DNA from: Tolypothrix sp. PCC 7910
GTDB taxonomy: Bacteria; Cyanobacteriota; Cyanobacteriia; Cyanobacteriales; Nostocaceae
Length of the DNA: 64,000 nucleotides
Direction of reading: 5' to 3'
NCBI RefSeq assembly: GCF_011769525.1
Contig: NZ_CP050440.1
Location: 4,093,501 to 4,157,500 of the forward strand
In this document: piece by piece, positions 1 to 64,000 of the stretch
Numbering within the stretch: the first letter of the stretch is position 1
Layout of the letters: every line of letters begins with the position of its first letter
Program-made: the position numbers and the translations under genes
Notes under the pieces: model-generated
Databases searched by the model: none
The model's input: the letters and a program-made list of their open reading frames with translations, nothing else
Told to the model about the DNA's origin: nothing

Positions 1-1
1 A

Positions 2-571
2 GCTCTCGCTCATCCCCCATCTGACAAAGTGCAAGTAGATGGTATTACCTTAGAAATTGACAGACGAAACTTAAAAAATTCTGGCGCTACCAACTATTTA
101 ACAAATGACCCTTATTTATTATTGGGATTAGAAATAGGTTGGACAGATGCAATTAAAGCTCAAGCCGAAAATCTGCTCAAAGTCCAAGTACAAAGGTTTA
201 AGCGCACCAATATTTTAACTGCTGTCAATGAAGATTCTTTGGATCGTCCACCTTATTTTCTTTATTACAGTGTCTATGCCAATGGAGTAACTTGGCCTGC
301 TACTAGTGTTAGTGAAAAAAGTTATCCCCACTTGCGATTTATCAGCACCAAAGCCGCATTTTCTTGGTATGCCCTCATGCCAGATGATCCCTACACAAAA
401 ATGCTGCGAGATGCTGTACAAAATTTGGCTAGTTTAAAGAATGGCTACTTTACTGGTAAATATGAAAATCAAGAGTTAGGTATTAATAATTCTCTAGATG
501 TTAATACTAACGCTGTTATTTTAGAAAGCCTGCTTTATCAAGCTAGAAAAAAACGCTCGTTAATTTTTTAG
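2..571 (+). CDS. DUF3131 domain protein, C-terminal part (cut by window edge)
   Basis: The reading frame is open to the left edge, so only the last 190 or so residues are present and the true start lies outside. A GTG at 29 is an internal codon, not a convincing start. The fragment has features I associate with DUF3131 proteins: a GLEIGW segment, a YSVYANG segment and an NTNAVILESLLY segment near the end. DUF3131 has no settled function, although it is related to six-hairpin glycosidase-like folds and is often found beside cyanobacterial glycosyltransferases. The stop is followed after 19 bp by the cellulose-synthase-like gene on the same strand, so the two are very likely cotranscribed and may act in the same extracellular polysaccharide pathway. 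That shared role is inference from position. Confidence 0.75.
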   Translation, partial: ALAHPPSDKVQVDGITLEIDRRNLKNSGATNYLTNDPYLLLGLEIGWTDAIKAQAENLLKVQVQRFKRTNILTAVNEDSLDRPPYFLYYSVYANGVTWPATSVSEKSYPHLRFISTKAAFSWYALMPDDPYTKMLRDAVQNLASLKNGYFTGKYENQELGINNSLDVNTNAVILESLLYQARKKRSLIF

Positions 572-590
572 TTCATTTTAGGGTGCTAAC

Positions 591-2600
591 ATGACCTCCG
601 TATCGTTTGTAGATCATTCCTCAGATTTTCCTGGTAATAGCCGTTCTACACTTAAAAAAAGAACGCTAATATTCCGTTATTTGGCAGAGATAAATTTAAT
701 TTTTGGTGCTTGGTATTTACAATGGCGTATTACCCATTCCATCAACTTTGATGCTCTGTGGCTATCTCTACCTTTGCTGCTAGCAGAAATTTATAGCTAT
801 TTCGGCGGTATGATGTTTGTCGTAGGATTGTGGCGACCTTTGGTCAGACAGATTAAGTCTATCGATCAATTAACTCCTCCTTTAACAATATCTAATTGGC
901 CGAATGTAGATGTATTTATTGCCTGTTACAACGAGCCTACAGAAATTGTAGAAGCAACTGCCAGAGCCGCTTTAAATATAGATTATCCTCCTAATAAGCT
1001 TCGAGTTTATATATTAGATGATGGTAACTCACCTCAGATGCGAGCTATGTCAGAAAGGCTATGCATTGAAGACTTACAGTCACCATTACTGCAACAAGAA
1101 GCTCAGAAAATAGACGTTGAGCGCTCGGCTTTTATGGAGCAGTTACAAGAATTAGAAACTCTAAAGCCTAATTTGTTAAACGCGGAAGAATTATTACAAG
1201 ATTTATCTCAAAAAGATAATCAATCTCAAAATAATAGCACAACATTTTTACAGAGTTTACGGCAATTTATTCTTGATTTTAGCCGCCATCATCAAAATAA
1301 TCATACTGCTCAAAGAAGTTTAAAAGAATGCCTAATTACTGAGCAAGAATTTTTAGCAAAAGCTATTCACCAAAAGGAATTAGAATTGGGTGATTTGGCT
1401 AGATTACGCTATATCGCGCGTCCTAAACAACCCGGTGTATCACATCATGCAAAAGCAGGTAACCTCAATTATGCAATTTTTTCTGGTGAAACTGCTGGGG
1501 AATTTATTTTAACTTTAGATGCTGATCATATTCCGCAACCACAATTTCTCAAGCGTGTTTTGCCATATTTCTATAATTACAATCTGTTTGGCGGCAAATA
1601 TGAGCCGAACAAAATTGCCTTTGTCCAGACACCCCAGGGTTTTTATAACCTTCCTCCTAGCGATCCTTTTGGACATCGAGCCAATTTATTTTATGGGCCG
1701 CTACAACAAGGTAAAGATGGTATGAATGCAGCCTTCTATACAGGAACTAATGCTGTATTGAGAAGAGAAGCGCTGATTAGTGTTGGACTACAATATTTTG
1801 CTGATGAATATGCCAAAGATGAAAAAAGGTTAGATGAATTTGAATTGATTGGCGGCGTATCTAGTAACAGTATTACAGAGGATATGAATACCGCTATGCG
1901 GTTACATAGTGCTGGATGGAAATCTATTTATCACCATGAACTTTTAGCAGAAGGTTTAGCCCCAGAAGATTTGAGTTCTACTCTGCAACAAAGACTACGC
2001 TGGGCCCAAGGAACTATACAAGTATTACTTAGAGAAAACCCCCTTACCAAAGCTGGACTAACATTCTGGCAAAAGCTGCATTATTTTAAAACAATGTATA
2101 GCTATTTTGCTGGTTTTTCTACTGTTGTTTTTATCTCTTGCCCTATTATCTATTTCTTTACAGGATTAATCCCTGTGCAAACACAGGGTTACGATTTCGC
2201 CTTACATTTTTTCCCGGCTTTTATTATGAATAGACTAACATTCCTGTCAGCAGCTTGGGGAATACCAGCTAGAGAGATCTGGCGTTCTGAACAATATGCG
2301 ATCGCTATATTCCCGCTGCTGATCCAAGCAGTTTGGAGTGTCTTTTCTGGAAAAGCAATTAAGTTTAAAGTTACACCGAAAGAACGTCAGTCAGGTATTT
2401 ACTTTAAACTAATTTGGCCACAATTACTCATGTTTATTTTGAGTATTTTGGGAATGCTATGGAGTCTATACCGCTTTGCAACAGGTACTTTAAATTATCC
2501 TTGGGTTTACCTACTCAATGGGGTTTGGGCGACTTATAACCTATTACTTCTTTGGTCTGTAATCCACGCTTCTTATTGGAAACCATCAAAAGATTCTTAA
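591..2600 (+). CDS. Cellulose-synthase-like family 2 glycosyltransferase (BcsA type)
   Basis: This membrane enzyme of 669 residues should polymerise a beta-linked polysaccharide from UDP-sugars while moving it across the cytoplasmic membrane. Two hydrophobic segments lie before residue 85. The catalytic core shows D143-D144-G145, HAKAGN at 286-291, DADH at 310-313, T429-E430-D431 and the QRLRW motif at 467-471, followed by several C-terminal membrane helices. The DDG and HAKAGN motifs are about 140 residues apart because of a charged, coiled-coil-like insertion at roughly 160-268. No C-terminal PilZ domain is visible, so direct c-di-GMP activation as in proteobacterial BcsA is not expected. 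An AGGGTG sequence precedes the ATG. Cellulose is the likeliest product, but another beta-glycan is possible. Confidence 0.88.
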   Translation: MTSVSFVDHSSDFPGNSRSTLKKRTLIFRYLAEINLIFGAWYLQWRITHSINFDALWLSLPLLLAEIYSYFGGMMFVVGLWRPLVRQIKSIDQLTPPLTISNWPNVDVFIACYNEPTEIVEATARAALNIDYPPNKLRVYILDDGNSPQMRAMSERLCIEDLQSPLLQQEAQKIDVERSAFMEQLQELETLKPNLLNAEELLQDLSQKDNQSQNNSTTFLQSLRQFILDFSRHHQNNHTAQRSLKECLITEQEFLAKAIHQKELELGDLARLRYIARPKQPGVSHHAKAGNLNYAIFSGETAGEFILTLDADHIPQPQFLKRVLPYFYNYNLFGGKYEPNKIAFVQTPQGFYNLPPSDPFGHRANLFYGPLQQGKDGMNAAFYTGTNAVLRREALISVGLQYFADEYAKDEKRLDEFELIGGVSSNSITEDMNTAMRLHSAGWKSIYHHELLAEGLAPEDLSSTLQQRLRWAQGTIQVLLRENPLTKAGLTFWQKLHYFKTMYSYFAGFSTVVFISCPIIYFFTGLIPVQTQGYDFALHFFPAFIMNRLTFLSAAWGIPAREIWRSEQYAIAIFPLLIQAVWSVFSGKAIKFKVTPKERQSGIYFKLIWPQLLMFILSILGMLWSLYRFATGTLNYPWVYLLNGVWATYNLLLLWSVIHASYWKPSKDS

Positions 2601-2873
2601 TACTAGGGATTGGGGACTAGCTAAACAGGTAATGAGGAAGATGAGTTGGACAAGGGGAGGAGATAAATAATTATGCATCACAATAAACGCTTTAAAAAAT
2701 TGGCTCCCTTTGTGTCTTTCTACTGAAATAGGTAGTTAATTTATTACTTGTATTTAGTGAATAATACAGGATAAAAAATTGCAATTTTATTATTGTATAT
2801 CTTGCAGTTTTTACAACTTAAATGCCAAAATAGTGATGTCTAATATATCATCCGTATCGCAGGAAATTTAACG

Positions 2874-3206
2874 ATGAAAATTAAGTTGACAATAATCGAG
2901 CCCTCTGGAATTTTAGATGCTATTAGGGGTAATCAATTGCGTCGTGAGGTCAGCGATATTGTAGCAAAACAAGCTGAATTAGATGTTTTATTAATTGACT
3001 TAAAAGACGTTAGCTTTATTGATAGTTCCGGTTTAGGCGCTTTAGTCTCAGCGATGCAGATTGTACGCAATGCTAATGCCAAACTCTTTGTTTGTTCTGC
3101 TAGCTCTCAAGTCAAAATGTTATTTGAACTAACTAAAGTAGATAGAATTATTCAAAACTTTACTGACCGTGAAGAATTCCAACGCCAGGTGTTATCAGTA
3201 CAGTGA
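2874..3206 (+). CDS. STAS-domain anti-anti-sigma factor
   Basis: This single-domain STAS protein of 110 residues resembles SpoIIAA and RsbV. In partner switching such proteins bind and sequester an RsbW-type kinase when unphosphorylated and are released when phosphorylated. The diagnostic stretch FIDSSGLGALVSAM covers residues 48-61, and S52 aligns with the phosphorylated serine of SpoIIAA. A PP2C phosphatase and an RsbW-like ATPase follow within 1.5 kb, so the three core parts of such a switch are present together. The downstream phosphatase gene is convergent. A 273-bp gap separates it from the glycosyltransferase, so it may have its own promoter. Family assignment is firm; its exact partners are inferred from context. 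Confidence 0.9.
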   Translation: MKIKLTIIEPSGILDAIRGNQLRREVSDIVAKQAELDVLLIDLKDVSFIDSSGLGALVSAMQIVRNANAKLFVCSASSQVKMLFELTKVDRIIQNFTDREEFQRQVLSVQ

Positions 3207-3233
3207 ACTACACAATAATTGCTCGGCTAAATT

Positions 3234-3258
3234 ACGAATTGTAATATTACAATTTCGT
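3234..3258. terminator. Palindrome in the convergent gap, possible bidirectional terminator
   Basis: ACGAATTGTAAT is followed directly by its near-perfect inverse ATTACAATTTCGT, which has one extra T. It lies between the ends of two convergent genes. It is AT-rich and lacks a clear T run, so the terminator call is tentative. Confidence 0.35.
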
Positions 3259-3335
3259 GTCAATAAACAGACTGTTAACTATAGCTCACAAGCTCTTAAT
3301 TAGAGTATTTTGACTTCAGAACTGCGCTACTTAAG

Positions 3336-4526
3336 TTAACCAAAGTGAACCTTCAGCAAAGATAAATCATCTTCCAGATTTTCTTGAGCATTTAAAGATA
3401 AAATTTGCACTAATATTTGCTGCAGCTGAGTGGTTTTCTCATAGCTACATTTGATTAACAGCTCAATAAAAGCATTGATACCCCAAAGCTGACCATTTGG
3501 CTGATGAATTTCGTAAGCACCATCACTAAAAATATATAAACTGCTGTGAGCAGAGATTTCAACAGTTGCATCCTCAAACTGCACATCAGGAACAAAACCT
3601 ATTGGTAAATCTAAGGAACTTAGCTGTTGAACACTAATATCTGTTGTATCTATTCCAGATACCAAGACAGCGGGTGGATGTCCAGCACTGGCGTAGACTA
3701 GCTGACGTTTTGAGCGATGATAAACTCCATACCAAATGGTAAAGTACTTATCATTGTGATGGCTCATGGGGAAGGCTTGATTGAGAGCGTAAAGTACTTC
3801 TTTTGGTTGACTAAAGTTAGTGTTGGGTAGAGACTGCGATCGCAACACATTCACCACCGATACAGATAATAGTGCTGAACCCACCCCATGTCCTGATACA
3901 TCCATCAGATAAATCGCTAAACGCTCATCATCTAGCCAGTAGTAGTCAAAACAATCGCCGCCTAATTGTGCTGAAGGGACAAACAAAGCTTCTGTTGTGA
4001 CTGTTCCCACCATTGGCGATGGTAAAAGCGATCGCACATAATCAGCAGCTTCAGCTAGTTCTGCTTCTAAAATTTGCTTTTGAGTTTGCAAATTTTGATT
4101 TAGTTGCTCTAAAGCCTGTTTTTGAGTTTGCAAATCTTGATTTAGTTGATGTAGCCTTAACCCCGCTCTAACTCTGGCCTTTAATTCATTCATCTCTATT
4201 GGCTTGGAGACAAATTCATCTGCACCCGCATCTAATCCCAGAACTCTATCTTTTTCTTCTCCACGAGATGCACCTTTAGCTGTTAAGAGAATGAAAAAAG
4301 TAGTCGCTAATTCTGGATCGGCTTTGATGCGACGACATACTTCTATTCCGTCCAGTTTCGCCATCATCCAGTCACATATAATTAGAGCAGGAGTTAAGCT
4401 TTTCGCTAGTGCGATTCCTTCTTCTCCATCGCTAGCTGTTGTGGTATCGTAACCTTGGTTTTGCAGTGTTCTTTTTAGTGCTATCCGCACTATCGGGTCA
4501 TCATCAATAATCAAGATTTTAAACAT
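3336..4526 (-). CDS. Response regulator with PP2C (SpoIIE/RsbU-type) phosphatase output
   Basis: This protein of 396 residues has an N-terminal receiver domain (about 1-125) with the acidic pocket DDD near the start, the phosphoacceptor in LIICDWMM and the conserved lysine in SKP. A short coiled coil with the repeated element QNLQTQKQ (about 130-165) leads to a PP2C/SpoIIE phosphatase domain (about 180-396) carrying GGDCFDYY, LMDVSGHGVGSAL, FSDGAYEI and EDDLSLL, which hold the metal-binding aspartates. Phosphorylation of the receiver probably controls dephosphorylation of an anti-anti-sigma protein, most simply the STAS protein encoded next to it. It is transcribed divergently from the RsbW-like gene across a 164-bp AT-rich spacer that should hold both promoters. 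Confidence 0.92.
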   Translation of the reverse strand: MFKILIIDDDPIVRIALKRTLQNQGYDTTTASDGEEGIALAKSLTPALIICDWMMAKLDGIEVCRRIKADPELATTFFILLTAKGASRGEEKDRVLGLDAGADEFVSKPIEMNELKARVRAGLRLHQLNQDLQTQKQALEQLNQNLQTQKQILEAELAEAADYVRSLLPSPMVGTVTTEALFVPSAQLGGDCFDYYWLDDERLAIYLMDVSGHGVGSALLSVSVVNVLRSQSLPNTNFSQPKEVLYALNQAFPMSHHNDKYFTIWYGVYHRSKRQLVYASAGHPPAVLVSGIDTTDISVQQLSSLDLPIGFVPDVQFEDATVEISAHSSLYIFSDGAYEIHQPNGQLWGINAFIELLIKCSYEKTTQLQQILVQILSLNAQENLEDDLSLLKVHFG

Positions 4527-4690
4527 GAAATTTTATTTAAATAAACTCAGATTTCATTGTGGATAAAATTAAGATTCGCACTTATCTTAACCAAGAAAAC
4601 TGTAATTAAATATTATATAATAAAATATAAAAATTACTAGTTTGAGTTTTTACTTAATGTAATCAATAAATTTTACAGGTTAAAGTAACA

Positions 4691-5107
4691 GTGGATAATA
4701 AAATTTATCTCAAAGTTGATACAGATCTGAATAATTCTGCACAGGTTTTATCGTGGTTTGAGCAAATAAATAAACCACCAATTGTCGATGCCAAAATCTG
4801 GTGGCAATGCCAAACTTTGCTAATAGAAGGCTTTGCTAATATTGTGGAACACGCACACAGAAATCTACCTGTAGAAACACCTATTGAATTAGAAGCTGTG
4901 CGGTTAAGTGAAAATATAGAAATCAGAATTTTGTCGAAAGGCCCAGCTTTCGATTTAGAGCAAAAATTAAAAGAAGTGTCAGAATTTGAAGATAATGATC
5001 AAGATCGTGGACGCGGCTTAAAAATTATGTCGGAGATTGCTGATAAGTTAACTTACGAGCCAACAGAAGATGCTCGTTACTGTTTATTTATTAGTAAATA
5101 TTATTGA
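4691..5107 (+). CDS. RsbW-like anti-sigma regulatory ATPase (HATPase_c_2)
   Basis: This GHKL-fold protein of 138 residues is similar to RsbW and SpoIIAB, which bind sigma factors or other targets and phosphorylate STAS partners. The N box is visible as [11 protein letters not shown] with N50, and a glycine-rich lid region as DRGRGLKIM at 105-113. At the G1 box, where family members usually have Asp-x-Gly, the sequence reads S82-K83-G84-P85, so the adenine-contacting aspartate seems to be missing. The start is GTG. The gene lies between the PP2C phosphatase and the hybrid kinase, and its 3' end overlaps the convergent kinase gene by 7 bp. Its role as kinase in a local partner switch is inferred; the G1 change leaves ATP binding in doubt. 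Confidence 0.82.
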
Positions 5108-8100
5108 TGATTTTGGGTTTTTAAAAAGGCTTGAATTTGGCTAATGTATTTCGTTAAATCATCAATTAACTTAGCCGTACCTCTGCGTTCTTGGTCGTGA
5201 GCTAGTTGTTCTAATTGTTCTGCGGCTCGGCGCATAGCTGTAACTCCCACATTAGCGCTAGCACCTTTGAGATGGTGAGCTTCTTGCGCTAGTTGTTCAA
5301 AGTCGTTATTCTCGATTGCGGCTTTCGTAATATCTAAATGAGTATAAGTATCTTCCACAAAAATTTCCAATAGCTCAAATTCAAATTCTGTATTATCTTC
5401 TGAAAGTTGATGCAGGTGTTCCCAATCAATTAGTAAAGCCAGTGGATTAGTGTCTGTGGTCGTCGCTTCAGGTTTACAAACCACAGTATCCTGTGTTTTC
5501 AATATCATACTTCCCCAATGGTCTAACATTGCTGCTAGTTTGTCTTTAATTACTGGCTTGCTCAAATAGTCATCCATACCAGCATCAAGACACTTTTGTC
5601 TATCTTCTTTCATGGCATTAGCAGTCATCGCAATCACCACAGGACGACGACGGCTAGCAAAGGCGGTTTCTGGCAAACGATGAATTTGTCTTGTTGCATC
5701 CAAGCCATCAAGCACTGGCATCTGACAATCCATAAAAATTAAGTCGTAGGGAACTTTTTCTAAGATTTCCAGTGCCTCTTGACCATTAGCAACCACATCC
5801 GCGCTGTAGCCTAAGCTTTGCAATAGTTTGATAGCGACTTTCTGATTTACGAGATTATCTTCAGCTAGAAGAATTCTTAACTGAGATTTACTAGCAACTT
5901 TAGTTTGAGCGGGTTGCACAGAATTTGACATTTTTGTAACTTCTGAATTCTCGAAATTATGAGTTTCTGTCCCGGTTCCTAAGTTATTCATAATAGTATC
6001 TAAGAGGCGAGATGGCTTCACAGGCTTGACTAAATAAGCAGCAAATCCTATTTGCAGTGATTGTCTAACTTCATCCCGTTGACTAGTAGAGGTGAGCATA
6101 ATCAAAGGTATCTCACCAATGGCAGAATTGGCTTTAATTTTTGCTCCTAAACTCATACCATCTGTGTCGGGCATTTGCATATCAATCAAAGCAATATCAT
6201 AAGGCTGTGACTGCTGATAAGCTTTTTGTATAGCACTGAAGGCAGCTGCTGCACAGTCAGCTGTATCTACCTGCATTCCCCAACGGGTAGCTTGATGGTA
6301 GATGATTTTACGATTAGTAGCATTATCATCCACAACTAATAAACGGCGATTCTTTAAAAACCCGCGATCGCTAATTGCTACAACAGGCTGGATTTGCTTG
6401 GCAAAAGTCACTCTAAACCAAAACTTCGAGCCTTGACCTGGCTTACTTTCTACGCCAATTTCTCCTCCCATTAAAGTCACTAGCTGTTTGCAGATAGCTA
6501 ACCCTAAACCTGTCCCTCCATATTTACGGGTAGTGGAAGCATCCACTTGGGTAAATGGAGTAAAAAGTTTGCTTTGGTTTTCAGTGGAAATCCCTAAACC
6601 TGTATCTGTAACCGCAAAATAGATGGTAGCTGTAGATAGAGTTTCTGATTCTAATTCTGCTCGGACTAGAACCTCACCTTTGCTAGTAAACTTGATAGCG
6701 TTGCTGAGGAGATTCATCAAAATTTGTCGCAGACGGCTAGCATCGCCTTTGAGGTAAGTAGGAACATCGCGTTGTATTAATGCCCCCATTTCTATCCCTT
6801 TACTATGGGCTTGGGGAACTAACAAATCGATTACTTCTTCCACACAGATTGACAAATCAAAGTCTAGAGTTTCGAGAACCATTTCCCCCGCCTCTAGTTT
6901 GGATAAATCCAAAATCTCGTTGATTAAAGTTAATAAAGCATCGCCACTAATGCGAATAGTTTCTACAAAATCTCGCTGTTCGGCATTCAGCACTGTATCT
7001 AACAACAAACCAGTCATCCCCAAAACAGCATTCATCGGGGTACGAATTTCGTGACTCATGTTTGCTAAAAAAGCACTTTTAGCTTGAGATGCCAACTCTG
7101 CTTGACTACGAGCCCCTTCAAGTTCTTGTCTTTGGAGAGTTTCTGCTTCTAGCAATTTAGCATGGGCTAAAGCCATACCAATTTGGTCAGCTAATTCTTG
7201 CAAAAGTTCCGTTTCCCAATTAGTCCATTGCCGCGGATGGTGGCATTGATGAGCAATCAGCAATCCCCAAAGTTGATTTTTTAAGATAATTGGTACAACT
7301 AAGTTAGCTTTCACAGCAAATCGCTGGAGCATTTCGATATGGCAAGGTTGAATCTGAGATTGCTCGATATCGTTAATTGCACTAACTCTGCCTTGGCGGT
7401 ATTTCTCAATGTAATTTTCGCTAAAACAAGGATCAAAGATATTCTGACCCATGATTGTAGGCAAATCAGGCATCACTACTTCTTTTAGCGTTGTAAAAGA
7501 GCCATCTGATTCTAATTGCAATATCAGTACTCGGTCTGCCTTCAGCAGTTTTTGCACCTCTGTCACACTGGTTTGCAGAATTTCATCTATTTGTAAAGAT
7601 TGCCGAATTTTGAGAGTAATATCAGCTGACAGTTGCGATCGCAAGTTTTGGCGTTGGAGTTCTTCTTCTCCCTGCTGGCGCTCGATAAACTGACCAACTA
7701 AGTTACCAATAGTAGTCAGACTCACTAGCAAATCTAAATCTATTTGCTGCTGATCTCGCTTGAGAAAAGTGATCACACCAAAAGTTTGGTTGCGACTATA
7801 GACAGGAAAACCAAAAGCAGTGTGCAATCCTGTTTCAGCAATGTGTTGGCAGGCACAGTTGGGATCTGCCAAAATATCATCAATCCAAACAGGTGTATTA
7901 TCAGCCCACACACGACCAGGTAGACCTTCTGCCAAAGCAAAAGTGGTTTGTCGGGTAAATCCTTCCAACTCTGATGTCGCTAGAGATGATGCATACCAAA
8001 TATCAAGACAACGCAACACATTTGCTTGCCGATCCACCAACCACATTTCTCCTGCATCCCAGCCTAAACTCTCGCAGATTCCTTGTAAAATCAGCGGAAT

Positions 8101-10149
8101 AGCTTCAGCAATAGTATTTGCAGCTGTTAATACACTAGTTGCAGCATATTGGGCAGTCAGGTGTTGTTCTGCTCGTTTGCGATCGTTAATATCATGTGCA
8201 GTTCCCATAATTTGGCACGGCGTACCATCTGCTCTCCGCTTAAAAATGGTTTCACGGTGCCAAAACCAGCGCCATTCACCACTACTATGCTTCAGCCGTT
8301 GCTCAAACTCCACTACCTCATTGTCTTTGAGTTTTTGAGCAGCCTCGAAATATCTCATTCTGCTGGGTAGATAGTCGGGATGAATAATATTAGTTAGCAA
8401 GCTGGAACCCATTGTTATAATTTGTTCTGGCTCGTAACCAAAATATCTATTTGCGGGTTTGTTGGTATAAATAGCGCTCATGGTGTCCAAATCGAACACA
8501 TAAATCAAGCTGGGTGAATTGTCCGCAATGCTTTCAGAAAACCACTTGCTATCTTGCAAAGCGGCTTCTGCTTTTTTGCGTTCGGTAATATCAATCCCAG
8601 TACCCATAACATATTCAACTTGCCCTGCATCATCTTTGAGGATGGTGTTTGTCCATGTAATCAGCCGCAAACCACCATCTTTTCTTACCCAGGAGTTTTC
8701 GTACTCATTGGGAAATTGACCACCTTGTAGCTGTTGAAAAACTGCTTTAACTGGCTCTACTTCTTCTGAAGTTAGTAATATATCCCAGAAATATTTACCC
8801 CTAACTTCATCAAATGAGTAACCAGTGGTTTGCTCACAAGCTTGATTGAAGCGAACAATTCGCCCTTGTGCGTCGAGAACAATGACCAAGGCTGCAACTG
8901 TATTTACAATTTCCGAGATTAAGTAGCGTTCTTGTTCTAAGATAGCCTCCGTCTGCGATCGCTCTTTGATTTCTCGATAACTCAAGTAGTAGACTACACT
9001 GAGAATGAAAAAACACAGACTAATGGCCATTACAATTGTGAAGATTGTCTTGGTTCCACTGTCTTTGGTGGCTGTGGAATATTGCTGATACCGTTGGTTT
9101 TCTTCATTTTCCATCTCAGCTATTAGCTTGCGGATCTCATCCATGAGATTTTTGCCGCGATTGCTCAAAAATAACTGCGAGTTAGGAGCGGAAATATTTT
9201 GCTGGCGAAAATCTATATTTTCTTGAATTTCTGCCAATTTACCTTTTACCAATCCTTCTAGATGAAGAATTTTTTGTTGTTGCTCCTGGGGATATACAGA
9301 TAATTTTTTTAGTTCTTCTATTTGGCTATTAATATTACTAACTGCTAATTTATAAGGTTCTAAATAAAATTTTTCTCCTGTCAGCAGATAACTAAGTTCT
9401 CCATTCTCAGCCTCATTGAGCAGAGATAGGAGTTTTTCTTGAGTATAAATTTTCTCCTCTGTAATTTTCTGACCGTTAAGATTTTCAATAAATATTTTTG
9501 TATTTTGATATGAAACTATACCAGTTATCACTAATATGGTAGATGCTAATCCTAATGATGCCGCAATCTTTTTTAAGAATTGCATACGTGTCTTTTTAAT
9601 ATATTTATTTTTCTGATATGGCAGTCCTAAACGTGTTAAATTGTGTCGCAGTTCTAATTGCCTAATAACATGGCGACCTAAAACCCGTAAGGCTTCCATC
9701 TGTTCTACTGTCAGTTCCCTGGGTACATGGTCAATCACGCAAAGTGTACCTAAAGCATATCCCTCGCCATTAATCAGAGGTACACCTGCATAAAAACCTA
9801 TATGTGGATCTGATGTAACTAAAGGATTGGTGGCAAATCTTTCGTCAGCTGTGGCATCAGAAACCACAAAAACTTCAGATTGTAGAATTGCATGGGCACA
9901 AAATGAAATATCGCGGGAGGTTTCTAGGGCTGTCAAACCAACTTTGGACTTAAACCATTGACGGTTACTATCGACTAAGCTAACTAGGGCAATGGGAGTG
10001 CCACAAATATATGATGCTAAATAAGTCAGGTCGTCAAAAGCTGCTTCAGATACTGAATCTAGGATCTGATATTGCAAAAGTGCTTCAAGTCTCTGTGCTT
10101 CGTTATTAGGTAATGGTGCTTTCATCCTTGAGCTTGATTTGTAGGTCAA
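5101..10149 (-). CDS. Large hybrid sensor histidine kinase (GAF-CHASE3-PAS-PAS-GAF-GAF-HisKA-HATPase-REC-REC-HPt)
   Basis: This protein of 1682 residues contains a complete phosphorelay. In order: a GAF domain (about 20-165), a membrane helix (about 192-215), a CHASE3-like extracytoplasmic helical sensor, a second helix (about 366-388), two PAS domains (about 405-660), two GAF domains (about 665-1000), HisKA with the phosphoacceptor in [14 protein letters not shown], HATPase with [16 protein letters not shown] and GTGLGLAI, two receivers ([10 protein letters not shown] and [10 protein letters not shown] hold the aspartates) and a C-terminal HPt with [13 protein letters not shown]. The terminal HPt suits transfer to a separate receiver, and the neighbouring receiver-PP2C protein is an obvious candidate. 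It converges on the RsbW-like gene with a 7-bp overlap. The signal sensed is unknown. Confidence 0.93.
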
Positions 10150-10421
10150 CAGACCTATATAAATTGATCGTACCGATCGCGCGATCGCTGTTTAAGTCGT
10201 TTCTCGTCAAAATACCCAACATATGCGGTCAGAATTTATACGTCAAAAAAATGAAATTCTTATATTAATAATGATACTTTTTTAGGAAAATCGTTATAGT
10301 AACTTCACTGATATGCTGTAACTACAAGCCTTGCAAGTTTTGAATGCCAATTGCCTTGACTATTGCACTAGCTAATTTTTCTATTTTAGGAAGGTTAATT
10401 TTGAATTTGGAGTAAAGTTAA
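10150..10421. promoter_or_regulatory. Divergent intergenic region between hybrid kinase and cytochrome b
   Basis: The two flanking genes point away from each other, so both promoters should be here. The region holds overlapping GATCGCGCGATCGC motifs of the HIP1 type near 10178 and is otherwise AT-rich. I cannot place -35 and -10 boxes with confidence. Confidence 0.4.
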
Positions 10422-11021
10422 GTGACTGCAACTATTCCCTCTAAACCCAGGAAGTTACCAAATCAAGCAATCGGAGCTAAAATTTTCCACGGGATAAATA
10501 TCATCAGCTTGTTTCTGATGCTTACTAGTGGATTACAAATTTATAATGCTAACCCTGTTTTTGGTGGACGTACAGGTATACATATTTTTCCTTTATTTAC
10601 ATTAGGAGGTTGGCTGGCTGGGGGTAGACATTGGCACTTTTTTGCTATGTGGTTATTTTCACTAAATCTATTGTGGTACGGAGTTTATGTTTTAATTACT
10701 CGCCGTTGGCGACATAGATTTGTTGGTGTTAATGATGTCAAAGCATTACAAAAAACTCATAACGCCAAGCGGTTAATTTATGCTTGGCATCGCCTTGTTT
10801 ATACAGCTATTATTCCTATCTTAATTTTGGCTTTATTTACTGGTATAGGTATGTATAAACCTGCTCAATTCCCCTGGATCGTGGATTTATTTGGCAGTTG
10901 GCAAGGATTACGTATTGCTCATTTTGCTTCAGTTCCTATAGTTATTATATTTGCGATCGCACATTATTTCTTAGGACGGAAAGCTGGTGGACAAGAACTT
11001 ACAGACTCGATGTTTTGGTAA
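10422..11021 (+). CDS. Cytochrome b/b6-type integral membrane protein
   Basis: This protein of 199 residues has four hydrophobic helices (about 23-43, 56-83, 125-148 and 165-187) and histidines positioned as haem ligands in FHGIN, GRHWHFF, YAWHRLVY and IAHFASVPIVIIFAIAHYF. It resembles the cytochrome b561-like subunits of thiosulfate reductase and Ni/Fe hydrogenase. The GTG start has GGAG nine bases upstream. The next gene, 188 bp downstream, encodes a Tat-targeted molybdopterin oxidoreductase, so the pair probably passes electrons between the quinone pool and a periplasmic or lumenal substrate. The physiological substrate cannot be read from the sequence. It differs from MsrQ, but its place next to an MsrP-like protein is suggestive. 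Confidence 0.85.
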   Translation: MTATIPSKPRKLPNQAIGAKIFHGINIISLFLMLTSGLQIYNANPVFGGRTGIHIFPLFTLGGWLAGGRHWHFFAMWLFSLNLLWYGVYVLITRRWRHRFVGVNDVKALQKTHNAKRLIYAWHRLVYTAIIPILILALFTGIGMYKPAQFPWIVDLFGSWQGLRIAHFASVPIVIIFAIAHYFLGRKAGGQELTDSMFW

Positions 11022-11209
11022 CTTGGTATTAATCGCTCTTTTTATCTGAGATTGGGTACTACACGCCACAACAGTTTGCAGATACATAACTAAAAAAATA
11101 ATCTAACTCTTGTGGAGTGAGAATTTTAATTGCTACTTGTGTATCAATATTGAATAGTGTCCGCTCTACAAATTCTAGGTTTAGCTAAATTATTTATCGG
11201 CTTTTTTAT

Positions 11210-11932
11210 ATGGGTTTAATTCGCAAAAATATTCCTCAATTTACACGTCGGCAATTTTTACAAATTTCTGGATTGTCTAGTGCTAGTTTATTACTTGGTG
11301 GCTGTGGTACGCCTAGCTTTGAAGATTTGGTGGGTAAATTATCAGAACCACTTAACCAGAAGGTAGAGACTTTCATCTTTAACTCACAAAAACCAGTACC
11401 AGAATTTTCGCCAACTGAAATTCAACCAGAGGCATTAATTGTGAATAGCTTTAGGGCTACTCCTATTATTGATGAGGAGAAGTATCGCTTAATTATTGAT
11501 GGTGAAGTAAATAATCCTTTGAGCCTAACTATGGCAGAAATTCGCGCTTTACCTCTCACTTCCATGATTATTCGCCATGTTTGTGTAGAAGGCTGGGCCG
11601 CGATCGTGCAATGGGGTGGTGTAAATTTAAAAGCAATTCTTACCCTTGCCCAGCCTAAAGCCAATGTCAAATATGCTTATTTTAAATCAGCAGATGGCTA
11701 CTATGAAAGTTGGGATATAGCATCAGTTTTACATCCCCAAACCTTATTAGCTTATCAAAAAAATGGGGAACCTTTACCAGTTGATAATGGCGCACCTCTT
11801 CGTCTAGCTTCGCCTATTAAACTCGGCTATAAGCAAAGTAAATGGGTAACCCAAATTACGCTAACTAATTATTTATCACCTTTTAAAGGCTATTGGGAAG
11901 ACCAAGGTTACGAATGGTTTGCAGGACTTTAG
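11210..11932 (+). CDS. Tat-exported molybdopterin oxidoreductase lipoprotein (sulfite-oxidase fold)
   Basis: This protein of 240 residues has a twin-arginine signal (R13-R14 in TRRQFLQIS) running into a lipobox-like LLGGC at 28-32, so it is probably exported folded and anchored by a lipid on C32. The mature part has the sulfite-oxidase/MsrP (YedY) fold. Its probable molybdenum ligand is C125 in RHVCVEGWAAIVQWGG, and a LRLASPIKLGYKQSKWV stretch near the end is typical of the family. It follows the cytochrome b gene and precedes pyrFE by 60 bp. Known relatives reduce methionine sulfoxide or oxidise sulfite; which applies here is unknown. No Shine-Dalgarno sequence is obvious before the ATG. Confidence 0.87.
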   Translation: MGLIRKNIPQFTRRQFLQISGLSSASLLLGGCGTPSFEDLVGKLSEPLNQKVETFIFNSQKPVPEFSPTEIQPEALIVNSFRATPIIDEEKYRLIIDGEVNNPLSLTMAEIRALPLTSMIIRHVCVEGWAAIVQWGGVNLKAILTLAQPKANVKYAYFKSADGYYESWDIASVLHPQTLLAYQKNGEPLPVDNGAPLRLASPIKLGYKQSKWVTQITLTNYLSPFKGYWEDQGYEWFAGL

Positions 11933-11992
11933 CAACAATTAATATTAGCTATTAAATTTTGAATTTTTGACCTGACTAATAAACAATTAATT

Positions 11993-13426
11993 ATGAATTT
12001 TTTTGACAAACTACAAAATAACATTGCCCACAATCAAAGCTTACTATTTGTAGGACTAGATCCCAACCCAGAGATGATGCCCAATTGCTATACACAGCAA
12101 GAGATGATAACTGGTTTGTGGGATTGGTTGCAATTTATTATTACTGAAACTGCTGATTTTGTCTGTGCTTATAAACCCACACTAGGCTTTTATGAAGTTT
12201 TGGGTATTCCTGGTTTAGAACTGTTAGACAAAACCTTAAAAGCTATTCCAAATCATATTCCCATTATTTTAGATGCCAAACACAGTGATTTAAATACTAG
12301 TACTATTTTTGCCCGCACTGTATTTACAGAATGGCAGGTAGATGCTATTACTCTTAGTCCTTATATTGGACAAGATCATGTAGCGCCATTTTTAGTTTAT
12401 CCAGAGAAAGCTGCCTTTATTTTGTGTTGTACATCTAATCCCGGAGCCGAAAGTGTACAGCAATATCCCACAAACGAATCACCCCTATATTTACAGGTAG
12501 TAAAAGAATCAAAAAATTGGGGTACACCTGAGCAATTAGGTTTAGAGGTGGGAACTACCAATCCTGAAGTTTTGGCATTAATTCGAGCCATAGCCCCTGA
12601 AAGAATGATTATGGCTCGTAGTATCTGGGCAGAAGATCACAATCTAAATGAAATTTTAGTTTCAGGTTTGAATGATAACGGTGATGGCTTGTTAATTCCT
12701 GTGCCTCAAGATATGTTAGCTAGCCCACAGCTATCTCCAGAAATTGCATCTTTACGGGAAGAAATTAATTTAGCAAGAAATAATATTATTCAAGAGAATT
12801 CAAGCTGTTCTGTGTGGTTACCTGATGTGTGCTTTTTTCAGCAGCATCCACAGCAAGATTTAATTTTACAACTTTATGATATTGGTTGCATTATGTTTGG
12901 CAGTTTTGTACAAGCATCAGGAGCCACATTTCCTTATTACATCGACTTACGAAAAATAATTTCTAATCCCCAAGTTTTTAATCAAGTGCTGACTGCTTAT
13001 GCAGAAATTTTGCAAAATATTACTTTTGATAGGATAGCAGGTATTCCTTACGGTTCTTTGCCAACAGCAACAGGTTTAGCTTTGCGTCTTAATTGTCCGA
13101 TGATTTTCCCACGTAAAGAAGTAAAAGCACACGGAACTCGTAAAGTAATTGAAGGTAACTTCCATCCTGGTGAAACGGTTGTGGTTGTTGATGATATTCT
13201 CATTAGTGGTAAAAGTGCAATGGAAGGAGCAGAAAAATTAAAATCTGCTGAGTTAAAGGTTAATGATATCGTGGTATTTATCGACCATGAAGCAGGGGTA
13301 AAAGATAGGTTAAAGGCAAATGGTTACAATAGTCATGCAGTTTTAACCATTTCCGAAATTATAGAAACCCTGTATCAAGCTGGACGTATTAATGAAGAGC
13401 AATTTTTAGCTTTTAAAGAAAGCTAG
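11993..13426 (+). CDS. pyrFE: Bifunctional orotidine-5'-phosphate decarboxylase / orotate phosphoribosyltransferase
   Basis: This fusion of 477 residues catalyses the last two steps of UMP synthesis. Residues 1-270 form the type-2 OMP decarboxylase, with LFVGLDPNP near the start and the catalytic segment D94-A-K96-H-S-D99, where many relatives read DAKRGD. Residues from about 285 form the orotate phosphoribosyltransferase, with the PRPP loop VVVVDDILISGKSAMEG and a PYGSLPTATGLAL segment. The order decarboxylase then transferase is reversed from the eukaryotic UMP synthase and is known from cyanobacteria. It lies 60 bp after the molybdoprotein gene on the same strand and may share its transcript. 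Function is confidently assigned; whether both halves are active is not shown by sequence alone. Confidence 0.9.
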   Translation: MNFFDKLQNNIAHNQSLLFVGLDPNPEMMPNCYTQQEMITGLWDWLQFIITETADFVCAYKPTLGFYEVLGIPGLELLDKTLKAIPNHIPIILDAKHSDLNTSTIFARTVFTEWQVDAITLSPYIGQDHVAPFLVYPEKAAFILCCTSNPGAESVQQYPTNESPLYLQVVKESKNWGTPEQLGLEVGTTNPEVLALIRAIAPERMIMARSIWAEDHNLNEILVSGLNDNGDGLLIPVPQDMLASPQLSPEIASLREEINLARNNIIQENSSCSVWLPDVCFFQQHPQQDLILQLYDIGCIMFGSFVQASGATFPYYIDLRKIISNPQVFNQVLTAYAEILQNITFDRIAGIPYGSLPTATGLALRLNCPMIFPRKEVKAHGTRKVIEGNFHPGETVVVVDDILISGKSAMEGAEKLKSAELKVNDIVVFIDHEAGVKDRLKANGYNSHAVLTISEIIETLYQAGRINEEQFLAFKES

Positions 13427-13575
13427 CGCTGCAAGTAAAAAGTAGAGACGCGATTAGTCGCCGCTGTAAAAAATATTTTTATCTGGTTGCTCAAATTTTA
13501 CTATAGACACGCGATCGCAGTTGTAAATTAGCTTTTTCTTTGCCAACCAAAATCAGAGTTTTGTAACTAAATATT

Positions 13576-14673
13576 ATGAATTTCTCACTCAATCAACTAA
13601 TTAAAGTATTAATCTTAACGCTACTATTTCCTTTAGTGTTTCTTAATGGTTGGCTAGCATTTAAATTTTTTCAATATTTTCAACCAATAGTCACAATTTT
13701 TGTCTTAGCAAGTTTATTCGCTTTTATTTTAAACTATCCCGTTTCACAACTCCAAAAGCGAGGACTTAAGCGTAACTATGCAGTAGCACTAGTTTTTATC
13801 TCAGCCTTATTAATTGTAATTGGTTTAGGCATGACTTTGTTGCCATTGGCATTGGAACAATTTAATGAAATGGCTAAACTTCTGCCTCAATGGATTGATG
13901 CTAATGAGGCGAAAATCCAAGCTTTCAATAATTCTTTAGGCAACCAAAAATTAAGAGTTAATTTTGGTCAGATAATAGCACAAGTAACTAATCACCTACC
14001 TGATGAATTAGAGTCTATATTTAATAATTTTTTGATTATTATCAAAGATACTATCGATAGCGTTTCTGAAGTAATAGTGACAGTTGTTTTGACTTTTTAT
14101 CTATTGATAGATGGTAAGAGAATTTGGGAAGGTATTTTTAACAAAATACCAAGTGAGTCTGCTCAAAAAGTGAGAGAATCTCTGCAACAAAATTTTCAAA
14201 ATTATTTAATTGGTCAAGTAAGTTTAGCTTTATTGATGGGGGTAGCTGAAACACTGTTATTTTTAGCTTTTCAAGTGCAGTTTGCTTTACTATTTGGGTT
14301 AGGGGTGGGAATTTTAAGCTTAATTCCTTTTGGTGATGTCGTCAGCTTGATAGTAATTATTTTAATAATAGCGTCCCATGATATTTGGCTAGCAGTGAAG
14401 ATTTTTGCAGTCGCAATTATTATAGATCAGGTAATTGACCAAGCGATCGCACCCCGTCTTTTAGGTCAGTTTACAGGACTAAGACCTGTCTGGGTAATAG
14501 TTTCCCTGTTAGTAGGAACTTATATTGGTGGTTTGTTAGGCTTACTAATTGCTGTACCTGTAGCTGGTTTTATCAAAGATGCAGCCGATGGTTTTATATC
14601 TCTCTCTGATGATGCCAAAAACACTATTGAACCCCAAAGCCTACCAGAAATATTAACAGAAGAATCCACTTAA
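13576..14673 (+). CDS. AI-2E/PerM-family membrane permease
   Basis: This protein of 365 residues has about eight hydrophobic helices and a polar loop (about 95-150) after the first three, which is the usual topology of the PerM/TqsA family. Conserved pieces include the FAFILNYPVSQLQKRG region, DQVIDQAIAPRLLGQFTGLRPVWVI and LGLLIAVPVAGFIKD. Members are assigned as exporters of autoinducer-2 or as Na+/H+-type transporters, and AI-2 itself is doubtful in cyanobacteria. The gene follows pyrFE by 149 bp, a gap containing a degraded copy of the GACGCGAT palindrome near 13445 and a HIP1 site near 13508. Confidence 0.82.
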   Translation: MNFSLNQLIKVLILTLLFPLVFLNGWLAFKFFQYFQPIVTIFVLASLFAFILNYPVSQLQKRGLKRNYAVALVFISALLIVIGLGMTLLPLALEQFNEMAKLLPQWIDANEAKIQAFNNSLGNQKLRVNFGQIIAQVTNHLPDELESIFNNFLIIIKDTIDSVSEVIVTVVLTFYLLIDGKRIWEGIFNKIPSESAQKVRESLQQNFQNYLIGQVSLALLMGVAETLLFLAFQVQFALLFGLGVGILSLIPFGDVVSLIVIILIIASHDIWLAVKIFAVAIIIDQVIDQAIAPRLLGQFTGLRPVWVIVSLLVGTYIGGLLGLLIAVPVAGFIKDAADGFISLSDDAKNTIEPQSLPEILTEEST

Positions 14674-14703
14674 ATTGGCAATAGGGTATCTTGAGCCTTG
14701 TAC

Positions 14704-14723
14704 AGACGCGATTAATCGCGTCT
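14704..14723. repeat. Short palindrome AGACGCGATTAATCGCGTCT
   Basis: A perfect 20-bp palindrome sits in the convergent gap between the PerM-like permease and the methyltransferase. Related copies occur at 36331-36350, 46037-46056 and 54490-54509, and a degraded one lies near 13445. There is no T run, so it is an interspersed palindromic repeat rather than a classical terminator. Confidence 0.8.
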
Positions 14724-14748
14724 CTGTGACCCTTGACAAACTCCAAAC

Positions 14749-15438
14749 TCAATTATCTTTCCTGCTAATCTTCAACATCATATTGCCACCACGCTGTAAT
14801 TCATAGCCAACTTTTTCAATCTCTACACTATAACCTTGCGAGATGTAATGATTTACTACCCCGTCTAAATATGGTGAAGGTTTTAACATTAAAGTTAGTA
14901 AAGGAAATATTCTGATTTCTTTAGCAATACGGAGCATTTCTGCAACCGAGTTGAGATGAAAATTGTAATCAAAGTGGTCAGAATATAAAAATAAAAAATG
15001 TGAGCAAAGAGCTATATCAAATTCTTGATTTTGATAGCTTAAGCTTGGCAATTCACCAATTATATATCTATTATTTTGCTTACCAACTTCATAATCAGCA
15101 ATAAATTTTTCAATAACTTTTATTCGATTTTGACGCAAATCCTCTGGCGATTTATGGTAACTCCACACCCAATCATTAGGTGTAGCCTTCACTTGCTCAA
15201 TAATAGAATCAACTACTTCATTGAATCTAGCTAATATCTCTTTTTCAGAAAATTGGTACAGAGGATCGACAGAAATCACGCTTTTACCTTGATGATTCAT
15301 TTCAGCATTAAAGCTTGCTGGGCCATCGCCAATACCAATAATTTTTTTATTTAAATCTGTGTGCATCAAATTAAACATTTTTATATATTCATCCATTGAC
15401 CTCCCAAATGGAACAACTTTATCTAAAACCATCGCCAT
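14749..15438 (-). CDS. Putative SAM-dependent methyltransferase
   Basis: This protein of 229 residues has the outline of a class I methyltransferase. The segment IIGIGDGPASFNAEM (about 34-48) replaces the usual glycine-rich SAM loop, VISVDPLYQFS gives the acidic end of strand 2, and FDIALCSHFLFLYS (about 148-161) resembles motif post-I. A cluster ending RIAKEIRIFPLL matches the post-catalytic strand region. The substrate is unknown. Two CTCATGAG palindromes sit directly upstream of the ATG, one of them supplying GAGG at a spacing of about 11 bases, so translational or transcriptional control there is possible. It converges on the permease gene. Confidence 0.65.
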   Translation of the reverse strand: MAMVLDKVVPFGRSMDEYIKMFNLMHTDLNKKIIGIGDGPASFNAEMNHQGKSVISVDPLYQFSEKEILARFNEVVDSIIEQVKATPNDWVWSYHKSPEDLRQNRIKVIEKFIADYEVGKQNNRYIIGELPSLSYQNQEFDIALCSHFLFLYSDHFDYNFHLNSVAEMLRIAKEIRIFPLLTLMLKPSPYLDGVVNHYISQGYSVEIEKVGYELQRGGNMMLKISRKDN

Positions 15439-15445
15439 AAAATTT

Positions 15446-15469
15446 ACCTCATGAGTAGCACCTCATGAG
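15446..15469 (-). promoter_or_regulatory. Paired CTCATGAG palindromes over the methyltransferase leader
   Basis: ACCTCATGAG occurs twice at a 14-bp spacing, ending about 8 bp before the methyltransferase start. Each contains the perfect palindrome CTCATGAG. On the minus strand the repeat provides a GAGG ribosome-binding site and also encodes a five-codon upstream frame (M-R-C-Y-S) that stops just before it. Confidence 0.4.
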
Positions 15470-15502
15470 GATAATATAATATTTCTAGTAATATTTTGAA
15501 TC

Positions 15503-18163
15503 CTACTTAGCCTCGATATGCTTGTTTTGCTCTTTGATAAGTATTTCTGTGGCTTTATCAGCAGCAACCGGTCGGTAGAAAAGGTACCCTTGTACATCTT
15601 CACAATTGATAGATTTCAAAAATTCTAATTCCTCAGCTTTTTCTACGCCTTCAGCTGTTAGCCGTAACCCCAAATTCTGACCTAATACCACTATCGCTTT
15701 GATAATATGAGCTACTTTACTATCTCTTGTTAATTCTTGGATAAAAGACTTATCGATTTTTAAATGATGCAGGGGTAAAAGTTGCAGTCGAGAAAGAGAA
15801 GAATGACCTGTTCCAAAATCATCAATAGATAGATAAACACCCATCTCTTGAAGTAAATCCAACACATTTCTGGTAAAGTCTAAATCTTCAATTGCAATTG
15901 ATTCTGTAATTTCTAACTCTAAAAATCTAGGTTCAAGACCTGTCTCTTTTAAAATGCTATTTAAAATTTCCACGAGATTTGGTTGGCGAAACTGTTTTAG
16001 GGAGAGATTAACAGCGACTGTCAGGGGAGGAAATCCAGCTTCTTGCCAAGCTTTATTTTGCTTACATGCTGTCCGTAGTACCCATTCTCCTATGGGGACA
16101 ATCAATCCACTTTCTTCGGCAAGAGGAATAAATACACTAGGCGATACTAGTCCCATTTCTGGATGTTGCCAGCGTAAAAGAGCTTCCATGCCAGAAATTT
16201 GTCCGGTGAGAATATTTACTCGAGGCTGATAGTACACCATAAATTCTTCCCGTTCTAGAGCAAAACGCAAACTCTTCTCTAAAGTCAAAAGTTCAGGTGT
16301 TTTGGTACATAGGGCTGTGGTGTAAAATTGGTAATTATTTCTCCCCGCATCTTTGGCGTAATATAAAGCTGCATCCGCGTGCTGTATGAGGGTTTCAGGA
16401 TCGGGACTATCTTCATTAAGCAAGGCGATACCAAGACTAGCACTTACATAAAGTTCGTGTCCCTCAATTTCAAAGCAATTTTCTAAAGCTTGTAGAATTC
16501 TCTGAGATACTTGTGTTACTTCTTCAAGATAATTTACTTGAGGTAGTAAAATTGTAAATTCATCTCCCCCCCAACGGGCAATGGTATCTCCTGCTCTGAG
16601 GCAATCTTTCAATCTTTGAGCCACAGATTTTAATAGAGTATCTCCCAATGTATGCCCTAAAGTATCATTGATGACTTTGAAACGGTCTAGATCTAAGAAC
16701 ATAACAGCTAGACTGTCATGAGAGCGAGTTGCATTAGGTAAAGCTTTATCAAGTAATTCGTTAAACAGCAGGCGGTTAGGTAATCCTGTTAGCAAATCAT
16801 GCAGCGCCTGGAAGCGAATCTTTTCTTCGACTTGCTGACGCTGCCAAGCAGCATTAATACTAGCTGCCATTGTTAGCAAAGTGGACTCTTCATGCCTTGA
16901 CCAGCGGCGCTCTCTTGAACAGTCTGCCAAGCCTACGTAACCCCAAAACTTTTCCTCCAGACGCAGAGGCACTAGGAAGATAGATTGAATACCATCGCGA
17001 GCCAGGATTTTTTGTTCATCAATGGGAAATTCCTGAGTGAGTCCCATAATTGACTCACCACGTGAGAGTGTACTGTACCAACGAGCTAGCCCAGAAGATT
17101 CATAGGATTGATTCTGCCAATGTAGCAGTGATGGCTCTATGTGGGAATCTGTCCATTCAAACTTGAGGCTGACTGCTAACTCCCCTGTAATTGGGTCAAT
17201 ATGGTTCCTAAAGAAATAAGCACGGTCTACTTGAGCCGCTTCACCCATCATAGTCAGAGCTTTCTCAATCCCAGCTTGGTAGTTCATTTCCACCAGCAAA
17301 TAATTAGCCGATTCAGCAACTGCTTGTAGTAGCCTGTCTCGCTGGCGTAATTCTGCTGCGGCTTGCTTTTGCTCTGTAATATCCCTAACAATAAAGGTTC
17401 TAATTAAATCACTTTCGGGAAGGTAATGAATAGATTGTTCAAAAATTTCTGTGCCAACTTCTACCTCACGCACGAAAGAATTCTCAGAATTGCCATCTCG
17501 ATTGTGAATTGCATTCAGCAATCCTGACAATACTGGATGTTTCTCCCCAAATTCTCGCAGTTTAGGAAACTTGAGAGATGCAGCCGGATTCAGATAAATT
17601 ACATTTCCCTCTATATCCATTTCAATAATAGGATTGGGAATAAGTTCGGGAAAAGATGCTAGTCGGGCCAGTACAGTTTCGCTAGCTCCCTCAAAAGTAG
17701 AATCCGGCGAAATTAAAGTTTCAAAAGGATTAACTGGATTGGCTTGTTCGGATAAAAAGCTAGATATATCTTCTACTGTAATAGATTCCGAAAAAGCTTT
17801 TTCGGAAATATTAGAAATAGCATAATATTTTGCATGAACTTGGTTATTACCAAATGCAATTACATCTCCATTTTGCAGATTATGGGAGAAGCATTTGGTA
17901 CCATTTACAAATACACCATTAGTACTTTTTTTACCTTTAAAATCGCCATCAATAATCCGAAAGCCATATTGATCAGTTTCGGGAATCGTTACTCTTAATA
18001 AAATGGCGTGTTGCCTGGATACTGAGCGCGAACGCAGGACAATAGCGTTTCTAGAATCTCGGCCCAGAGAATAAGTAGCATCTTGAAGAGGGATAGTGCG
18101 TTGCCCTTGTAAGTCTTTGACAACCAAAAGGTGACGTATTTTTTCCCGTTCATGTTCTGGCAT
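15503..18163 (-). CDS. FHA-PAS-GAF-GGDEF-EAL cyclic-di-GMP signalling protein
   Basis: This soluble protein of 886 residues begins with an FHA phosphothreonine-binding domain (about 10-110; YSLGRDSRNAIVL and SVSRQHAIL are the binding loops). A PAS domain (about 160-270) and a GAF domain (about 280-435) follow, then a diguanylate cyclase domain with RWGGDEF and a phosphodiesterase domain with EALLRW, NLS, ELEITES, IDDFGTGHSSL, LKIDKSFI, TAEGVE and DVQGYLF. Both enzymatic signatures are intact, so it may make and degrade c-di-GMP under PAS/GAF control. The FHA domain suggests input from a serine/threonine kinase, and two such kinases lie elsewhere in this window. It is followed by the methyltransferase in the same direction after a 64-bp gap. 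Confidence 0.93.
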   Translation of the reverse strand: MPEHEREKIRHLLVVKDLQGQRTIPLQDATYSLGRDSRNAIVLRSRSVSRQHAILLRVTIPETDQYGFRIIDGDFKGKKSTNGVFVNGTKCFSHNLQNGDVIAFGNNQVHAKYYAISNISEKAFSESITVEDISSFLSEQANPVNPFETLISPDSTFEGASETVLARLASFPELIPNPIIEMDIEGNVIYLNPAASLKFPKLREFGEKHPVLSGLLNAIHNRDGNSENSFVREVEVGTEIFEQSIHYLPESDLIRTFIVRDITEQKQAAAELRQRDRLLQAVAESANYLLVEMNYQAGIEKALTMMGEAAQVDRAYFFRNHIDPITGELAVSLKFEWTDSHIEPSLLHWQNQSYESSGLARWYSTLSRGESIMGLTQEFPIDEQKILARDGIQSIFLVPLRLEEKFWGYVGLADCSRERRWSRHEESTLLTMAASINAAWQRQQVEEKIRFQALHDLLTGLPNRLLFNELLDKALPNATRSHDSLAVMFLDLDRFKVINDTLGHTLGDTLLKSVAQRLKDCLRAGDTIARWGGDEFTILLPQVNYLEEVTQVSQRILQALENCFEIEGHELYVSASLGIALLNEDSPDPETLIQHADAALYYAKDAGRNNYQFYTTALCTKTPELLTLEKSLRFALEREEFMVYYQPRVNILTGQISGMEALLRWQHPEMGLVSPSVFIPLAEESGLIVPIGEWVLRTACKQNKAWQEAGFPPLTVAVNLSLKQFRQPNLVEILNSILKETGLEPRFLELEITESIAIEDLDFTRNVLDLLQEMGVYLSIDDFGTGHSSLSRLQLLPLHHLKIDKSFIQELTRDSKVAHIIKAIVVLGQNLGLRLTAEGVEKAEELEFLKSINCEDVQGYLFYRPVAADKATEILIKEQNKHIEAK

Positions 18164-18536
18164 GTCTTTTCCTCACATTGTCATATCTTTGGTCTTCTTG
18201 GGAAAAATAAAACTCCCATAAGTGCTAACTTTGAGTTTATATTTCCTGGATGAGCTACTAAATCAATTTTATCGGTATTTATAAAAGGATAGACTGGGTT
18301 TGATTCCTGGATTCAGCTATTCATCCACATATCTCCAATTATTTAGTGCCACTATTGCAGCAGTAATTTTAAATTTAGCCGCAAATTACTAGAAGATGAA
18401 AAATTTTCGTCTTAGAGTCAAATTTATCGATTTTTTTATGTATTCACTCCTCAGAATAAATTCAAATAGCTCAGATTATGTATGGTATATTTGCGGATTT
18501 TTGTTTAAATTACCGAAGAAGAAAACAAATAAAAAC

Positions 18537-18779
18537 TTATAGCCAAAAGGTAATTGACTTGAAAAATTGATACTGATTACAGTATAATTGCTGAATATAA
18601 GCAATCATATTATCACAAAGTATTTGATTTAGCTTACGGAGAAATCCAGGAATCAGAGTTTGAGTGCTAGGAAAATGACAAATCAAAAAATTCGCATCTA
18701 CCCTAATGTAGAGATTTTGTGGTGTCGGCTCATCTGCAGCTACTTCAAAAGAAGCAGACGTGCTCACCCTAGGGAGCAA
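18537..18779 (-). CDS. Possible small hypothetical protein
   Basis: An 80-codon frame lies in the otherwise gene-free 695 bp between the c-di-GMP protein and the next gene. Its middle (QNLYIRVDANFLICHFP) reads like protein with reasonable codons, but I recognise no family, signal or clear ribosome-binding site. It could be a decayed gene fragment or chance. Confidence 0.25.
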   Translation of the reverse strand: MLPRVSTSASFEVAADEPTPQNLYIRVDANFLICHFPSTQTLIPGFLRKLNQILCDNMIAYIQQLYCNQYQFFKSITFWL

Positions 18780-18858
18780 TTATACTTAACCCAAACGTAG
18801 GAAGTATTTTTTTTAGCGATCGTGCGAATCTAGACAAGGACTCATCTAGGAAAAACTT

Positions 18859-19236
18859 ATGGCTAAAAAATCTAAAGACAGCCTAGAGCAATCCTCGGAT
18901 ATCAGAGTAGCTGCTACTTCTAAAATCTGGGGACTGACAGTGGGAATCCTAGCAATTTGCATTCCGCTTTCAGCGGTTACCAGAAGTGGTGCAATTCTGC
19001 CCTTAGCAGCTATTGGTGGTGCAGCAGCTGGTACAGTTGCAATATGGCGTTCTGATCATAAAAAATCTAAAAATGGTTATCTGCAACAACAGCAGATAGA
19101 GCTTTTAGAAGCAAGAATAGCTACTTTAGAAACTATTGTGAGCCATAACGATTTTGATTTGCATATGAAAATTCAAAATTTAGAGGCAAACAACAGTACT
19201 AAAAATGTATTACCACAAAATCAATCCGAAAATTAG
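18859..19236 (+). CDS. Small membrane protein with C-terminal coiled coil, unknown function
   Basis: This protein of 125 residues has a charged N-terminus (about 1-22), two adjacent hydrophobic stretches (about 24-43 and 45-62, the second rich in glycine and alanine) and a C-terminal half predicted by eye to form a coiled coil (QQQQIELLEARIATLETIV, about 76-95). The arrangement suggests a membrane anchor with a cytoplasmic coiled-coil tail. I do not recognise the family. It stands alone, with 392 bp of apparently empty sequence after it. Confidence 0.6.
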   Translation: MAKKSKDSLEQSSDIRVAATSKIWGLTVGILAICIPLSAVTRSGAILPLAAIGGAAAGTVAIWRSDHKKSKNGYLQQQQIELLEARIATLETIVSHNDFDLHMKIQNLEANNSTKNVLPQNQSEN

Positions 19237-19628
19237 CCAATATTGATAATTTATACTCTTAAGTATTTCCAGAGTCAGTAAAATCAGAACTTCTTGACAT
19301 GGCTATTTTATAATTTAACATTGCTGCTACTCTTGGTGTCCGCTGCCAATCACACCATTTTTTCCTTTAAGAACTGTTTCGATGGAAACAGTATGTTATT
19401 CTCCATTGTAGTTAGAATAATGTGACATCAGTTAACTCTCTATACCTCAGCCATATCAGTTAATGGTATGTTTGGGTGCTATTTAGGTGCATCTTTACCG
19501 TGAACTCATGCTGATGCTTGTGTTCTATGAAACCGATATAATTACTGAATTTTAATCAATAAAGATTATAAACTTGAGTAATTGGATTGGTATAGCTTAC
19601 CGTAGGTATGCAGTAATGTGCCGCTCTC
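19237..19628. other. Gene-free spacer before the WD40 gene
   Basis: The only structure I see is a hairpin at 19373-19392 (ACTGTTTC, loop GATG, GAAACAGT). It is not followed by a T run. The promoter of the WD40 gene is probably in the right half. Confidence 0.4.
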
Positions 19629-21422
19629 ATGCAGATGGATTGGATTAGCTTACTAAAAGCTCAACAAGCTGACTTTCTTAACCGCGTCAAAAAACTGAAA
19701 ATAAATGACTTATCTATACTGAAAAGTCATGTGAAAAATTGTCATAGTGAAATTATGACATTTTGGGGTGAGCCATTGGCAAAACTGCAAGAATTGTCTT
19801 GCCAACAAGCAGAAATTCTTGCTAAAAATCCCCCTCCCATACCACCTGAATATCCAGAACCGCCTGATTGGACAATCCCTTTTCCGCAACACTTTCAACA
19901 GCAGGCGGAGGATTATATTTTGCGGGAGCAAATTGTTGAGCAGGTAATGGCGGAACGCCTTGGTAAGTTGGTAAAAAAAGTGTCGCAAGACACTATTAGC
20001 CACATGGTTTTAGATGATGAGGGCAATTTACGTGGTGAGAGTAAATTCTCTTATTTGCTCACAGCTAACCAAAAATTGACTATTCAAGTTTATGCAGCCG
20101 ATGGAGAAAGTTTTAATGGGATTAAGAAAAATAAAATTAAATGGTCAGTAACTCAAGAGGATATAAAAAAGCATCATGTATTGATTTTTCTTTGCTTGTT
20201 GTATCCACAAAGTAGTAAATTAGGCGACGAAAAACAAGTAGTAATTACTGGTTTTTTACCTACAGAACAGGTGAAATGTCATGAACCAAAAATCTTAATT
20301 ACACCCGGTGACTTGTTGTATGCAGGTGGATTAAGTTGGTATTTGGAATCACTAGTAGGCAAAAAAGATGTAGCTTTAGTGGTCAAAGAAAAAGCGATCG
20401 CACCTAAAATTGAAACTGTCCCATCTGAGCATCCGCTCAAGAGTATCGTAGGTGACTGGGAATATTGGCAGACCTTGCAAGGGCACACAAGAGGAATTAA
20501 TTGCCTAGCTTATTCTGCGAGAATACCCACAGCCAACATGAATAGCTGTGACCTCAATAGAAAGCCCCCCATATTAGCCAGTGGTAGCCGAGGCGAAACA
20601 AAACTCTGGGATTTAACTAGAGGTGAACTAATCGAGACATTATCAGAAGCGCCTTGGGTGGTATCTGGATTAGTCGATGAAGTTAATTCCTTAGCCTTTA
20701 GTTCTGATGGGCAAACTTTAGCCAGCGTTGGTGCAGATTCTACAATCAAGATTTGGCACGTAGGTGCATTAGATTTAATTGATATCCTGCACAAACATAA
20801 TGGTGTAGTTAGATGCGTAGCCTTTACCCCAGATGGCAGAATGCTAGCTACTGGTGGCGATGACAGAAAAATCCTGTTTTGGGATTTGATGAAGCGGCAA
20901 GTAGCGATCGCTCTTTCATTAGATGATACCGCAGCCCATTCTCTCGCCCTCAGCCAAGATGGGCAAATTCTCGTCACAGGTAGCTATCGCAAAATCAAAG
21001 TTTGGTGTACCTCCCATTTAGCTGGGGTAAGCAATTTACAGGATGTGCCACCACTCTATAACCTCATGGGCCATTCTCATATTGTGCGTTCCCTAGCTAT
21101 TAGTGCCGATGGTAAGCTGCTCGTTAGTGGTAGCCGGGATCAAACAATTAAAATTTGGCACTTGGAAACTGGAGAATTAATTCATACCCTCAAAGGGCAT
21201 AGAGATGAAGTCTGCACAATCACCTTGAGTCCTGATGAGCAAATTATTGCTAGTGGGAGTGCAGATAAAACTATCAAGTTATGGCATTTAGCAACGGGAG
21301 AACTCCTAGGCACTTTTACAGGGCATACTGATACAGTCACAGCAGTATCATTCACAGCTTCTGGGGAAATGCTGGTGAGTGGGAGTTTGGATAAGACGAT
21401 TAAAATTTGGCAACGAAGTTAA
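19629..21422 (+). CDS. WD40 beta-propeller protein with novel-looking N-terminal region
   Basis: This protein of 597 residues ends in a seven-bladed WD40 propeller (about 277-597). Blades are recognisable by GH...V..L..S.DG....SGS.D.TIKIW patterns, the last three being the most regular (for example LMGHSHIVRSLAISADGK and DKTIKIW). The first 265 residues contain a proline-rich stretch near 70-90 (PPPIPPEYPEPPDW) and a region that I cannot assign. No kinase, caspase or NB-ARC domain, the common partners of WD40 repeats in filamentous cyanobacteria, is visible. The propeller presumably serves as a protein-binding scaffold. Blade four is degenerate. No neighbour suggests a pathway. Confidence 0.85.
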   Translation: MQMDWISLLKAQQADFLNRVKKLKINDLSILKSHVKNCHSEIMTFWGEPLAKLQELSCQQAEILAKNPPPIPPEYPEPPDWTIPFPQHFQQQAEDYILREQIVEQVMAERLGKLVKKVSQDTISHMVLDDEGNLRGESKFSYLLTANQKLTIQVYAADGESFNGIKKNKIKWSVTQEDIKKHHVLIFLCLLYPQSSKLGDEKQVVITGFLPTEQVKCHEPKILITPGDLLYAGGLSWYLESLVGKKDVALVVKEKAIAPKIETVPSEHPLKSIVGDWEYWQTLQGHTRGINCLAYSARIPTANMNSCDLNRKPPILASGSRGETKLWDLTRGELIETLSEAPWVVSGLVDEVNSLAFSSDGQTLASVGADSTIKIWHVGALDLIDILHKHNGVVRCVAFTPDGRMLATGGDDRKILFWDLMKRQVAIALSLDDTAAHSLALSQDGQILVTGSYRKIKVWCTSHLAGVSNLQDVPPLYNLMGHSHIVRSLAISADGKLLVSGSRDQTIKIWHLETGELIHTLKGHRDEVCTITLSPDEQIIASGSADKTIKLWHLATGELLGTFTGHTDTVTAVSFTASGEMLVSGSLDKTIKIWQRS

Positions 21423-22061
21423 CAATCTACGTAAATACTCGTAAAAGCAACTAGCAATTTTTGACGCTATTTTAGCAGATAAAGCGATCACAAATTTTCA
21501 AACTAACCCTTCTACATCTAGTTGTCAATGCCTTTTAGGTTAGACAACAGAGATAATTTGACTTTGGTGAACCCGTTCTGATGGTTTAACATTACTCGTA
21601 TTAAAAATCACCTACTTTACTAAAACTTTATAAACCTGTTGAGCTTTTCTGGTTGCATATTAAGACGTAAAAATATACCTTTTGACATACTTACTTGTTT
21701 ACTAAGTAACTTAGTTTATATGTTTTTTAAGTAAAGGCACGGTATAAAGTTGTTTTTCAGACTAAATTTTTGTAAGTTAAGTATGTTACCAGGGGCTAAA
21801 TAATTTATACATGAAATCCTACGCACAAGAAAGGCAGTGTAAAGTCTAGATTTCTCTTAAACATTATTGTCAGTGCCAGTTATGCAAATGCCAATATTGG
21901 ATAAAAGTGTAAATTTTAGCATCTATCTTTCAGTAATTTGCTTATCCGAATAATTTGAATTGGTCACAGAAGACGCTTTGATTTGCATACTTCTCGCAAT
22001 CAAACGCAACTTTTGTATACCCAATTTTCAACAACATCTAAATTTTTGAGGAATGAATTCC
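21423..22061. other. Long AT-rich spacer upstream of the PEP-CTERM gene
   Basis: About 630 bp hold no credible gene. I see an imperfect inverted repeat around 21703-21716 (TTACTAAGTAACTTAG) and otherwise AT-rich sequence. The length suggests a long leader or regulatory region for the exported protein downstream, but no known riboswitch is recognised. Confidence 0.35.
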
Positions 22062-22646
22062 ATGACTAGTGCAACTCTCTTAAAGAAATTGTCAATTGCT
22101 ACTGCTGGAGCAGTGTTTATCGGTATGGGAATGGGAGGAACGGCAAAAGCTGCCCAGGTAGGAGATACTGTAAATGTTGATTACCTCTTTCCTACGCAAA
22201 ATAGTATATATGATAGCCGAACTCTAACTGTTACCAATGATGGTAGTAGTAGTGCTAATTTTTTTGGCGCTTTTGATTTAACTGTTGCTCCTAGGAGCTT
22301 TTTGGCCCACTTTCAAGGTTTTGTCGGTAGCTTTACCCCTGCTGATTTTAATGGTTTCATCGTTAAAGGTCTATCAGGCAGTAATGGACTTGACAAGGTC
22401 AAAAATGTGGTTTTTAAGACTAATTTTGTAGATTTCGATGCATCTCGTCTAAGTCATACTGATGATTCAATATCTGTCAATTGGCAAAATCTATCATTCC
22501 AACCAGGTACTTACTTAAAAGTAGACTGGAATTCTCCGTCCCAGTCTGTTCCTGAGCCTCTGACTCTAGGTGGTACAGTACTAGCTGGTGGTATTGGCTT
22601 GCTAATGAAGAAGAGAAAAGCAGCGTCTCATCAGGCTAAAGCTTAA
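22062..22646 (+). CDS. PEP-CTERM sorting domain protein, exported
   Basis: The product of about 194 residues has an N-terminal signal peptide (a lysine pair, then a hydrophobic stretch ending GGTAKAA) and a C-terminal cyanobacterial PEP-CTERM tail: VPEPLTLGG, a glycine-rich hydrophobic helix and the basic end KKRK. Such proteins are exported and probably processed by an exosortase; no exosortase gene is present here. The body is rich in Asp, Ser, Asn and Phe, without a recognised domain. An ATG also occurs at 22053, but GAGG is only one base before it and ten bases before the ATG at 22062, so the latter is preferred. A hairpin at 22746-22776 may end the transcript. Confidence 0.82.
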   Translation: MTSATLLKKLSIATAGAVFIGMGMGGTAKAAQVGDTVNVDYLFPTQNSIYDSRTLTVTNDGSSSANFFGAFDLTVAPRSFLAHFQGFVGSFTPADFNGFIVKGLSGSNGLDKVKNVVFKTNFVDFDASRLSHTDDSISVNWQNLSFQPGTYLKVDWNSPSQSVPEPLTLGGTVLAGGIGLLMKKRKAASHQAKA

Positions 22647-22745
22647 CTATACTCATCTGAATTTAACGACAAGCACTTTGTCACTTATCTGACCATGAAT
22701 CGGAGATATTGTAAATTAGTCGGATAAGTATCTTTTACTCAGAAG

Positions 22746-22776
22746 CCAAGATGCAAAAAGTTTTTTTGTGTCTTGG
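22746..22776 (+). terminator. Hairpin downstream of the PEP-CTERM gene
   Basis: CCAAGA and TCTTGG pair around an A-rich to T-rich inner stem, giving a hairpin about 100 bp after the stop codon. The sequence after it has only three T residues, so termination is possible rather than clear. Confidence 0.35.
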
Positions 22777-22961
22777 TTTCATAGCATAATAATCCAAATT
22801 CTGCAGAGTATTAAAAACTACCTGAATCTGCAAAAGATCAGACCTTAATCAAAAAAGCTAATTATAAAGTAATATTACAAAACTTGGAAAAATATTGAGA
22901 AATTGACCTCTCGTCAAACCTGGCTCTAAGGTAGAACCTATAGGAGAGACTTGAGGCGGAT

Positions 22962-23282
22962 ATGATGAACATGAATAATATTCAAAACTATCGGTTTGTC
23001 TGCACCTTGACCTTTGGGGATATCTACGGTCAAATCATTGTTTGGTTAATTACAATTACTATAAGTTTGGCATCAGCTTTAGCACTAATGGGTGCCAGAA
23101 GACCAGTTTATGCCTTAGCTACTGTTGGTCTGGTAGTCCTGCTATCGCTGCCTTTCTTGTTATTTGCATTTGTAACCACATTGTTAAATCATATTGAATT
23201 AACTGCTGTAGAACCAGGAACAAAAACTGAACCGATTCCAGGAAATGTTTCCCAGCAAAAACCTGTACAAGCAACTAGCTGA
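22962..23282 (+). CDS. Small two-helix membrane protein, unknown function
   Basis: This protein of 106 residues has two membrane helices (about 26-44 and 50-75) separated by a short basic turn (GARRPVY), and a polar, proline-rich C-terminus. GAGG lies five bases before the chosen ATG. It looks like a conserved cyanobacterial hypothetical, but I cannot name a family. It precedes the succinate dehydrogenase flavoprotein gene by nearly 500 bp and is separated from it by a strong terminator at 23593-23620, so it is not a subunit encoded in the same operon. Confidence 0.65.
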   Translation: MMNMNNIQNYRFVCTLTFGDIYGQIIVWLITITISLASALALMGARRPVYALATVGLVVLLSLPFLLFAFVTTLLNHIELTAVEPGTKTEPIPGNVSQQKPVQATS

Positions 23283-23592
23283 ACCGATTTTTTGGGAAAT
23301 TTATATCTTGGGATAGAAGCGGGTAAGTTCAATCTAAATAAATAAATGAAAACTCGCCTAATCTTTAACTGAACGATCAAAGATGCAGGATGAAGCATGA
23401 AAGATGAAATTAACCTATCAATAAAGCGATAGGTATGAACAAAGAAAATCCACGGTAGTTGCGCCTCTACAACAGAAACTAAAAGCGTACTGCCTCATCT
23501 TTGTCAACCAACATTACTTATCACTTCTTCACTTCACCTTTTATCATTTTTTGAGCAAAAGCCTCAAATGAGCATTCAAAATCGCTATCATA

Positions 23593-23620
23593 TCCCTGTC
23601 ACTAGGCAGGGAATTTTTTT
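23593..23620 (+). terminator. Rho-independent terminator
   Basis: TCCCTG and CAGGGA form a GC-rich stem around the loop TCACTAGG, and seven T residues follow. It fits the end of the transcript carrying the small membrane protein gene. Confidence 0.75.
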
Positions 23621-23778
23621 GTAGAGGCGCGATGTCTGCGACAAGCTGCTACGCAAATACTCAGCAATTGAACTATAAGGGTCAAGAGTCCAAAAGTTAT
23701 TGACTATTGACAACCTTTGCGAAAAAAATATGACACTTACGTAATTTCTATTGCAATCGGGGCTAATCAAGATTAATT

Positions 23779-25506
23779 ATGCTAGAACATGATGTAATTA
23801 TTGTTGGGGGCGGCTTGGCAGGATGCCGTGCGGCGGTGGAAATTGCCCGCATTAACCCTAGTTTAAATATTGCTGTGGTTGCGAAAACTCACCCAATTCG
23901 CTCGCATTCGGTTGCAGCACAAGGTGGGATGGCTGCATCACTAAAAAATGTTGATATTGAAGATAGTTGGGAAGCTCACGCCTTTGATACTGTTAAGGGT
24001 TCTGATTACTTAGCAGATCAAGATGCGGTAGCAATCCTCACCCAAGAAGCGCCGGATGTGGTGATTGACTTGGAACACATGGGTGTTCTATTCTCGCGCT
24101 TACCGGATGGACGCATTGCTCAACGGGCGTTTGGCGGACATTCTCACAACCGGACTTGCTACGCTGCAGATAAAACTGGTCACGCGATTTTGCATGAATT
24201 GGTCAATAACTTACGCCGTAATGGTGTACAAGTTTACCAAGAATGGTACGTGATGAAGCTGATTCTGGAGGAGGGACAAGCTAAGGGTGTAGTAATGTAC
24301 CGCCTGTTGGATGGTCATATAGAGGTGCTGCGAGCTAAAGCTGTGATGTTTGCCACAGGGGGATATGGTCGCGTTTATAACACCACATCTAATGATTACG
24401 CCTCCACTGGTGACGGTTTAGCAATGACGGCGATCGCAGGTTTACCTCTAGAAGATATGGAATTTGTGCAATTCCATCCCACAGGCTTATATCCAGTTGG
24501 GGTACTGATTTCCGAAGCAGTCAGAGGCGAAGGCGCATATCTAATTAACTCCGAAGGCGATCGCTTTATGGCGAACTATGCACCCAGCCGCATGGAACTG
24601 GCTCCTCGTGATATTACCTCACGGGCGATCGCATACGAAATACGAGCTGGGCGTGGTATTCATCCTGATGGCAGTGCAGGAGGGCTATTTGTTTATCTGG
24701 ATTTGCGCCACATGGGTAGAGAAAAAATTATGAGTCGCGTTCCCTTCTGCTGGGAAGAAGCCCATCGCTTAGTTGGTGTGGATGCTGTGACTCAGCCCAT
24801 GCCTGTACGTCCAACCATTCATTATTGTATGGGTGGTATCCCTGTGAACGTTGATGGTAAAGTCCGCAGTAGTGGTGAAAATTTTGTAGATGGCTTCTTT
24901 GCGGCTGGTGAAACAGCTTGCGTTTCCGTTCATGGTGCGAATCGTCTGGGTAGTAATTCGCTCTTAGAATGTGTAGTTTACGGTAAAAGAACCGGAGCTG
25001 CGATCGCCAATTTTGTGCAAAATCGCAAATTACCCATAGTAGATGAGCAACGTTACATCAAAGAAGCTCAGCAAGAAATTCAAGCTTTACTAGAACAGCC
25101 AGGAAAACACCGCATTAACGAAGTTCGCCAAGCTTTCCAAGATACCATGACTCAGTTCTGTGGCGTTTTCCGTACTGAAGAATTAATGAGTCAAGGTTTA
25201 GAAAAATTAGCAGAATTAGAACAACAATATCCACAGATATATTTAGATGATAAAGGTAATTCATGGAATACAGAAATTGTGGAAGCCCTAGAATTACGCA
25301 GTTTAATGGTAGTAGGGCAGACAATTCTCGCTTCAGCATTAAATCGTCAAGAAAGTCGTGGCGCACACTTCCGTGAAGATTATGCCAATAGAGATGATAA
25401 GAAATTCCTCCAACACACAATGGCTTATTATTCACCAGCCGGGATTGATATTCAATATCGCCCCGTCGCGATTAACATGTTTCAGCCGCAGGAAAGAAAA
25501 TATTAG
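23779..25506 (+). CDS. sdhA: Succinate dehydrogenase / fumarate reductase flavoprotein subunit
   Basis: This FAD-binding subunit of 575 residues oxidises succinate to fumarate. It shows the N-terminal dinucleotide fold [16 protein letters not shown], the segment [18 protein letters not shown] with the histidine that binds FAD covalently in family members, [25 protein letters not shown], and the catalytic arginine region [30 protein letters not shown] near residue 395 is the second FAD-binding motif. Length is normal. No SdhB or membrane anchor gene is adjacent, which is common in cyanobacteria, where sdh genes are scattered. The iron-sulfur partner must be encoded outside this window. Confidence 0.93.
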
Positions 25507-25512
25507 TCAAGG

Positions 25513-25657
25513 TAAGTAGGTCGGCGAAATTAAAGATAACTGGCTGAGGCTGTCATTTGTCCTTAGTCATTTGTCCTTGGTCATTGGTCATTGGTAAGGA
25601 TTTCAAACCTATTTACGTTTCTAAACTTAGTTGGGTTTATTTCCACGGACTTACTTA
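25513..25657 (+). mobile_element. MITE-like element, copy 1 (145 bp, no insert)
   Basis: Ends are TAAGTAGGTCGGCGAAAT and the inverse of TAAGTAAGTCCGTGGAAAT, giving imperfect terminal inverted repeats. The left body contains AAAGATAACTGGCTGAGG and the right body CCTATTTACGTTTCT. The middle is a short array of TGTCATT/TTGGTCA heptamers. Longer relatives occur at 32168-32485 and, inverted, at 54608-54819. No coding capacity is present, so it would depend on a transposase encoded elsewhere. Confidence 0.8.
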
Positions 25658-25897
25658 ATTACCAATTAGTAACTACAGCAGATTGCCAGGGAGTAAAGTA
25701 AAGCTCATCGTGGGGGCGCAAAATTTTGTGTCCCTACCAGGGAAACGCTATATGCAATCACCACACAATTCAGCACGGCTATTTTAGGAATTTGGCAGAA
25801 TATGACAGTTTTTGTTTAACTGAACTCATCCGTGGGAAACCTAGAGTAAGTTTACGTATCGCGTTCAGAATAACAAATACGCTACGGTTTCAAAGAT

Positions 25898-28534
25898 ATG
25901 ACTCAGCTTTCTGCCAACAATCAAATGCCTACAGACAAAATAGTTCTAGATACCGAGAGCGATGCAAGCCTGAACTTAGAACTAATTACCTTGCGCCAGA
26001 GAGTAGCACAATTAGAGCAAGAGTTGGCACATCGGCAAAAGTCAGCAAGCCCAGATTTAGCAGCACAGCAAGAGAGCGATGCCTACAATGGGCTTCCCCT
26101 AAGCTTTTTTGGGCAAGTAATGGAAGAACACCAAGTTTTGAAAACAATTCTAGAAGCTAGTGCTGACTTTATTGGTATTACTTCTTTGGCAGGACAACCC
26201 TTTTACATCAACCCCGCAGGGTTAGAATTAGTGGGGCTAAAAGATATTGAGTCAGCTAAAACTAAACACATCAGCGAGTTTTTAATTTCCCAAGATCAAG
26301 AAGAACTGCTCCAAAAAATTTTACCAACTGTGATGCAGCAGGGATATTGGCACAGTGAATTCCAATTTTGCCATTTCGTGACTGCAGAGCTGATTCCAGT
26401 GGATTTTACTCTGTTTGTTGTCAAAGATCCCACTAACAACCAGCCTATAGGTTTGGCAACCATCAGCCGTGATATTCGCGATCGCAAATCTACAGAACAG
26501 CGTTTTTTAGAGCAAAAACAGCTTTTGCAAAGTGTTTGGGAAGGCGTGGACTATGGCATCTTTGTTTTGGATGTATTAGATGATGGTGCAGAGTTCCGGT
26601 TTGCAAACTACAACTCAGCGATCGCCCGTAATAGCGCGGTATCGATGACATACATTTTAGGTAAAACCTTGGCAGAAGCCTTCTCTAGTGATATGGCGAA
26701 CCTCTACCGTCAACGCTATTTGGCGGCTGTCCAATCGGGTAAAACTAATTATTTTGAAGAGCATTTCTGTGCTGACGATCAAGAGACTTGGTGGTCGTTG
26801 AGCGTCACACCTTTAAGAGATAGTACTTCACGCATTCATCAAATTGTCGTGACGGCAACTGACATTACAGCGCACAAACAAGCTCAAAGCGCACTAGAGC
26901 AGCAAGAAATTCTTTACCGCACAATTTTTGAAAATGTTAGTGATGGAATTAACATTGTCGATTTGGAAATGGGAAAAATTATTGTTGCCAATCATGCAGT
27001 TTGTAAAATGCATGGCTATTCCCAAGAGGAATTTACTCAGCTTCAAGCTCCAGACTTTATTCATCCAGATAGTCTGCCACATTTATCAGACTTTATTGAC
27101 ACCGTTAAAGCTGGTCGTGAAATTAGTCTTCAAGCTGTAGACGTACGTAAAGATGGCACTCTGTTTAATGTGGAAGTTAGAGCAACTCCATGTCTTTACA
27201 ACGGCAAAATCCATGCCTTAGCAGTAATTAGGGACATCAGCGAACGCCAGCGAGCCGAAGCTGCAATTGCCGAAAGCGAAGCTAAGTTCCGTAACCTTGT
27301 CGAAGGTGCCAATGATGTGATTTGGACTTCTCATTTAGATAGTACCCTAACTTATATTTCTCCTAAGTTTCGGGATATTTTTGGCTATGAAGTTGGTGAA
27401 TGGTTAAATCGCTCCTTTACACCTTTAATTCATCCCGATGATTTAGCCAAGGTGACAGACTTCCTCAATCAAATTATGGCCACAGGTGAGAGTGGTGCAG
27501 GTATGGAGTTTCGCCATCCGAAACCGGATGGAACTTGGGGATGGGTTACCTCGAATGTTTCACCAATGAAGGATGCCGATGGTAAAGTTATTGGATTGCA
27601 AGGTATTCTGCGAGATTTAAGCGATGTTTATGACGAGCTTCGCCTACGCAAACAAGCTGAAATCACACTCCAGCAAAAAACCCAGGAACTTGAGCAAACT
27701 CTGCAAGAATTGAAACAAACCCAACTCCAGATGATTCAGAGTGAGAAAATGTCCAGCCTAGGTCAAATGGTAGCGGGTGTTGCTCACGAAATTAATAACC
27801 CTGTTAACTTTATTCATGGCAATCTCACCCATGTTGGTGAATATACTTATGACTTATTAAATTTAGTAGAACTTTATCAGCAGCATTATCCCCAACCACC
27901 GCAAGAAATTGCAGCTGCAATCGAATCGATGGATCTAGAATTTCTCATTGAAGACTTGACTAAAGTTCTCCAATCCATGCGCTTGGGGACTAACAGGATT
28001 CGGGAGATTGTGCTTTCCTTGCGAAACTTCTCACGCTTAGACGAAGCGGAAGTTAAAGATGTTAATATCCATGATGGTATTGACAGCACTATTACTATCC
28101 TGCATCACCGATTGAAAGCTCACCCACAACGCCCAGAAATTAAAATTATCAAGGAATATGGTAATTTACCACTGGTAGAATGCCATGCTGGGCAGCTCAA
28201 TCAGGTATTCATGAATATCATCAGTAATGCGATCGATGCGCTGGATGATGGCAATCAAGAGAGAGTCGCCACTATTTCGATTCAGACAGAGGTAATTCAC
28301 AGTGACAGAGTGCGGATTTGTATTGCCGATAACGGCCCTGGAATGAAGGAAGAAATTTGCCAACGTCTATTCGATCCCTTCTTTACGACAAAGCCAGTAG
28401 GCAAAGGTACTGGATTGGGCTTATCCATCAGCTATCAAATTGTTACAGAGAAGCATGGTGGTAAATTGTGGTGTGAATCTATACCCAGACAAGGTACAAA
28501 ATTTATGATTGAGATCCCTATAGGTTATAAGTAG
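25898..28534 (+). CDS. Multi-PAS sensor histidine kinase
   Basis: This cytoplasmic kinase of 878 residues begins with a coiled coil (about 25-48) and four consecutive PAS/PAC modules (about 85-200, 205-335, 335-455 and 460-590). Each is followed by a D-I-[ST] and R-rich PAC end such as ISRDIRDRK or VIRDISERQ. A coiled coil leads to the dimerisation/phosphoacceptor domain with GQMVAGVAHEINNPVNF, and the ATPase domain carries MNIISNAIDAL, ADNGPGM and GKGTGLGLSI. No membrane helix or receiver is seen. Partner regulator and ligand are unknown, and no response regulator gene is adjacent. Many cyanobacteria encode such orphan kinases. Confidence 0.93.
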   Translation: MTQLSANNQMPTDKIVLDTESDASLNLELITLRQRVAQLEQELAHRQKSASPDLAAQQESDAYNGLPLSFFGQVMEEHQVLKTILEASADFIGITSLAGQPFYINPAGLELVGLKDIESAKTKHISEFLISQDQEELLQKILPTVMQQGYWHSEFQFCHFVTAELIPVDFTLFVVKDPTNNQPIGLATISRDIRDRKSTEQRFLEQKQLLQSVWEGVDYGIFVLDVLDDGAEFRFANYNSAIARNSAVSMTYILGKTLAEAFSSDMANLYRQRYLAAVQSGKTNYFEEHFCADDQETWWSLSVTPLRDSTSRIHQIVVTATDITAHKQAQSALEQQEILYRTIFENVSDGINIVDLEMGKIIVANHAVCKMHGYSQEEFTQLQAPDFIHPDSLPHLSDFIDTVKAGREISLQAVDVRKDGTLFNVEVRATPCLYNGKIHALAVIRDISERQRAEAAIAESEAKFRNLVEGANDVIWTSHLDSTLTYISPKFRDIFGYEVGEWLNRSFTPLIHPDDLAKVTDFLNQIMATGESGAGMEFRHPKPDGTWGWVTSNVSPMKDADGKVIGLQGILRDLSDVYDELRLRKQAEITLQQKTQELEQTLQELKQTQLQMIQSEKMSSLGQMVAGVAHEINNPVNFIHGNLTHVGEYTYDLLNLVELYQQHYPQPPQEIAAAIESMDLEFLIEDLTKVLQSMRLGTNRIREIVLSLRNFSRLDEAEVKDVNIHDGIDSTITILHHRLKAHPQRPEIKIIKEYGNLPLVECHAGQLNQVFMNIISNAIDALDDGNQERVATISIQTEVIHSDRVRICIADNGPGMKEEICQRLFDPFFTTKPVGKGTGLGLSISYQIVTEKHGGKLWCESIPRQGTKFMIEIPIGYK

Positions 28535-29323
28535 CAAAGGGGTAGTACCGCTGTGCAGAAGTCAAAAGTCAAAAGTTTTAGAAATCAAGGCTTGTGACTG
28601 TATAGAAAGATAGCTTTATTTACATTTTGCTGTACTAGTAGCGCTATGGGGAATTCAAAATTCAAAATGACGCTCGCGGACTCGCTCTAAGCGTTGGCGG
28701 AGCCTCTCGCAGAGAAGCTATGCCGTACCATTTCGTGGAAGCAAGCTACGCGTAGCGTCTCCGACAGGAGAAGGCTTTACGCTGTGCTAACAAAATTCAA
28801 AATGAATATAGCGTTAGCGTTTCGTTGAAGTTTTAATAGTTGATTCATTTAAATATACTTCCACAAAAAATATAGAATTATACTAATTTAACCGCCGTTC
28901 GCGTAGCGTTCCGCAGGAATGGAAGAAGATAAACGCAGCGAAAAGTTGAGCCAGTGCGGTGGACGGGTTCCCCGGCATAAAGCAACTGGCGTTGCGCGTC
29001 CGGGTTTCCCAGCGCAAAACTTTTCAAGACAGATACACGCCGATAAATTTCTACTTCACTAGGCTAGGAAGCGCTATACTACCGAAGTTTTTAAATATAG
29101 CTAGGATTGAGATTGATTGCTATATAAGGCTTTTTTAAGCTATTAACTAGCTTAAAATGAAGCTTGAAGAGTAAATTTTTTTCTTAAAAAATCAAAGATA
29201 AAATGCTGATAAATGTTCAGCAACAAACTCTAAAATTATTTAAAGTTATTGTGATACTTTCTATCTCTAGATTAGAAAAATATATTTTTTTGCCAACAAA
29301 GTGAGGAGCTAAAATTTAGCCTT
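28535..29323. other. Repeat-rich 789-bp intergenic region
   Basis: No gene is credible here. The left half (28660-28800) holds GC-rich interspersed repeat fragments including the palindrome GCTACGCGTAGC at 28745-28756. The middle holds the GCGAAAAGTT hairpin element (28938-29030). The right 250 bp are AT-rich and should contain the promoter of the flavoprotein gene at 29324, whose AGGAG is about 15 bases before the ATG. Confidence 0.5.
28938..29030. repeat. GCGAAAAGTTG hairpin element, long form
   Basis: GCGAAAAGTTG at the left pairs with GCAAAACTTTTC at the right, and the sequence ends in AAGAC. The 70-bp interior includes GGACGGGTTCCCCGGC and GTCCGGGTTTCCCAGC. A short form with the same borders lies at 34829-34878. 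The interior motif CGGGTTCC(C/T)(C/T)GGC also occurs inside the second and third MITE-like copies. Confidence 0.6.
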
Positions 29324-30445
29324 ATGTACGATTGTATCATCGTTGGAGCCGGGCCATCTGGTGGAACCGCCGCATACCATTTGGCCAAGCGGGGTCACTC
29401 AGTATTAGTTTTAGAAAAAGAATCCCTGCCAAGATACAAACCCTGTGGAGGCGGAGTATCACCAGTCATTGCCCAATGGTTTGACTTTGATTTTAGCCCA
29501 GCGATTTCGGTGAAGGTTGACTCTTACCGCTTCACCTGGAACTTGGAAGATTCTGTAGAGGCAAAAATTGGAATTAAAGCACCGATTTGGATGGTGCGGC
29601 GAGAGGTTTTTGACCATTTTATAGTTGAGCAAGCCCAGAAGCAAGGGGCAGACCTACAAGACAAGACAGAGGTCACTGGAATTGAGTTTAAAGGAGATTC
29701 TTGGCAAGTCAACACAGCTAACGGCCCAGTTATAGGTCGTTATTTAATTGCGGCTGATGGTGCTAAAGGGCCGATGGCAAAATGGCTAGGTTTTAAAGAC
29801 CGCAAACGCCACTTAGGAGGTGCTTTAGAGGCAGAAGTTCCCGCCGATGTCGAGAATACATCTGTAGCCCATTTTGAGTTTGGTATGGTCAAAAACGGCT
29901 ATATTTGGAATTTCCCCAAGGCTGATGGTTATTCCATTGGCGTTGGTACTTTTATGGGTGGCGTACCCCAAAATTTCAAGAAAATTTTGGATGATTACTC
30001 TCAATCTTTTAATGTAGATGTGAAAATCTGCAAGCAACATGGTCATCCTATTTGCTTGTGGAATGGTAATCAAAAGCTACATACTCAAAATGCAATTTTG
30101 GCTGGGGAAGCAGCGTGTGTAGTTGACCCCATGACTGCAGAAGGTATCCGCCCTTCAATTTTTAGTGGATTGCTAGCAGCTAATGCTATTAATGAGGCAC
30201 TGACAGGTGATATCAACGCTTTAGAACAATATACCAATGCCATGAACGAACAATGGGGTACAGAGATGGCATGGGCACAAAAATTAGCTAACGCATTTTA
30301 TCGCTTTCCTAAAATTGCCTACAACGTTTGTGTCAAGCGTCCTTCTACTGTCCAGACTATGGGTAGAATTTTCAATGGTGAATTACGCTATGGTGATGTT
30401 GCTAGTCGGGCTTTGAAGCGGTTGATTCCTGGGTTTGGGGGGTAA
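29324..30445 (+). CDS. Geranylgeranyl reductase family FAD-dependent oxidoreductase
   Basis: This protein of 373 residues has the N-terminal FAD fold DCIIVGAGPSGGTAAYHLA, the family signature YKPCGGGVSP near residue 40 and the second FAD motif GEAACVVDPMTAEGIRPSIFSG near residue 263. It belongs to the group that includes ChlP and archaeal geranylgeranyl reductases, which reduce isoprenoid double bonds, but its start and length differ from the usual cyanobacterial ChlP of about 405 residues. It is therefore more likely a paralogue acting on another isoprenoid or a quinone-linked substrate. The stop codon lies at the left edge of a GGGTAAT heptamer array. Upstream is a long repeat-rich gap. Confidence 0.85.
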   Translation: MYDCIIVGAGPSGGTAAYHLAKRGHSVLVLEKESLPRYKPCGGGVSPVIAQWFDFDFSPAISVKVDSYRFTWNLEDSVEAKIGIKAPIWMVRREVFDHFIVEQAQKQGADLQDKTEVTGIEFKGDSWQVNTANGPVIGRYLIAADGAKGPMAKWLGFKDRKRHLGGALEAEVPADVENTSVAHFEFGMVKNGYIWNFPKADGYSIGVGTFMGGVPQNFKKILDDYSQSFNVDVKICKQHGHPICLWNGNQKLHTQNAILAGEAACVVDPMTAEGIRPSIFSGLLAANAINEALTGDINALEQYTNAMNEQWGTEMAWAQKLANAFYRFPKIAYNVCVKRPSTVQTMGRIFNGELRYGDVASRALKRLIPGFGG

Positions 30446-30496
30446 TGGGGAATGGGGAATGGGTAATGGGTAATGGGTAATGGGTAATGGGTAATG
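30441..30496. repeat. GGGTAAT/GGGGAAT heptamer array (STRR type)
   Basis: About eight tandem heptamers begin within the last codons of the flavoprotein gene, and its TAA stop is part of the first repeat. This is the short tandem repeat type known from heterocystous cyanobacteria. Confidence 0.85.
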
Positions 30497-30612
30497 AGAC
30501 AAACACCAAAAACACCAATACCCCATGCCCATTGTCAGAAATATTGTTCAAGGAACTTGTAGTTACATAAGGTCATCGTGAAAACTACTGTTTTCTTGAA
30601 AAATCAATATAT

Positions 30613-32064
30613 ATGCCAGCTAATAAGCCTCAATATCAACTGACTGCACCTATATGCTTATTTTTATTAGGAACTGCGTTGTCTCAAACTTTGACATACG
30701 CAACTTTTAAATCAAATACTGACAGTCACAATTCTGCAGTCGTCGCCCAAACTTCGGCCAAGCCAGCACCTCAAGAAGTTGTACAAGAGGGTGAAGTCCG
30801 GGCTTTACCTGGCAAGCTGGATAATATACCTGTATTTAATAGCAATAGCCCAGAATGGATTAAAAATGAAGGCATTTTGCTGTCTACATTTCCTCCACAA
30901 GGGAAAAAACTTGCGGCGGCCCATTTAAATTTTCCCTTTTCGGGACGCTTTGATTTATTTGCTCACCACTATACCCACACTCCTAAGGATTTACAGACGC
31001 TATACCTGGGTGTAATTGTGAATAATCCTGGTAAGCAAGCTGTAACAGTAGATGTATTGCAAGCGGCGAGTTATTTGATGCAGGATGCACCGTTTGTAAC
31101 GTTGGGGCCTTATATCGACAATAACGATGGTAAAGCTTTCTCAGGGCCAGGCGATCGCGCTGCTGGTGATGTATTACGCGGAGTTCGCCAAGCTGATTTT
31201 CCGGCAAAGCTGGTAATTCCACCAGGACAAAGCCGTATGCTGCTGAATCATCCCATTCCGGTGAAAAATCTGGAAAAGCCTGTAAATGGTCGCTCTAGTT
31301 TTATGCGGTTGCGTAGTAGTGGCAAAGTTTATACAGCTAGTTTGGCGATGTTTGCTAAGAAAAACGCCGATGGTAGCGATCGCTCTCCTACTTTAACAGA
31401 ATGGCAAGCTTTACTTAATAATGGTAACTTTGCTGGGCCAAGAGACAAAACCCCTACGCCCCCAAATGCTACTGGTGGTGTGCTGATTTATGGGCGTGTA
31501 GCTGGTGTATCGCAGGGTTCGCAATGGCAAGCATCTCTTACAGATAACCCTAAAGCCCAAATTCTCACAATTCCGCAACCAGGTAAAGCGATTTCTTATC
31601 CTATTGCCACTCTCAAAGGTGGACGTTTAGGTAGCGAACAAATCCAAACTGCAAAAATGTTAGCCCGTTATCCAGATACGGCGTATGAAGCGCATGGTAA
31701 TTATGGTGTGGAATATAATCTCAGTTTACCTTTGAGCAATACAACTAACCAAACTCAGAAAGTTGCTGTCACCCTAGAAACACCTTTAAAGGAAGATAAA
31801 TTAGCTAAAGGAAATCTCCGCTTCCGCAAACCATCCTTAGATTTTCCCTTCTTCCGGGGTACGGTGCGGCTACGCTATACCGATGACCAAGGACAAAAAC
31901 AAACGCGTTATGTACATTTATGGCATAGAACAGCACAGATTTTAGAACCATTACTACAGGTGACGCTACCACCTGCAACTAAAAAAATGGTACAGGTAGA
32001 TTTAATTTATCCGCCAGATTCAACACCACCCCAGGTATTGAGTGTAAAAACGCTGGCGCAATGA
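30613..32064 (+). CDS. DUF3370 domain protein, probably exported
   Basis: This protein of 483 residues has a hydrophobic N-terminal segment (about 10-28) that looks like a signal or anchor. It is followed by segments typical of the cyanobacterial DUF3370 family: RALPGKLDNIPVFNSN, HLNFPFSGRFDLFAHHYTH and NPGKQAVTVDVLQAASYLM. The C-terminal half includes ARYPDTAYEAHGNYGVEYN and a beta-rich stretch. The function of the family is not established; the composition fits an envelope or periplasmic protein. It lies 167 bp after the flavoprotein gene across a heptamer array. Family assignment is from memory of conserved segments. Confidence 0.8.
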   Translation: MPANKPQYQLTAPICLFLLGTALSQTLTYATFKSNTDSHNSAVVAQTSAKPAPQEVVQEGEVRALPGKLDNIPVFNSNSPEWIKNEGILLSTFPPQGKKLAAAHLNFPFSGRFDLFAHHYTHTPKDLQTLYLGVIVNNPGKQAVTVDVLQAASYLMQDAPFVTLGPYIDNNDGKAFSGPGDRAAGDVLRGVRQADFPAKLVIPPGQSRMLLNHPIPVKNLEKPVNGRSSFMRLRSSGKVYTASLAMFAKKNADGSDRSPTLTEWQALLNNGNFAGPRDKTPTPPNATGGVLIYGRVAGVSQGSQWQASLTDNPKAQILTIPQPGKAISYPIATLKGGRLGSEQIQTAKMLARYPDTAYEAHGNYGVEYNLSLPLSNTTNQTQKVAVTLETPLKEDKLAKGNLRFRKPSLDFPFFRGTVRLRYTDDQGQKQTRYVHLWHRTAQILEPLLQVTLPPATKKMVQVDLIYPPDSTPPQVLSVKTLAQ

Positions 32065-32167
32065 ATACAGCAAAGCCAAGTAAGTAGCCGTCATGAACTG
32101 GGTACACCAGAACACATGAAAAATTCATTAATCCCCCTTGCTCCCTGCTCCCTGCCCCCTGCTTTTT

Positions 32168-32485
32168 CAAGTCAGGTCGGCGAAATTAAAGATAACTGGC
32201 TGAGGCTGTCATTCTTACAAAGTTCTGATGCCTGCGGCAACCCCTTCGGTGTACGGAGGAAACCTCCGCTCAACGCCAGTTCGTTCAAGTCGGGAGACCC
32301 GCCCACACGACTGGCTCGACTTTGCGCTTTGTCCTTGGTCATTGGTGAGCCACTGCGTTGGACGGGTTCCCTGGCTTGTTCGCGTAGCGTCTCCCCTTGG
32401 GAGAAGCAAGTGGCGACATTGGTAAGAATTTCAAGCCTATTTACGTTTCTTAACATAGTTTGGTTTATTTCCACTGACTTACTTA
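32168..32485 (+). mobile_element. MITE-like element, copy 2 (318 bp, two inserts)
   Basis: The borders and flanking bodies match copy 1: GGTCGGCGAAATTAAAGATA at the left, and ATTTACGTTTCT and TTTCCACTGACTTACTTA at the right. The heptamer middle is interrupted by two additional GC-rich blocks. One starts CTTACAAAGTTCTGAT and ends ACTTTGCGCTTTGTC. The other runs from GAGCCACTGCGTTGG to GCAAGTGGCGAC and is shared with copy 3. Several short open frames here on both strands are chance. Confidence 0.8.
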
Positions 32486-32641
32486 CAATAGACCTGGAAG
32501 AGGTGGGGAAAGGGAAAAGGTGAAAGGGGAAAGGGATAATACCAAACCTTTTCTCGACTTCTTGTACAAGTTTCATGCAAAAATGCGATCGCTTTGTGCT
32601 TGGTTAATTGCTCAATTAGTCTTAAATTAACGATTAGTCTA

Positions 32642-32863
32642 TTATCTTTGAGGTTCTAAAACTTCTACTTCATGAGCAATGCTTGCAGGATGGGGAATAG
32701 ATAAACCCTCTTCTAGCATTCCCTCGATATGAAATTCAATGGCTTCTGCAATCATTTGTTTAACTTCTTCTAAAGTTTCACCCACAGCTACACAACCAGG
32801 TAAATCGGGGACATAAGCGCCGTAGCTAGTTTTTCCCTTTTCAATCACGACTGTATAACGCAT
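32642..32863 (-). CDS. hicB: HicB-family antitoxin
   Basis: This protein of 73 residues has the partial RNase-H-like HicB fold: YTVVIEKGKTSYGAYVPDLPGCVAVGETLEEVKQMI, with the PDLPGC motif and a helix containing AIEFHIEGMLEEG. It lacks a C-terminal DNA-binding domain, as do many short HicB proteins. Its ATG overlaps the toxin stop codon in a TAATG arrangement at 32861-32865, so the two are translationally coupled. It should neutralise the neighbouring HicA mRNA interferase. The gene lies between the toxin and MITE-like copy 2. Confidence 0.9.
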   Translation of the reverse strand: MRYTVVIEKGKTSYGAYVPDLPGCVAVGETLEEVKQMIAEAIEFHIEGMLEEGLSIPHPASIAHEVEVLEPQR

Positions 32864-33054
32864 TATTCTTCCTCTAATTGAGCCTGTCTCCAGATACTTT
32901 TCAAAGTACCAATAGGTACATCAACACTTAGTTTACCGGACACTGTTACAGTACCAGGTTTATCAGAATGTTTGAACTGTCTATGACTACCTCTAGTTCT
33001 TTTGAGATACCAACCATCAGCTTCTAGCCGCTTAATCACTTCGCTTACTTTCAT
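32863..33054 (-). CDS. hicA: HicA-family mRNA interferase toxin
   Basis: This protein of 63 residues has the double-stranded-RNA-binding-like HicA fold. The catalytic histidine is H24 in RGSHRQFKHS, preceded by GWYLKRTR and followed by VTVSGKLSVDVPIGTLKSI. It should cleave mRNA without ribosomes when free of antitoxin. Toxin precedes antitoxin, the usual order for hicAB, and the genes overlap by one base. All family residues I can check are intact, so the toxin is probably functional. Confidence 0.92.
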   Translation of the reverse strand: MKVSEVIKRLEADGWYLKRTRGSHRQFKHSDKPGTVTVSGKLSVDVPIGTLKSIWRQAQLEEE

Positions 33055-33178
33055 GCTATAGCTTATCTGTAGAAAATAAATTCCTGTTACAGATATATTG
33101 CCTTTGTATTAGATGAAAGTAAATACAATTTTGTCCGTCATTTTGACGGAGTATTTTCAACTTACTCTTACATTTCAA

Positions 33179-33787
33179 TTAACCAATTGGGCGGTTTCCG
33201 GGATTTACCGCATGAATATATTCACTACCAGAATGCGGTCTACCACGTTTATATTGAGCTTCTTCTGGTTTACCCCATCCTAACTGCAAAATAATTTCTA
33301 GAAAGTTAGAATTTTCCCATTTCCATAAACTTGCCCATTCTGTTATTTGAGCAATTCTTTCAACATCCAGTTTATTAATTTGCTGATATTGTTTGCTATT
33401 ATTAAAACTCAAATATAAGTCCATTTCTGCTGTGACTTCATACCAAAATTCTAATATAGAATTTTTGGCAGTATGTAATATTGCCAAGTCACTCGTAATA
33501 GCTATTAACTCATGATCTATTTTAGGATATTTTAAGGTTTTGCCTTTAACATTCACTTCATGCCAAATAATTCCTGAGACGTGATTTTCTCTTTGATAAT
33601 CGTGAATGGCGGCTTTAAAATCTTGATAGGCAGTGAATTTTTGCAGCCCATCGCTTCTGATAAATTGGTCAATTAAAGGATTGCCAGAGACCGTTACTTC
33701 TAACTTCAAGCGTTCACCCTTCAGGCAAGCTTGACGCTCATCTGCCAATATTTTTATAAGTTCCTCGGTAGTGTAAACCTTTGACAT
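33179..33787 (-). CDS. Conserved hypothetical protein of about 202 residues
   Basis: I do not recognise a family. The chosen ATG at 33787 (MSKVYTTEEL) is preferred over a TTG at 33811 that falls at the border of a heptamer repeat array. The sequence is soluble, with an N-terminal helical region (TEELIKILADERQACLKGERLKLE), a region rich in aromatic residues (IIWHEVNVKG and SILEFWYEVTAEMDLYLSF) and a basic tail (YKRGRPHSG). It is upstream of hicA on the same strand, 124 bp away, but nothing shows a functional link. Confidence 0.55.
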   Translation of the reverse strand: MSKVYTTEELIKILADERQACLKGERLKLEVTVSGNPLIDQFIRSDGLQKFTAYQDFKAAIHDYQRENHVSGIIWHEVNVKGKTLKYPKIDHELIAITSDLAILHTAKNSILEFWYEVTAEMDLYLSFNNSKQYQQINKLDVERIAQITEWASLWKWENSNFLEIILQLGWGKPEEAQYKRGRPHSGSEYIHAVNPGNRPIG

Positions 33788-33811
33788 CAGAACACACTCT
33801 AAATTAGTCAA

Positions 33812-33905
33812 TTGTCATTTGTCATTGGTCGTTTGTTGTTTGTCATTAGTTATTTATCATTGGTCATTGGTCATTTATTATTTGTTATTTATTGTTGCTT
33901 ATTTA
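33812..33905. repeat. TGTCATT/TTGGTCA heptamer array
   Basis: Degenerate heptamers (TGTCATT, TGGTCAT, TTATTTG) run through about 90 bp directly upstream of the hypothetical gene. They resemble the heptamers inside the MITE-like copies. Confidence 0.6.
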
Positions 33906-34020
33906 TTATGGATTAACTTTCTTAATGGCTTAGGTAAATTCTTACAGTATTATGCTTTAAGCTTATGGTAAATGCAGTATCAGATATAGCAGTCTTAATT
34001 GTTTGACATAATCAAAACGT

Positions 34021-34046
34021 AGGGCAGACCATTTGGTCTACCCTTA
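34021..34046 (-). terminator. Terminator hairpin after the thioredoxin-fold gene
   Basis: On the minus strand AGGGTAGACC pairs with GGTCTGCCCT around the loop AAAT, with one G-T pair, and the sequence ACGTTTTG follows. It lies directly after the stop codon at 34050. Confidence 0.6.
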
Positions 34047-34049
34047 AAG

Positions 34050-34637
34050 TTATTTACTTAACTCACTACTGAACTCATTAAAGGAACGCCGTTTTAGCTG
34101 TACTGATTCAGAACGAGGTAGTAAATCAAACACCTCACGAAAGCGATCGTCGATGTCCTCAAAGGGAACTTGACCCTGCTTATTTAAAAGTACTTTACCT
34201 GATTGATCAAAGACTACAACTTGAGGAACAGCGCCAGAGTAGTAATATCCTGCTTCCGTAGGTTCATAGGTTTTTTTAGCAGGGATGGTATCTACATTGA
34301 TGGGAAGAATTTCTGCGACTTTACCATAGAATTCTTGCACCCGTGAAATTGTAATGGCATATTCCTTACAATCTTTGCTGTCGTCAACATAAAAAGCCAA
34401 AAATGCTGGTTTATGCTCTGCTAAAGTCTGTGCTAGTGTTTGTCTCGGTGGAACCAGTGAACCATTACCAGCATAAACCACGAAAATGTTGCCATCAAAA
34501 TTGTCATCTTTAATACCAGCAGATGCTGGTTGGATATTGATAATGAACAGGCAAACAAGCAATACCAAAGCTTTGTAAACCAATTGTTGCCAATTGGCTA
34601 TTTTTTGTAAAAACAGAGACTTTATCCCATTCATCAA
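34050..34637 (-). CDS. Membrane-anchored thioredoxin-fold protein (thylakoid photosystem I accumulation factor-like)
   Basis: This protein of 195 residues has an N-terminal hydrophobic segment (about 20-40, ending QPASAG) that is a signal or anchor, and then a thioredoxin-like fold. The usual CxxC active site is replaced by DDSKDCKEYA, with a single cysteine. The cis-proline region is present as SGAVPQVVVFDQSGKVL. This pattern matches cyanobacterial thylakoid proteins annotated as photosystem I accumulation factors. If that is right, it acts at the thylakoid membrane in complex assembly rather than as a redox catalyst. The family name is recalled from general annotation knowledge and not tested. 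A terminator hairpin follows the gene. Confidence 0.65.
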   Translation of the reverse strand: MMNGIKSLFLQKIANWQQLVYKALVLLVCLFIINIQPASAGIKDDNFDGNIFVVYAGNGSLVPPRQTLAQTLAEHKPAFLAFYVDDSKDCKEYAITISRVQEFYGKVAEILPINVDTIPAKKTYEPTEAGYYYSGAVPQVVVFDQSGKVLLNKQGQVPFEDIDDRFREVFDLLPRSESVQLKRRSFNEFSSELSK

Positions 34638-34971
34638 AACAAACCTTGAAAGCTACAATTTGTCAGTTTGTGCTGAATTCAGCCAACAGCGCTGGATAGA
34701 TGATTACGTCTACGCACTAATTTTTAAGATAACGCCTATGGGGACGGGGGAGTAGTGGGGATTGGGGATTGGGGATTAGGGATTGGGGACTGGGGATTAG
34801 GGAGAAATAATTTTGAATTTTGAATTTTGCGAAAAGTTGCGTGCGGGGGTTCCCCCCGTTGAGCAAACTTTTCAAGACGAATTTTGAATTCCCCATAGGG
34901 GTTGGCTGGCTTTTTGAGCGAGGATTCGCTAAACTCACAAGATTAATTTAAAACTTAAGCTATTAACTACT
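34638..34971. other. Spacer with heptamer array and short hairpin element
   Basis: It holds a GGGGATT/GGGGACT heptamer array at about 34739-34800, then GAATTTT heptamers and the short GCGAAAAGTT hairpin element. Flanking genes are divergent, so promoters for both lie at its ends. Confidence 0.5.
34829..34878. repeat. GCGAAAAGTTG hairpin element, short form
   Basis: It has the same borders as the element at 28938-29030 (GCGAAAAGTTG and CAAACTTTTCAAGAC), but the interior is only about 22 bp with GGGGGTTCCCCCC. It is embedded in a run of GAATTTT heptamers. Confidence 0.6.
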
Positions 34972-36312
34972 GTGGCGAACAAAATACAACTTATAGATAG
35001 GCTCAAATTGGGTTTGGCGGTGTCAGTCGCAAAGGGTGTGACATTTATGGTGCGATCGCTCCGCTTGGGTGCTGCTAGTGTATTACCAGGCTCAATTGCT
35101 CGGCGGATTGAACCGAAGCTGTTGCAGTTATTAAGTCAGCAGGTGAAAAAAGGTGCGATTCTGATTGCTGGTACTAATGGTAAAACTACCACATCGCTGC
35201 TGTTACGGGAAATTTTAGAACGCCAAGGCTACCGTGTTGCTCATAACTCCACAGGCGCAAATTTGGAAAACGGTTTGATGACTGCGCTGATGGATAACAC
35301 TAACATCCTAGGTAGCTTGGATGTTGACTATGCGATTTTAGAAGTTGATGAAAATATTTTACCTAGGGTTTTAGCGCCGATTCAGCCAAAGCTAATTCTG
35401 TGTTTAAACTTATTCCGCGACCAACTCGACAGGTACGGGGAAGTGGATACTATTAGTAAACGCTGGGGAAAGGCGATCGCAACTTTATCACCTGACACTA
35501 TCGTAGTGGCAAATGCCGACGACCCGACAATTTGCTATCTCGGTCAACAATTAACTCAGCAGCGAGTTGCGTTTTTTGGATTGAGTGAACCGGAACATTA
35601 TTTAGAAGCAATTCCCCATGCTGTAGATTCGATTTATTGTCCCAGATGCGGCAAGGCCTTAGACTACAAAGGCGTTTACTTGTCCCACATGGGGGAATAT
35701 AGCTGTTCTAATTGCGGCTTTAGTAGAAGTCAACCCAGCCTCAATAGTAGCGAATGGCCACAAATTTTGGTGGGTTTATATAACAAATATAATACCTTAG
35801 CTGCTGCCACTGCTGCCCAAGAATTAGGAGTTGATGGAGTCACTATCCGCGAAACAATTCCCAATTTCCAAGCAGCCTTTGGACGTGCGGAAGAGTTAGA
35901 AATTAACGGGAAAAAGGTAAGAATTTTATTATCAAAAAATCCTGTGGGGACGAATGAAACTATTCGCGTAGTTACAGAAAGTGCTGATAAAACTACTTTG
36001 CTAGTATTAAACGACCGAGTGCAAGATGGCGAAGATGTGTCTTGGATTTGGGATGTAGATACAGAGAAACTAGTTCAGCGTGGGGGGACTTTAGTAGTAA
36101 GTGGCGATCGCGCTTATGATATGGCTTTACGTCTGCGCTACAGTGACCCCAATCCTGCCCAAAATTTTAAATTGATTGTGGAAGAAGATTTACGTCAGGC
36201 TATTAACACCGCCTTAGAGCGTACACCCAACAACGAAACCCTGCATATTTTACCTACATATACAGCAATGTTGAACGTGCGCGAAGTATTAACCGGACGC
36301 AAAATTTTATAA
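34972..36312 (+). CDS. murT: Lipid II isoglutaminyl synthase, MurT (Mur ligase) subunit
   Basis: This protein of 446 residues activates the D-glutamate carboxyl group of lipid II with ATP so that GatD can deliver ammonia, giving D-isoglutamine in peptidoglycan. It has the Mur ligase P-loop GTNGKTT at 67-73, NLFRDQLDRYGE near 146-157, a Cys4 zinc ribbon with C223, C226, C245 and C248 that is characteristic of MurT, and a C-terminal DUF1727-type domain (FGRAEELEINGK and LSKNPVGTNETIR). The start is GTG without a clear Shine-Dalgarno sequence. GatD follows after 85 bp, confirming the pair. The gap contains a GACGCGAT palindrome. Confidence 0.92.
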   Translation: MANKIQLIDRLKLGLAVSVAKGVTFMVRSLRLGAASVLPGSIARRIEPKLLQLLSQQVKKGAILIAGTNGKTTTSLLLREILERQGYRVAHNSTGANLENGLMTALMDNTNILGSLDVDYAILEVDENILPRVLAPIQPKLILCLNLFRDQLDRYGEVDTISKRWGKAIATLSPDTIVVANADDPTICYLGQQLTQQRVAFFGLSEPEHYLEAIPHAVDSIYCPRCGKALDYKGVYLSHMGEYSCSNCGFSRSQPSLNSSEWPQILVGLYNKYNTLAAATAAQELGVDGVTIRETIPNFQAAFGRAEELEINGKKVRILLSKNPVGTNETIRVVTESADKTTLLVLNDRVQDGEDVSWIWDVDTEKLVQRGGTLVVSGDRAYDMALRLRYSDPNPAQNFKLIVEEDLRQAINTALERTPNNETLHILPTYTAMLNVREVLTGRKIL

Positions 36313-36330
36313 ATTAGTCAAAACTTGTAG

Positions 36331-36350
36331 AGACGCGATTCATCGCGTCT
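36331..36350. repeat. Short palindrome, GACGCGAT family, between murT and gatD
   Basis: AGACGCGATTCATCGCGTCT lies inside the apparent murT-gatD operon. Its centre (TC) differs from the TA of the copy at 14704. It could form an intercistronic hairpin that affects the ratio of the two subunits. Confidence 0.75.
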
Positions 36351-36397
36351 GTCAAACATTCCAATTACCAATTACCAATTACCCATTCCCCAATACT

Positions 36398-37201
36398 ATG
36401 CAAATTACAATCGGTTGGTTATATCCGACGCTAATGAGTACCTATGGCGATCGCGGTAATGTAATTACTATAGAACGTCGCGCTCAATGGCGGGGATTTG
36501 GCGTTAAGGTTGTACCTTTGGATCAAAATGCGACAGCAGAGGATATTAAATCTGTTGATTTAATTGTCGGTGGTGGCGCACAAGACCGCCAGCAAGAAAT
36601 TGTTATGCGCGATTTGCAAGGTGCAAAAGCTGATGCAATGCGTGAAAAAATTGAAAATGGTACACCAGGAGTATTTACTTGTGGTTCGCCGCAGTTGTTA
36701 GGACATTATTACGAACCTGGACTAGGACAGCGCATTGAAGGTTTAGGAATATTAGATTTAGTCTCTGTCCATCCTGGTGAAAATACTAAACGCTGCATTG
36801 GTAATTTGGTGATTGAAGTTACAGCTTCTCGCCTAGCGCAGGATTTAAAAGCGATGACAGGTAGCACACCTTATTTAGTTGGCTTTGAAAATCATGGTGG
36901 ACGTACCAAGCTAGGGAAAGTGGAAGCCTTGGGAAAAGTAGTTTACGGCTTAGGCAATAACGGTGAAGATGGGACGGAGGGAGCATTTTATCAGAATGCG
37001 ATCGCAACCTATTCTCACGGCCCCTTGTTACCCAAAAATCCCTTTGTTGCAGACTGGTTAATTCAAACAGCATTGCGGCTGAAGTACCAACAGCCAATTA
37101 CCTTAGAACCTTTAGATGATACCTTGGCTATGCAAGCACGGGAAGCAATTTTTAAGCGGTTGAAAGTAAGTTTACCAACACCTGCTGCGGCTAAGGTTTA
37201 A
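36398..37201 (+). CDS. gatD: Lipid II isoglutaminyl synthase, GatD glutamine amidotransferase subunit
   Basis: This class I glutamine amidotransferase of 267 residues, related to the cobyric acid synthase amidotransferase domain, hydrolyses glutamine and supplies ammonia to MurT. The nucleophile is C95 in GVFTCGSPQLLGHYY and the histidine is H207 in TYSHGPLLPKNP. GWLYPTLMSTYGDRGN at the N-terminus is typical of GatD. It is the second gene of the murT-gatD pair. Amidation of lipid II is best known in Gram-positive bacteria, but this gene pair also occurs in cyanobacteria. Confidence 0.92.
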   Translation: MQITIGWLYPTLMSTYGDRGNVITIERRAQWRGFGVKVVPLDQNATAEDIKSVDLIVGGGAQDRQQEIVMRDLQGAKADAMREKIENGTPGVFTCGSPQLLGHYYEPGLGQRIEGLGILDLVSVHPGENTKRCIGNLVIEVTASRLAQDLKAMTGSTPYLVGFENHGGRTKLGKVEALGKVVYGLGNNGEDGTEGAFYQNAIATYSHGPLLPKNPFVADWLIQTALRLKYQQPITLEPLDDTLAMQAREAIFKRLKVSLPTPAAAKV

Positions 37202-37232
37202 TTTACCGTAGTAAGGACTTCGTTAAATCAAA

Positions 37233-37267
37233 GCTAACGCGTCGAAAATGTCTGATGGTGCGTTAGC
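37233..37267. repeat. GCTAACGC hairpin
   Basis: GCTAACGC at 37233-37240 and GCGTTAGC at 37260-37267 form a perfect 8-bp stem shortly after gatD. No T run follows. Similar GCGTTAGC motifs occur in the hairpins near 45799-45827. Confidence 0.5.
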
Positions 37268-37320
37268 CTTACCCAAAACACACGCTATTACTACTTTTAA
37301 ATCTTCGCTTTGTGTTGTTC

Positions 37321-37542
37321 TCCCGCCCTGCAATTAATTGCGGGCTAATAGCAAAAGTGCGTTCAAACGCACTGAAAATATTAAAAATATTCAATTGATG
37401 GGTCAACACCCCCACTTGATGCGCCAATAGCATCATGAATTCCAAAGTCCAAAGCTAAAGCCTACTAAAGTAGACTCGTAAGGATTTCAGTCCACTTGAG
37501 TGGACTTACACTATTAGCCCGGAACTTCAGTTCTGGGCGGGA
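37321..37542. mobile_element. Structured inverted-repeat element with covarying hairpin arms
   Basis: The left arm (37321-37374) and the inverse of the right arm (37488-37542) share TCCCGCCC, then CGGGCTAATAG, then AAGT and ACTG. Between these fixed blocks each arm has two hairpins whose stem sequences differ but whose pairing is kept; for example AGTGCGTTCAAACGCACT on the left and AGTCCACTCAAGTGGACT on the right. The 113-bp centre has another small palindrome, CTACTAAAGTAG. No gene is inside. It is probably a non-autonomous mobile element, but its family is unknown to me. Confidence 0.6.
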
Positions 37543-37790
37543 CGACACTCAGCACGATATTTTGACTATTACAAAAATGTAGGTAAGCTATAACTTCCAT
37601 TTGAAAATTTGTCATTGCGAGCGGAGCGTTCGCGTAGCAGATAATAATGCTATATTTTCCTCAAAATCTGTAAAAATTAATAGCACTCATGTAGTTGACT
37701 ATCAAAATAGTACTTTTAGTGAAATGCTCTCTAATATTCCAGGCAATTAAGAGCATAAAGTCGGATGATATTTAATTTCAAGACACCAGT

Positions 37791-39008
37791 ATGGTAAATA
37801 CACCTCAAAGTGTCCGAGAAAAAATTCAAGAAGCGAAACAGAAAAAGCTGACAGAATTAGATTTAAGCAATGATTTGTGGACTGAGGAAAAGGATAAATT
37901 AACAGAGATTCCATCTGAGGTTTTTGAACTCGAATGGCTAGAGGTTTTGAAGTTAAGGTACAACCAAATCACGACAATACCAGAAGCCATCACCCGCCTG
38001 CAAAACTTAACCCAGATGGATTTAAGCGGCAACCAAATCAAGACAATACCGGAAGTCATCACCCGCCTGCAAAACTTAACTTCGCTGGATTTAAGCAACA
38101 ACCAAATCACGACAATACCTGAAGTCATTACCCGCTTGCAAAACTTAACTTCGCTGTCTTTAAGCAACAACCAAATCACGACAATACCTGAAGTCATCAC
38201 CTGTTTGCAAAACTTAACTTCGCTGTATTTAAGTGGCAACCAAATCACGACGATATCGGAAGTCATTACCCGCTTGCAAAACTTAACTTCGCTGTTTTTA
38301 GGCTTTAACCAAATCACGACGATACCGGAAGTCATCACCCGCCTGCAAAAATTAACTTGGCTGTATTTAAGTGGCAACCAAATCACGACAATACCTGAAG
38401 TCGTCACCCGCCTGGAAAACTTAACTGCGCTGTTTTTAAGCGACAACCAAATCACGACAATACCGGAAGTCATCACCCGCCTGCAAAACTTAACTCATCT
38501 GGATTTAAACCGCAACCAAATCACGACAATACCGGAAGTCATCACCCGCTTGCAAAATTTAACCGGGCTGTATTTAAACCGCAACCAAATCACGACGATA
38601 CCGGAATTCATCACCCGCCTGGAACACTTAACTTACCTGGATTTAAGCGGCAACCCCATTGAAAAGCCACCCCCAGAAGTGGTTGAAAAAGGTATTGAAG
38701 CGATTAGGAATTATTTTCGTCAACTCCAAGCAGAAGGAACAGATTATATATTTAGAAACGGAATGTTCTATTTATTTATATTCGTAGTTGTATTTTCTCT
38801 AATCGCATTTTTCGGTGGTTCGCTACCTTTTCATTATCTAGCTTTGGCTATTCTGGGTACAGCAATATTTATTATTCTCATTGGTGTTTTACAACTGCGT
38901 CAAGATGACCGTTTATCAGAAAAATCTTTTGTGGAATTGATAAAAATGGTGCTGAAGCAGTTTCCGTTAATTGGCAATTTAATAGATATGTTTCAGCGTG
39001 GTAAATAG
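37791..39008 (+). CDS. Leucine-rich-repeat protein with C-terminal membrane anchor
   Basis: This protein of 405 residues has an N-terminal charged helix (about 5-20), then eleven leucine-rich repeats of 23 residues (about 49-300), each close to LQNLTSLDLSNNQITTIPEV. A linker with an EAIRNYF motif follows, then two membrane helices (about 324-343 and 346-368) and a basic tail. The repeats are nearly identical in DNA as well (69-bp units), showing recent expansion or gene conversion. Repeats of this kind bind proteins, and the topology suggests display at the membrane. In filamentous cyanobacteria similar repeats precede Roc-COR or kinase domains, but none is present here. No operon partner is evident. 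Confidence 0.88.
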   Translation: MVNTPQSVREKIQEAKQKKLTELDLSNDLWTEEKDKLTEIPSEVFELEWLEVLKLRYNQITTIPEAITRLQNLTQMDLSGNQIKTIPEVITRLQNLTSLDLSNNQITTIPEVITRLQNLTSLSLSNNQITTIPEVITCLQNLTSLYLSGNQITTISEVITRLQNLTSLFLGFNQITTIPEVITRLQKLTWLYLSGNQITTIPEVVTRLENLTALFLSDNQITTIPEVITRLQNLTHLDLNRNQITTIPEVITRLQNLTGLYLNRNQITTIPEFITRLEHLTYLDLSGNPIEKPPPEVVEKGIEAIRNYFRQLQAEGTDYIFRNGMFYLFIFVVVFSLIAFFGGSLPFHYLALAILGTAIFIILIGVLQLRQDDRLSEKSFVELIKMVLKQFPLIGNLIDMFQRGK

Positions 39009-39591
39009 TGATAAATAGGGGGAAAGGGGAAGGGATAAAAGGGAAAGGGAAAAAGAATCAAAGTCCCTCTTTTTAAGGGGGATTTAGGGGGATCAAACCA
39101 CATTTTGTACTTAGCACAAAGATTTATGTACACCCTAGCCTTAAAAAAGGGCGGGAAATTGACACGCACCCTAAAATACTGATGCGATCGCACGTTAATT
39201 ATTTTCCAACTCAAAAATCAAGTTTACAACTCGTGAATCAACTACACGAACTCGTGAATCAAGTTCACGAACTCGTGAATCAATTGCACGAACTCGTGCA
39301 TTAAGTTTACGACTTGTGAATCAAGTGCACGAACTCGTGCATCAAGTTCACGAACTCGTGAATCAATTGCACGAACTCGTGCATCAAGTTTACAGATCGT
39401 GCATTAGCGTCACAATTGATAAACCTGCTAATCTGAACAAATTTCTGTAAATATATGCTCAGACGCGTGCTGGCTAATTGGTACAAAGTATAGGTTATTC
39501 TAGCTGCTATTTACAGTTGACACAGCACAGCCCGGAATTTAAGTTTCAGGTCAGAAGGCGATCGCATTCTACAATCCTGAAATGGGTAGAC
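39009..39591. other. Convergent intergenic region with interspersed repeats
   Basis: It lies between the ends of the leucine-rich-repeat and ArsR-Clp genes. It contains a G-rich stretch and a widespread-looking motif TTTTTAAGGGGGATTTAGGG near 39070, then the 21-bp palindrome array described separately, and a HIP1 site near 39560. No gene is clear, although a 40-codon frame runs from an ATG at 39182 into the array and stops at 39304. Confidence 0.5.
39221..39406. repeat. Tandem 21-bp palindrome array (CACGAACTCGTG core)
   Basis: Nine units of 20-21 bp follow each other, most with the inverted repeat CACGA-AC-TCGTG. Outer bases vary in a paired manner: TTCACGA goes with TCGTGAA, and TGCACGA goes with TCGTGCA. 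The spacing equals two DNA helical turns. One strand also reads as a heptapeptide repeat HELVNQL/V, but stops interrupt it. Confidence 0.8.
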
Positions 39592-40455
39592 TCAGGTTAA
39601 GGCTCTTTTTAGTCTTTGTTCCAAGGAAACAAGGTCTACACCTAGGTTCTGTAAAACTTTAATTCCTACTCCCCGTTCTCTGTCTCCCTCTCCTTCCTTC
39701 AGCAAACCTAACAAAATATGTTCGGTTCCAATGTAATTCACACCTAGTTTGCGGGATTCTTCTACTGTTAGTTCTAATAACTTTTTGGCTCTAGGTGTAA
39801 AGGGAATATCTAGAGGTGTCAATCCCCTCCCTCTACCAATGATTTTCTCTACCTCAATTTGAGCATTTTCTAAGTTCACGCCTACAGAACTGAGAAACTG
39901 TGCTGCAAAGCCGCTACCTTCACCAACTAGTCCTAATAAAATCTGTTCGGTACCAACATATCGATGTCCCAAGCGGCGAGATTCACTTTGAGCAATGGAA
40001 ATAGCTGTGATGGCTTTTTGGGTAAATCTTTCAAAACCTCTCAGGTGAAATCGGCCAAATGTAAACCCAAATATCTTTTCAAAAATCGACTCAAAAAATC
40101 TTTCAAACATAAACCCCTCCTGCTGGGATATGTTGCTGATTGACTCAAAGGTGCGATCGCGTTTTGCTTTCCCTGTGGATAGAAAAGACAGCAAATCCTC
40201 CATCGTCTCAGCATTGGCTGAATACCACAAAAATTGCTTATCTTTGCGGCTATTTACTAAACCCTCAATCCGTAGCTTTTCTAAATGGTGTGACAGTGTT
40301 GAGTTGGGAATCTTCAGCTTTTCCTGAATCTCACCCACATTCATTGCATCTGGATAAGCTGCAAACAGTAGCCGCATGATTTCCAGACGCGGCTCAGAAC
40401 CTAATGCAGCAAAGATATCTGCATAGCGAGCTGTGTCTTCATTATTTATTGCCAT
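39592..40455 (-). CDS. ArsR-type winged-helix regulator fused to a ClpC-like N-domain
   Basis: This protein of 287 residues has two recognisable parts. Residues 10-95 form an ArsR-family winged helix ([15 protein letters not shown], then [19 protein letters not shown] as recognition helix and wing). Residues 140-287 form a double Clp N-terminal repeat, closest by eye to Clp[54 protein letters not shown] and [18 protein letters not shown]. There is no AAA+ ATPase. The linker (110-140) is rich in Phe and Glu. Clp N-domains bind substrates or adaptors, so this could be a transcription factor that senses ClpC substrates, adaptors or arginine phosphorylation; that role is inference. It is divergent from the debranching enzyme gene across 478 bp. 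Confidence 0.88.
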
Positions 40456-40933
40456 ATTTCTAGAATAGTCGAAATAATTAGTTTGTCAACCAGCGGATAT
40501 TAGAATTGTTAAATCTGGAATCTGTATTTTTGCTTAATTTTCTGTTTCCCAAACCTTAAAGAGACTTGAAAAAATTGAGTAAAAATATAAATTTCTCATA
40601 AAGGCAATTGCAATCCCCAGCTTTGATTAGCCATATTTTTCTGGGATTCAAGTTTAAAAGCTAATTATTTAAAGGCTTTGAGCTACTTCTGAGTCTAAAT
40701 TATCAATTCCTAAAAATTTGATTGTTGTAGATTTAATAGCTGCCCTTTTTCCAAGAGTGTGTAAGTATTATTTTGGCTTGAATGGCTCAACTGAGTTTGC
40801 TAAGGCAGCTTAGTGCCTAAGTTCCAAATGAGGGAAACCTCTACTGGGGCTTCTTTCCTTTTGACGCTGATGCAATGCCTACGGCGGGCTATGCTTACGC
40901 GAAAATCTAGACCTGTACACGGAAGACTGGCTA
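40456..40933. promoter_or_regulatory. Divergent promoter region of ArsR-Clp fusion and debranching enzyme genes
   Basis: It is AT-rich on the left, where ATTTCTAGAATAGTCGAAATA just upstream of the regulator start is a candidate operator with partial symmetry. Fragments such as GCCTACGGCGGGCTATGC near 40880 resemble interspersed repeats. No gene is visible. Autoregulation by the ArsR-type protein would be expected here. Confidence 0.35.
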
Positions 40934-43219
40934 ATGACATCGGATATACTGATGACACCGGAAAAAATTTTCTTAGACGGAAAGACTTATATTCCCGCAG
41001 AACAATTACCTATCCCGGAGTGGCCTTGTGTTGTAAGTGAAAGACCACAACCAACGCTGACGGTCAAAGATGATGATTTATTTTTTATCACAGATACGAT
41101 TGGGAACATTTCTGGATGTTCCTTGAACGATGGCAATCCCAGCATGGGGCTGTTTTGCTGTGATACGCGTTTTTTGAGCCGCCTAGAGTTGCAGATTGAA
41201 GGGCGATCGCCTGTTTTACTCAGCAGTACTGCGGATAAAGGATTTGCACTCTCGGTTCTTTGTACTAATCCCAGAATCGATGAACGCCTCAAAGCTGATA
41301 CTGTAGGGATACGTCGCGAACTGGTGCTGAATGGCGCACTATTTGAAGAAATTGAAGTATCCAACTACAGCACAACTACCGTTAGTTTTGAACTGAGTAT
41401 CAGCTTTGATGCCGATTTTGTGGATTTATTTGAAGTGCGTGGCTATGGCAGAGAAAAGCGCGGTAGGCTGTTACGCTTAGTAGAGCCAATGCCAGAAGAC
41501 GGAACATCGGCTGATGGTGGTTCACCCCTACCAACTCAACCTACGATGATGCGGGATGAATCCTTAACCCTTGCCTATCAAGGTTTGGATGGTTTGGTGA
41601 TGGAATCGCGGATTAATTTCCAGCATCGCCAACCAGACTATTTTAAGGGTTACACTGCGGTGTGGCAGCTAGAGTTGGCTTCTCACGAAACCCAAAAATT
41701 GGGTTATCGGGTGAATATGTTGCGAAACAATCAGCCGAGTTCAACTGTCAGTGCGGCGGTGACTTTAGGACAAGCCAAAGCTGCTGAATTAATGGAAGAA
41801 CAGCATTGGGTGCAACAAATTACCCGCATCAGTTCCGATAAAAGCACTTTTAACCGAGTGATTGAACGGGCGGAACAGGATATGTATTTGTTGCGCCAGT
41901 CTTTTGGCAAGAATAAGACTGTTTCGGCTGGTGTCCCTTGGTTTTCGGCATTGTTTGGGCGAGATTCCATCATTACAGCTTCCCAAACTTTGATGTTAAA
42001 TCCCCGTATCGCCAAAGAAACCTTGACGCTATTAGCGACATACCAAGGCAAAGTTGACGATGAGTGGCGCGAAGAAGAACCAGGAAAGATTTTACACGAG
42101 TTGCGCTTAGGGGAAATGGCCAGGTGTCAAGAAATCCCTCATACACCTTACTACGGTACAGTTGATGCTACGCCCCTATGGCTGATGCTTTATGCTGAAT
42201 ATTATGCCTGGACGCACGATCAAGAAACATTAGAGCAGCTTTGGCCCAATGCTTTAGCCGCAATGGACTGGATTGACCGCAACACTAAAGAAACTAGCTA
42301 CTTGAGCTACTATCGTAAATCCAAACGCGGTCTGGCTAACCAAGGCTGGAAAGATTCCGGCGACTGTATTGTAGACCATAAGGGAGAGTTAGCTAACGGC
42401 CCGATCGCCCTTTGCGAGGTGCAAGCTTACGTCTATGCAGCTAAAATGCGCCTTTCTGAAATTGCGCGGATGAAAAAGCGCCTAGACTTAGCAGACCGTT
42501 GGCTAGAAGAAGCGAAAAATCTGAAATTGCGGTTTAACCGAGATTTCTGGATAGAAGACCAAGATTTCTGCGCCTTGGCTTTGGATGGTGACGGGAAGCA
42601 GGTAGATAGTATTACTTCAAATCCTGGCCATTGTCTGCATTTAGGCATCTTTACACCCGAAAAAGCCTACAGCGTCGCGGAAAGGTTACGCGCCCCAGAT
42701 ATGTTTAATGGTTGGGGGATTCGCACACTCAGCAGTTTATCGCCAGCTTATAACCCAATGGGCTATCACATCGGTTCAGTGTGGCCTCATGATAACGCCA
42801 TCATTGCTATGGGATTGCGATCGCTGGGTTTAATCGATCAAGCTTTAGAACTCTTCCAAGGTTTGTTTGATATGACTACCCAGCAACCATATCAACGTCC
42901 CCCAGAACTGTTCTGTGGTTACGAACGCAACGGTGATAATGCACCTGTACAGTATCCTGTTGCTTGTACTCCCCAAGCTTGGGCGACTGGTAGTATCTTC
43001 CAACTACTGCAAATGATCGTCAACCTCGTCCCTGACGCGCAAAATAATTGCTTGCGAATTATCGATCCGGCTTTACCAGAGTCAATTAATCGCCTTTCCC
43101 TGCATAATTTGCACGTCGGCCCTACCGTCCTCGATTTAGAATTTGAGCGTACTGGTAGCACTACCGCTTGTCGTGTAGCTAAAAAACGCGGCAATTTACG
43201 GGTGGTGATTGAGGCATAG
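40934..43219 (+). CDS. Glycogen debranching enzyme-type amylo-alpha-1,6-glucosidase
   Basis: This protein of 761 residues has the two-domain structure of bacterial and archaeal debranching enzymes: an N-terminal beta-rich domain (about 30-290; DTIGNISGCSLNDGNPSMGLFCCDTRFLSRLE region) and an (alpha/alpha)6 barrel (about 340-755) with VPWFSALFGRDSIITA, GTVDATPLWLMLYAEYY, QGWKDSGDCI, GHCLHLGIF and WPHDNAIIAMG. The acidic residues in the FGRDS and WKDSGD segments are in the active site region of this clan. It probably removes alpha-1,6 branches in glycogen or a related glucan. The first ATG is used here; homologues often begin at an internal methionine equivalent to 40952 (MTPEKIF). Confidence 0.87.
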   Translation: MTSDILMTPEKIFLDGKTYIPAEQLPIPEWPCVVSERPQPTLTVKDDDLFFITDTIGNISGCSLNDGNPSMGLFCCDTRFLSRLELQIEGRSPVLLSSTADKGFALSVLCTNPRIDERLKADTVGIRRELVLNGALFEEIEVSNYSTTTVSFELSISFDADFVDLFEVRGYGREKRGRLLRLVEPMPEDGTSADGGSPLPTQPTMMRDESLTLAYQGLDGLVMESRINFQHRQPDYFKGYTAVWQLELASHETQKLGYRVNMLRNNQPSSTVSAAVTLGQAKAAELMEEQHWVQQITRISSDKSTFNRVIERAEQDMYLLRQSFGKNKTVSAGVPWFSALFGRDSIITASQTLMLNPRIAKETLTLLATYQGKVDDEWREEEPGKILHELRLGEMARCQEIPHTPYYGTVDATPLWLMLYAEYYAWTHDQETLEQLWPNALAAMDWIDRNTKETSYLSYYRKSKRGLANQGWKDSGDCIVDHKGELANGPIALCEVQAYVYAAKMRLSEIARMKKRLDLADRWLEEAKNLKLRFNRDFWIEDQDFCALALDGDGKQVDSITSNPGHCLHLGIFTPEKAYSVAERLRAPDMFNGWGIRTLSSLSPAYNPMGYHIGSVWPHDNAIIAMGLRSLGLIDQALELFQGLFDMTTQQPYQRPPELFCGYERNGDNAPVQYPVACTPQAWATGSIFQLLQMIVNLVPDAQNNCLRIIDPALPESINRLSLHNLHVGPTVLDLEFERTGSTTACRVAKKRGNLRVVIEA

Positions 43220-43753
43220 GGCATGGGGCATAGGGCATGGGGCATGGTGAAGAGTTACCAATGCTCCATGCCCCGTTAACTAATGGTATAATCTATACCG
43301 AATCAATCTAATACCAATTTGAAAAAATAATGCGACAGATTGTAGGGGCAAGGCACTGCCTTGCCCTCTAGAATATTATTGATGTGTCGCAAAGATTACT
43401 TGATTTTGTAAGAGTAATCAGCAATATTGCTGTGATAAATCCTACATGAAGATTTAATCGTGACTTCTGCCTTTAGATAGAAGTTCGCTGTATCTAAAGT
43501 TAGGTACTTTAATAACAAGTTTTGCTCTAATGCTGGAAGATTATTGTGGTGTCTAAGGATTACAAGCAATTGGAGAGGTAACTATTGTTGCTTGCTGATT
43601 AACCTTGTAATCCTTTTATGTTTTCTTCTAAATTTTGAGCCGAAGAATTTGTATCATTTTGCAAAAATGGGCAAAGGTGAAAGGGGAAAGGGGAAAGGGT
43701 AAATACAAAGCCTTTCCCCCTTTTATCCCTTCCCCGTCAAGTATTGAAATCCC
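43220..43753. other. Convergent spacer with nested hairpin and heptamers
   Basis: It carries GGCATGGGGCATAGG-type heptamers just after the debranching enzyme gene, the nested hairpin at 43331-43391, and a GGGAAAGG tract near 43690. No gene is seen. Confidence 0.5.
43331..43391. repeat. Nested hairpin element (TGCGACA outer, GGGCAAGGCA inner)
   Basis: The inner perfect stem GGGCAAGGCA/TGCCTTGCCC with a single-base loop lies at 43346-43366. Outside it TGCGACA at 43331 and TGTCGCA at 43385-43391 form a second inverted repeat. It is probably a small interspersed element. Confidence 0.6.
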
Positions 43754-45412
43754 CTAAGCGCGTGCTAATAAAGGTGCAGCAGCTAGTAGGGTTTTAGTAT
43801 AAGGATGTTGAGGATTAGCAAAAATTCGTTTTGTGGGGCCGAGTTCGACAATTTGTCCGCCATTCATGACTGCAATGCGATCGCATAAAAATCTCGCTAA
43901 CCACAAGTCATGGGTAATAAACAAGTATGTTAACTCAAACTCTTCTTTTAATTGCAACATCAAATCTAATACTTGCGATTGCACGCTAGCATCTAACATA
44001 CTCACGGGTTCATCGCAGATTAAGAGTTTAGGACGAGTAATTAAAGCACGGGCGATCGCAACTCGTTGCTGTTGTCCACCAGATAAATCTGAGGGGTAAC
44101 GCTGATAATATACTTCTGCTGGTGTTAACCCGACTTTTTCCAGCATCGACAATACTTGTTCTTTGGCTTTCGTCGCATCAGCCAAGTTGTGAATTAATAA
44201 CGGATCGCCAATACTTTGTCCCACTGTCATCGCTGGATTGAGACAAGCATGAGGATCTTGAAACACCATCTGCATTTGTCGTCGTGAGGAACGAATTTCT
44301 TGGCGTGATAAGGTGGTTAATTCTTGTCCTAAAAATTCGACTTTACCAGCAGTAGGACGAATAAGCTGCAAAATTGTCCGTGATAGGGTGCTTTTCCCGC
44401 AACCGGATTCTCCGACTAAGCCTAAAATTTCTCCAGGGTATAGTTCTAAATTAATCCCATCGACAGCTTTAATGGTTTGGTTTTGTCCTTTAAATATGCG
44501 TTCAATAAAGTTCGGTTCGATGGTGTAATGCTGCTTGAGTTCCGTAATCTTCAAGATGGGGTTTTGCGCGGGAATTTCTTCGCTTCCTAATCCCCAATCT
44601 TCATTAGCGATATCATCAACAGCTTGAATATGCAAAGCTGCTTGTAAAAGCGATCGCGTATATTCATGTTGAGGCTGGCGAAATACTGACTCTGTAGAAC
44701 CCATCTCGACCATTTTGCCTTGGTACATTACCCCAATGCGATCGCAGTACTCGGCAACCATTGCTAAATCGTGAGAAATTAACAATAGCCCCATATTTTC
44801 TTCCGCACACAGGCGCGTTAATTCCTGCAGAATTTGGGCGGAGACGGTGACATCTAAGCTAGTAGTCGGTTCATCAGCCACAATTAACTTTGGGTTGAGA
44901 AGTAACGCCAATGCGATCGCTACCCGTTGACGCATCCCACCGCTAAACTCATGGGGATACTGATTCCACCGACTCGCGGGAATTTTTACCTTTTCCAAAG
45001 TTGCGATCGCTTTTTCTTTGGCTTGTTTTTTTGATAACTCTGGTGAATGCGCTTGGAGTGTCTCTATACAATGATTACCTATCGTCATCAACGGATCTAG
45101 CCGCGTCATCGGATCTTGGAAAATCAGCGCCACCGCTTCCCCACGAAACTTCCGCATTTCTTGGGGTGTTAAATCAAATACTTTTTTACCTAGAAAATTT
45201 ACGTTTCCTTCAATCCGGCTAGATGAAGGCAACAAACGCATGACAGCCCGACCTAGCGTTGATTTACCACAACCTGACTCTCCCACTAGCCCCATTCTTT
45301 CGCCAGGTTGCAGCGTAAAAGATACATCATCAACCGCCCAATTGAGTTCTTCTTCGCTAGACTGAGGATAGGCAACTCGCAGATTTTCGACACGAAATAA
45401 GGCTTCACTCAT
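43754..45412 (-). CDS. Oligopeptide/dipeptide-type ABC transporter ATPase, two fused ATP-binding domains
   Basis: This protein of 552 residues has two complete ATPase domains: the first (about 1-260) with GESGCGKSTLGRAV, SGGMRQRVAIALAL and the Walker B region LIVADEPTTSLD, the second (about 290-550) with GESGCGKSTLSRTI, LSGGQQQRVAIARAL and LLICDEPVSMLD. Each ends in the oligopeptide-type C-terminal extension (HPYTKTLLAAAP). It corresponds to fused DppD and DppF and should energise import of peptides or another small solute (nickel and glutathione systems share the layout). Permease and binding-protein genes are not in this window, as is common in cyanobacteria. It converges on the debranching enzyme gene. 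Confidence 0.9.
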   Translation of the reverse strand: MSEALFRVENLRVAYPQSSEEELNWAVDDVSFTLQPGERMGLVGESGCGKSTLGRAVMRLLPSSSRIEGNVNFLGKKVFDLTPQEMRKFRGEAVALIFQDPMTRLDPLMTIGNHCIETLQAHSPELSKKQAKEKAIATLEKVKIPASRWNQYPHEFSGGMRQRVAIALALLLNPKLIVADEPTTSLDVTVSAQILQELTRLCAEENMGLLLISHDLAMVAEYCDRIGVMYQGKMVEMGSTESVFRQPQHEYTRSLLQAALHIQAVDDIANEDWGLGSEEIPAQNPILKITELKQHYTIEPNFIERIFKGQNQTIKAVDGINLELYPGEILGLVGESGCGKSTLSRTILQLIRPTAGKVEFLGQELTTLSRQEIRSSRRQMQMVFQDPHACLNPAMTVGQSIGDPLLIHNLADATKAKEQVLSMLEKVGLTPAEVYYQRYPSDLSGGQQQRVAIARALITRPKLLICDEPVSMLDASVQSQVLDLMLQLKEEFELTYLFITHDLWLARFLCDRIAVMNGGQIVELGPTKRIFANPQHPYTKTLLAAAPLLARA

Positions 45413-45578
45413 ATTTTTATATATTCAACCCTGAGCTAGCAGCTTTTATAATTGCAAATTTAAGCTAGTCTAGCAAATGATTGGGGACTAGGGATTGGGG
45501 ACTGGGGACTGGGTAATTGGTAATGGGAAGTTCTTTAGTGATGGGCTTGAAGCCTTCATGTTGCAACATTAACCCTTT

Positions 45579-45748
45579 AGGTTACAACTTTAAGGCTTAA
45601 TGTTGAAAGGTTTTGCCTTTAGGTTACAACTTTAAGGCTTAATGCTGAAAGGTTTTGCCTTTAGGTTACAACTTTAAGCCTTAATGCTGCACGATATTGC
45701 ATGATAGTTATAACTTTAAGGCTTAACCCTGCACGATGTTGCATGAAA
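45579..45748. repeat. 42-bp tandem repeat array (four units)
   Basis: Units start AGGTTACAACTTTAAGGCTT at 45579, 45621 and 45663, and a diverged fourth starts near 45706. Units one and two end GAAAGGTTTTGCCTTT; units three and four instead end with a GCACGATNTTGCATGA block. AAGGC and GCCTT within the first two units can pair. Confidence 0.75.
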
Positions 45749-45949
45749 GTTATATGAGGCTAAATTGAATCTCAATGCAAACAACATTAGTTCACGTAGG
45801 ATGCGTTAGCGATAGCGTAACGCATCCATAAAAAGCTTTTTATGCGTTACGGCTGAGATTTTTTCACCAAATCAAATCGGATTCCTATATGAGGCTAAAT
45901 TTAATCTCAATCCAAACAAGATTAGCAGCTATAAAAATTCAATATACAA

Positions 45950-46028
45950 GGGTGTGTTATGCCGTAGGCTAACGCACCTTAAATATTTGATGGTGTCGCG
46001 GTGCGTTGCGCTACGCAACAACACACCC
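45950..46028. repeat. GGGTGTGTT inverted-repeat element
   Basis: GGGTGTGTT at the left end and AACACACCC at the right end bracket 61 bp that include GTGCGTTGCGCTACGCAAC, itself palindromic. It is probably an interspersed structured repeat. Confidence 0.5.
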
Positions 46029-46036
46029 TACGCAAA

Positions 46037-46056
46037 AGACGCGATGAATCGCGTCT
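46037..46056. repeat. Short palindrome, GACGCGAT family
   Basis: AGACGCGATGAATCGCGTCT, with centre GA, is the third perfect or near-perfect member of this family in the window. Confidence 0.75.
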
Positions 46057-46187
46057 CTACAATTAAATATATGTAAGGAAACTTTTCGCCTGTTGCTGAT
46101 TCAAGGTAGAAGTTGCGACAATTTCTGTAAATGGGGCCTGGCCTCTTGTAGCAATTTATTAAAAATCCTTATCTATTTCTCAGCGCC

Positions 46188-47876
46188 ATGCAGGTATATT
46201 GCACTAAACAACACGTAAATAATGGCAGTAACCGTTTTTGTACTCATTGCGGTGAACCATTGCCATTGCCTGTAGGGCAGCTGGTAGATAAACGCTATAA
46301 AATTATACGTCAACTCGGTCAAGGTGGCTTTGGGCGTACTTATTTGGCAGAGGATAAAAATCAAGGGGATCAACAATGCGTACTGAAGGAATTTGCACCT
46401 CAGGTAGAAGAACCGCAGGATTTACAAAAAGCGAAGGAGTTGTTTGAAAGAGAAGCAAATGTGCTGACGAAACTCCAGCACCCACAAATTCCTCGGTTTC
46501 ACGCTTCGTTACAGGAGAAGTTAGGCGGTAGGGATTTTTTCTTTTTAGTTCAAGATTATATAGATGGTGATAATTATTATCAGCTATTAGAACAACGCCA
46601 AAGCCAAGGCAAAACTTTTAGCGAAGAAGAAGTACTTTTGTTATTAGAAAAAATCTTACCTGTATTATCTTATCTCCACTCAAAAGATGTAGTTCACCGT
46701 GATATTTCTCCCGATAATTTAATCTGGCGGCGTTCTGATAATTTACCAGTATTAATTGATTTTGGTGGCGTGAAACAATTACCCGCGTCTCAAGGATTTT
46801 GGTTTACACAGTTGGCGGCAAATAACACTTTATTAGGTAAAAAAGGCTATGCTCCAGAGGAGCAATTACGACAAGGTAAAGTATTTTTTAGTAGTGATTT
46901 GTACTCCTTAGCGGTGACAGCTTTGGTGCTACTAACAGGCAAGGAACCGCAAGGGCTTTATGATAGTTATCAAGGAATGTGGCGTTGGGGCAAAGAAATC
47001 AAAGTTAGCCCCAAATCGGAAGCAGTATTCAAAAAGATGTTAGCTTATCAACCGAATGCTCGCTACCAAAATGCCAATCAAGTCTTGAAAGAGTTACCTA
47101 CAAAAATGTCTACCAAACCACCAAACTCTTACATTACCAAAATTAAGACAATGATTGTCGCTCCGGGAGGTAAACAAGGTAAACAGACTAATAAAATTGT
47201 TACTAAAATCAAGAGCCAAACGCAGTTAATTAGTAATAAAATACCTGCTCCAGTTTGGTTACGTCCTTTTATTGTCAGCTTGGGAGGAACGGCTGCAGTA
47301 GGGTTAATTGTTGCTGGTACTTTCGCAGTAGTAAATGGTGTAATTCGGGCGGTATCTTCAATTTCTGTACCATCACTTCCCTCGATTTCCTTACCCATTG
47401 GTCAGCCAGTTAGCGACAAAGGAAAAAGCCGCATCAGCGATATTTTAAGTCGCCGTCAACAACTGGAAATTCCCGAAGCCTTTTTCATCCGGATGGTAGA
47501 TAACTTGTTTTATACAAAACATCCAGAATTACAAGGGCGTAGCCTTACCTCTAGTGCGGAAGATGGGCGATTCCGAGATGAATGGAGTGGGATTGCAGAC
47601 AACCTGTTGCAAAAATTGGAACAAGCTAATCTCAATTCAGCCGCTCGTCGTAAACTAGGAAGCTACAGTCAAAAAGATTTCGACACCTGGAGGCGACAAG
47701 CAAGCAACGGCGAATTTGGTAATTACACACTCAATCAACTAACAAAAGATACCTATGCTAAATTTGATCGGTTGTTTCCCGGTCAACAGCGTGGGAAACT
47801 CAATCAACAAACCTATGGTCAAATTTGGTATGCGATCGCAGCCGATCAAGTAAGTAAAGTAAAATCTGGCAATTAG
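46188..47876 (+). CDS. Zinc-ribbon serine/threonine protein kinase with membrane helix
   Basis: This protein of 562 residues begins with a small zinc ribbon (C-x3-H and CTHC within the first 25 residues). A Hanks-type kinase (about 40-300) follows, with GQGGFGRTYLAED, VLKEF, HRDISPDNLIW, DFGGVKQ and GYAPEEQ; all catalytic residues are present, with serine in place of the lysine often found in HRDxKPxN. One membrane helix (about 365-388) leads to an extracytoplasmic domain (about 415-560) with SRRQQLEIPEAFFIRMVDN and WRRQASNGEFG, also found in the next kinase. The paired architecture suggests that both sense something outside the cytoplasm. Targets are unknown. Confidence 0.92.
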   Translation: MQVYCTKQHVNNGSNRFCTHCGEPLPLPVGQLVDKRYKIIRQLGQGGFGRTYLAEDKNQGDQQCVLKEFAPQVEEPQDLQKAKELFEREANVLTKLQHPQIPRFHASLQEKLGGRDFFFLVQDYIDGDNYYQLLEQRQSQGKTFSEEEVLLLLEKILPVLSYLHSKDVVHRDISPDNLIWRRSDNLPVLIDFGGVKQLPASQGFWFTQLAANNTLLGKKGYAPEEQLRQGKVFFSSDLYSLAVTALVLLTGKEPQGLYDSYQGMWRWGKEIKVSPKSEAVFKKMLAYQPNARYQNANQVLKELPTKMSTKPPNSYITKIKTMIVAPGGKQGKQTNKIVTKIKSQTQLISNKIPAPVWLRPFIVSLGGTAAVGLIVAGTFAVVNGVIRAVSSISVPSLPSISLPIGQPVSDKGKSRISDILSRRQQLEIPEAFFIRMVDNLFYTKHPELQGRSLTSSAEDGRFRDEWSGIADNLLQKLEQANLNSAARRKLGSYSQKDFDTWRRQASNGEFGNYTLNQLTKDTYAKFDRLFPGQQRGKLNQQTYGQIWYAIAADQVSKVKSGN

Positions 47877-48039
47877 GGGATTGGGGACTGGGGACTAGGG
47901 ACTGGTGATTGGGGAGATGAGGTAGACAACACCAAATGACAAATGACAAATGACAAATGACAAATGACAAAGCCCAATTACCAATTACCCATTACCAATG
48001 CCCCATGCCCCATGCCCTATGAATATAAACTAAATTAAT
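47877..48039. repeat. Heptamer arrays between the two kinase genes
   Basis: GGGGACT-type heptamers are followed by five ACAAATG copies, then TTACCAA and CCCCATG runs up to the next start codon. The spacer is almost entirely repeat. Confidence 0.75.
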
Positions 48040-50214
48040 ATGCCTTCTGTGTATTGCTCTCAAGGACATGAAAATCCTGCTGGTAGTCGCTTTTGTCATA
48101 ATTGCGGCGAGAAGTTAGCAGATCAGCCTGTAAATTATAGTATCCAAGCTGGAAAAGTTTTAGGCGATCGCTATGCGATTTTGCGTCAAATTGGACAAGG
48201 TGGTTTTGGGCGCACTTATTTGGCGGAGGATATCAATAGATTCCGCGAACTGTGTGTTTTAAAGGAATTTTCGCCGCAAGTACAAACGGCTTATGTTTTA
48301 CAAAAGGCGGAAGAACTGTTTCAGCGCGAAGCCAGTGTTCTTTATCAGCTACAACACCCACAAATTCCCCGCTTTCGGGAAATGTTTCGCATCAATTTGG
48401 GTGGGAAGGAATATCTGTTTTTGGTGCAAGATTATGTGGAAGGACAAACTTATAGTTCTTTATTAAATAATCGTCAGCAGCAAGGTTTGCGGTTTACGGA
48501 AGCGGAAATTCGCCAACTTTTACAGCAAATTCTCCCGGTATTGGAGTACATTCACTCCTTGGGAGTGATTCATCGCGATATTTCCCCAGATAATTTAATT
48601 CTCCGCAAAAGCGATCAACTGCCAGTATTAATTGATTTTGGTGGTGTAAAGCAAGTAGTCGCCACTGTAGCTTCCCAATATTACCAGCCGGGTGTTGTCG
48701 GCTCGCCTCCTTCACCCACTCTCCTGGGTAAAGTGGGATTTGCACCTCCAGAACAAATGCAAACTGGTTTGGTGTCTCCCCACAGCGATTTATATGCTTT
48801 GGCGGCTACCATGTTAGTTTTACTGACAGGTAAACAGCCAAACGATTTAATTGATACTTATACCCTCAGTTGGCAATGGGAACGCGAAGTTAGACTTAGC
48901 CCAGCTTTAGGGCAATTATTCAATAAAATGTTATCGCCCAGACCAGGCGATCGCTATCAATCGGCGCATCAAGTTTTACAACTGCTGAACTCCCCAGTAG
49001 TGACTATTGGGAATGCACCAACTCAAGCACCGACTCAACCGCCAATACAGCCCCCCATTCAACCACCAATCCAACCGCCGATTCAACGCCCTACACAACC
49101 TACCGAATCGGAAACTATTGCGATTTCACCCTCTCCCCCTCCTCCTGTCCCTGTTCGTTCCCCGGAACCGCAAAATTCCTCATCACCCCTCAAGACTGTG
49201 TTAGCAGTGCTAGTAGGGGCGAGTATTGCGGGAGTTGGTTTGTGGGGAATCAAGAATTTAATTCAATCCGACGGTGGTAACATTGGCGGAGTGACACCCA
49301 CACCTACCGCAACCCCCACCACACCTGCACCCCAGTATTCCCAAGCAGAACAGCAACGCAAAAATAAATTGCGCGATCGCCGTCAACAATTGGGAATAGA
49401 CTATAACTTTTACGTGAATTTGGTAAATCAGCTTTTCTGGGAGAAAAACCCCAGTTTACAGGGAAGAACCCTCAGCGATGGGCCAGAAGATGAGAGTTTA
49501 CGGGCACAATGGGATAAACAAGCCGCAGAAACTTTAGACAAACTAGCCCTACTCAGCGCCAAAGCACGTCAGCAACTAGGAACCTACACATCAGCAGAAC
49601 GCGATCGCTGGAAAGTGGAAGTTAACCAAGTTAATGTTGGTAGTCGTTCTTTATATGATTTAGGCGATGCAGCTTTCTTTGCAGCATTTCCCGCCCAGCG
49701 CAACAAAGATTTTATTAATCAACCAATTGGACAAGTTTGGTATGGGTTTGTTAGTGATAAACTCAGCGCCATTTTAGCTGGTAGCGCTGTTGAAAAAATA
49801 ATTTTTGATCAAGGTACTGTCAGTAAAACTGTTAGTGGTTCTCTTTCTCCTGGTAATGGCAAAGTCTACATCGCTCAATTAGTCAAAGAACAATCTTTAA
49901 CTGCAAATTTAAAAGCAAGTACCAAAGTTTTATTATCAGTTTATTCCCCTTCTGGCAAAATCAAATTTTTAGAAGATTCAACGCAACGCAGTTTATCCAT
50001 CAAACTCCCAGAAGATGGCTTTTATGAGTTTGTGGTTGTTTCCACAGCCTCACAATCAACAGATTATGAACTCAGCATCAAAGCTGAATCTCCTACTCTA
50101 CCAACCCCAACACCCACACCCACAGTTAGCGAAACACCTATACCAACACCCACTGAGACAAGTACGCCGACACCAACAGAGACGGCTACGCCTACGCCAA
50201 CAACTACGCCTTAG
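48040..50214 (+). CDS. Zinc-ribbon serine/threonine protein kinase with PPC-like C-terminal domain
   Basis: This protein of 724 residues is paralogous to the preceding kinase. It has a zinc ribbon (YCSQGH and CHNCGE), a kinase domain (about 43-320) with GQGGFGRTYLAED, VLKEF, HRDISPDNLI and DFGGVKQV, a proline/glutamine-rich linker (PPIQ repeats, about 330-350), a membrane helix (about 386-404), and the shared outer domain (about 445-575; RRQQLGIDYNFYVNLVNQLFWEKNPSLQGR). A beta-rich domain resembling bacterial pre-peptidase (PPC) domains (about 590-690) follows, then a low-complexity TPTPTPT/TETATPTP tail. The PPC-like region and tail are absent from the first kinase. Orientation suggests the C-terminus lies outside the cytoplasm, possibly near the wall. 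Confidence 0.92.
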   Translation: MPSVYCSQGHENPAGSRFCHNCGEKLADQPVNYSIQAGKVLGDRYAILRQIGQGGFGRTYLAEDINRFRELCVLKEFSPQVQTAYVLQKAEELFQREASVLYQLQHPQIPRFREMFRINLGGKEYLFLVQDYVEGQTYSSLLNNRQQQGLRFTEAEIRQLLQQILPVLEYIHSLGVIHRDISPDNLILRKSDQLPVLIDFGGVKQVVATVASQYYQPGVVGSPPSPTLLGKVGFAPPEQMQTGLVSPHSDLYALAATMLVLLTGKQPNDLIDTYTLSWQWEREVRLSPALGQLFNKMLSPRPGDRYQSAHQVLQLLNSPVVTIGNAPTQAPTQPPIQPPIQPPIQPPIQRPTQPTESETIAISPSPPPPVPVRSPEPQNSSSPLKTVLAVLVGASIAGVGLWGIKNLIQSDGGNIGGVTPTPTATPTTPAPQYSQAEQQRKNKLRDRRQQLGIDYNFYVNLVNQLFWEKNPSLQGRTLSDGPEDESLRAQWDKQAAETLDKLALLSAKARQQLGTYTSAERDRWKVEVNQVNVGSRSLYDLGDAAFFAAFPAQRNKDFINQPIGQVWYGFVSDKLSAILAGSAVEKIIFDQGTVSKTVSGSLSPGNGKVYIAQLVKEQSLTANLKASTKVLLSVYSPSGKIKFLEDSTQRSLSIKLPEDGFYEFVVVSTASQSTDYELSIKAESPTLPTPTPTPTVSETPIPTPTETSTPTPTETATPTPTTTP

Positions 50215-50216
50215 AG

Positions 50217-50285
50217 AATTGGTAATTGGTAATTGGTAATTGGTAATTGGTAATTGGTAATTGGTAATTGGTAATTGGTAATTTA
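50217..50285. repeat. TTGGTAA heptamer array
   Basis: About nine nearly perfect TTGGTAA copies start directly after the stop codon of the second kinase. This is one of the cleanest STRR arrays in the window. Confidence 0.9.
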
Positions 50286-50469
50286 ATTACTAACGCACCA
50301 TCTTTCTCGATGCATTACGCGATCGCTAACGCATCCTACAATTTAAGATTTACTTTCTAAATCATCTCTCATATCAAGGTTTGTGTTTCGCGATCGCTTG
50401 AATTTTTCTGGAATAGATTTGAATTTCCTACTTTGAGATGATTTTATACAACTCATCTACTCACGTACT

Positions 50470-50883
50470 TTAGACTTTTGACTCTACTACTTGTTGCACT
50501 TCATGTAATTGCTGGGGCAAACTCCAGTCAGGACGCAAGTTAGCCGCATGACGTAAATATATATGGTAAATCGGCGTGGAAGTTGGCAAGTAGACGTGGA
50601 TTAAAAAGCGGATACAGCGCTGTAAACTGCCTTCGACGTGCATTTGCTGCACATCCAACATAGCGACACCATCCCAACCTGGACGTGTTCTTGCGATCGC
50701 AGCTGGAAAAATCGCATCCAAATCCCGTGTCACGGAAAATGTCACACTAATCATATCCTTTGGCTGGAGATGATTTCGTTGTTCCAGTTCATCTAATAGT
50801 TCTGTTACCGCTTCTCGAATCGCTTCAGTTGTATTTTCTGAAACTGTTGTTGCTCCACGAATTGCCCGCATTTGCCACTCCAC
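50470..50883 (-). CDS. aroH: Chorismate mutase, AroH class
   Basis: This enzyme of about 137 residues converts chorismate to prephenate for phenylalanine and tyrosine synthesis. It has the AroH-type trimeric fold, seen as MRAIRGATTVSENT at the N-terminus with the active-site arginine, DMISVTFSVTRDLDAIFPA, and the C-terminal strand IYHIYLRHAANLRPDW. The GTG at 50883 has AAGGAGG seven bases upstream; a TTG six bases earlier is too close to that site, so GTG is chosen. No other aromatic-pathway gene is adjacent. Confidence 0.9.
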   Translation of the reverse strand: MEWQMRAIRGATTVSENTTEAIREAVTELLDELEQRNHLQPKDMISVTFSVTRDLDAIFPAAIARTRPGWDGVAMLDVQQMHVEGSLQRCIRFLIHVYLPTSTPIYHIYLRHAANLRPDWSLPQQLHEVQQVVESKV

Positions 50884-50899
50884 GCCCAATCCTCCTTAA

Positions 50900-51020
50900 T
50901 TAGTCAGTTGTCATTGGTCATTTGTCATTTGTCATTTGTCATTGGGTAATGGGTAATGGGTAATGGGTAATTTCTCCTTGTCCCCTTGTCCCCTTGTCCC
51001 CTTGTCCCCAGTCCCCAGTC
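50900..51020. repeat. Heptamer arrays between aroH and sppA
   Basis: TGTCATT, GGGTAAT and CCCCTTG/CCCCAGT heptamers follow one another and fill nearly the whole spacer between the two minus-strand genes. Confidence 0.7.
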
Positions 51021-51021
51021 C

Positions 51022-51843
51022 CTACGGCCGATACAACCAAAGGGGTAAACCACTGGTAGACATTTCAAATTCCAACCAGTCAATACCAGCTCCAATACTT
51101 GATGAGGCTTGGCGGCTTCCTGGTAGTAATCTACTCAGCAGGGGTTTACGTTCTTCTAGGGTGAAACATTGTGTCTTTTCAGGATCAAGACCGACTAGTT
51201 CTGCTGTCCAACGACGTGCATCTTCCTCTGTTCCCAGACGATCTACTACACCTAAATCCAAGGCTTGCTGTCCAGTGAATATCCGACCATCGGCAAAACT
51301 TTTCACAGTTTCTACCGCTAAAGAACGAGCTTCAGCTACGGTTTGCACAAACTGCTGATAACTAACATCAATCAACTCTTGTAGAATACCTTGTTCCGGT
51401 TCCGTCAGTTCCCGGTCAAATGCCAAAATATCTTTGTAAGGGCCGGATTTAATGACTTTAAAGGAAACACCGATTTTATCTAACAAGCGTTCTAAGTTAT
51501 TTCCTCGCAAAATTACACCAATGCTACCCGTAATAGTACCTGGGTTGGCCATGATATATTCGGCTCCCATGCCAATGTAGACACCACCAGAAGCCGAAAT
51601 ATTACCAAAACTGGCAACAATTTTCATTTTATCCCGCAAACGTTTGAGGGCACTGTAAATTTCTTGAGAATCTCCCACCGTACCACCAGGGCTATCAATC
51701 CGCAGCAGTAATGCGGGAAATTTTTTTTCCTCTACTGTTTTCAGTGCTTCTAGAACACGTTTACGAGTCCCACCAGAAATTGCACCATTAATTTCAATCC
51801 GCGCTATTTGTTTACTAAACCTGGGCTTAAAAGGCCAAACCAT
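51022..51843 (-). CDS. sppA: Signal peptide peptidase SppA-type serine protease, short form
   Basis: This protein of 273 residues belongs to peptidase family S49. It shows RIDSPGGTVGDSQEIY, the nucleophile region GNISASGGVYIGMGAEYI and SGPYKDIL, where the lysine aligns with the general base of bacterial SppA. It is the single-domain form of about 270-290 residues. No convincing membrane helix is present at the N-terminus (MVWPFKPRFSKQ), unlike many SppA proteins, so membrane association may be peripheral. Work in cyanobacteria links SppA-type proteases to cleavage of membrane or antenna linker proteins. Which substrate applies here is unknown. Confidence 0.9.
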   Translation of the reverse strand: MVWPFKPRFSKQIARIEINGAISGGTRKRVLEALKTVEEKKFPALLLRIDSPGGTVGDSQEIYSALKRLRDKMKIVASFGNISASGGVYIGMGAEYIMANPGTITGSIGVILRGNNLERLLDKIGVSFKVIKSGPYKDILAFDRELTEPEQGILQELIDVSYQQFVQTVAEARSLAVETVKSFADGRIFTGQQALDLGVVDRLGTEEDARRWTAELVGLDPEKTQCFTLEERKPLLSRLLPGSRQASSSIGAGIDWLEFEMSTSGLPLWLYRP

Positions 51844-52328
51844 AAGCAGTCATCAAATCTCGTAATACACCCAATATAGAATGCCCAGCGGTCAGACGAC
51901 CTGCTTTTATCCGCACAAAAAATGCACAGGTACTAACCGCCACAAAATTTTAAGGAAATTTTTATATTTATCTAGCTATTTATTTGATATTTTCATCTTT
52001 ACTTCAGCTTGCAGAAATGACAAATCTCATAAATCAATAACCTGAGTTGGGTGTGTAGCACAACTGCAACAAGCACTTAACTCTATTTCTAAATTTAATA
52101 TAAATAAACCCATTAAAAATACAAAATAATCTCAGCTAATATTTGGGAATCAGATTTTATACGCATCTAGACAGATAAAATCTGACTATTGCGTAATTAT
52201 TGTTGATAAATTAAATCCTCAGAACGCTCATCCAGAGCTACTTTATGATCAGTATCCTCGAATTGTGCAGTATTAATATGTATATATTGATCAGCCAATA
52301 AATAGTTGATGATTCTGATGAACTTAAC
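51844..52328. other. AT-rich spacer without recognised features
   Basis: The 485 bp between two minus-strand genes show no credible gene, tandem repeat or strong hairpin. The right side, next to the small membrane protein gene end, is AT-rich. The left end should hold the sppA promoter. Confidence 0.4.
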
Positions 52329-52625
52329 TTAGGAATCAATTCGGAGGATTTGACACCGATAATAAGCGTAGACATCAAAAAGAGCGCCAACAAAACTACA
52401 AGTTAAACTAATAACAAATAAGCCGCGCAGAGGCGTACCACTGCCAAAGGTAGCGAGAAAATGTATAATTTGTTGAGCGATCGCTTCATTGATGCCTTGT
52501 AACCCTGGGATGTGAGCTAACAAAGAGACTACAAGCAAGAAGCCACCGACTAAGAGCATGGGCAAGGAAAAGCTAAAAACAATCGTAAGTAGCAGGGAAC
52601 GGAGAAAGTTAGTAAAAACAGTCAT
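52329..52625 (-). CDS. Small membrane protein, unknown function
   Basis: This protein of 98 residues has two hydrophobic segments (about 8-37 and 67-87) separated by an amphipathic stretch (IPGLQGINEAIAQQIIHFLATFG). It ends with a short polar tail (RCQILRIDS). It looks like a conserved cyanobacterial hypothetical protein, but I cannot name a family. It is isolated on both sides by long spacers. Confidence 0.65.
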   Translation of the reverse strand: MTVFTNFLRSLLLTIVFSFSLPMLLVGGFLLVVSLLAHIPGLQGINEAIAQQIIHFLATFGSGTPLRGLFVISLTCSFVGALFDVYAYYRCQILRIDS

Positions 52626-53103
52626 TGAGACGACGCTCCGCGGTTAAGGTAGACAATAGCGTTAAAAGCTGTAATGTCATCTTCTACAATAAGTGCGATC
52701 GCCCCTCAGCAACCAAGATGTCAAAAATCTTAAGTTTTCATTAAAAAAAAGTGCTATCTCACAGATGAGTTTGCTTGAGCATAAATAGAGCATGAAGCGA
52801 CCTAAACCTTTGCTATATATAGATTTTAGTTTATAGTTAGCACCCAAAAGCAATTCCAGCTTGCTCAAAAAACCCTTAATTTTATGAGACGAGCTTTAAA
52901 GTAAGTTAATCTTTCGGAGTGGGGCATGGGGCAGGGGGAAAATTCTTAATTCCCATTACTCATTACCAATTACCCATTACTCATTACTCATTACTCATTA
53001 CTTATGCCCCATGCCCCATCCCCAAACTTTTTCCACTTACCAATTCCCTGAAGGGGTTTAGTTTCGCTATTCTTAAGGCAGTTACCGAGTTAGCTACAAA
53101 ACA
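52626..53103. other. Spacer with heptamer arrays upstream of the MlaE-type permease gene
   Basis: No credible gene is present. CATTACT/CCCATTA heptamers fill about 52950-53005, bordered by GGGGCAT and CCCCATG runs. The right end supplies the leader of the permease gene, where I see no good ribosome-binding site. Confidence 0.45.
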
Positions 53104-53901
53104 TTGAGTGAGACTACATCCAAATCCAGTTTAGGAGCGTGGGGTCAGCGGTTGCTGGCGGCGATTTTTCTGGGTGGACAAGTATTGGTTCACCTCCTAC
53201 GAATCAGAATTCATTGGCGAAATACTAAAGAGCAAATGGCAGCAGTTGGGCCAGATTCGCTCTTTATTGCGCTATTAACGGCTATTTTTGTGGGCGCTGT
53301 GTTCACCATTCAGGTAGCACGGGAGTTTATTAATTTCGGGGCGGGAAATCTTGTTGGCGGGGTGCTGGCGGTAGCCTTAACCAGAGAACTTTCGCCTGTA
53401 TTGACAGCAGTAATTTTAGCGGGGCGAGTTGGTTCTGCTTTTGCAGCTGAAATTGGTACTATGCGGGTCACAGAGCAAATTGATGCTTTGTTAATGCTCA
53501 GAACTGACCCCATAGATTATCTAGTTATTCCCCGTGTCTTAGCTTGTTGCTTAATGTTGCCGATTTTAACTCTGTTGTCTTTGGTGACAGGGTTGTTAGG
53601 GGGAATGTTAATTGCCACAAATTTATACAGCATCGCTGATACGGTATTTCTAGACTCAGCGCGTAATCTGCTTGGTCTTTGGGATATTTTGAGCGCCATG
53701 ATTAAGGCGTTTTGCTTTGGAATTTTAATTGCGGTAATTGGTTGTAGCTGGGGTTTAACAACAACCGGAGGTGCAAAAGGAGTAGGACAATCAACTACCA
53801 CTGCTGTAGTAACTGCCTTGCTAATTATATTTGTAAGTAACTTCTTTCTTTCTTGGTTAATGTTTCAGGGCCCTGGTAGTGCATTGATCAAAGGAATGTA
53901 A
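53104..53901 (+). CDS. MlaE/YrbE-family lipid ABC transporter permease
   Basis: This protein of 265 residues has about five membrane helices and the conserved MlaE segments: VGPDSLFIALLTAIFVGAVFTIQ, the ALTRELSPVLTAVILAGRVGSAFAAEIGTMRVTEQIDAL stretch, and GLTTTGGAKGVGQSTTTAVV. In Gram-negative bacteria it is the permease of a phospholipid transport system that maintains outer-membrane asymmetry; plants have the related TGD1. The chosen start is TTG without a clear Shine-Dalgarno sequence, so the N-terminus is uncertain. DUF3119, DUF3086 and PlsY genes follow on the same strand, giving a lipid-related neighbourhood. The ATPase and substrate-binding subunits are elsewhere. Confidence 0.9.
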   Translation: MSETTSKSSLGAWGQRLLAAIFLGGQVLVHLLRIRIHWRNTKEQMAAVGPDSLFIALLTAIFVGAVFTIQVAREFINFGAGNLVGGVLAVALTRELSPVLTAVILAGRVGSAFAAEIGTMRVTEQIDALLMLRTDPIDYLVIPRVLACCLMLPILTLLSLVTGLLGGMLIATNLYSIADTVFLDSARNLLGLWDILSAMIKAFCFGILIAVIGCSWGLTTTGGAKGVGQSTTTAVVTALLIIFVSNFFLSWLMFQGPGSALIKGM

Positions 53902-54088
53902 TTTTAACTCTCACACCTAATACACCTCCTCAACCACAAAATTTTAAAATAAGAAACAAGCAGGCTTTATATCTGTAGCCCAAGGCTTGCAGCCTCTAGG
54001 CATTTCTCTGATGTAAAATCACACCACTGGTAACAACGCTCTAACCCGAGCAACGCAGTGGTTCCAGAATCAAAACTCTAAAATTGAT

Positions 54089-54475
54089 ATGACTAGTTCA
54101 TTTGCACCTAACGCTACATCTACTGTCGAACTCAAACCTAGCTACAATATCCCTGTAGTTTTGCTAGTTGCTTCTATTCCACTGCTGCTAGTTCAACCTT
54201 TACTAGGAGGCATCATTGGATTGCTGGGTTTGTTTCTCATGTTTCAGGCTGGTATTATAAGGTTGCAATTTACCGCCACTGACTTAGATCTTTACAGAGG
54301 CGAAAAACTAATTCGGCGGTTTCCTTATCAAGAATGGCAAAATTGGCGAATATTTTGGCCAGGGATTCCGATTCTGTTTTACTTTAAGGAAATTAACAGC
54401 ATTCACTTTTTGCCAATTTTATTTGACCCTAACACTCTCAAGGCTTGTTTAGAACAACGCTGTCCGCGTATTTAG
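54089..54475 (+). CDS. DUF3119 family protein
   Basis: This protein of 128 residues has one or two closely spaced membrane helices (about 23-60) followed by a compact domain with DLYRGEKLIRRFPYQEWQNW and ILFYFKEINSIHFLPILFDP. These features fit DUF3119, a cyanobacterial and chloroplast family of unknown function. It lies 187 bp after the MlaE-type permease gene and before the DUF3086 and plsY genes. The fold resembles a membrane-anchored PH-like domain, but that is an impression rather than a tested match. Confidence 0.78.
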   Translation: MTSSFAPNATSTVELKPSYNIPVVLLVASIPLLLVQPLLGGIIGLLGLFLMFQAGIIRLQFTATDLDLYRGEKLIRRFPYQEWQNWRIFWPGIPILFYFKEINSIHFLPILFDPNTLKACLEQRCPRI

Positions 54476-54489
54476 TGCTGAATTGCAAC

Positions 54490-54509
54490 AGACGCGATTA
54501 ATCGTGTCT
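54490..54509. repeat. Short palindrome, GACGCGAT family (one mismatch)
   Basis: AGACGCGATTAATCGTGTCT differs from the copy at 14704 by one base. It lies just after the DUF3119 gene. Confidence 0.7.
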
Positions 54510-54607
54510 GTACAAGAGTTCTCAGTAAAAATACTATTTCCAAATACCCAGTCCCTAATCCCTAATCCCCAATCCCCGAGTAATATAAAATGCAGACTTA
54601 GGACTTT

Positions 54608-54819
54608 TAAGTAAGTCGGTGGAAATCAATCAGATGTTGAGAAACGTAAATAGGCTTGGAATCCTTACAAATGTCGCCACTTGCTTCTCCCAAGGGGAGA
54701 CGCTACGCGAACAAGCCGGGGAACCCGTCCAACGCAGTGGCTCACCAATGACCAATGACCAATGACCAAGCACAAATGACAGCCTCAGCCAGTTATCTTT
54801 AATTTTGCCGACCTACTTA
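54608..54819 (-). mobile_element. MITE-like element, copy 3 (212 bp, one insert, inverted)
   Basis: Read on the minus strand it begins TAAGTAGGTCGGCAAAATTA and ends with the inverse of TAAGTAAGTCGGTGGAAAT, as in the other copies. Its heptamer middle carries one GC-rich block running from GAGCCACTGCGTTGG to GCAAGTGGCGAC, the same as the second insert of copy 2. Confidence 0.8.
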
Positions 54820-54883
54820 GTGCAGGTCAATTGTATATTTCTGAAAGCTATTTATTCGCGTCATAGGAATTACACTATTATTT

Positions 54884-56179
54884 ATGAACCCAGAGGAATC
54901 TCAAACCCCAGAATCGATTGATGAGTGGTTGGCGCAAATAGAAGAGCCGAGCAAGCCAGTTGCAGAGCCAGAAGACTCATCGGTTGACTCAGAGGCGGAA
55001 ACAGAAGAGCAAAGTTTACTGGTGGACTCACAGCCCGATGACGCAACTTTGTCAGCACCAATTTCCCAAATAGAGGTAGAAGTTTCTCCAGTTGAGCCAA
55101 CAGAAGATGCGGCTGAGTTACTTACACCATTATTACCATTGGAAACTGTGGCAGTGCGATCGCCAAGAGACTTACAATCCGCAGATAATTCACTATATGC
55201 ACAAGCAGCACAACAAGTTGCTGAGTTAGAAAGTACCAAAGAAGCTCTCAAAGCCGAAATAGCCAATCTGCAAGCGACTTACAAAACTCTGCAAGCACAA
55301 GTTGGGGAAACTCAATTGACATTAGGAAAAATTGTGCAAGAGTCGCTTTCGCAGTTAGAACAGCGCAAACAAACCCTGCAAATTTCTGTTGAACAATTAG
55401 AACGTCGTCAAGAACGTATTCGTAATGAAATGCGTACGACATTTGCGGGTGCATCCCAAGACTTAGCAATTCGCGTCCAAGGTTTTAAAGATTATCTCAC
55501 AGGCAGTTTACAGGATTTAGCTGCCGCCGCCGAGCAGTTGCAGCTAGTACCGCCACCTGTGATTGAACGAGAAAAACCTGTGGTCAAAGAGGTAAAACCT
55601 GCTGAATCCCAGTCTGGTATCCCCCAATTTGCACCCCAGCAGTTTCAAGATACTAGCAAGCAAATTCGCCGCCTCATTGACCAATATCGCAACAAACCCG
55701 ATTATTATGGCCCGGCTTGGCAACTGCGCCGCACCTTTGAGCCAGTCCACGCTGAACGAGTGGCTAACTGGTTTTTTACCCAAGGTGGAAGAGGTGCTTT
55801 ACGGACAATGGGTAGCCGCTTGCAGAATATATTAATTTCCTCGGCGGTGATTTCGATTCTCAACAGTCTTTATGGCGATCGCGTCCGCGCTTTAATATTA
55901 TCTAATACACCAGAACGTCTAGGTGAATGGCGACGCGGCTTACAAGATTGTTTAGGAATCGGTCGTCCAGACTTTGGCCCAGATAGAGGGGTAGTATTAT
56001 TTGAAACTCCCGAAGCTGTAGCACAAAAAGCAGAGCGGTTAGTCAAAGCTAATCAAATGCCTTTAATTATCATCGATGATTCTGAAGACCAAATTAGTCT
56101 AGGGTTACTGCAATTCCCCTTGTGGTTAGCCTTTGCCCCAGACCCCAAAACAATGAGAAATTATGATGATGATTTTTAA
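54884..56179 (+). CDS. DUF3086 domain protein with acidic N-terminus and coiled coil
   Basis: This protein of 431 residues has an acidic, low-complexity N-terminal third (about 1-90, rich in Glu, Ser, Pro), then a long coiled coil (about 105-190; LESTKEALKAEIANLQATYKT region) and a globular C-terminal domain (about 255-431) with YYGPAWQLRRTFEPVHAERVANWFF, NSLYGDRVRALILSNTPERLG and QFPLWLAFAPDPKTM. The last part fits the cyanobacterial DUF3086 family. Its function is unknown. It sits directly upstream of plsY, separated by 97 bp of heptamers, and this order recurs in cyanobacteria as I recall. The acidic region is probably disordered. Confidence 0.78.
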   Translation: MNPEESQTPESIDEWLAQIEEPSKPVAEPEDSSVDSEAETEEQSLLVDSQPDDATLSAPISQIEVEVSPVEPTEDAAELLTPLLPLETVAVRSPRDLQSADNSLYAQAAQQVAELESTKEALKAEIANLQATYKTLQAQVGETQLTLGKIVQESLSQLEQRKQTLQISVEQLERRQERIRNEMRTTFAGASQDLAIRVQGFKDYLTGSLQDLAAAAEQLQLVPPPVIEREKPVVKEVKPAESQSGIPQFAPQQFQDTSKQIRRLIDQYRNKPDYYGPAWQLRRTFEPVHAERVANWFFTQGGRGALRTMGSRLQNILISSAVISILNSLYGDRVRALILSNTPERLGEWRRGLQDCLGIGRPDFGPDRGVVLFETPEAVAQKAERLVKANQMPLIIIDDSEDQISLGLLQFPLWLAFAPDPKTMRNYDDDF

Positions 56180-56276
56180 TTAGTCATTTGTCATTGGTCA
56201 TTGGTCATTAGTCAGTGGATGATTGACTAGTGACCTTTGGCTTTTTTGAATTTTGAATTTTGAATTTTGAATTATT

Positions 56277-56957
56277 ATGGCTATTTGGTTAACTTTGTGC
56301 GGTGTAGTTTTGCTTGTAGCCTACCTACTGGGTTCTTTCCCTACAGGCTACATTGCTGTAAAGCAGTTAAAGGGTATTGATATTCGGGAAGTTGGTTCCG
56401 GTTCAACTGGCGCAACTAATGTGCTTAGAACGTTGGGTAAAGGGCCTGGGGCATTTGTGTTATTAATTGATTGCTTGAAAGGAATATTAGCGATCGCCTT
56501 AATTTATCAGTTATTTCACTTGGCCCCAGTTTATAATCTAATTCCCTCAACTGTAGATGCGAAGCTGTGGCAACCGTGGTTAGTAACATTAGCAGGGTTC
56601 GCAGCAGTTCTAGGACACAGCAAATCGATTTTTTTGGGCTTTAGTGGTGGAAAATCTGTCGCTACTGGTTTAGGGACTTTATTAGCAATTAGTTGGCAGG
56701 TAGGCTTAGCAACAGCAGGTGTATTTGCTCTTTTCTTCGCCATATCGCGCATCGTCTCCTTAGGTTCCATTGCAGGTGCGATCGCGGTGACAATTTTCAT
56801 GGTAGTTTTCCATCAACCTTTAGCTTGCATTCTCTATGCTTTTCTTGGTGGGTTGTATGTCATTATCCGCCACCGCAGTAATATAGAACGGTTGCTTGCA
56901 GGTACAGAACCAAGAATTGGACAAAAGGTAACAACTGAACCAGAACAAACTGCGTGA
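56277..56957 (+). CDS. plsY: Glycerol-3-phosphate acyltransferase PlsY
   Basis: This membrane enzyme of 226 residues uses acyl phosphate to acylate glycerol-3-phosphate, the first step of phospholipid and glycolipid synthesis. All three PlsY motifs are visible: GSFPTGYIAVKQLKGIDIREVGSGS region (about 14-38), GFSGGKSVATGLGTLL (about 121-136) and RHRSNIERLLAGTEPRIG (about 198-215). About five hydrophobic helices surround them. It is the last gene of the lipid group beginning with the MlaE-type permease, and a 41-bp palindromic terminator follows. Confidence 0.93.
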   Translation: MAIWLTLCGVVLLVAYLLGSFPTGYIAVKQLKGIDIREVGSGSTGATNVLRTLGKGPGAFVLLIDCLKGILAIALIYQLFHLAPVYNLIPSTVDAKLWQPWLVTLAGFAAVLGHSKSIFLGFSGGKSVATGLGTLLAISWQVGLATAGVFALFFAISRIVSLGSIAGAIAVTIFMVVFHQPLACILYAFLGGLYVIIRHRSNIERLLAGTEPRIGQKVTTEPEQTA

Positions 56958-57005
56958 GAATCAGCAGCCTAAGGGACTTCTAAATAAAAAATATCCTATT
57001 GCTGT

Positions 57006-57046
57006 TTGAAATAATCCCCGCAATTGAATTGCGGGGATTATTTCAA
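57006..57046. terminator. Bidirectional terminator, perfect 20-bp inverted repeat
   Basis: TTGAAATAATCCCCGCAATT and its exact inverse are separated by a single G. It lies between convergent plsY and ABC exporter genes and overlaps the exporter's stop codon at 57043-57045. The A/T ends and GC core fit termination in both directions. Confidence 0.75.
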
Positions 57047-58923
57047 GTTCCTAACATTTGTAAGTTATGCAAGGTGGCGTACATTCCTCCTTTTCGCAGT
57101 AATTCTTCATGGCTTCCTTGCTCAATGAGTTCACCGCGCTTTAAAACAAAAATACGATTGACATTGCGAATTGTAGATAGACGGTGAGCAATAATAATTG
57201 CGGTACGTCTTACCAAAAGCTGATTTAATGCTTGTTGAACTAAAGCTTCTGTTCCTACATCTAGGCTAGCTGTAGCTTCATCTAATACCAATACTTGTGG
57301 GTTGCGAATCGCTGCACGGGCAAAAGCTAAAAGTTGTTTTTGACCGCTAGAAATATTTGTACCTCTTTCTCTTAGTTGCGTATCATAACCTTGAGGTAAT
57401 AGTTGAATAAACTGATCGACATTAGTGTGCTGTGCAGCTTGTTGGATTTCATCAAAGCTGTAATTGTCGCCTAGGGTGATATTACTTTTAACATCACCTG
57501 CAAATAAAAAGCCTTCTTGTAAAATAACTGCCAGATAACGCCGCAATTCTGCTTGTGGTAAATCACGAATATCGATTCCATCTACAAGAATGCGTCCTTG
57601 GGTGGGTTCGTAAAGGCGACATAGCAGCCGAATGATGGAACTTTTACCTGCACCAGTCGGCCCAACTAAGGCTATTTTTTCCCCAGGATGAATAGTGAAA
57701 TCTAAATCTTTAATCACATAATCATTGTCTTTATAGGCAAACCATACATGTTCAAAGCGGATTTCGCCCAGTTGTGCTTGCGGTTTGACTTCTCCTGATT
57801 CGAGCTGAGCAACTACCTCATCTATATAGCCAAATTTGGCATCATAAATAGAGACACGGGAATTAAAGCGATCGCGGATTTCTATCGGTTCATCTAAAAT
57901 GTTAATAACTCGTTCAATTGCGGTAAAACCTGCTTGAATTACGGTGAATTTCTCAGCAAAATTCCGCAAAGGCTCAAATAATTGTTGAGCATACAAAACA
58001 AATGCCGACAAAATCCCAAAAGTAATGCTTTTACCTAGTAATAACCAAGCACCTACTACTAGCACGCCTGCAACCGCCACTAAACCAATCCATTCTAAAA
58101 TGGCGGAAACTGCTGAATCATAAAAAATTGTTCTGTCTATTTGGTCTTTATAGCGTTTATTAGTAGTACGAAATAATTCAGCATTGAATCTTTCTCGGCG
58201 GAACAACTGCACTACATTAATGCCAACTATATTTTCTTGTAGCTGGGAATTCAGCATCGAAAGTTCTTCTCGTGCTTTGTAATTTGATTGGCGATACTGT
58301 TGCTGAAAGTAGATTATTATCAAGCTCACTGGTAACAGCATCACCAGCAATAAACACGCCAATTCCCATTGCAAAGAAAACATCAAACCGACAACTACCA
58401 GCATGGAAAATAAATCGGAGACAATTCCCACGGCTCCCGTAGAGAACACATCCCCTAAAGATTCCACATCGCTGGTGAGTCTGGTAATTAATTTACCAAC
58501 AGGTGTGCGATCAAAAAAACGTACAGATAAAGATGTCACATGATGAAATAAATCATCACGAATTTCTGCTGTAATTTGTTGCCCTAACTTCTGTACGAGA
58601 TAACCCTGAAAACCCGTAAGTAACAGTCTGATAATAATTGCAACTAGCAACAACCCTTCTAGGATATTTAACCCTTGCAGTACCGGACGATTTTTGAGAA
58701 ACTCATAAACGCTGGGTTCCTGGCGAATCAGGGAAATAGCCTGTCCAATCAATAGTGGTTGTACAGAATTAGCTAGGGCGATAGGTACGAGCAATAACAT
58801 TGACAGCGCTAGTAATCGTCCACTACGACGAGCATAAGGTACTAAGCGCAAAAATAACCGCCAGTCATTTTCACGCCGACGGTGTTGTCTGTTAGATTTT
58901 TTGAAGGATTCGTAGGTGCTCAT
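57043..58923 (-). CDS. ABC exporter, fused permease-ATPase (MdlB/MsbA-like)
   Basis: This half-transporter of 626 residues has a six-helix membrane domain (about 30-340) with RFFDRTPVGKLITRLTSDVESLGDVFS in the first cytoplasmic region, and an ATPase domain (about 385-620) with GPTGAGKSSIIRLLCRLYEP, SSGQKQLLAFARA, LVLDEATASLD and IIAHRLSTIRN. It would work as a homodimer or with a paralogue to export lipids, peptides or drugs. An insertion of about 35 residues lies between the membrane and ATPase domains (about 345-380). The gene converges with plsY, and the shared terminator overlaps its stop codon. Confidence 0.92.
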   Translation of the reverse strand: MSTYESFKKSNRQHRRRENDWRLFLRLVPYARRSGRLLALSMLLLVPIALANSVQPLLIGQAISLIRQEPSVYEFLKNRPVLQGLNILEGLLLVAIIIRLLLTGFQGYLVQKLGQQITAEIRDDLFHHVTSLSVRFFDRTPVGKLITRLTSDVESLGDVFSTGAVGIVSDLFSMLVVVGLMFSLQWELACLLLVMLLPVSLIIIYFQQQYRQSNYKAREELSMLNSQLQENIVGINVVQLFRRERFNAELFRTTNKRYKDQIDRTIFYDSAVSAILEWIGLVAVAGVLVVGAWLLLGKSITFGILSAFVLYAQQLFEPLRNFAEKFTVIQAGFTAIERVINILDEPIEIRDRFNSRVSIYDAKFGYIDEVVAQLESGEVKPQAQLGEIRFEHVWFAYKDNDYVIKDLDFTIHPGEKIALVGPTGAGKSSIIRLLCRLYEPTQGRILVDGIDIRDLPQAELRRYLAVILQEGFLFAGDVKSNITLGDNYSFDEIQQAAQHTNVDQFIQLLPQGYDTQLRERGTNISSGQKQLLAFARAAIRNPQVLVLDEATASLDVGTEALVQQALNQLLVRRTAIIIAHRLSTIRNVNRIFVLKRGELIEQGSHEELLRKGGMYATLHNLQMLGT

Positions 58924-59156
58924 AGTAAGAGCATTATAGTTAACTACCTACGCATTACGCTATGTCTGGGGAGGGATTGGGGACTGGGGATTGGGGACTG
59001 GGAAAATGAGGGAGATAAGGGAGATGAGGGAGATAAGAGGAGAAATTCCCATTACCAATGACAAAGCGCAAAGTCTGAGCGGAGGTTTCCTCCGATCAGA
59101 ACTTTGTAAGAATGACCAATGACAAATGACCAATGACACATGACCAAACCCCCACT
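58924..59156. repeat. Heptamers and a related nested repeat
   Basis: GGGGACT/GGGGATT heptamers and GGGAGAT repeats run from about 58965 to 59040. Then 59060-59115 carries, inverted, the outer parts of the first insert of MITE-like copy 2 (CTTACAAAGTTCTGAT, GGAGGAAACCTCCG, ACTTTGCGCTTTGTC) without its additional internal blocks. Confidence 0.65.
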
Positions 59157-59909
59157 TCAAAACCTCACTTTGTATAAATCAAACAATTCCCCAGATTTGC
59201 GGGTAACGATTTTAGCGCCAGCGGCTTTAATTGTTTTTTCCCAGTCAGCTATCGACTCTAGAAATACTTCTGCGCCCAAATAAGTTTCTAAAACCGCCCA
59301 ATCTTCTGCTAAAGGCTGTTCGGGATTGAGGATGTCAAACACGAACTGTCCACCGGGTTTGAGGACTCGTTTAACTTCAGACAATACAGCAGTCCAATAA
59401 TCTAAAGGAAAATAGCAGCTGAATCCTGTAGCGATCGCAAGATCAAAAAGACCTTGAGAATACTTTAATTGATGAGCCGGGCCTAACTCTACGCCTTTAA
59501 ATAGCTTTGAGTTTAATTGCGAACCCCGAGAATTGAGGGTATCTCGTGCTATCACACTGACTTCTTGCCCGTAAAAATATGCTTGCCAATCTCGCCAAGG
59601 ATAGATGAGAAAGCTAACACCGCAACCAATGTCTAAACAATGTTGGTTCTTTTGCGGTTGAGCTATTTCCCAGAAGTGAGAAGCAATTTTTCCTGGTAAT
59701 GTACCACTAATCCAGTCCCTATATATGGGCATAGCTTCAACTTCTGCTGGCAATTCAAAAGGTTGATTTTGGTACTGGCGATTGAAACGATATGTAACTT
59801 GTGTTACAGTCTGCTGCCATTTATCTGAAGAGGTTTGTAAGCTAAAAAAATCGCTTTGGGAAGGCTTTTTAGACATTATGTCTGTACTGCTCCTTAAGAA
59901 ATTCGTCAA
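59157..59909 (-). CDS. Class I SAM-dependent methyltransferase
   Basis: This protein of 250 residues has motif I as HCLDIGCGVSFLIYP (about 93-107), the acidic post-I region as EVSVIARD, motif II as GLFDLAIATGFSCYFPLDYW (about 151-170) and motif III as EVKRVLKPGGQFVFDIL. A substrate cannot be predicted. The first ATG gives ten residues before an internal methionine (MSKKPSQSDF), which could also be the start. It is divergent from the small gene at 60088 and is separated from the ABC exporter by a repeat-rich spacer. Confidence 0.87.
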   Translation of the reverse strand: MTNFLRSSTDIMSKKPSQSDFFSLQTSSDKWQQTVTQVTYRFNRQYQNQPFELPAEVEAMPIYRDWISGTLPGKIASHFWEIAQPQKNQHCLDIGCGVSFLIYPWRDWQAYFYGQEVSVIARDTLNSRGSQLNSKLFKGVELGPAHQLKYSQGLFDLAIATGFSCYFPLDYWTAVLSEVKRVLKPGGQFVFDILNPEQPLAEDWAVLETYLGAEVFLESIADWEKTIKAAGAKIVTRKSGELFDLYKVRF

Positions 59910-60087
59910 ATTCTCAGTATAGTTATGGTAAAAAAGCTATATTGCAATTTGGGTTTCTCTTGCTATGGGTATTGAGAAAGTCTGGTGATGAGTTCACTAA
60001 AAAATTCCCATAGCATGACACCGTTAAGCGCGTAGCCAATTTACAAGCTTAACAAATTCAAGGAAAGTCGGTAGACGCAGACAAACT

Positions 60088-60327
60088 ATGGAATTCAAGC
60101 GATTTAACTATCAGCCTTTATCACCTGACGAACTCGAAGATATCAACCACCTGAGAATTATTGTTGAGCGTGCTGTGGCAGATGGCAAGCTCTCAAAGCA
60201 GGAAATGGATTGTATTAAAATCGCAATGCGGAGAAATATTCAAATTACATTTGAAAAGCTAGTTATTTGTAGAGAAAATATTTGGGACAAAATTCAAACA
60301 GGAGAATTGGAATATAGCTGGTGGTAA
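60088..60327 (+). CDS. Small conserved hypothetical protein
   Basis: This soluble protein of 79 residues is mostly helical by eye, with LSPDELEDINHLRIIVERAVADGKLSKQEM at the front and a C-terminal segment containing ICRENIWDKIQ and SWW. The phrase ADGKLSKQEMDCIK resembles the loop of TerB-like or EF-hand-like helical proteins, but this is weak. I do not recognise a family. Codon use and the charged composition support a real gene. It stands alone. Confidence 0.65.
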   Translation: MEFKRFNYQPLSPDELEDINHLRIIVERAVADGKLSKQEMDCIKIAMRRNIQITFEKLVICRENIWDKIQTGELEYSWW

Positions 60328-60728
60328 TTGGTAATTAGTAATTGATAATTCGATGCGTTAGGATAATCGGCATTTAATTGGGCTTCTTGGACTGGAAAGA
60401 AGCCTGCATTACAGGAATTTGGTGAAATTTAATGTGCTTAAATATGTTTGAGTTTGAGCAGTTCACTGATGGTAAACACCAATTAATTTGAAATTATTTT
60501 ATGTGTGATGCAATGCAATAAAATTTAGCTCAAAAGATATAAAATATAGTGAGCAAAGAAGATTTTACTTGCTCATCTACCTCATTGTTTGTCAATAAAT
60601 AACTGTTCCTCACCGAACATTCTCATCAGGGAAGGAACTCCAAGCCTTAGATATTGCGTCGTTTCATTCACAATGACACATTTATAAGTATTCTGCCAGC
60701 CATCAAATTAATTTTTCCCTGAAAAACT
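60328..60728. other. AT-rich spacer upstream of the GNAT gene
   Basis: I see TTGGTAA-type heptamers in its first 25 bp, and nothing else that I can name. The right end serves as leader of the acetyltransferase gene. Confidence 0.4.
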
Positions 60729-61259
60729 ATGCCTGAAATAGAAACTTTGCGTCTGCGATTAAGACACTTGACGTTGGCTGATTTTGATGACTTGTTTCGC
60801 CTCTACAGCGATGCGGAAATTATGAAATATCTGGTACCAAGAACAGCAGAGCAAACACAGACTAGTTTATACAGACATATTAAACAATGGGAAGAAAACA
60901 ACTTTGGGATGTGGGCAGTAATACACAAAGAAACTGCCAAAATGATTGGGCGTTGCGGATTAGGTTTTTTGGCAGATACACCAGAGGTTGAACTTGGTTA
61001 TGTGTTTGACAAGTCTTTTTGGAATTTGGGTATAGCGACAGAAGCAGCACAAGCCACTTTAAAATATGGTTTTTGGGAAGTAAAGTTAGATCAGATCGTT
61101 GCGATCGCTCATCCAGAAAACATTGCTTCTGTGCGTGTCATTCAAAAGCTAGGGATGAATTATCAAAAGCATACCAGCTACTACGGTCATGATGTAGTAT
61201 ACTACACCCTTCCCCACGACCAATGGCAACCGGATGATTCTCTATATGTTTTGAGTTAA
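60729..61259 (+). CDS. GNAT family N-acetyltransferase (RimJ/RimL-like)
   Basis: This protein of 176 residues starts with ETLRLRLRHLTLADFDDLFRLY, typical of RimJ/RimL-like acetyltransferases. The acetyl-CoA binding region is FWNLGIATEAAQATLKYGF (about 98-116), followed by IVAIAHPENIASVRVIQKLGM (about 125-145). Substrates in this family include ribosomal protein N-termini and small amines; the actual one is unknown. TGGGCAT heptamers begin directly after the stop codon. Confidence 0.9.
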   Translation: MPEIETLRLRLRHLTLADFDDLFRLYSDAEIMKYLVPRTAEQTQTSLYRHIKQWEENNFGMWAVIHKETAKMIGRCGLGFLADTPEVELGYVFDKSFWNLGIATEAAQATLKYGFWEVKLDQIVAIAHPENIASVRVIQKLGMNYQKHTSYYGHDVVYYTLPHDQWQPDDSLYVLS

Positions 61260-61260
61260 A

Positions 61261-61366
61261 AATGGGTATGGGGCATTGGGCATTGGGCATTGGGCATGGG
61301 GCATTGGGCATGGGGCATTGGTAATTGGTAATTGGTAATTGGTAATTGGTAATTGGTAATTGGTGT
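61261..61366. repeat. TGGGCAT and TTGGTAA heptamer arrays
   Basis: A TGGGCAT/GGGGCAT array passes directly into at least six TTGGTAA copies. GAATTTT heptamers follow near 61411-61435, and CCCATGC runs reach the next gene. Confidence 0.85.
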
Positions 61367-61499
61367 TTGTGAGAGGGAAAAGAGAACAGGGAACGGGGAA
61401 CAGGGTATTCTTTTGAATTTTGAATTTTGAATTGTTTTATTCCCTTCATCTTCCCCATGCCCCATGCCCTATGCCCTATGCCCTATGCCCCATGCCCAA

Positions 61500-63788
61500 T
61501 TACGAAATCACCCTTTGCAGTGTCAGCAATAATTCATTAATAGTGTAGGGTTTGGGTAAGAAGGTTGTTACACCACTGTTAGCTAGAGCTTCTAGTTTGT
61601 TACTAGACATCAATCCACTGGTGGCGATAATTTTTACCTTAGGGTTGATTTTTTTCAAGGTACGAATGGCAGTTAAGCCATCGAGAGAAGGTAGCATCAA
61701 ATCCATGAGTACTACACTAATTTGATCCATGTGTTTAGCGTAAACTGCGATCGCTTCAATACCATCAGTGGCGGCAATGGTTTTATAGTTATGAGTTTCT
61801 AGGGATGTTTTAGTAATCTCTTGAATAGCGGGTTCATCCTCAACAATCATAATCATTTCACCATGTGCGGTGATAACTGTAGCGTTGTCTGCTTTGCGTG
61901 TTTCGACTCCATCTACTGCTGGTAAATATACTTCAAAACGAGTGCCTACGCCTTTTTCGCTATGCACGTTGATAAAACCACCGTGGCTTTTAATAATTCC
62001 CAGAACGGTGGACAAACCTAAGCCTGTGCCTTGCCCTACTTCTTTTGTGGTAAAGAATGGCTCGAAAATTCTATCTAAGTTTTCTTCGGGAATCCCCACC
62101 CCTGTATCAGTAACAGTAATTACTATATAGGGGCCTACTTTGGCTTCCAGATTCATGCGGGCATAGTTTTCATCAATAAACAAATTTTTGGCATAGATGC
62201 TTAAACTGCCCCCATTAGGCATAGCATCACGCGCATTAACGCAGAGATTCATTAACACTTGATGAATTTGCGTTCCATCGCCAGAAACTATCCACAAGTC
62301 CTTTGACAAATCAATGATCACCTGAATTGATTTGGGAAATGTTTCTTTCAGTACTTTAGAAACTTCCACAATCAAATGTCTGATTTGCAGATTAATTCGC
62401 TTACCTTCTACACCCCGTGCAAATGACAACACTTGCTTAACTAAATCTGCGCCGCGTTTGGCGTTAACTTCCAAAATTTCCAATAGGTGACGAGTCCGCT
62501 CATCAACATTGGGAAATTTCATTGGTAGTAGTTGCGCTCCTGCCAAAATTGGTGTCAGGATGTTGTTTAGGTCATGGGCAATGCCGCTAGCTAAGGTGCC
62601 GATACTTTCCAGCCGTTGGGCACGAAATAATTGCGCTTCTAAACGTTTCTTTTCCGTAATATCTGTGTCAACGGTAAGAATTGATTTTGGTTTACCTTGT
62701 TCATCACATACTAAACTCCAACGGCTGGCAACTAAAATTTCTTTGCCAGTTTTGGTAAGTTTCGTTAACTCGCCTTGCCATTTACCTTTATTGATAACTT
62801 CTAAAAGTGCTGCTTCCATATCTGACGACGGTTCATCGGTATCTAACAGTTCGCTAGCATTTTTATCTTTAGCTTCCGCCGCAGCCCAGCCATAAAGAAT
62901 TTCTGCGCTTTTGTTCCAAAAGAGAATTTTGTTTTCTAAATCTCTAACAAGAATCGCATCTGTGGAAATGTCTAGCAATGCCGCTTGTTCGCGGATGGTC
63001 GCATCAGCTAGTTTGCGCTCTTCTAAAGCTGCTTGCCGTTCGCTAATATCTATGCAAGCACAAGTAATACCAATAATTTGTTGTGCCTCATTTCGTAAAG
63101 GTTCTACCGTCAAGTCATAATATCGGGTGCCTTGAGCAGTTGTAATTGATACTTCATCTCTAGTACCAACTCCTGTGACCAGTACACCCAACTTCATGGC
63201 TGTAAGGTGGTGAGCGCTTTCTAAGGGAATTAATTCTGAGTCCCGTTTACCCAACATTTCTTCGGCTGTGAACCCAAAAGCTGGGTTATAAACCCAGGTA
63301 TAACGTAATTCTAGGTCTTGGTTAAAGACAAAGATGGGTGAGTTCTTGAGGGCTACTCGAAATCGCTCTTCACTTTGTCTGAGGGCATCTTCTATCCTTT
63401 GACGCTCAATGGCATAACGCATGGAACGTACCAGCAAATCACCTGTTACTTGCCCTTTGACTAAATAATCTTGCGCTCCTTCTTGCATTGCTCTTAGTGC
63501 TAAAGTTTCATCGGCAATCCCTGTTAGGACAATTATGGGAGTTGATTTTGCTTGATTGTGCGCTTTAATAAAGGTTTCTAATCCCTGGCTATCAGGTAGG
63601 GAGAGATCCAAAAGCATCACATCAAAGCTTTCGCGCGCTAGATAGCTTAATGCCTCGTCCAGTTGCTCTACCGGCATCAATTCAACTTCAGCTGCGGTGA
63701 CATCCTGTAAAAATTCCTGCAATAAGAGGACATCACCGGGGTTATCTTCAACTAACAGGACTTTAATCGTTTCACCTGTCATTAGCAT
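61500..63788 (-). CDS. Hybrid histidine kinase (REC-PAS-PAS-HisKA-HATPase-REC)
   Basis: Using the ATG at 63788, the product has 762 residues. A receiver (about 5-125; VLLVEDNPGD and VMLLDLSLPDSQG) is followed by two PAS domains (about 130-265 and 270-395). HisKA carries GTLASGIAHDLNNILTP, the ATPase carries LMNLCVNARDAM, TDTGVGIPEE and GQGTGLGLSTV, and a second receiver ends the protein (MIVEDEP, VVLMDLMLPSLDG). No membrane helix is visible. The frame stays open 11 codons further upstream, but the ATG at 63788 overlaps the stop of the preceding response regulator as TAATG, which strongly favours it. The two proteins are thus translationally coupled and probably form one phosphorelay. Confidence 0.92.
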   Translation of the reverse strand: MLMTGETIKVLLVEDNPGDVLLLQEFLQDVTAAEVELMPVEQLDEALSYLARESFDVMLLDLSLPDSQGLETFIKAHNQAKSTPIIVLTGIADETLALRAMQEGAQDYLVKGQVTGDLLVRSMRYAIERQRIEDALRQSEERFRVALKNSPIFVFNQDLELRYTWVYNPAFGFTAEEMLGKRDSELIPLESAHHLTAMKLGVLVTGVGTRDEVSITTAQGTRYYDLTVEPLRNEAQQIIGITCACIDISERQAALEERKLADATIREQAALLDISTDAILVRDLENKILFWNKSAEILYGWAAAEAKDKNASELLDTDEPSSDMEAALLEVINKGKWQGELTKLTKTGKEILVASRWSLVCDEQGKPKSILTVDTDITEKKRLEAQLFRAQRLESIGTLASGIAHDLNNILTPILAGAQLLPMKFPNVDERTRHLLEILEVNAKRGADLVKQVLSFARGVEGKRINLQIRHLIVEVSKVLKETFPKSIQVIIDLSKDLWIVSGDGTQIHQVLMNLCVNARDAMPNGGSLSIYAKNLFIDENYARMNLEAKVGPYIVITVTDTGVGIPEENLDRIFEPFFTTKEVGQGTGLGLSTVLGIIKSHGGFINVHSEKGVGTRFEVYLPAVDGVETRKADNATVITAHGEMIMIVEDEPAIQEITKTSLETHNYKTIAATDGIEAIAVYAKHMDQISVVLMDLMLPSLDGLTAIRTLKKINPKVKIIATSGLMSSNKLEALANSGVTTFLPKPYTINELLLTLQRVIS

Positions 63789-64000
63789 TACTCCGGTGGC
63801 AATTTGACAACCGCAAACCAAAAGTTCTCTATGGAACGGACAATTCTCACAAATTGATCAAAGTCCACTGGCTTGGTTATATAACAGTTAGCAGCTAGGT
63901 TATAGGCTTTAACAATATCTTCTTCTGCTTGGGAGGTTGTCAGCACAACTACAGGAATCCGTCTAAGATGTGCGTCACCTTTAATTTCTGCTAATACCTC
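63788..64000 (-). CDS. Response regulator, C-terminal part (Rcp1-like, cut by window edge)
   Basis: The last 70 or so residues of a single-domain receiver are present, running off the right edge. They include [16 protein letters not shown], the conserved threonine/serine switch region and the lysine in [17 protein letters not shown], then the tail [11 protein letters not shown]. This matches the group of small receivers related to Rcp1, partners of cyanobacterial phytochromes. Its stop shares one base with the start of the hybrid kinase. The phosphoacceptor aspartate lies outside the window, so I cannot check it. Confidence 0.85.

Follow-up and report, generated by a model that had tools for sequence, protein, structure and literature searches.

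The window, a 64,000-nt stretch of the Tolypothrix sp. PCC 7910 genome, contains a gene on the reverse strand whose 287-residue product joins an ArsR winged helix to a ClpC-type N-domain (Clp_N), the architecture that the original prediction had read from the open reading frame and that Pfam confirmed (Table 1). The N-terminal part was recognized as an ArsR/SmtB domain, and the C-terminal part comprised the double Clp_N repeat found in ClpC/Hsp100, after which the protein stops, with no AAA+ module detected by Pfam in this protein. Such a domain make-up supports the further idea that a Clp_N domain placed on a DNA-binding domain could allow Clp ligands to control transcription. An alignment of 46 intact copies with a known locus, 29 from the same family and 17 from the order and without the intact copy of genome G403, showed that the STLSHHL and KLR residues of the presumed recognition helix are invariant (46/46), and this motif was nearly identical in stand-alone ArsR proteins that share the palindrome of the fusion gene.

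The two domains are connected by a linker with an AF2 pLDDT below 50 across residues 100–139 (31–39 for residues 101–140). AF2 draws a helix at residues 117–128 inside this stretch; we considered that it might plug the Clp_N groove in cis, an idea to which these pLDDT values gave no support either way. Given the disordered linker in a model of a single chain, no allosteric path between ArsR and Clp_N was visible in the AF2 model.

Table 1 Features of the ArsR-Clp_N locus (window coordinates).
Feature	Position	Strand	Basis
ArsR-Clp_N fusion gene, 287 aa	39592..40455	−	ORF; Pfam HTH_5 and Clp_N; 46-member alignment
ArsR winged-helix domain, residues 1–92	40180..40455	−	Pfam HTH_5; AF2
Presumed DNA-recognition helix, residues 51–63	40267..40305	−	Invariant columns; AF2 helix 51–63; stand-alone ArsR sequences
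Linker, residues 93–140	40036..40179	−	Low AF2 pLDDT
ClpC-type N-domain, two repeats, residues 141–284	39604..40035	−	Pfam Clp_N; N-domain comparison
Predicted operator palindrome ATTTCGACTATTCTAGAAAT, directly before the fusion ATG	40456..40475	−	Pattern search; footprint of 43 promoters
Predicted −35 hexamer TTGACA	40484..40489	−	Promoter scan; promoter alignment
Predicted −10 hexamer TATTCT, within the palindrome, spacer 16	40462..40467	−	Promoter scan; promoter alignment

A palindrome at the start codon of the fusion gene

A candidate DNA site had been anticipated in the intergenic gap at 40456–40933, and a putative operator palindrome indeed lies there, directly before the fusion ATG. The palindrome abutted the ATG in 44 of 46 fusion loci and was shifted upstream by 2 bases in L142 and by 24 bases in L155. 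In a gapless footprint of 43 promoters, from which L142, L155 and L158 were left out since their spacing or start choice differs, the mean information reached 1.74 bits per position at −22 to −1, compared with 0.68 at +4 to +30 and 0.11 at −90 to −46, and TTGACA started at exactly −34 in 29 of the 43. The consensus, ATTTCGATTATTCTAGAAAT, was self-complementary at 14 of 20 positions, and within the window the palindrome matched only once at up to three mismatches (shuffle mean 0.13). A promoter scan returned TTGACA-16-TATTCT at the fusion start, with a scan total for the window (4, versus 3.4 expected in shuffles) that is not above chance by itself. The predicted −10 element is part of the palindrome and stops 7 nt short of the fusion ATG, from which we expect a transcript with little or no leader.

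Genome scans tied the palindrome to the fusion gene. The Tolypothrix genome contained no second site at 0–1 mismatches and six sites in all at up to three mismatches, versus 12 for a reversed control; as the other five, with 2–3 mismatches each, were at the level of this control, we rejected a wider regulon. Among 31 of the 32 other matching genomes of the same family (G461 was left out), 29 had exactly one site at 0–1 mismatches, located at the fusion gene, which is broken in G334 and G405, while the site of the fusion in G525 carried two mismatches and G459, which encodes the Clp_N part only, had no site. These 31 relatives held 17 further two-mismatch sites versus 10 with the reversed control pattern. 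The two-mismatch site ATGTCTATTATTCGAGAAAT occurred in the Tolypothrix genome and in three relatives, the Tolypothrix copy lying inside a coding frame that is kdpC-like by eye. Across the order sample, the palindrome followed by ATG was found within one mismatch in 22 of 387 genomes and its reversed control in none; the 22 comprised 18 intact fusions, one broken fusion (G334), two stand-alone ArsR genes (intact in G600, frame interrupted in G799) and one likely remnant, with only 35 codons, linker-remnant-like by eye, following the palindrome and ATG in G681.

The footprint and the genome scans agree on a predicted palindromic operator at the fusion promoter, to which the palindrome is, as judged from these genomes, linked near-exclusively. 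Because the palindrome covers the −10 element of the fusion gene and is associated with hardly any other gene, we predict with high confidence that the fusion protein is an autorepressor. The overlap with the −10 element points to repression rather than activation, and the protein is very probably a leaderless autorepressor rather than a regulator of the neighboring debranching enzyme.

Distribution and gene neighborhood of the ArsR-Clp_N family

ArsR-Clp_N is a real protein family. A search with the whole fusion protein (E up to 1e-58) matched 33 of the 217 genomes from the same family, and 30 of these encode an intact fusion (the Tolypothrix genome is included in both counts); the ArsR frame was broken in G334 and G405, and only the Clp_N part was found in G459. 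The broken copies (L090/L192 in G334 and L187 in G405) retained the palindrome and a still open Clp_N frame. In the order sample, 21 of 388 genomes matched, 16 of which lie outside the family, and G704 carried two copies; the survey of such architectures called for by the original prediction yielded 30 intact fusions in the 217 family genomes and 16 further genomes in the order sample. All 386 genomes of the phylum sample matched at E at most 0.001, mostly through the Clp_N part of ClpC; with at most six candidates scored per genome and divergent fusions (for example that of G116) not distinguished, four of them (G000, G300, G005 and G174) had a full-length main-branch fusion and G334 a broken copy. 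None of the seven congeners in the same-family survey matched, so that, with the broken copies in G334 and G405, the gene is patchy in occurrence. A second, divergent ArsR-Clp_N branch turned up in family f13, where 10 of 13 genomes had it (loci L257–L266).

In a tree of 46 fusions, 27 cyanobacterial and 12 other N-domains, the fusion Clp_N domains formed one clade separate from the ClpC rows (SH-aLRT 99), on branches much longer than those of ClpC, a topology by which the fusion has a single origin. The ratio of summed dN to summed dS over 165 pairs (164 for the linker), which share branches, was 0.09 for ArsR, 0.28 for the linker and 0.14 for Clp_N, placing both halves, by this measure, under purifying selection.

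No fusion was seen on plasmids or phages: none of the 1235 plasmid and 25 phage records that matched covered at least 80% of the query. One IMG/VR contig (L256) encoded a 54% match to query residues 125–280; ClpC-type N-domains at 50–54% identity are encoded by this contig and by the mycobacteriophages Phabba and Myrna. The best 80 of 584 relatives in the named genome collection, mostly actinobacterial and perhaps lacking records close to the Tolypothrix genome, included six Clp_N frames shorter than 600 aa, of which five reached the end of their locus; the 154-aa frame of L032 was short within its own locus, and in L015 about 200 residues of open frame preceded Clp_N. Judged from search listings, we met no description of an ArsR-Clp_N protein in the literature, and ArsR is mentioned solely as the regulator of arsenate resistance in the available part of PMC3610870.

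With neighbors named from the G334 locus and by eye, a pyrB-like gene directly preceded the fusion in 11 of 20 other loci and lay within four genes of it in 13, and, no more than four genes downstream of it, a pentapeptide-repeat gene was present in 10 loci and a pmbA/tldD-like pair in 8. In none of the 20 (L168 spans 3.6 kb only) did the window's debranching enzyme recur as a neighbor. This different neighborhood, together with the absence from the congeners surveyed, suggests relocation or transfer of the window copy. The fusion gene adjoins a gene for a leucine-rich-repeat protein (37791–39008, forward strand; Pfam LRR_4, 1.3e-66) with a hydrophobic stretch near the C-terminus by eye, which was not a conserved neighbor in the loci compared. 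The window also holds, at 34972–37201 on the forward strand, a MurT/GatD-like pair, a lipid II isoglutaminyl synthase type known mainly from Gram-positive bacteria, which matched NCBIfam NF045635 (3.4e-73) and NF045636 (3.1e-46), both below the curated cut-offs.

Ancestry of the ArsR half and loss of the thiol pair

In G600, a stand-alone ArsR gene has the same palindrome before its ATG, and the last helix of its product ends in FLFEECCTRN. Five stand-alone ArsR proteins of the fusion-like kind carry ECC, and the relatives of the G600 protein in L238–L241 keep the CC pair. The palindrome abutted the ATG in the stand-alone loci L226, L238 and L241, with variant forms, read through the translated frame, in L239 and L240. 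The genes in L240 and L241 adjoin an ArsI/CadI enzyme and that in L241 also ACR3, all above cut-off, while L238 has an adjoining ArsP_1 permease and L239 a similar permease; the closest NCBIfam models of these ArsP_1-type permeases were Cu/Zn efflux and SaoE, below cut-off. The CC pair of the stand-alone proteins aligns with that of the arsenic repressor 6j05, in which arsenite binding requires both Cys95 and Cys96; Cys95Ala or Cys96Ala alone was enough to abolish the arsenic response of its variants in a FRET sensor (PMC8470949).

In an ArsR tree of 58 rows and 106 columns, all fusions grouped in one clade (96/100) that excluded the stand-alone CC proteins, in an alignment of few columns in which long branches meet, those of stand-alone and f13 rows among them. 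At the place of the CC pair, 15 of the 46 main-branch fusions had one cysteine, 31 had none and none had the pair. The window protein has no cysteine anywhere and therefore lacks a thiolate ligand site of the 6j05 kind; on this ground we rejected metal sensing by it. Read from the trees, motifs and promoters, the ArsR half of the fusion descends from a CC-bearing arsenic-type repressor that used the same operator, and in the main branch the thiol pair has decayed to one cysteine or none. With the pair in 0 of 46 fusions, another input is needed.

Conservation of the Clp_N surface

Clp_N residues are numbered here as in M. tuberculosis ClpC1, and we take Q17, L88, I13, M14, P79 and L92 to be groove contacts of the ClpC N-domain. 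F96, F172 and E181 are contact residues of mycobacterial ClpC2 (PMC10030653), corresponding, in our own reading, to F2, F80 and E89 of ClpC1, and K85 is a further contact of the ClpC N-domain (PMC12583610). The expectation of an intact binding surface was borne out for F80 (41/46), K85 and Q17 (44/46 each) and E89 (40/46), with lower retention of F2 (27/46), L92 (9/46) and M14 (0/46). Mean retention was 0.86 for a six-residue groove set that includes contacts beyond those named in the papers, versus a background of 0.62 (resampling 0.043), 0.83 for the four groove residues that the papers name (0.13) and 0.51 for a wider contact set (0.72), so that groove conservation is only weakly above background. 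The N-domain positions used for docking onto the ring and M-domain, taken from PMC12583610, were kept about as well (0.78, resampling 0.26), and thus conservation does not single out ligand binding. By these retention data the Clp_N groove is not lost, yet selection for ligand binding is not proven.

Arginine phosphorylation had been offered as one possible input. The two pocket glutamates, E32 and E106, were invariant in the 46 fusions (resampling 0.0095) and equally in all 107 other N-domains compared, which makes this generic pair uninformative on phosphoarginine and leaves that proposal without specific support; the arginine kinase model PF00217 had no match in the Tolypothrix genome, where the control likewise matched nowhere.

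The f13 branch kept the CC pair in 9 of 10 members, with the SHHL motif in 0 of 10 and the palindrome in 0 of 10 within 400 nt upstream; K85, E89 and Q17 were each kept in 2 of 10, F80 in 8 of 10, and F2 was replaced by tyrosine in all ten. Compared with the main-branch retentions, the two branches kept largely opposite parts of the ancestral protein, a contrast that we count in favor of the explanation given below. On the other side, the f13 sequences show that ArsR and Clp_N can remain fused even where the DNA-reading helix is not conserved, which, like the patchy occurrence of the gene, counts against this explanation.

A possible self-inducing sensor and decoy

The original prediction knew of no described system of this type, which the work on mycobacterial ClpC2 corrects. 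ClpC2, likewise a Clp_N protein lacking AAA+, binds the ClpC1-binding antibiotic cyclomarin and represses its own promoter; cyclomarin releases it from DNA, and ClpC2 then soaks up cyclomarin in a sponge role (PMC10030653). On balance, we favor the fusion as a one-component autorepressor with a ClpC N-domain as ligand input and an added decoy function. The ArsR half, presumably dimeric, would bind the palindrome, which spans the −10 element and reaches its own ATG, and switch off its own promoter. Clp_N probably serves as the input of the repressor: a ligand occupying the groove, such as a natural peptide that targets ClpC, an adaptor or anti-adaptor, or surplus unfolded substrate, would make the repressor release DNA and lead to more fusion protein. 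The extra N-domains would then compete with ClpC for the ligand, so that sensor and effector would be one protein, as in ClpC2; our confidence in the decoy role stops just short of even.

To two alternatives we give very little weight. That the protein controls the divergent glycogen debranching gene (40934–43219), for which its position in the window would speak, is the least probable of all: the palindrome coincides with the start of the fusion gene itself, some 460 bp away from the ATG of the debranching gene, and has no second site in the window at up to three mismatches. In the 20 other loci the debranching gene is missing throughout (with L168 covering 3.6 kb only), and the fusion gene has a pyrB-like gene nearby in 13 of them. 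Hardly more credible is a repressor that still senses arsenic or another thiol-bound metal and carries Clp_N as a passenger. Descent from an arsenic-type ArsR that had the CC pair and shared the palindrome would fit, as would the pair kept in nine of ten f13 relatives, but the cysteine-free window protein, the missing pair in the whole main branch and the loss of response on mutating a single cysteine in 6j05 (PMC8470949) argue against it, as do the purifying selection on Clp_N and the lack of a recognized ars-type gene beside the window copy.

A sensor of proteotoxic stress or adaptor load without a decoy, in which surplus unfolded protein or adaptors of the ClpS/NblA type titrate Clp_N and free the ArsR half, was the idea of the original prediction and seems unlikely to us, although the groove of the ClpC N-domain binds unfolded substrate and adaptors (PMC12583610), ClpS and NblA are known adaptors of cyanobacterial ClpC (PMC7966870), and ClpC2 is mildly heat-induced and slows casein degradation (PMC10030653). 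With the sole strong palindrome at its own promoter, in the Tolypothrix genome and in 29 of 31 relatives, such a pure sensor would have no output beyond more of itself, and the patchy occurrence speaks against a core stress regulator. We regard as improbable a degradation switch, in which Clp_N is the handle by which ClpC partners mark or tether the repressor and the repressor level follows ClpC activity; the largely kept ring and M-domain docking positions (mean 0.78, resampling 0.26) would agree with it. Clp N-domains, however, recruit substrates, and we know of none that is itself a degron. Adaptors do bind the N-domain (PMC12583610), but ClpC2, the nearest worked case, acts through ligand binding (PMC10030653).

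Returning to the ligand-responsive autorepressor, we tentatively suggest, at somewhat less than even confidence, that an arsenic-type repressor exchanged its sensor for a ClpC N-domain input, giving a self-inducing sensor and decoy that arose independently of mycobacterial ClpC2. The DNA-binding domain and palindrome would have been kept, the arsenic thiols dropped stepwise and the ClpC N-domain taken up. Such a circuit has a precedent in ClpC2, whereas the architecture, the ancestry and the convergence appear to be new. If this is true, two unrelated halves reached the same circuit of a palindrome at the start codon, a leaderless promoter and an AAA-less Clp_N; the ClpC N-domain would then be a frequent target in nature that is worth protecting, and cyanobacteria would encounter toxins directed at their own ClpC. 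The system would also provide a reporter, ready for use, of what binds the cyanobacterial ClpC N-domain, and genetic access to ClpC-attacking natural products outside actinobacteria. The family would further document, in sequence, how a one-component regulator can exchange its signal yet retain its operator, with the intermediates (CC, single C, none) preserved.

Comparison with known systems

Like ClpC2, the fusion combines a Clp_N domain lacking AAA+ with a palindrome adjoining the start codon of its own gene, and its transcript is predicted to be leaderless; in ClpC2 the palindrome lies 1–2 nt before the ORF and a leaderless transcript was likewise suggested (PMC10030653). Autorepression, shown for ClpC2, is predicted for the fusion, and the groove known in ClpC2 to bind a ClpC-targeting peptide is partly conserved in it. 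By contrast, the N-terminal half of the fusion is an ArsR winged helix rather than a four-helix dimerization domain, which in ClpC2 is without ClpC1 homology, the authors placing the DNA contacts in the Clp_N part (PMC10030653). The operators differ as well (CGTCAAC-n5-GTTGACG in ClpC2, consensus ATTTCGATTATTCTAGAAAT in the fusion), and ClpC2 comes from Actinomycetota, the fusion from another phylum. By inference from these likenesses the fusion may work like ClpC2, but it is not a member of the ClpC2 family, because its DNA-binding half is an ArsR of arsenic-repressor descent in place of the four-helix half. Small plasmids of 13–15 kb from Mycobacterium avium and M. intracellulare gave a 47% Clp_N match (query residues 141–271) in a region with no feature in PLSDB's incomplete gene table; these matches could be plasmid-borne ClpC2-like genes.

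Compared with the arsenic-type ArsR/SmtB of Acidithiobacillus ferrooxidans (6j05), the main-branch fusions have lost the CC pair, a ClpC N-domain follows ArsR, and no linked ars-type gene was recognized at the window. In contrast to the N-domain of cyanobacterial ClpC (Hsp100), that of the fusion comes without AAA+ modules or M-domain and evolves far faster. Plant ClpT1 and ClpT2 (4y0b and 4y0c) are likewise AAA-less Clp_N proteins, and ClpT associates with the ClpP ring (PMC7966870), whereas the DNA-binding domain and palindrome of the ArsR-Clp_N fusion point to a regulator.
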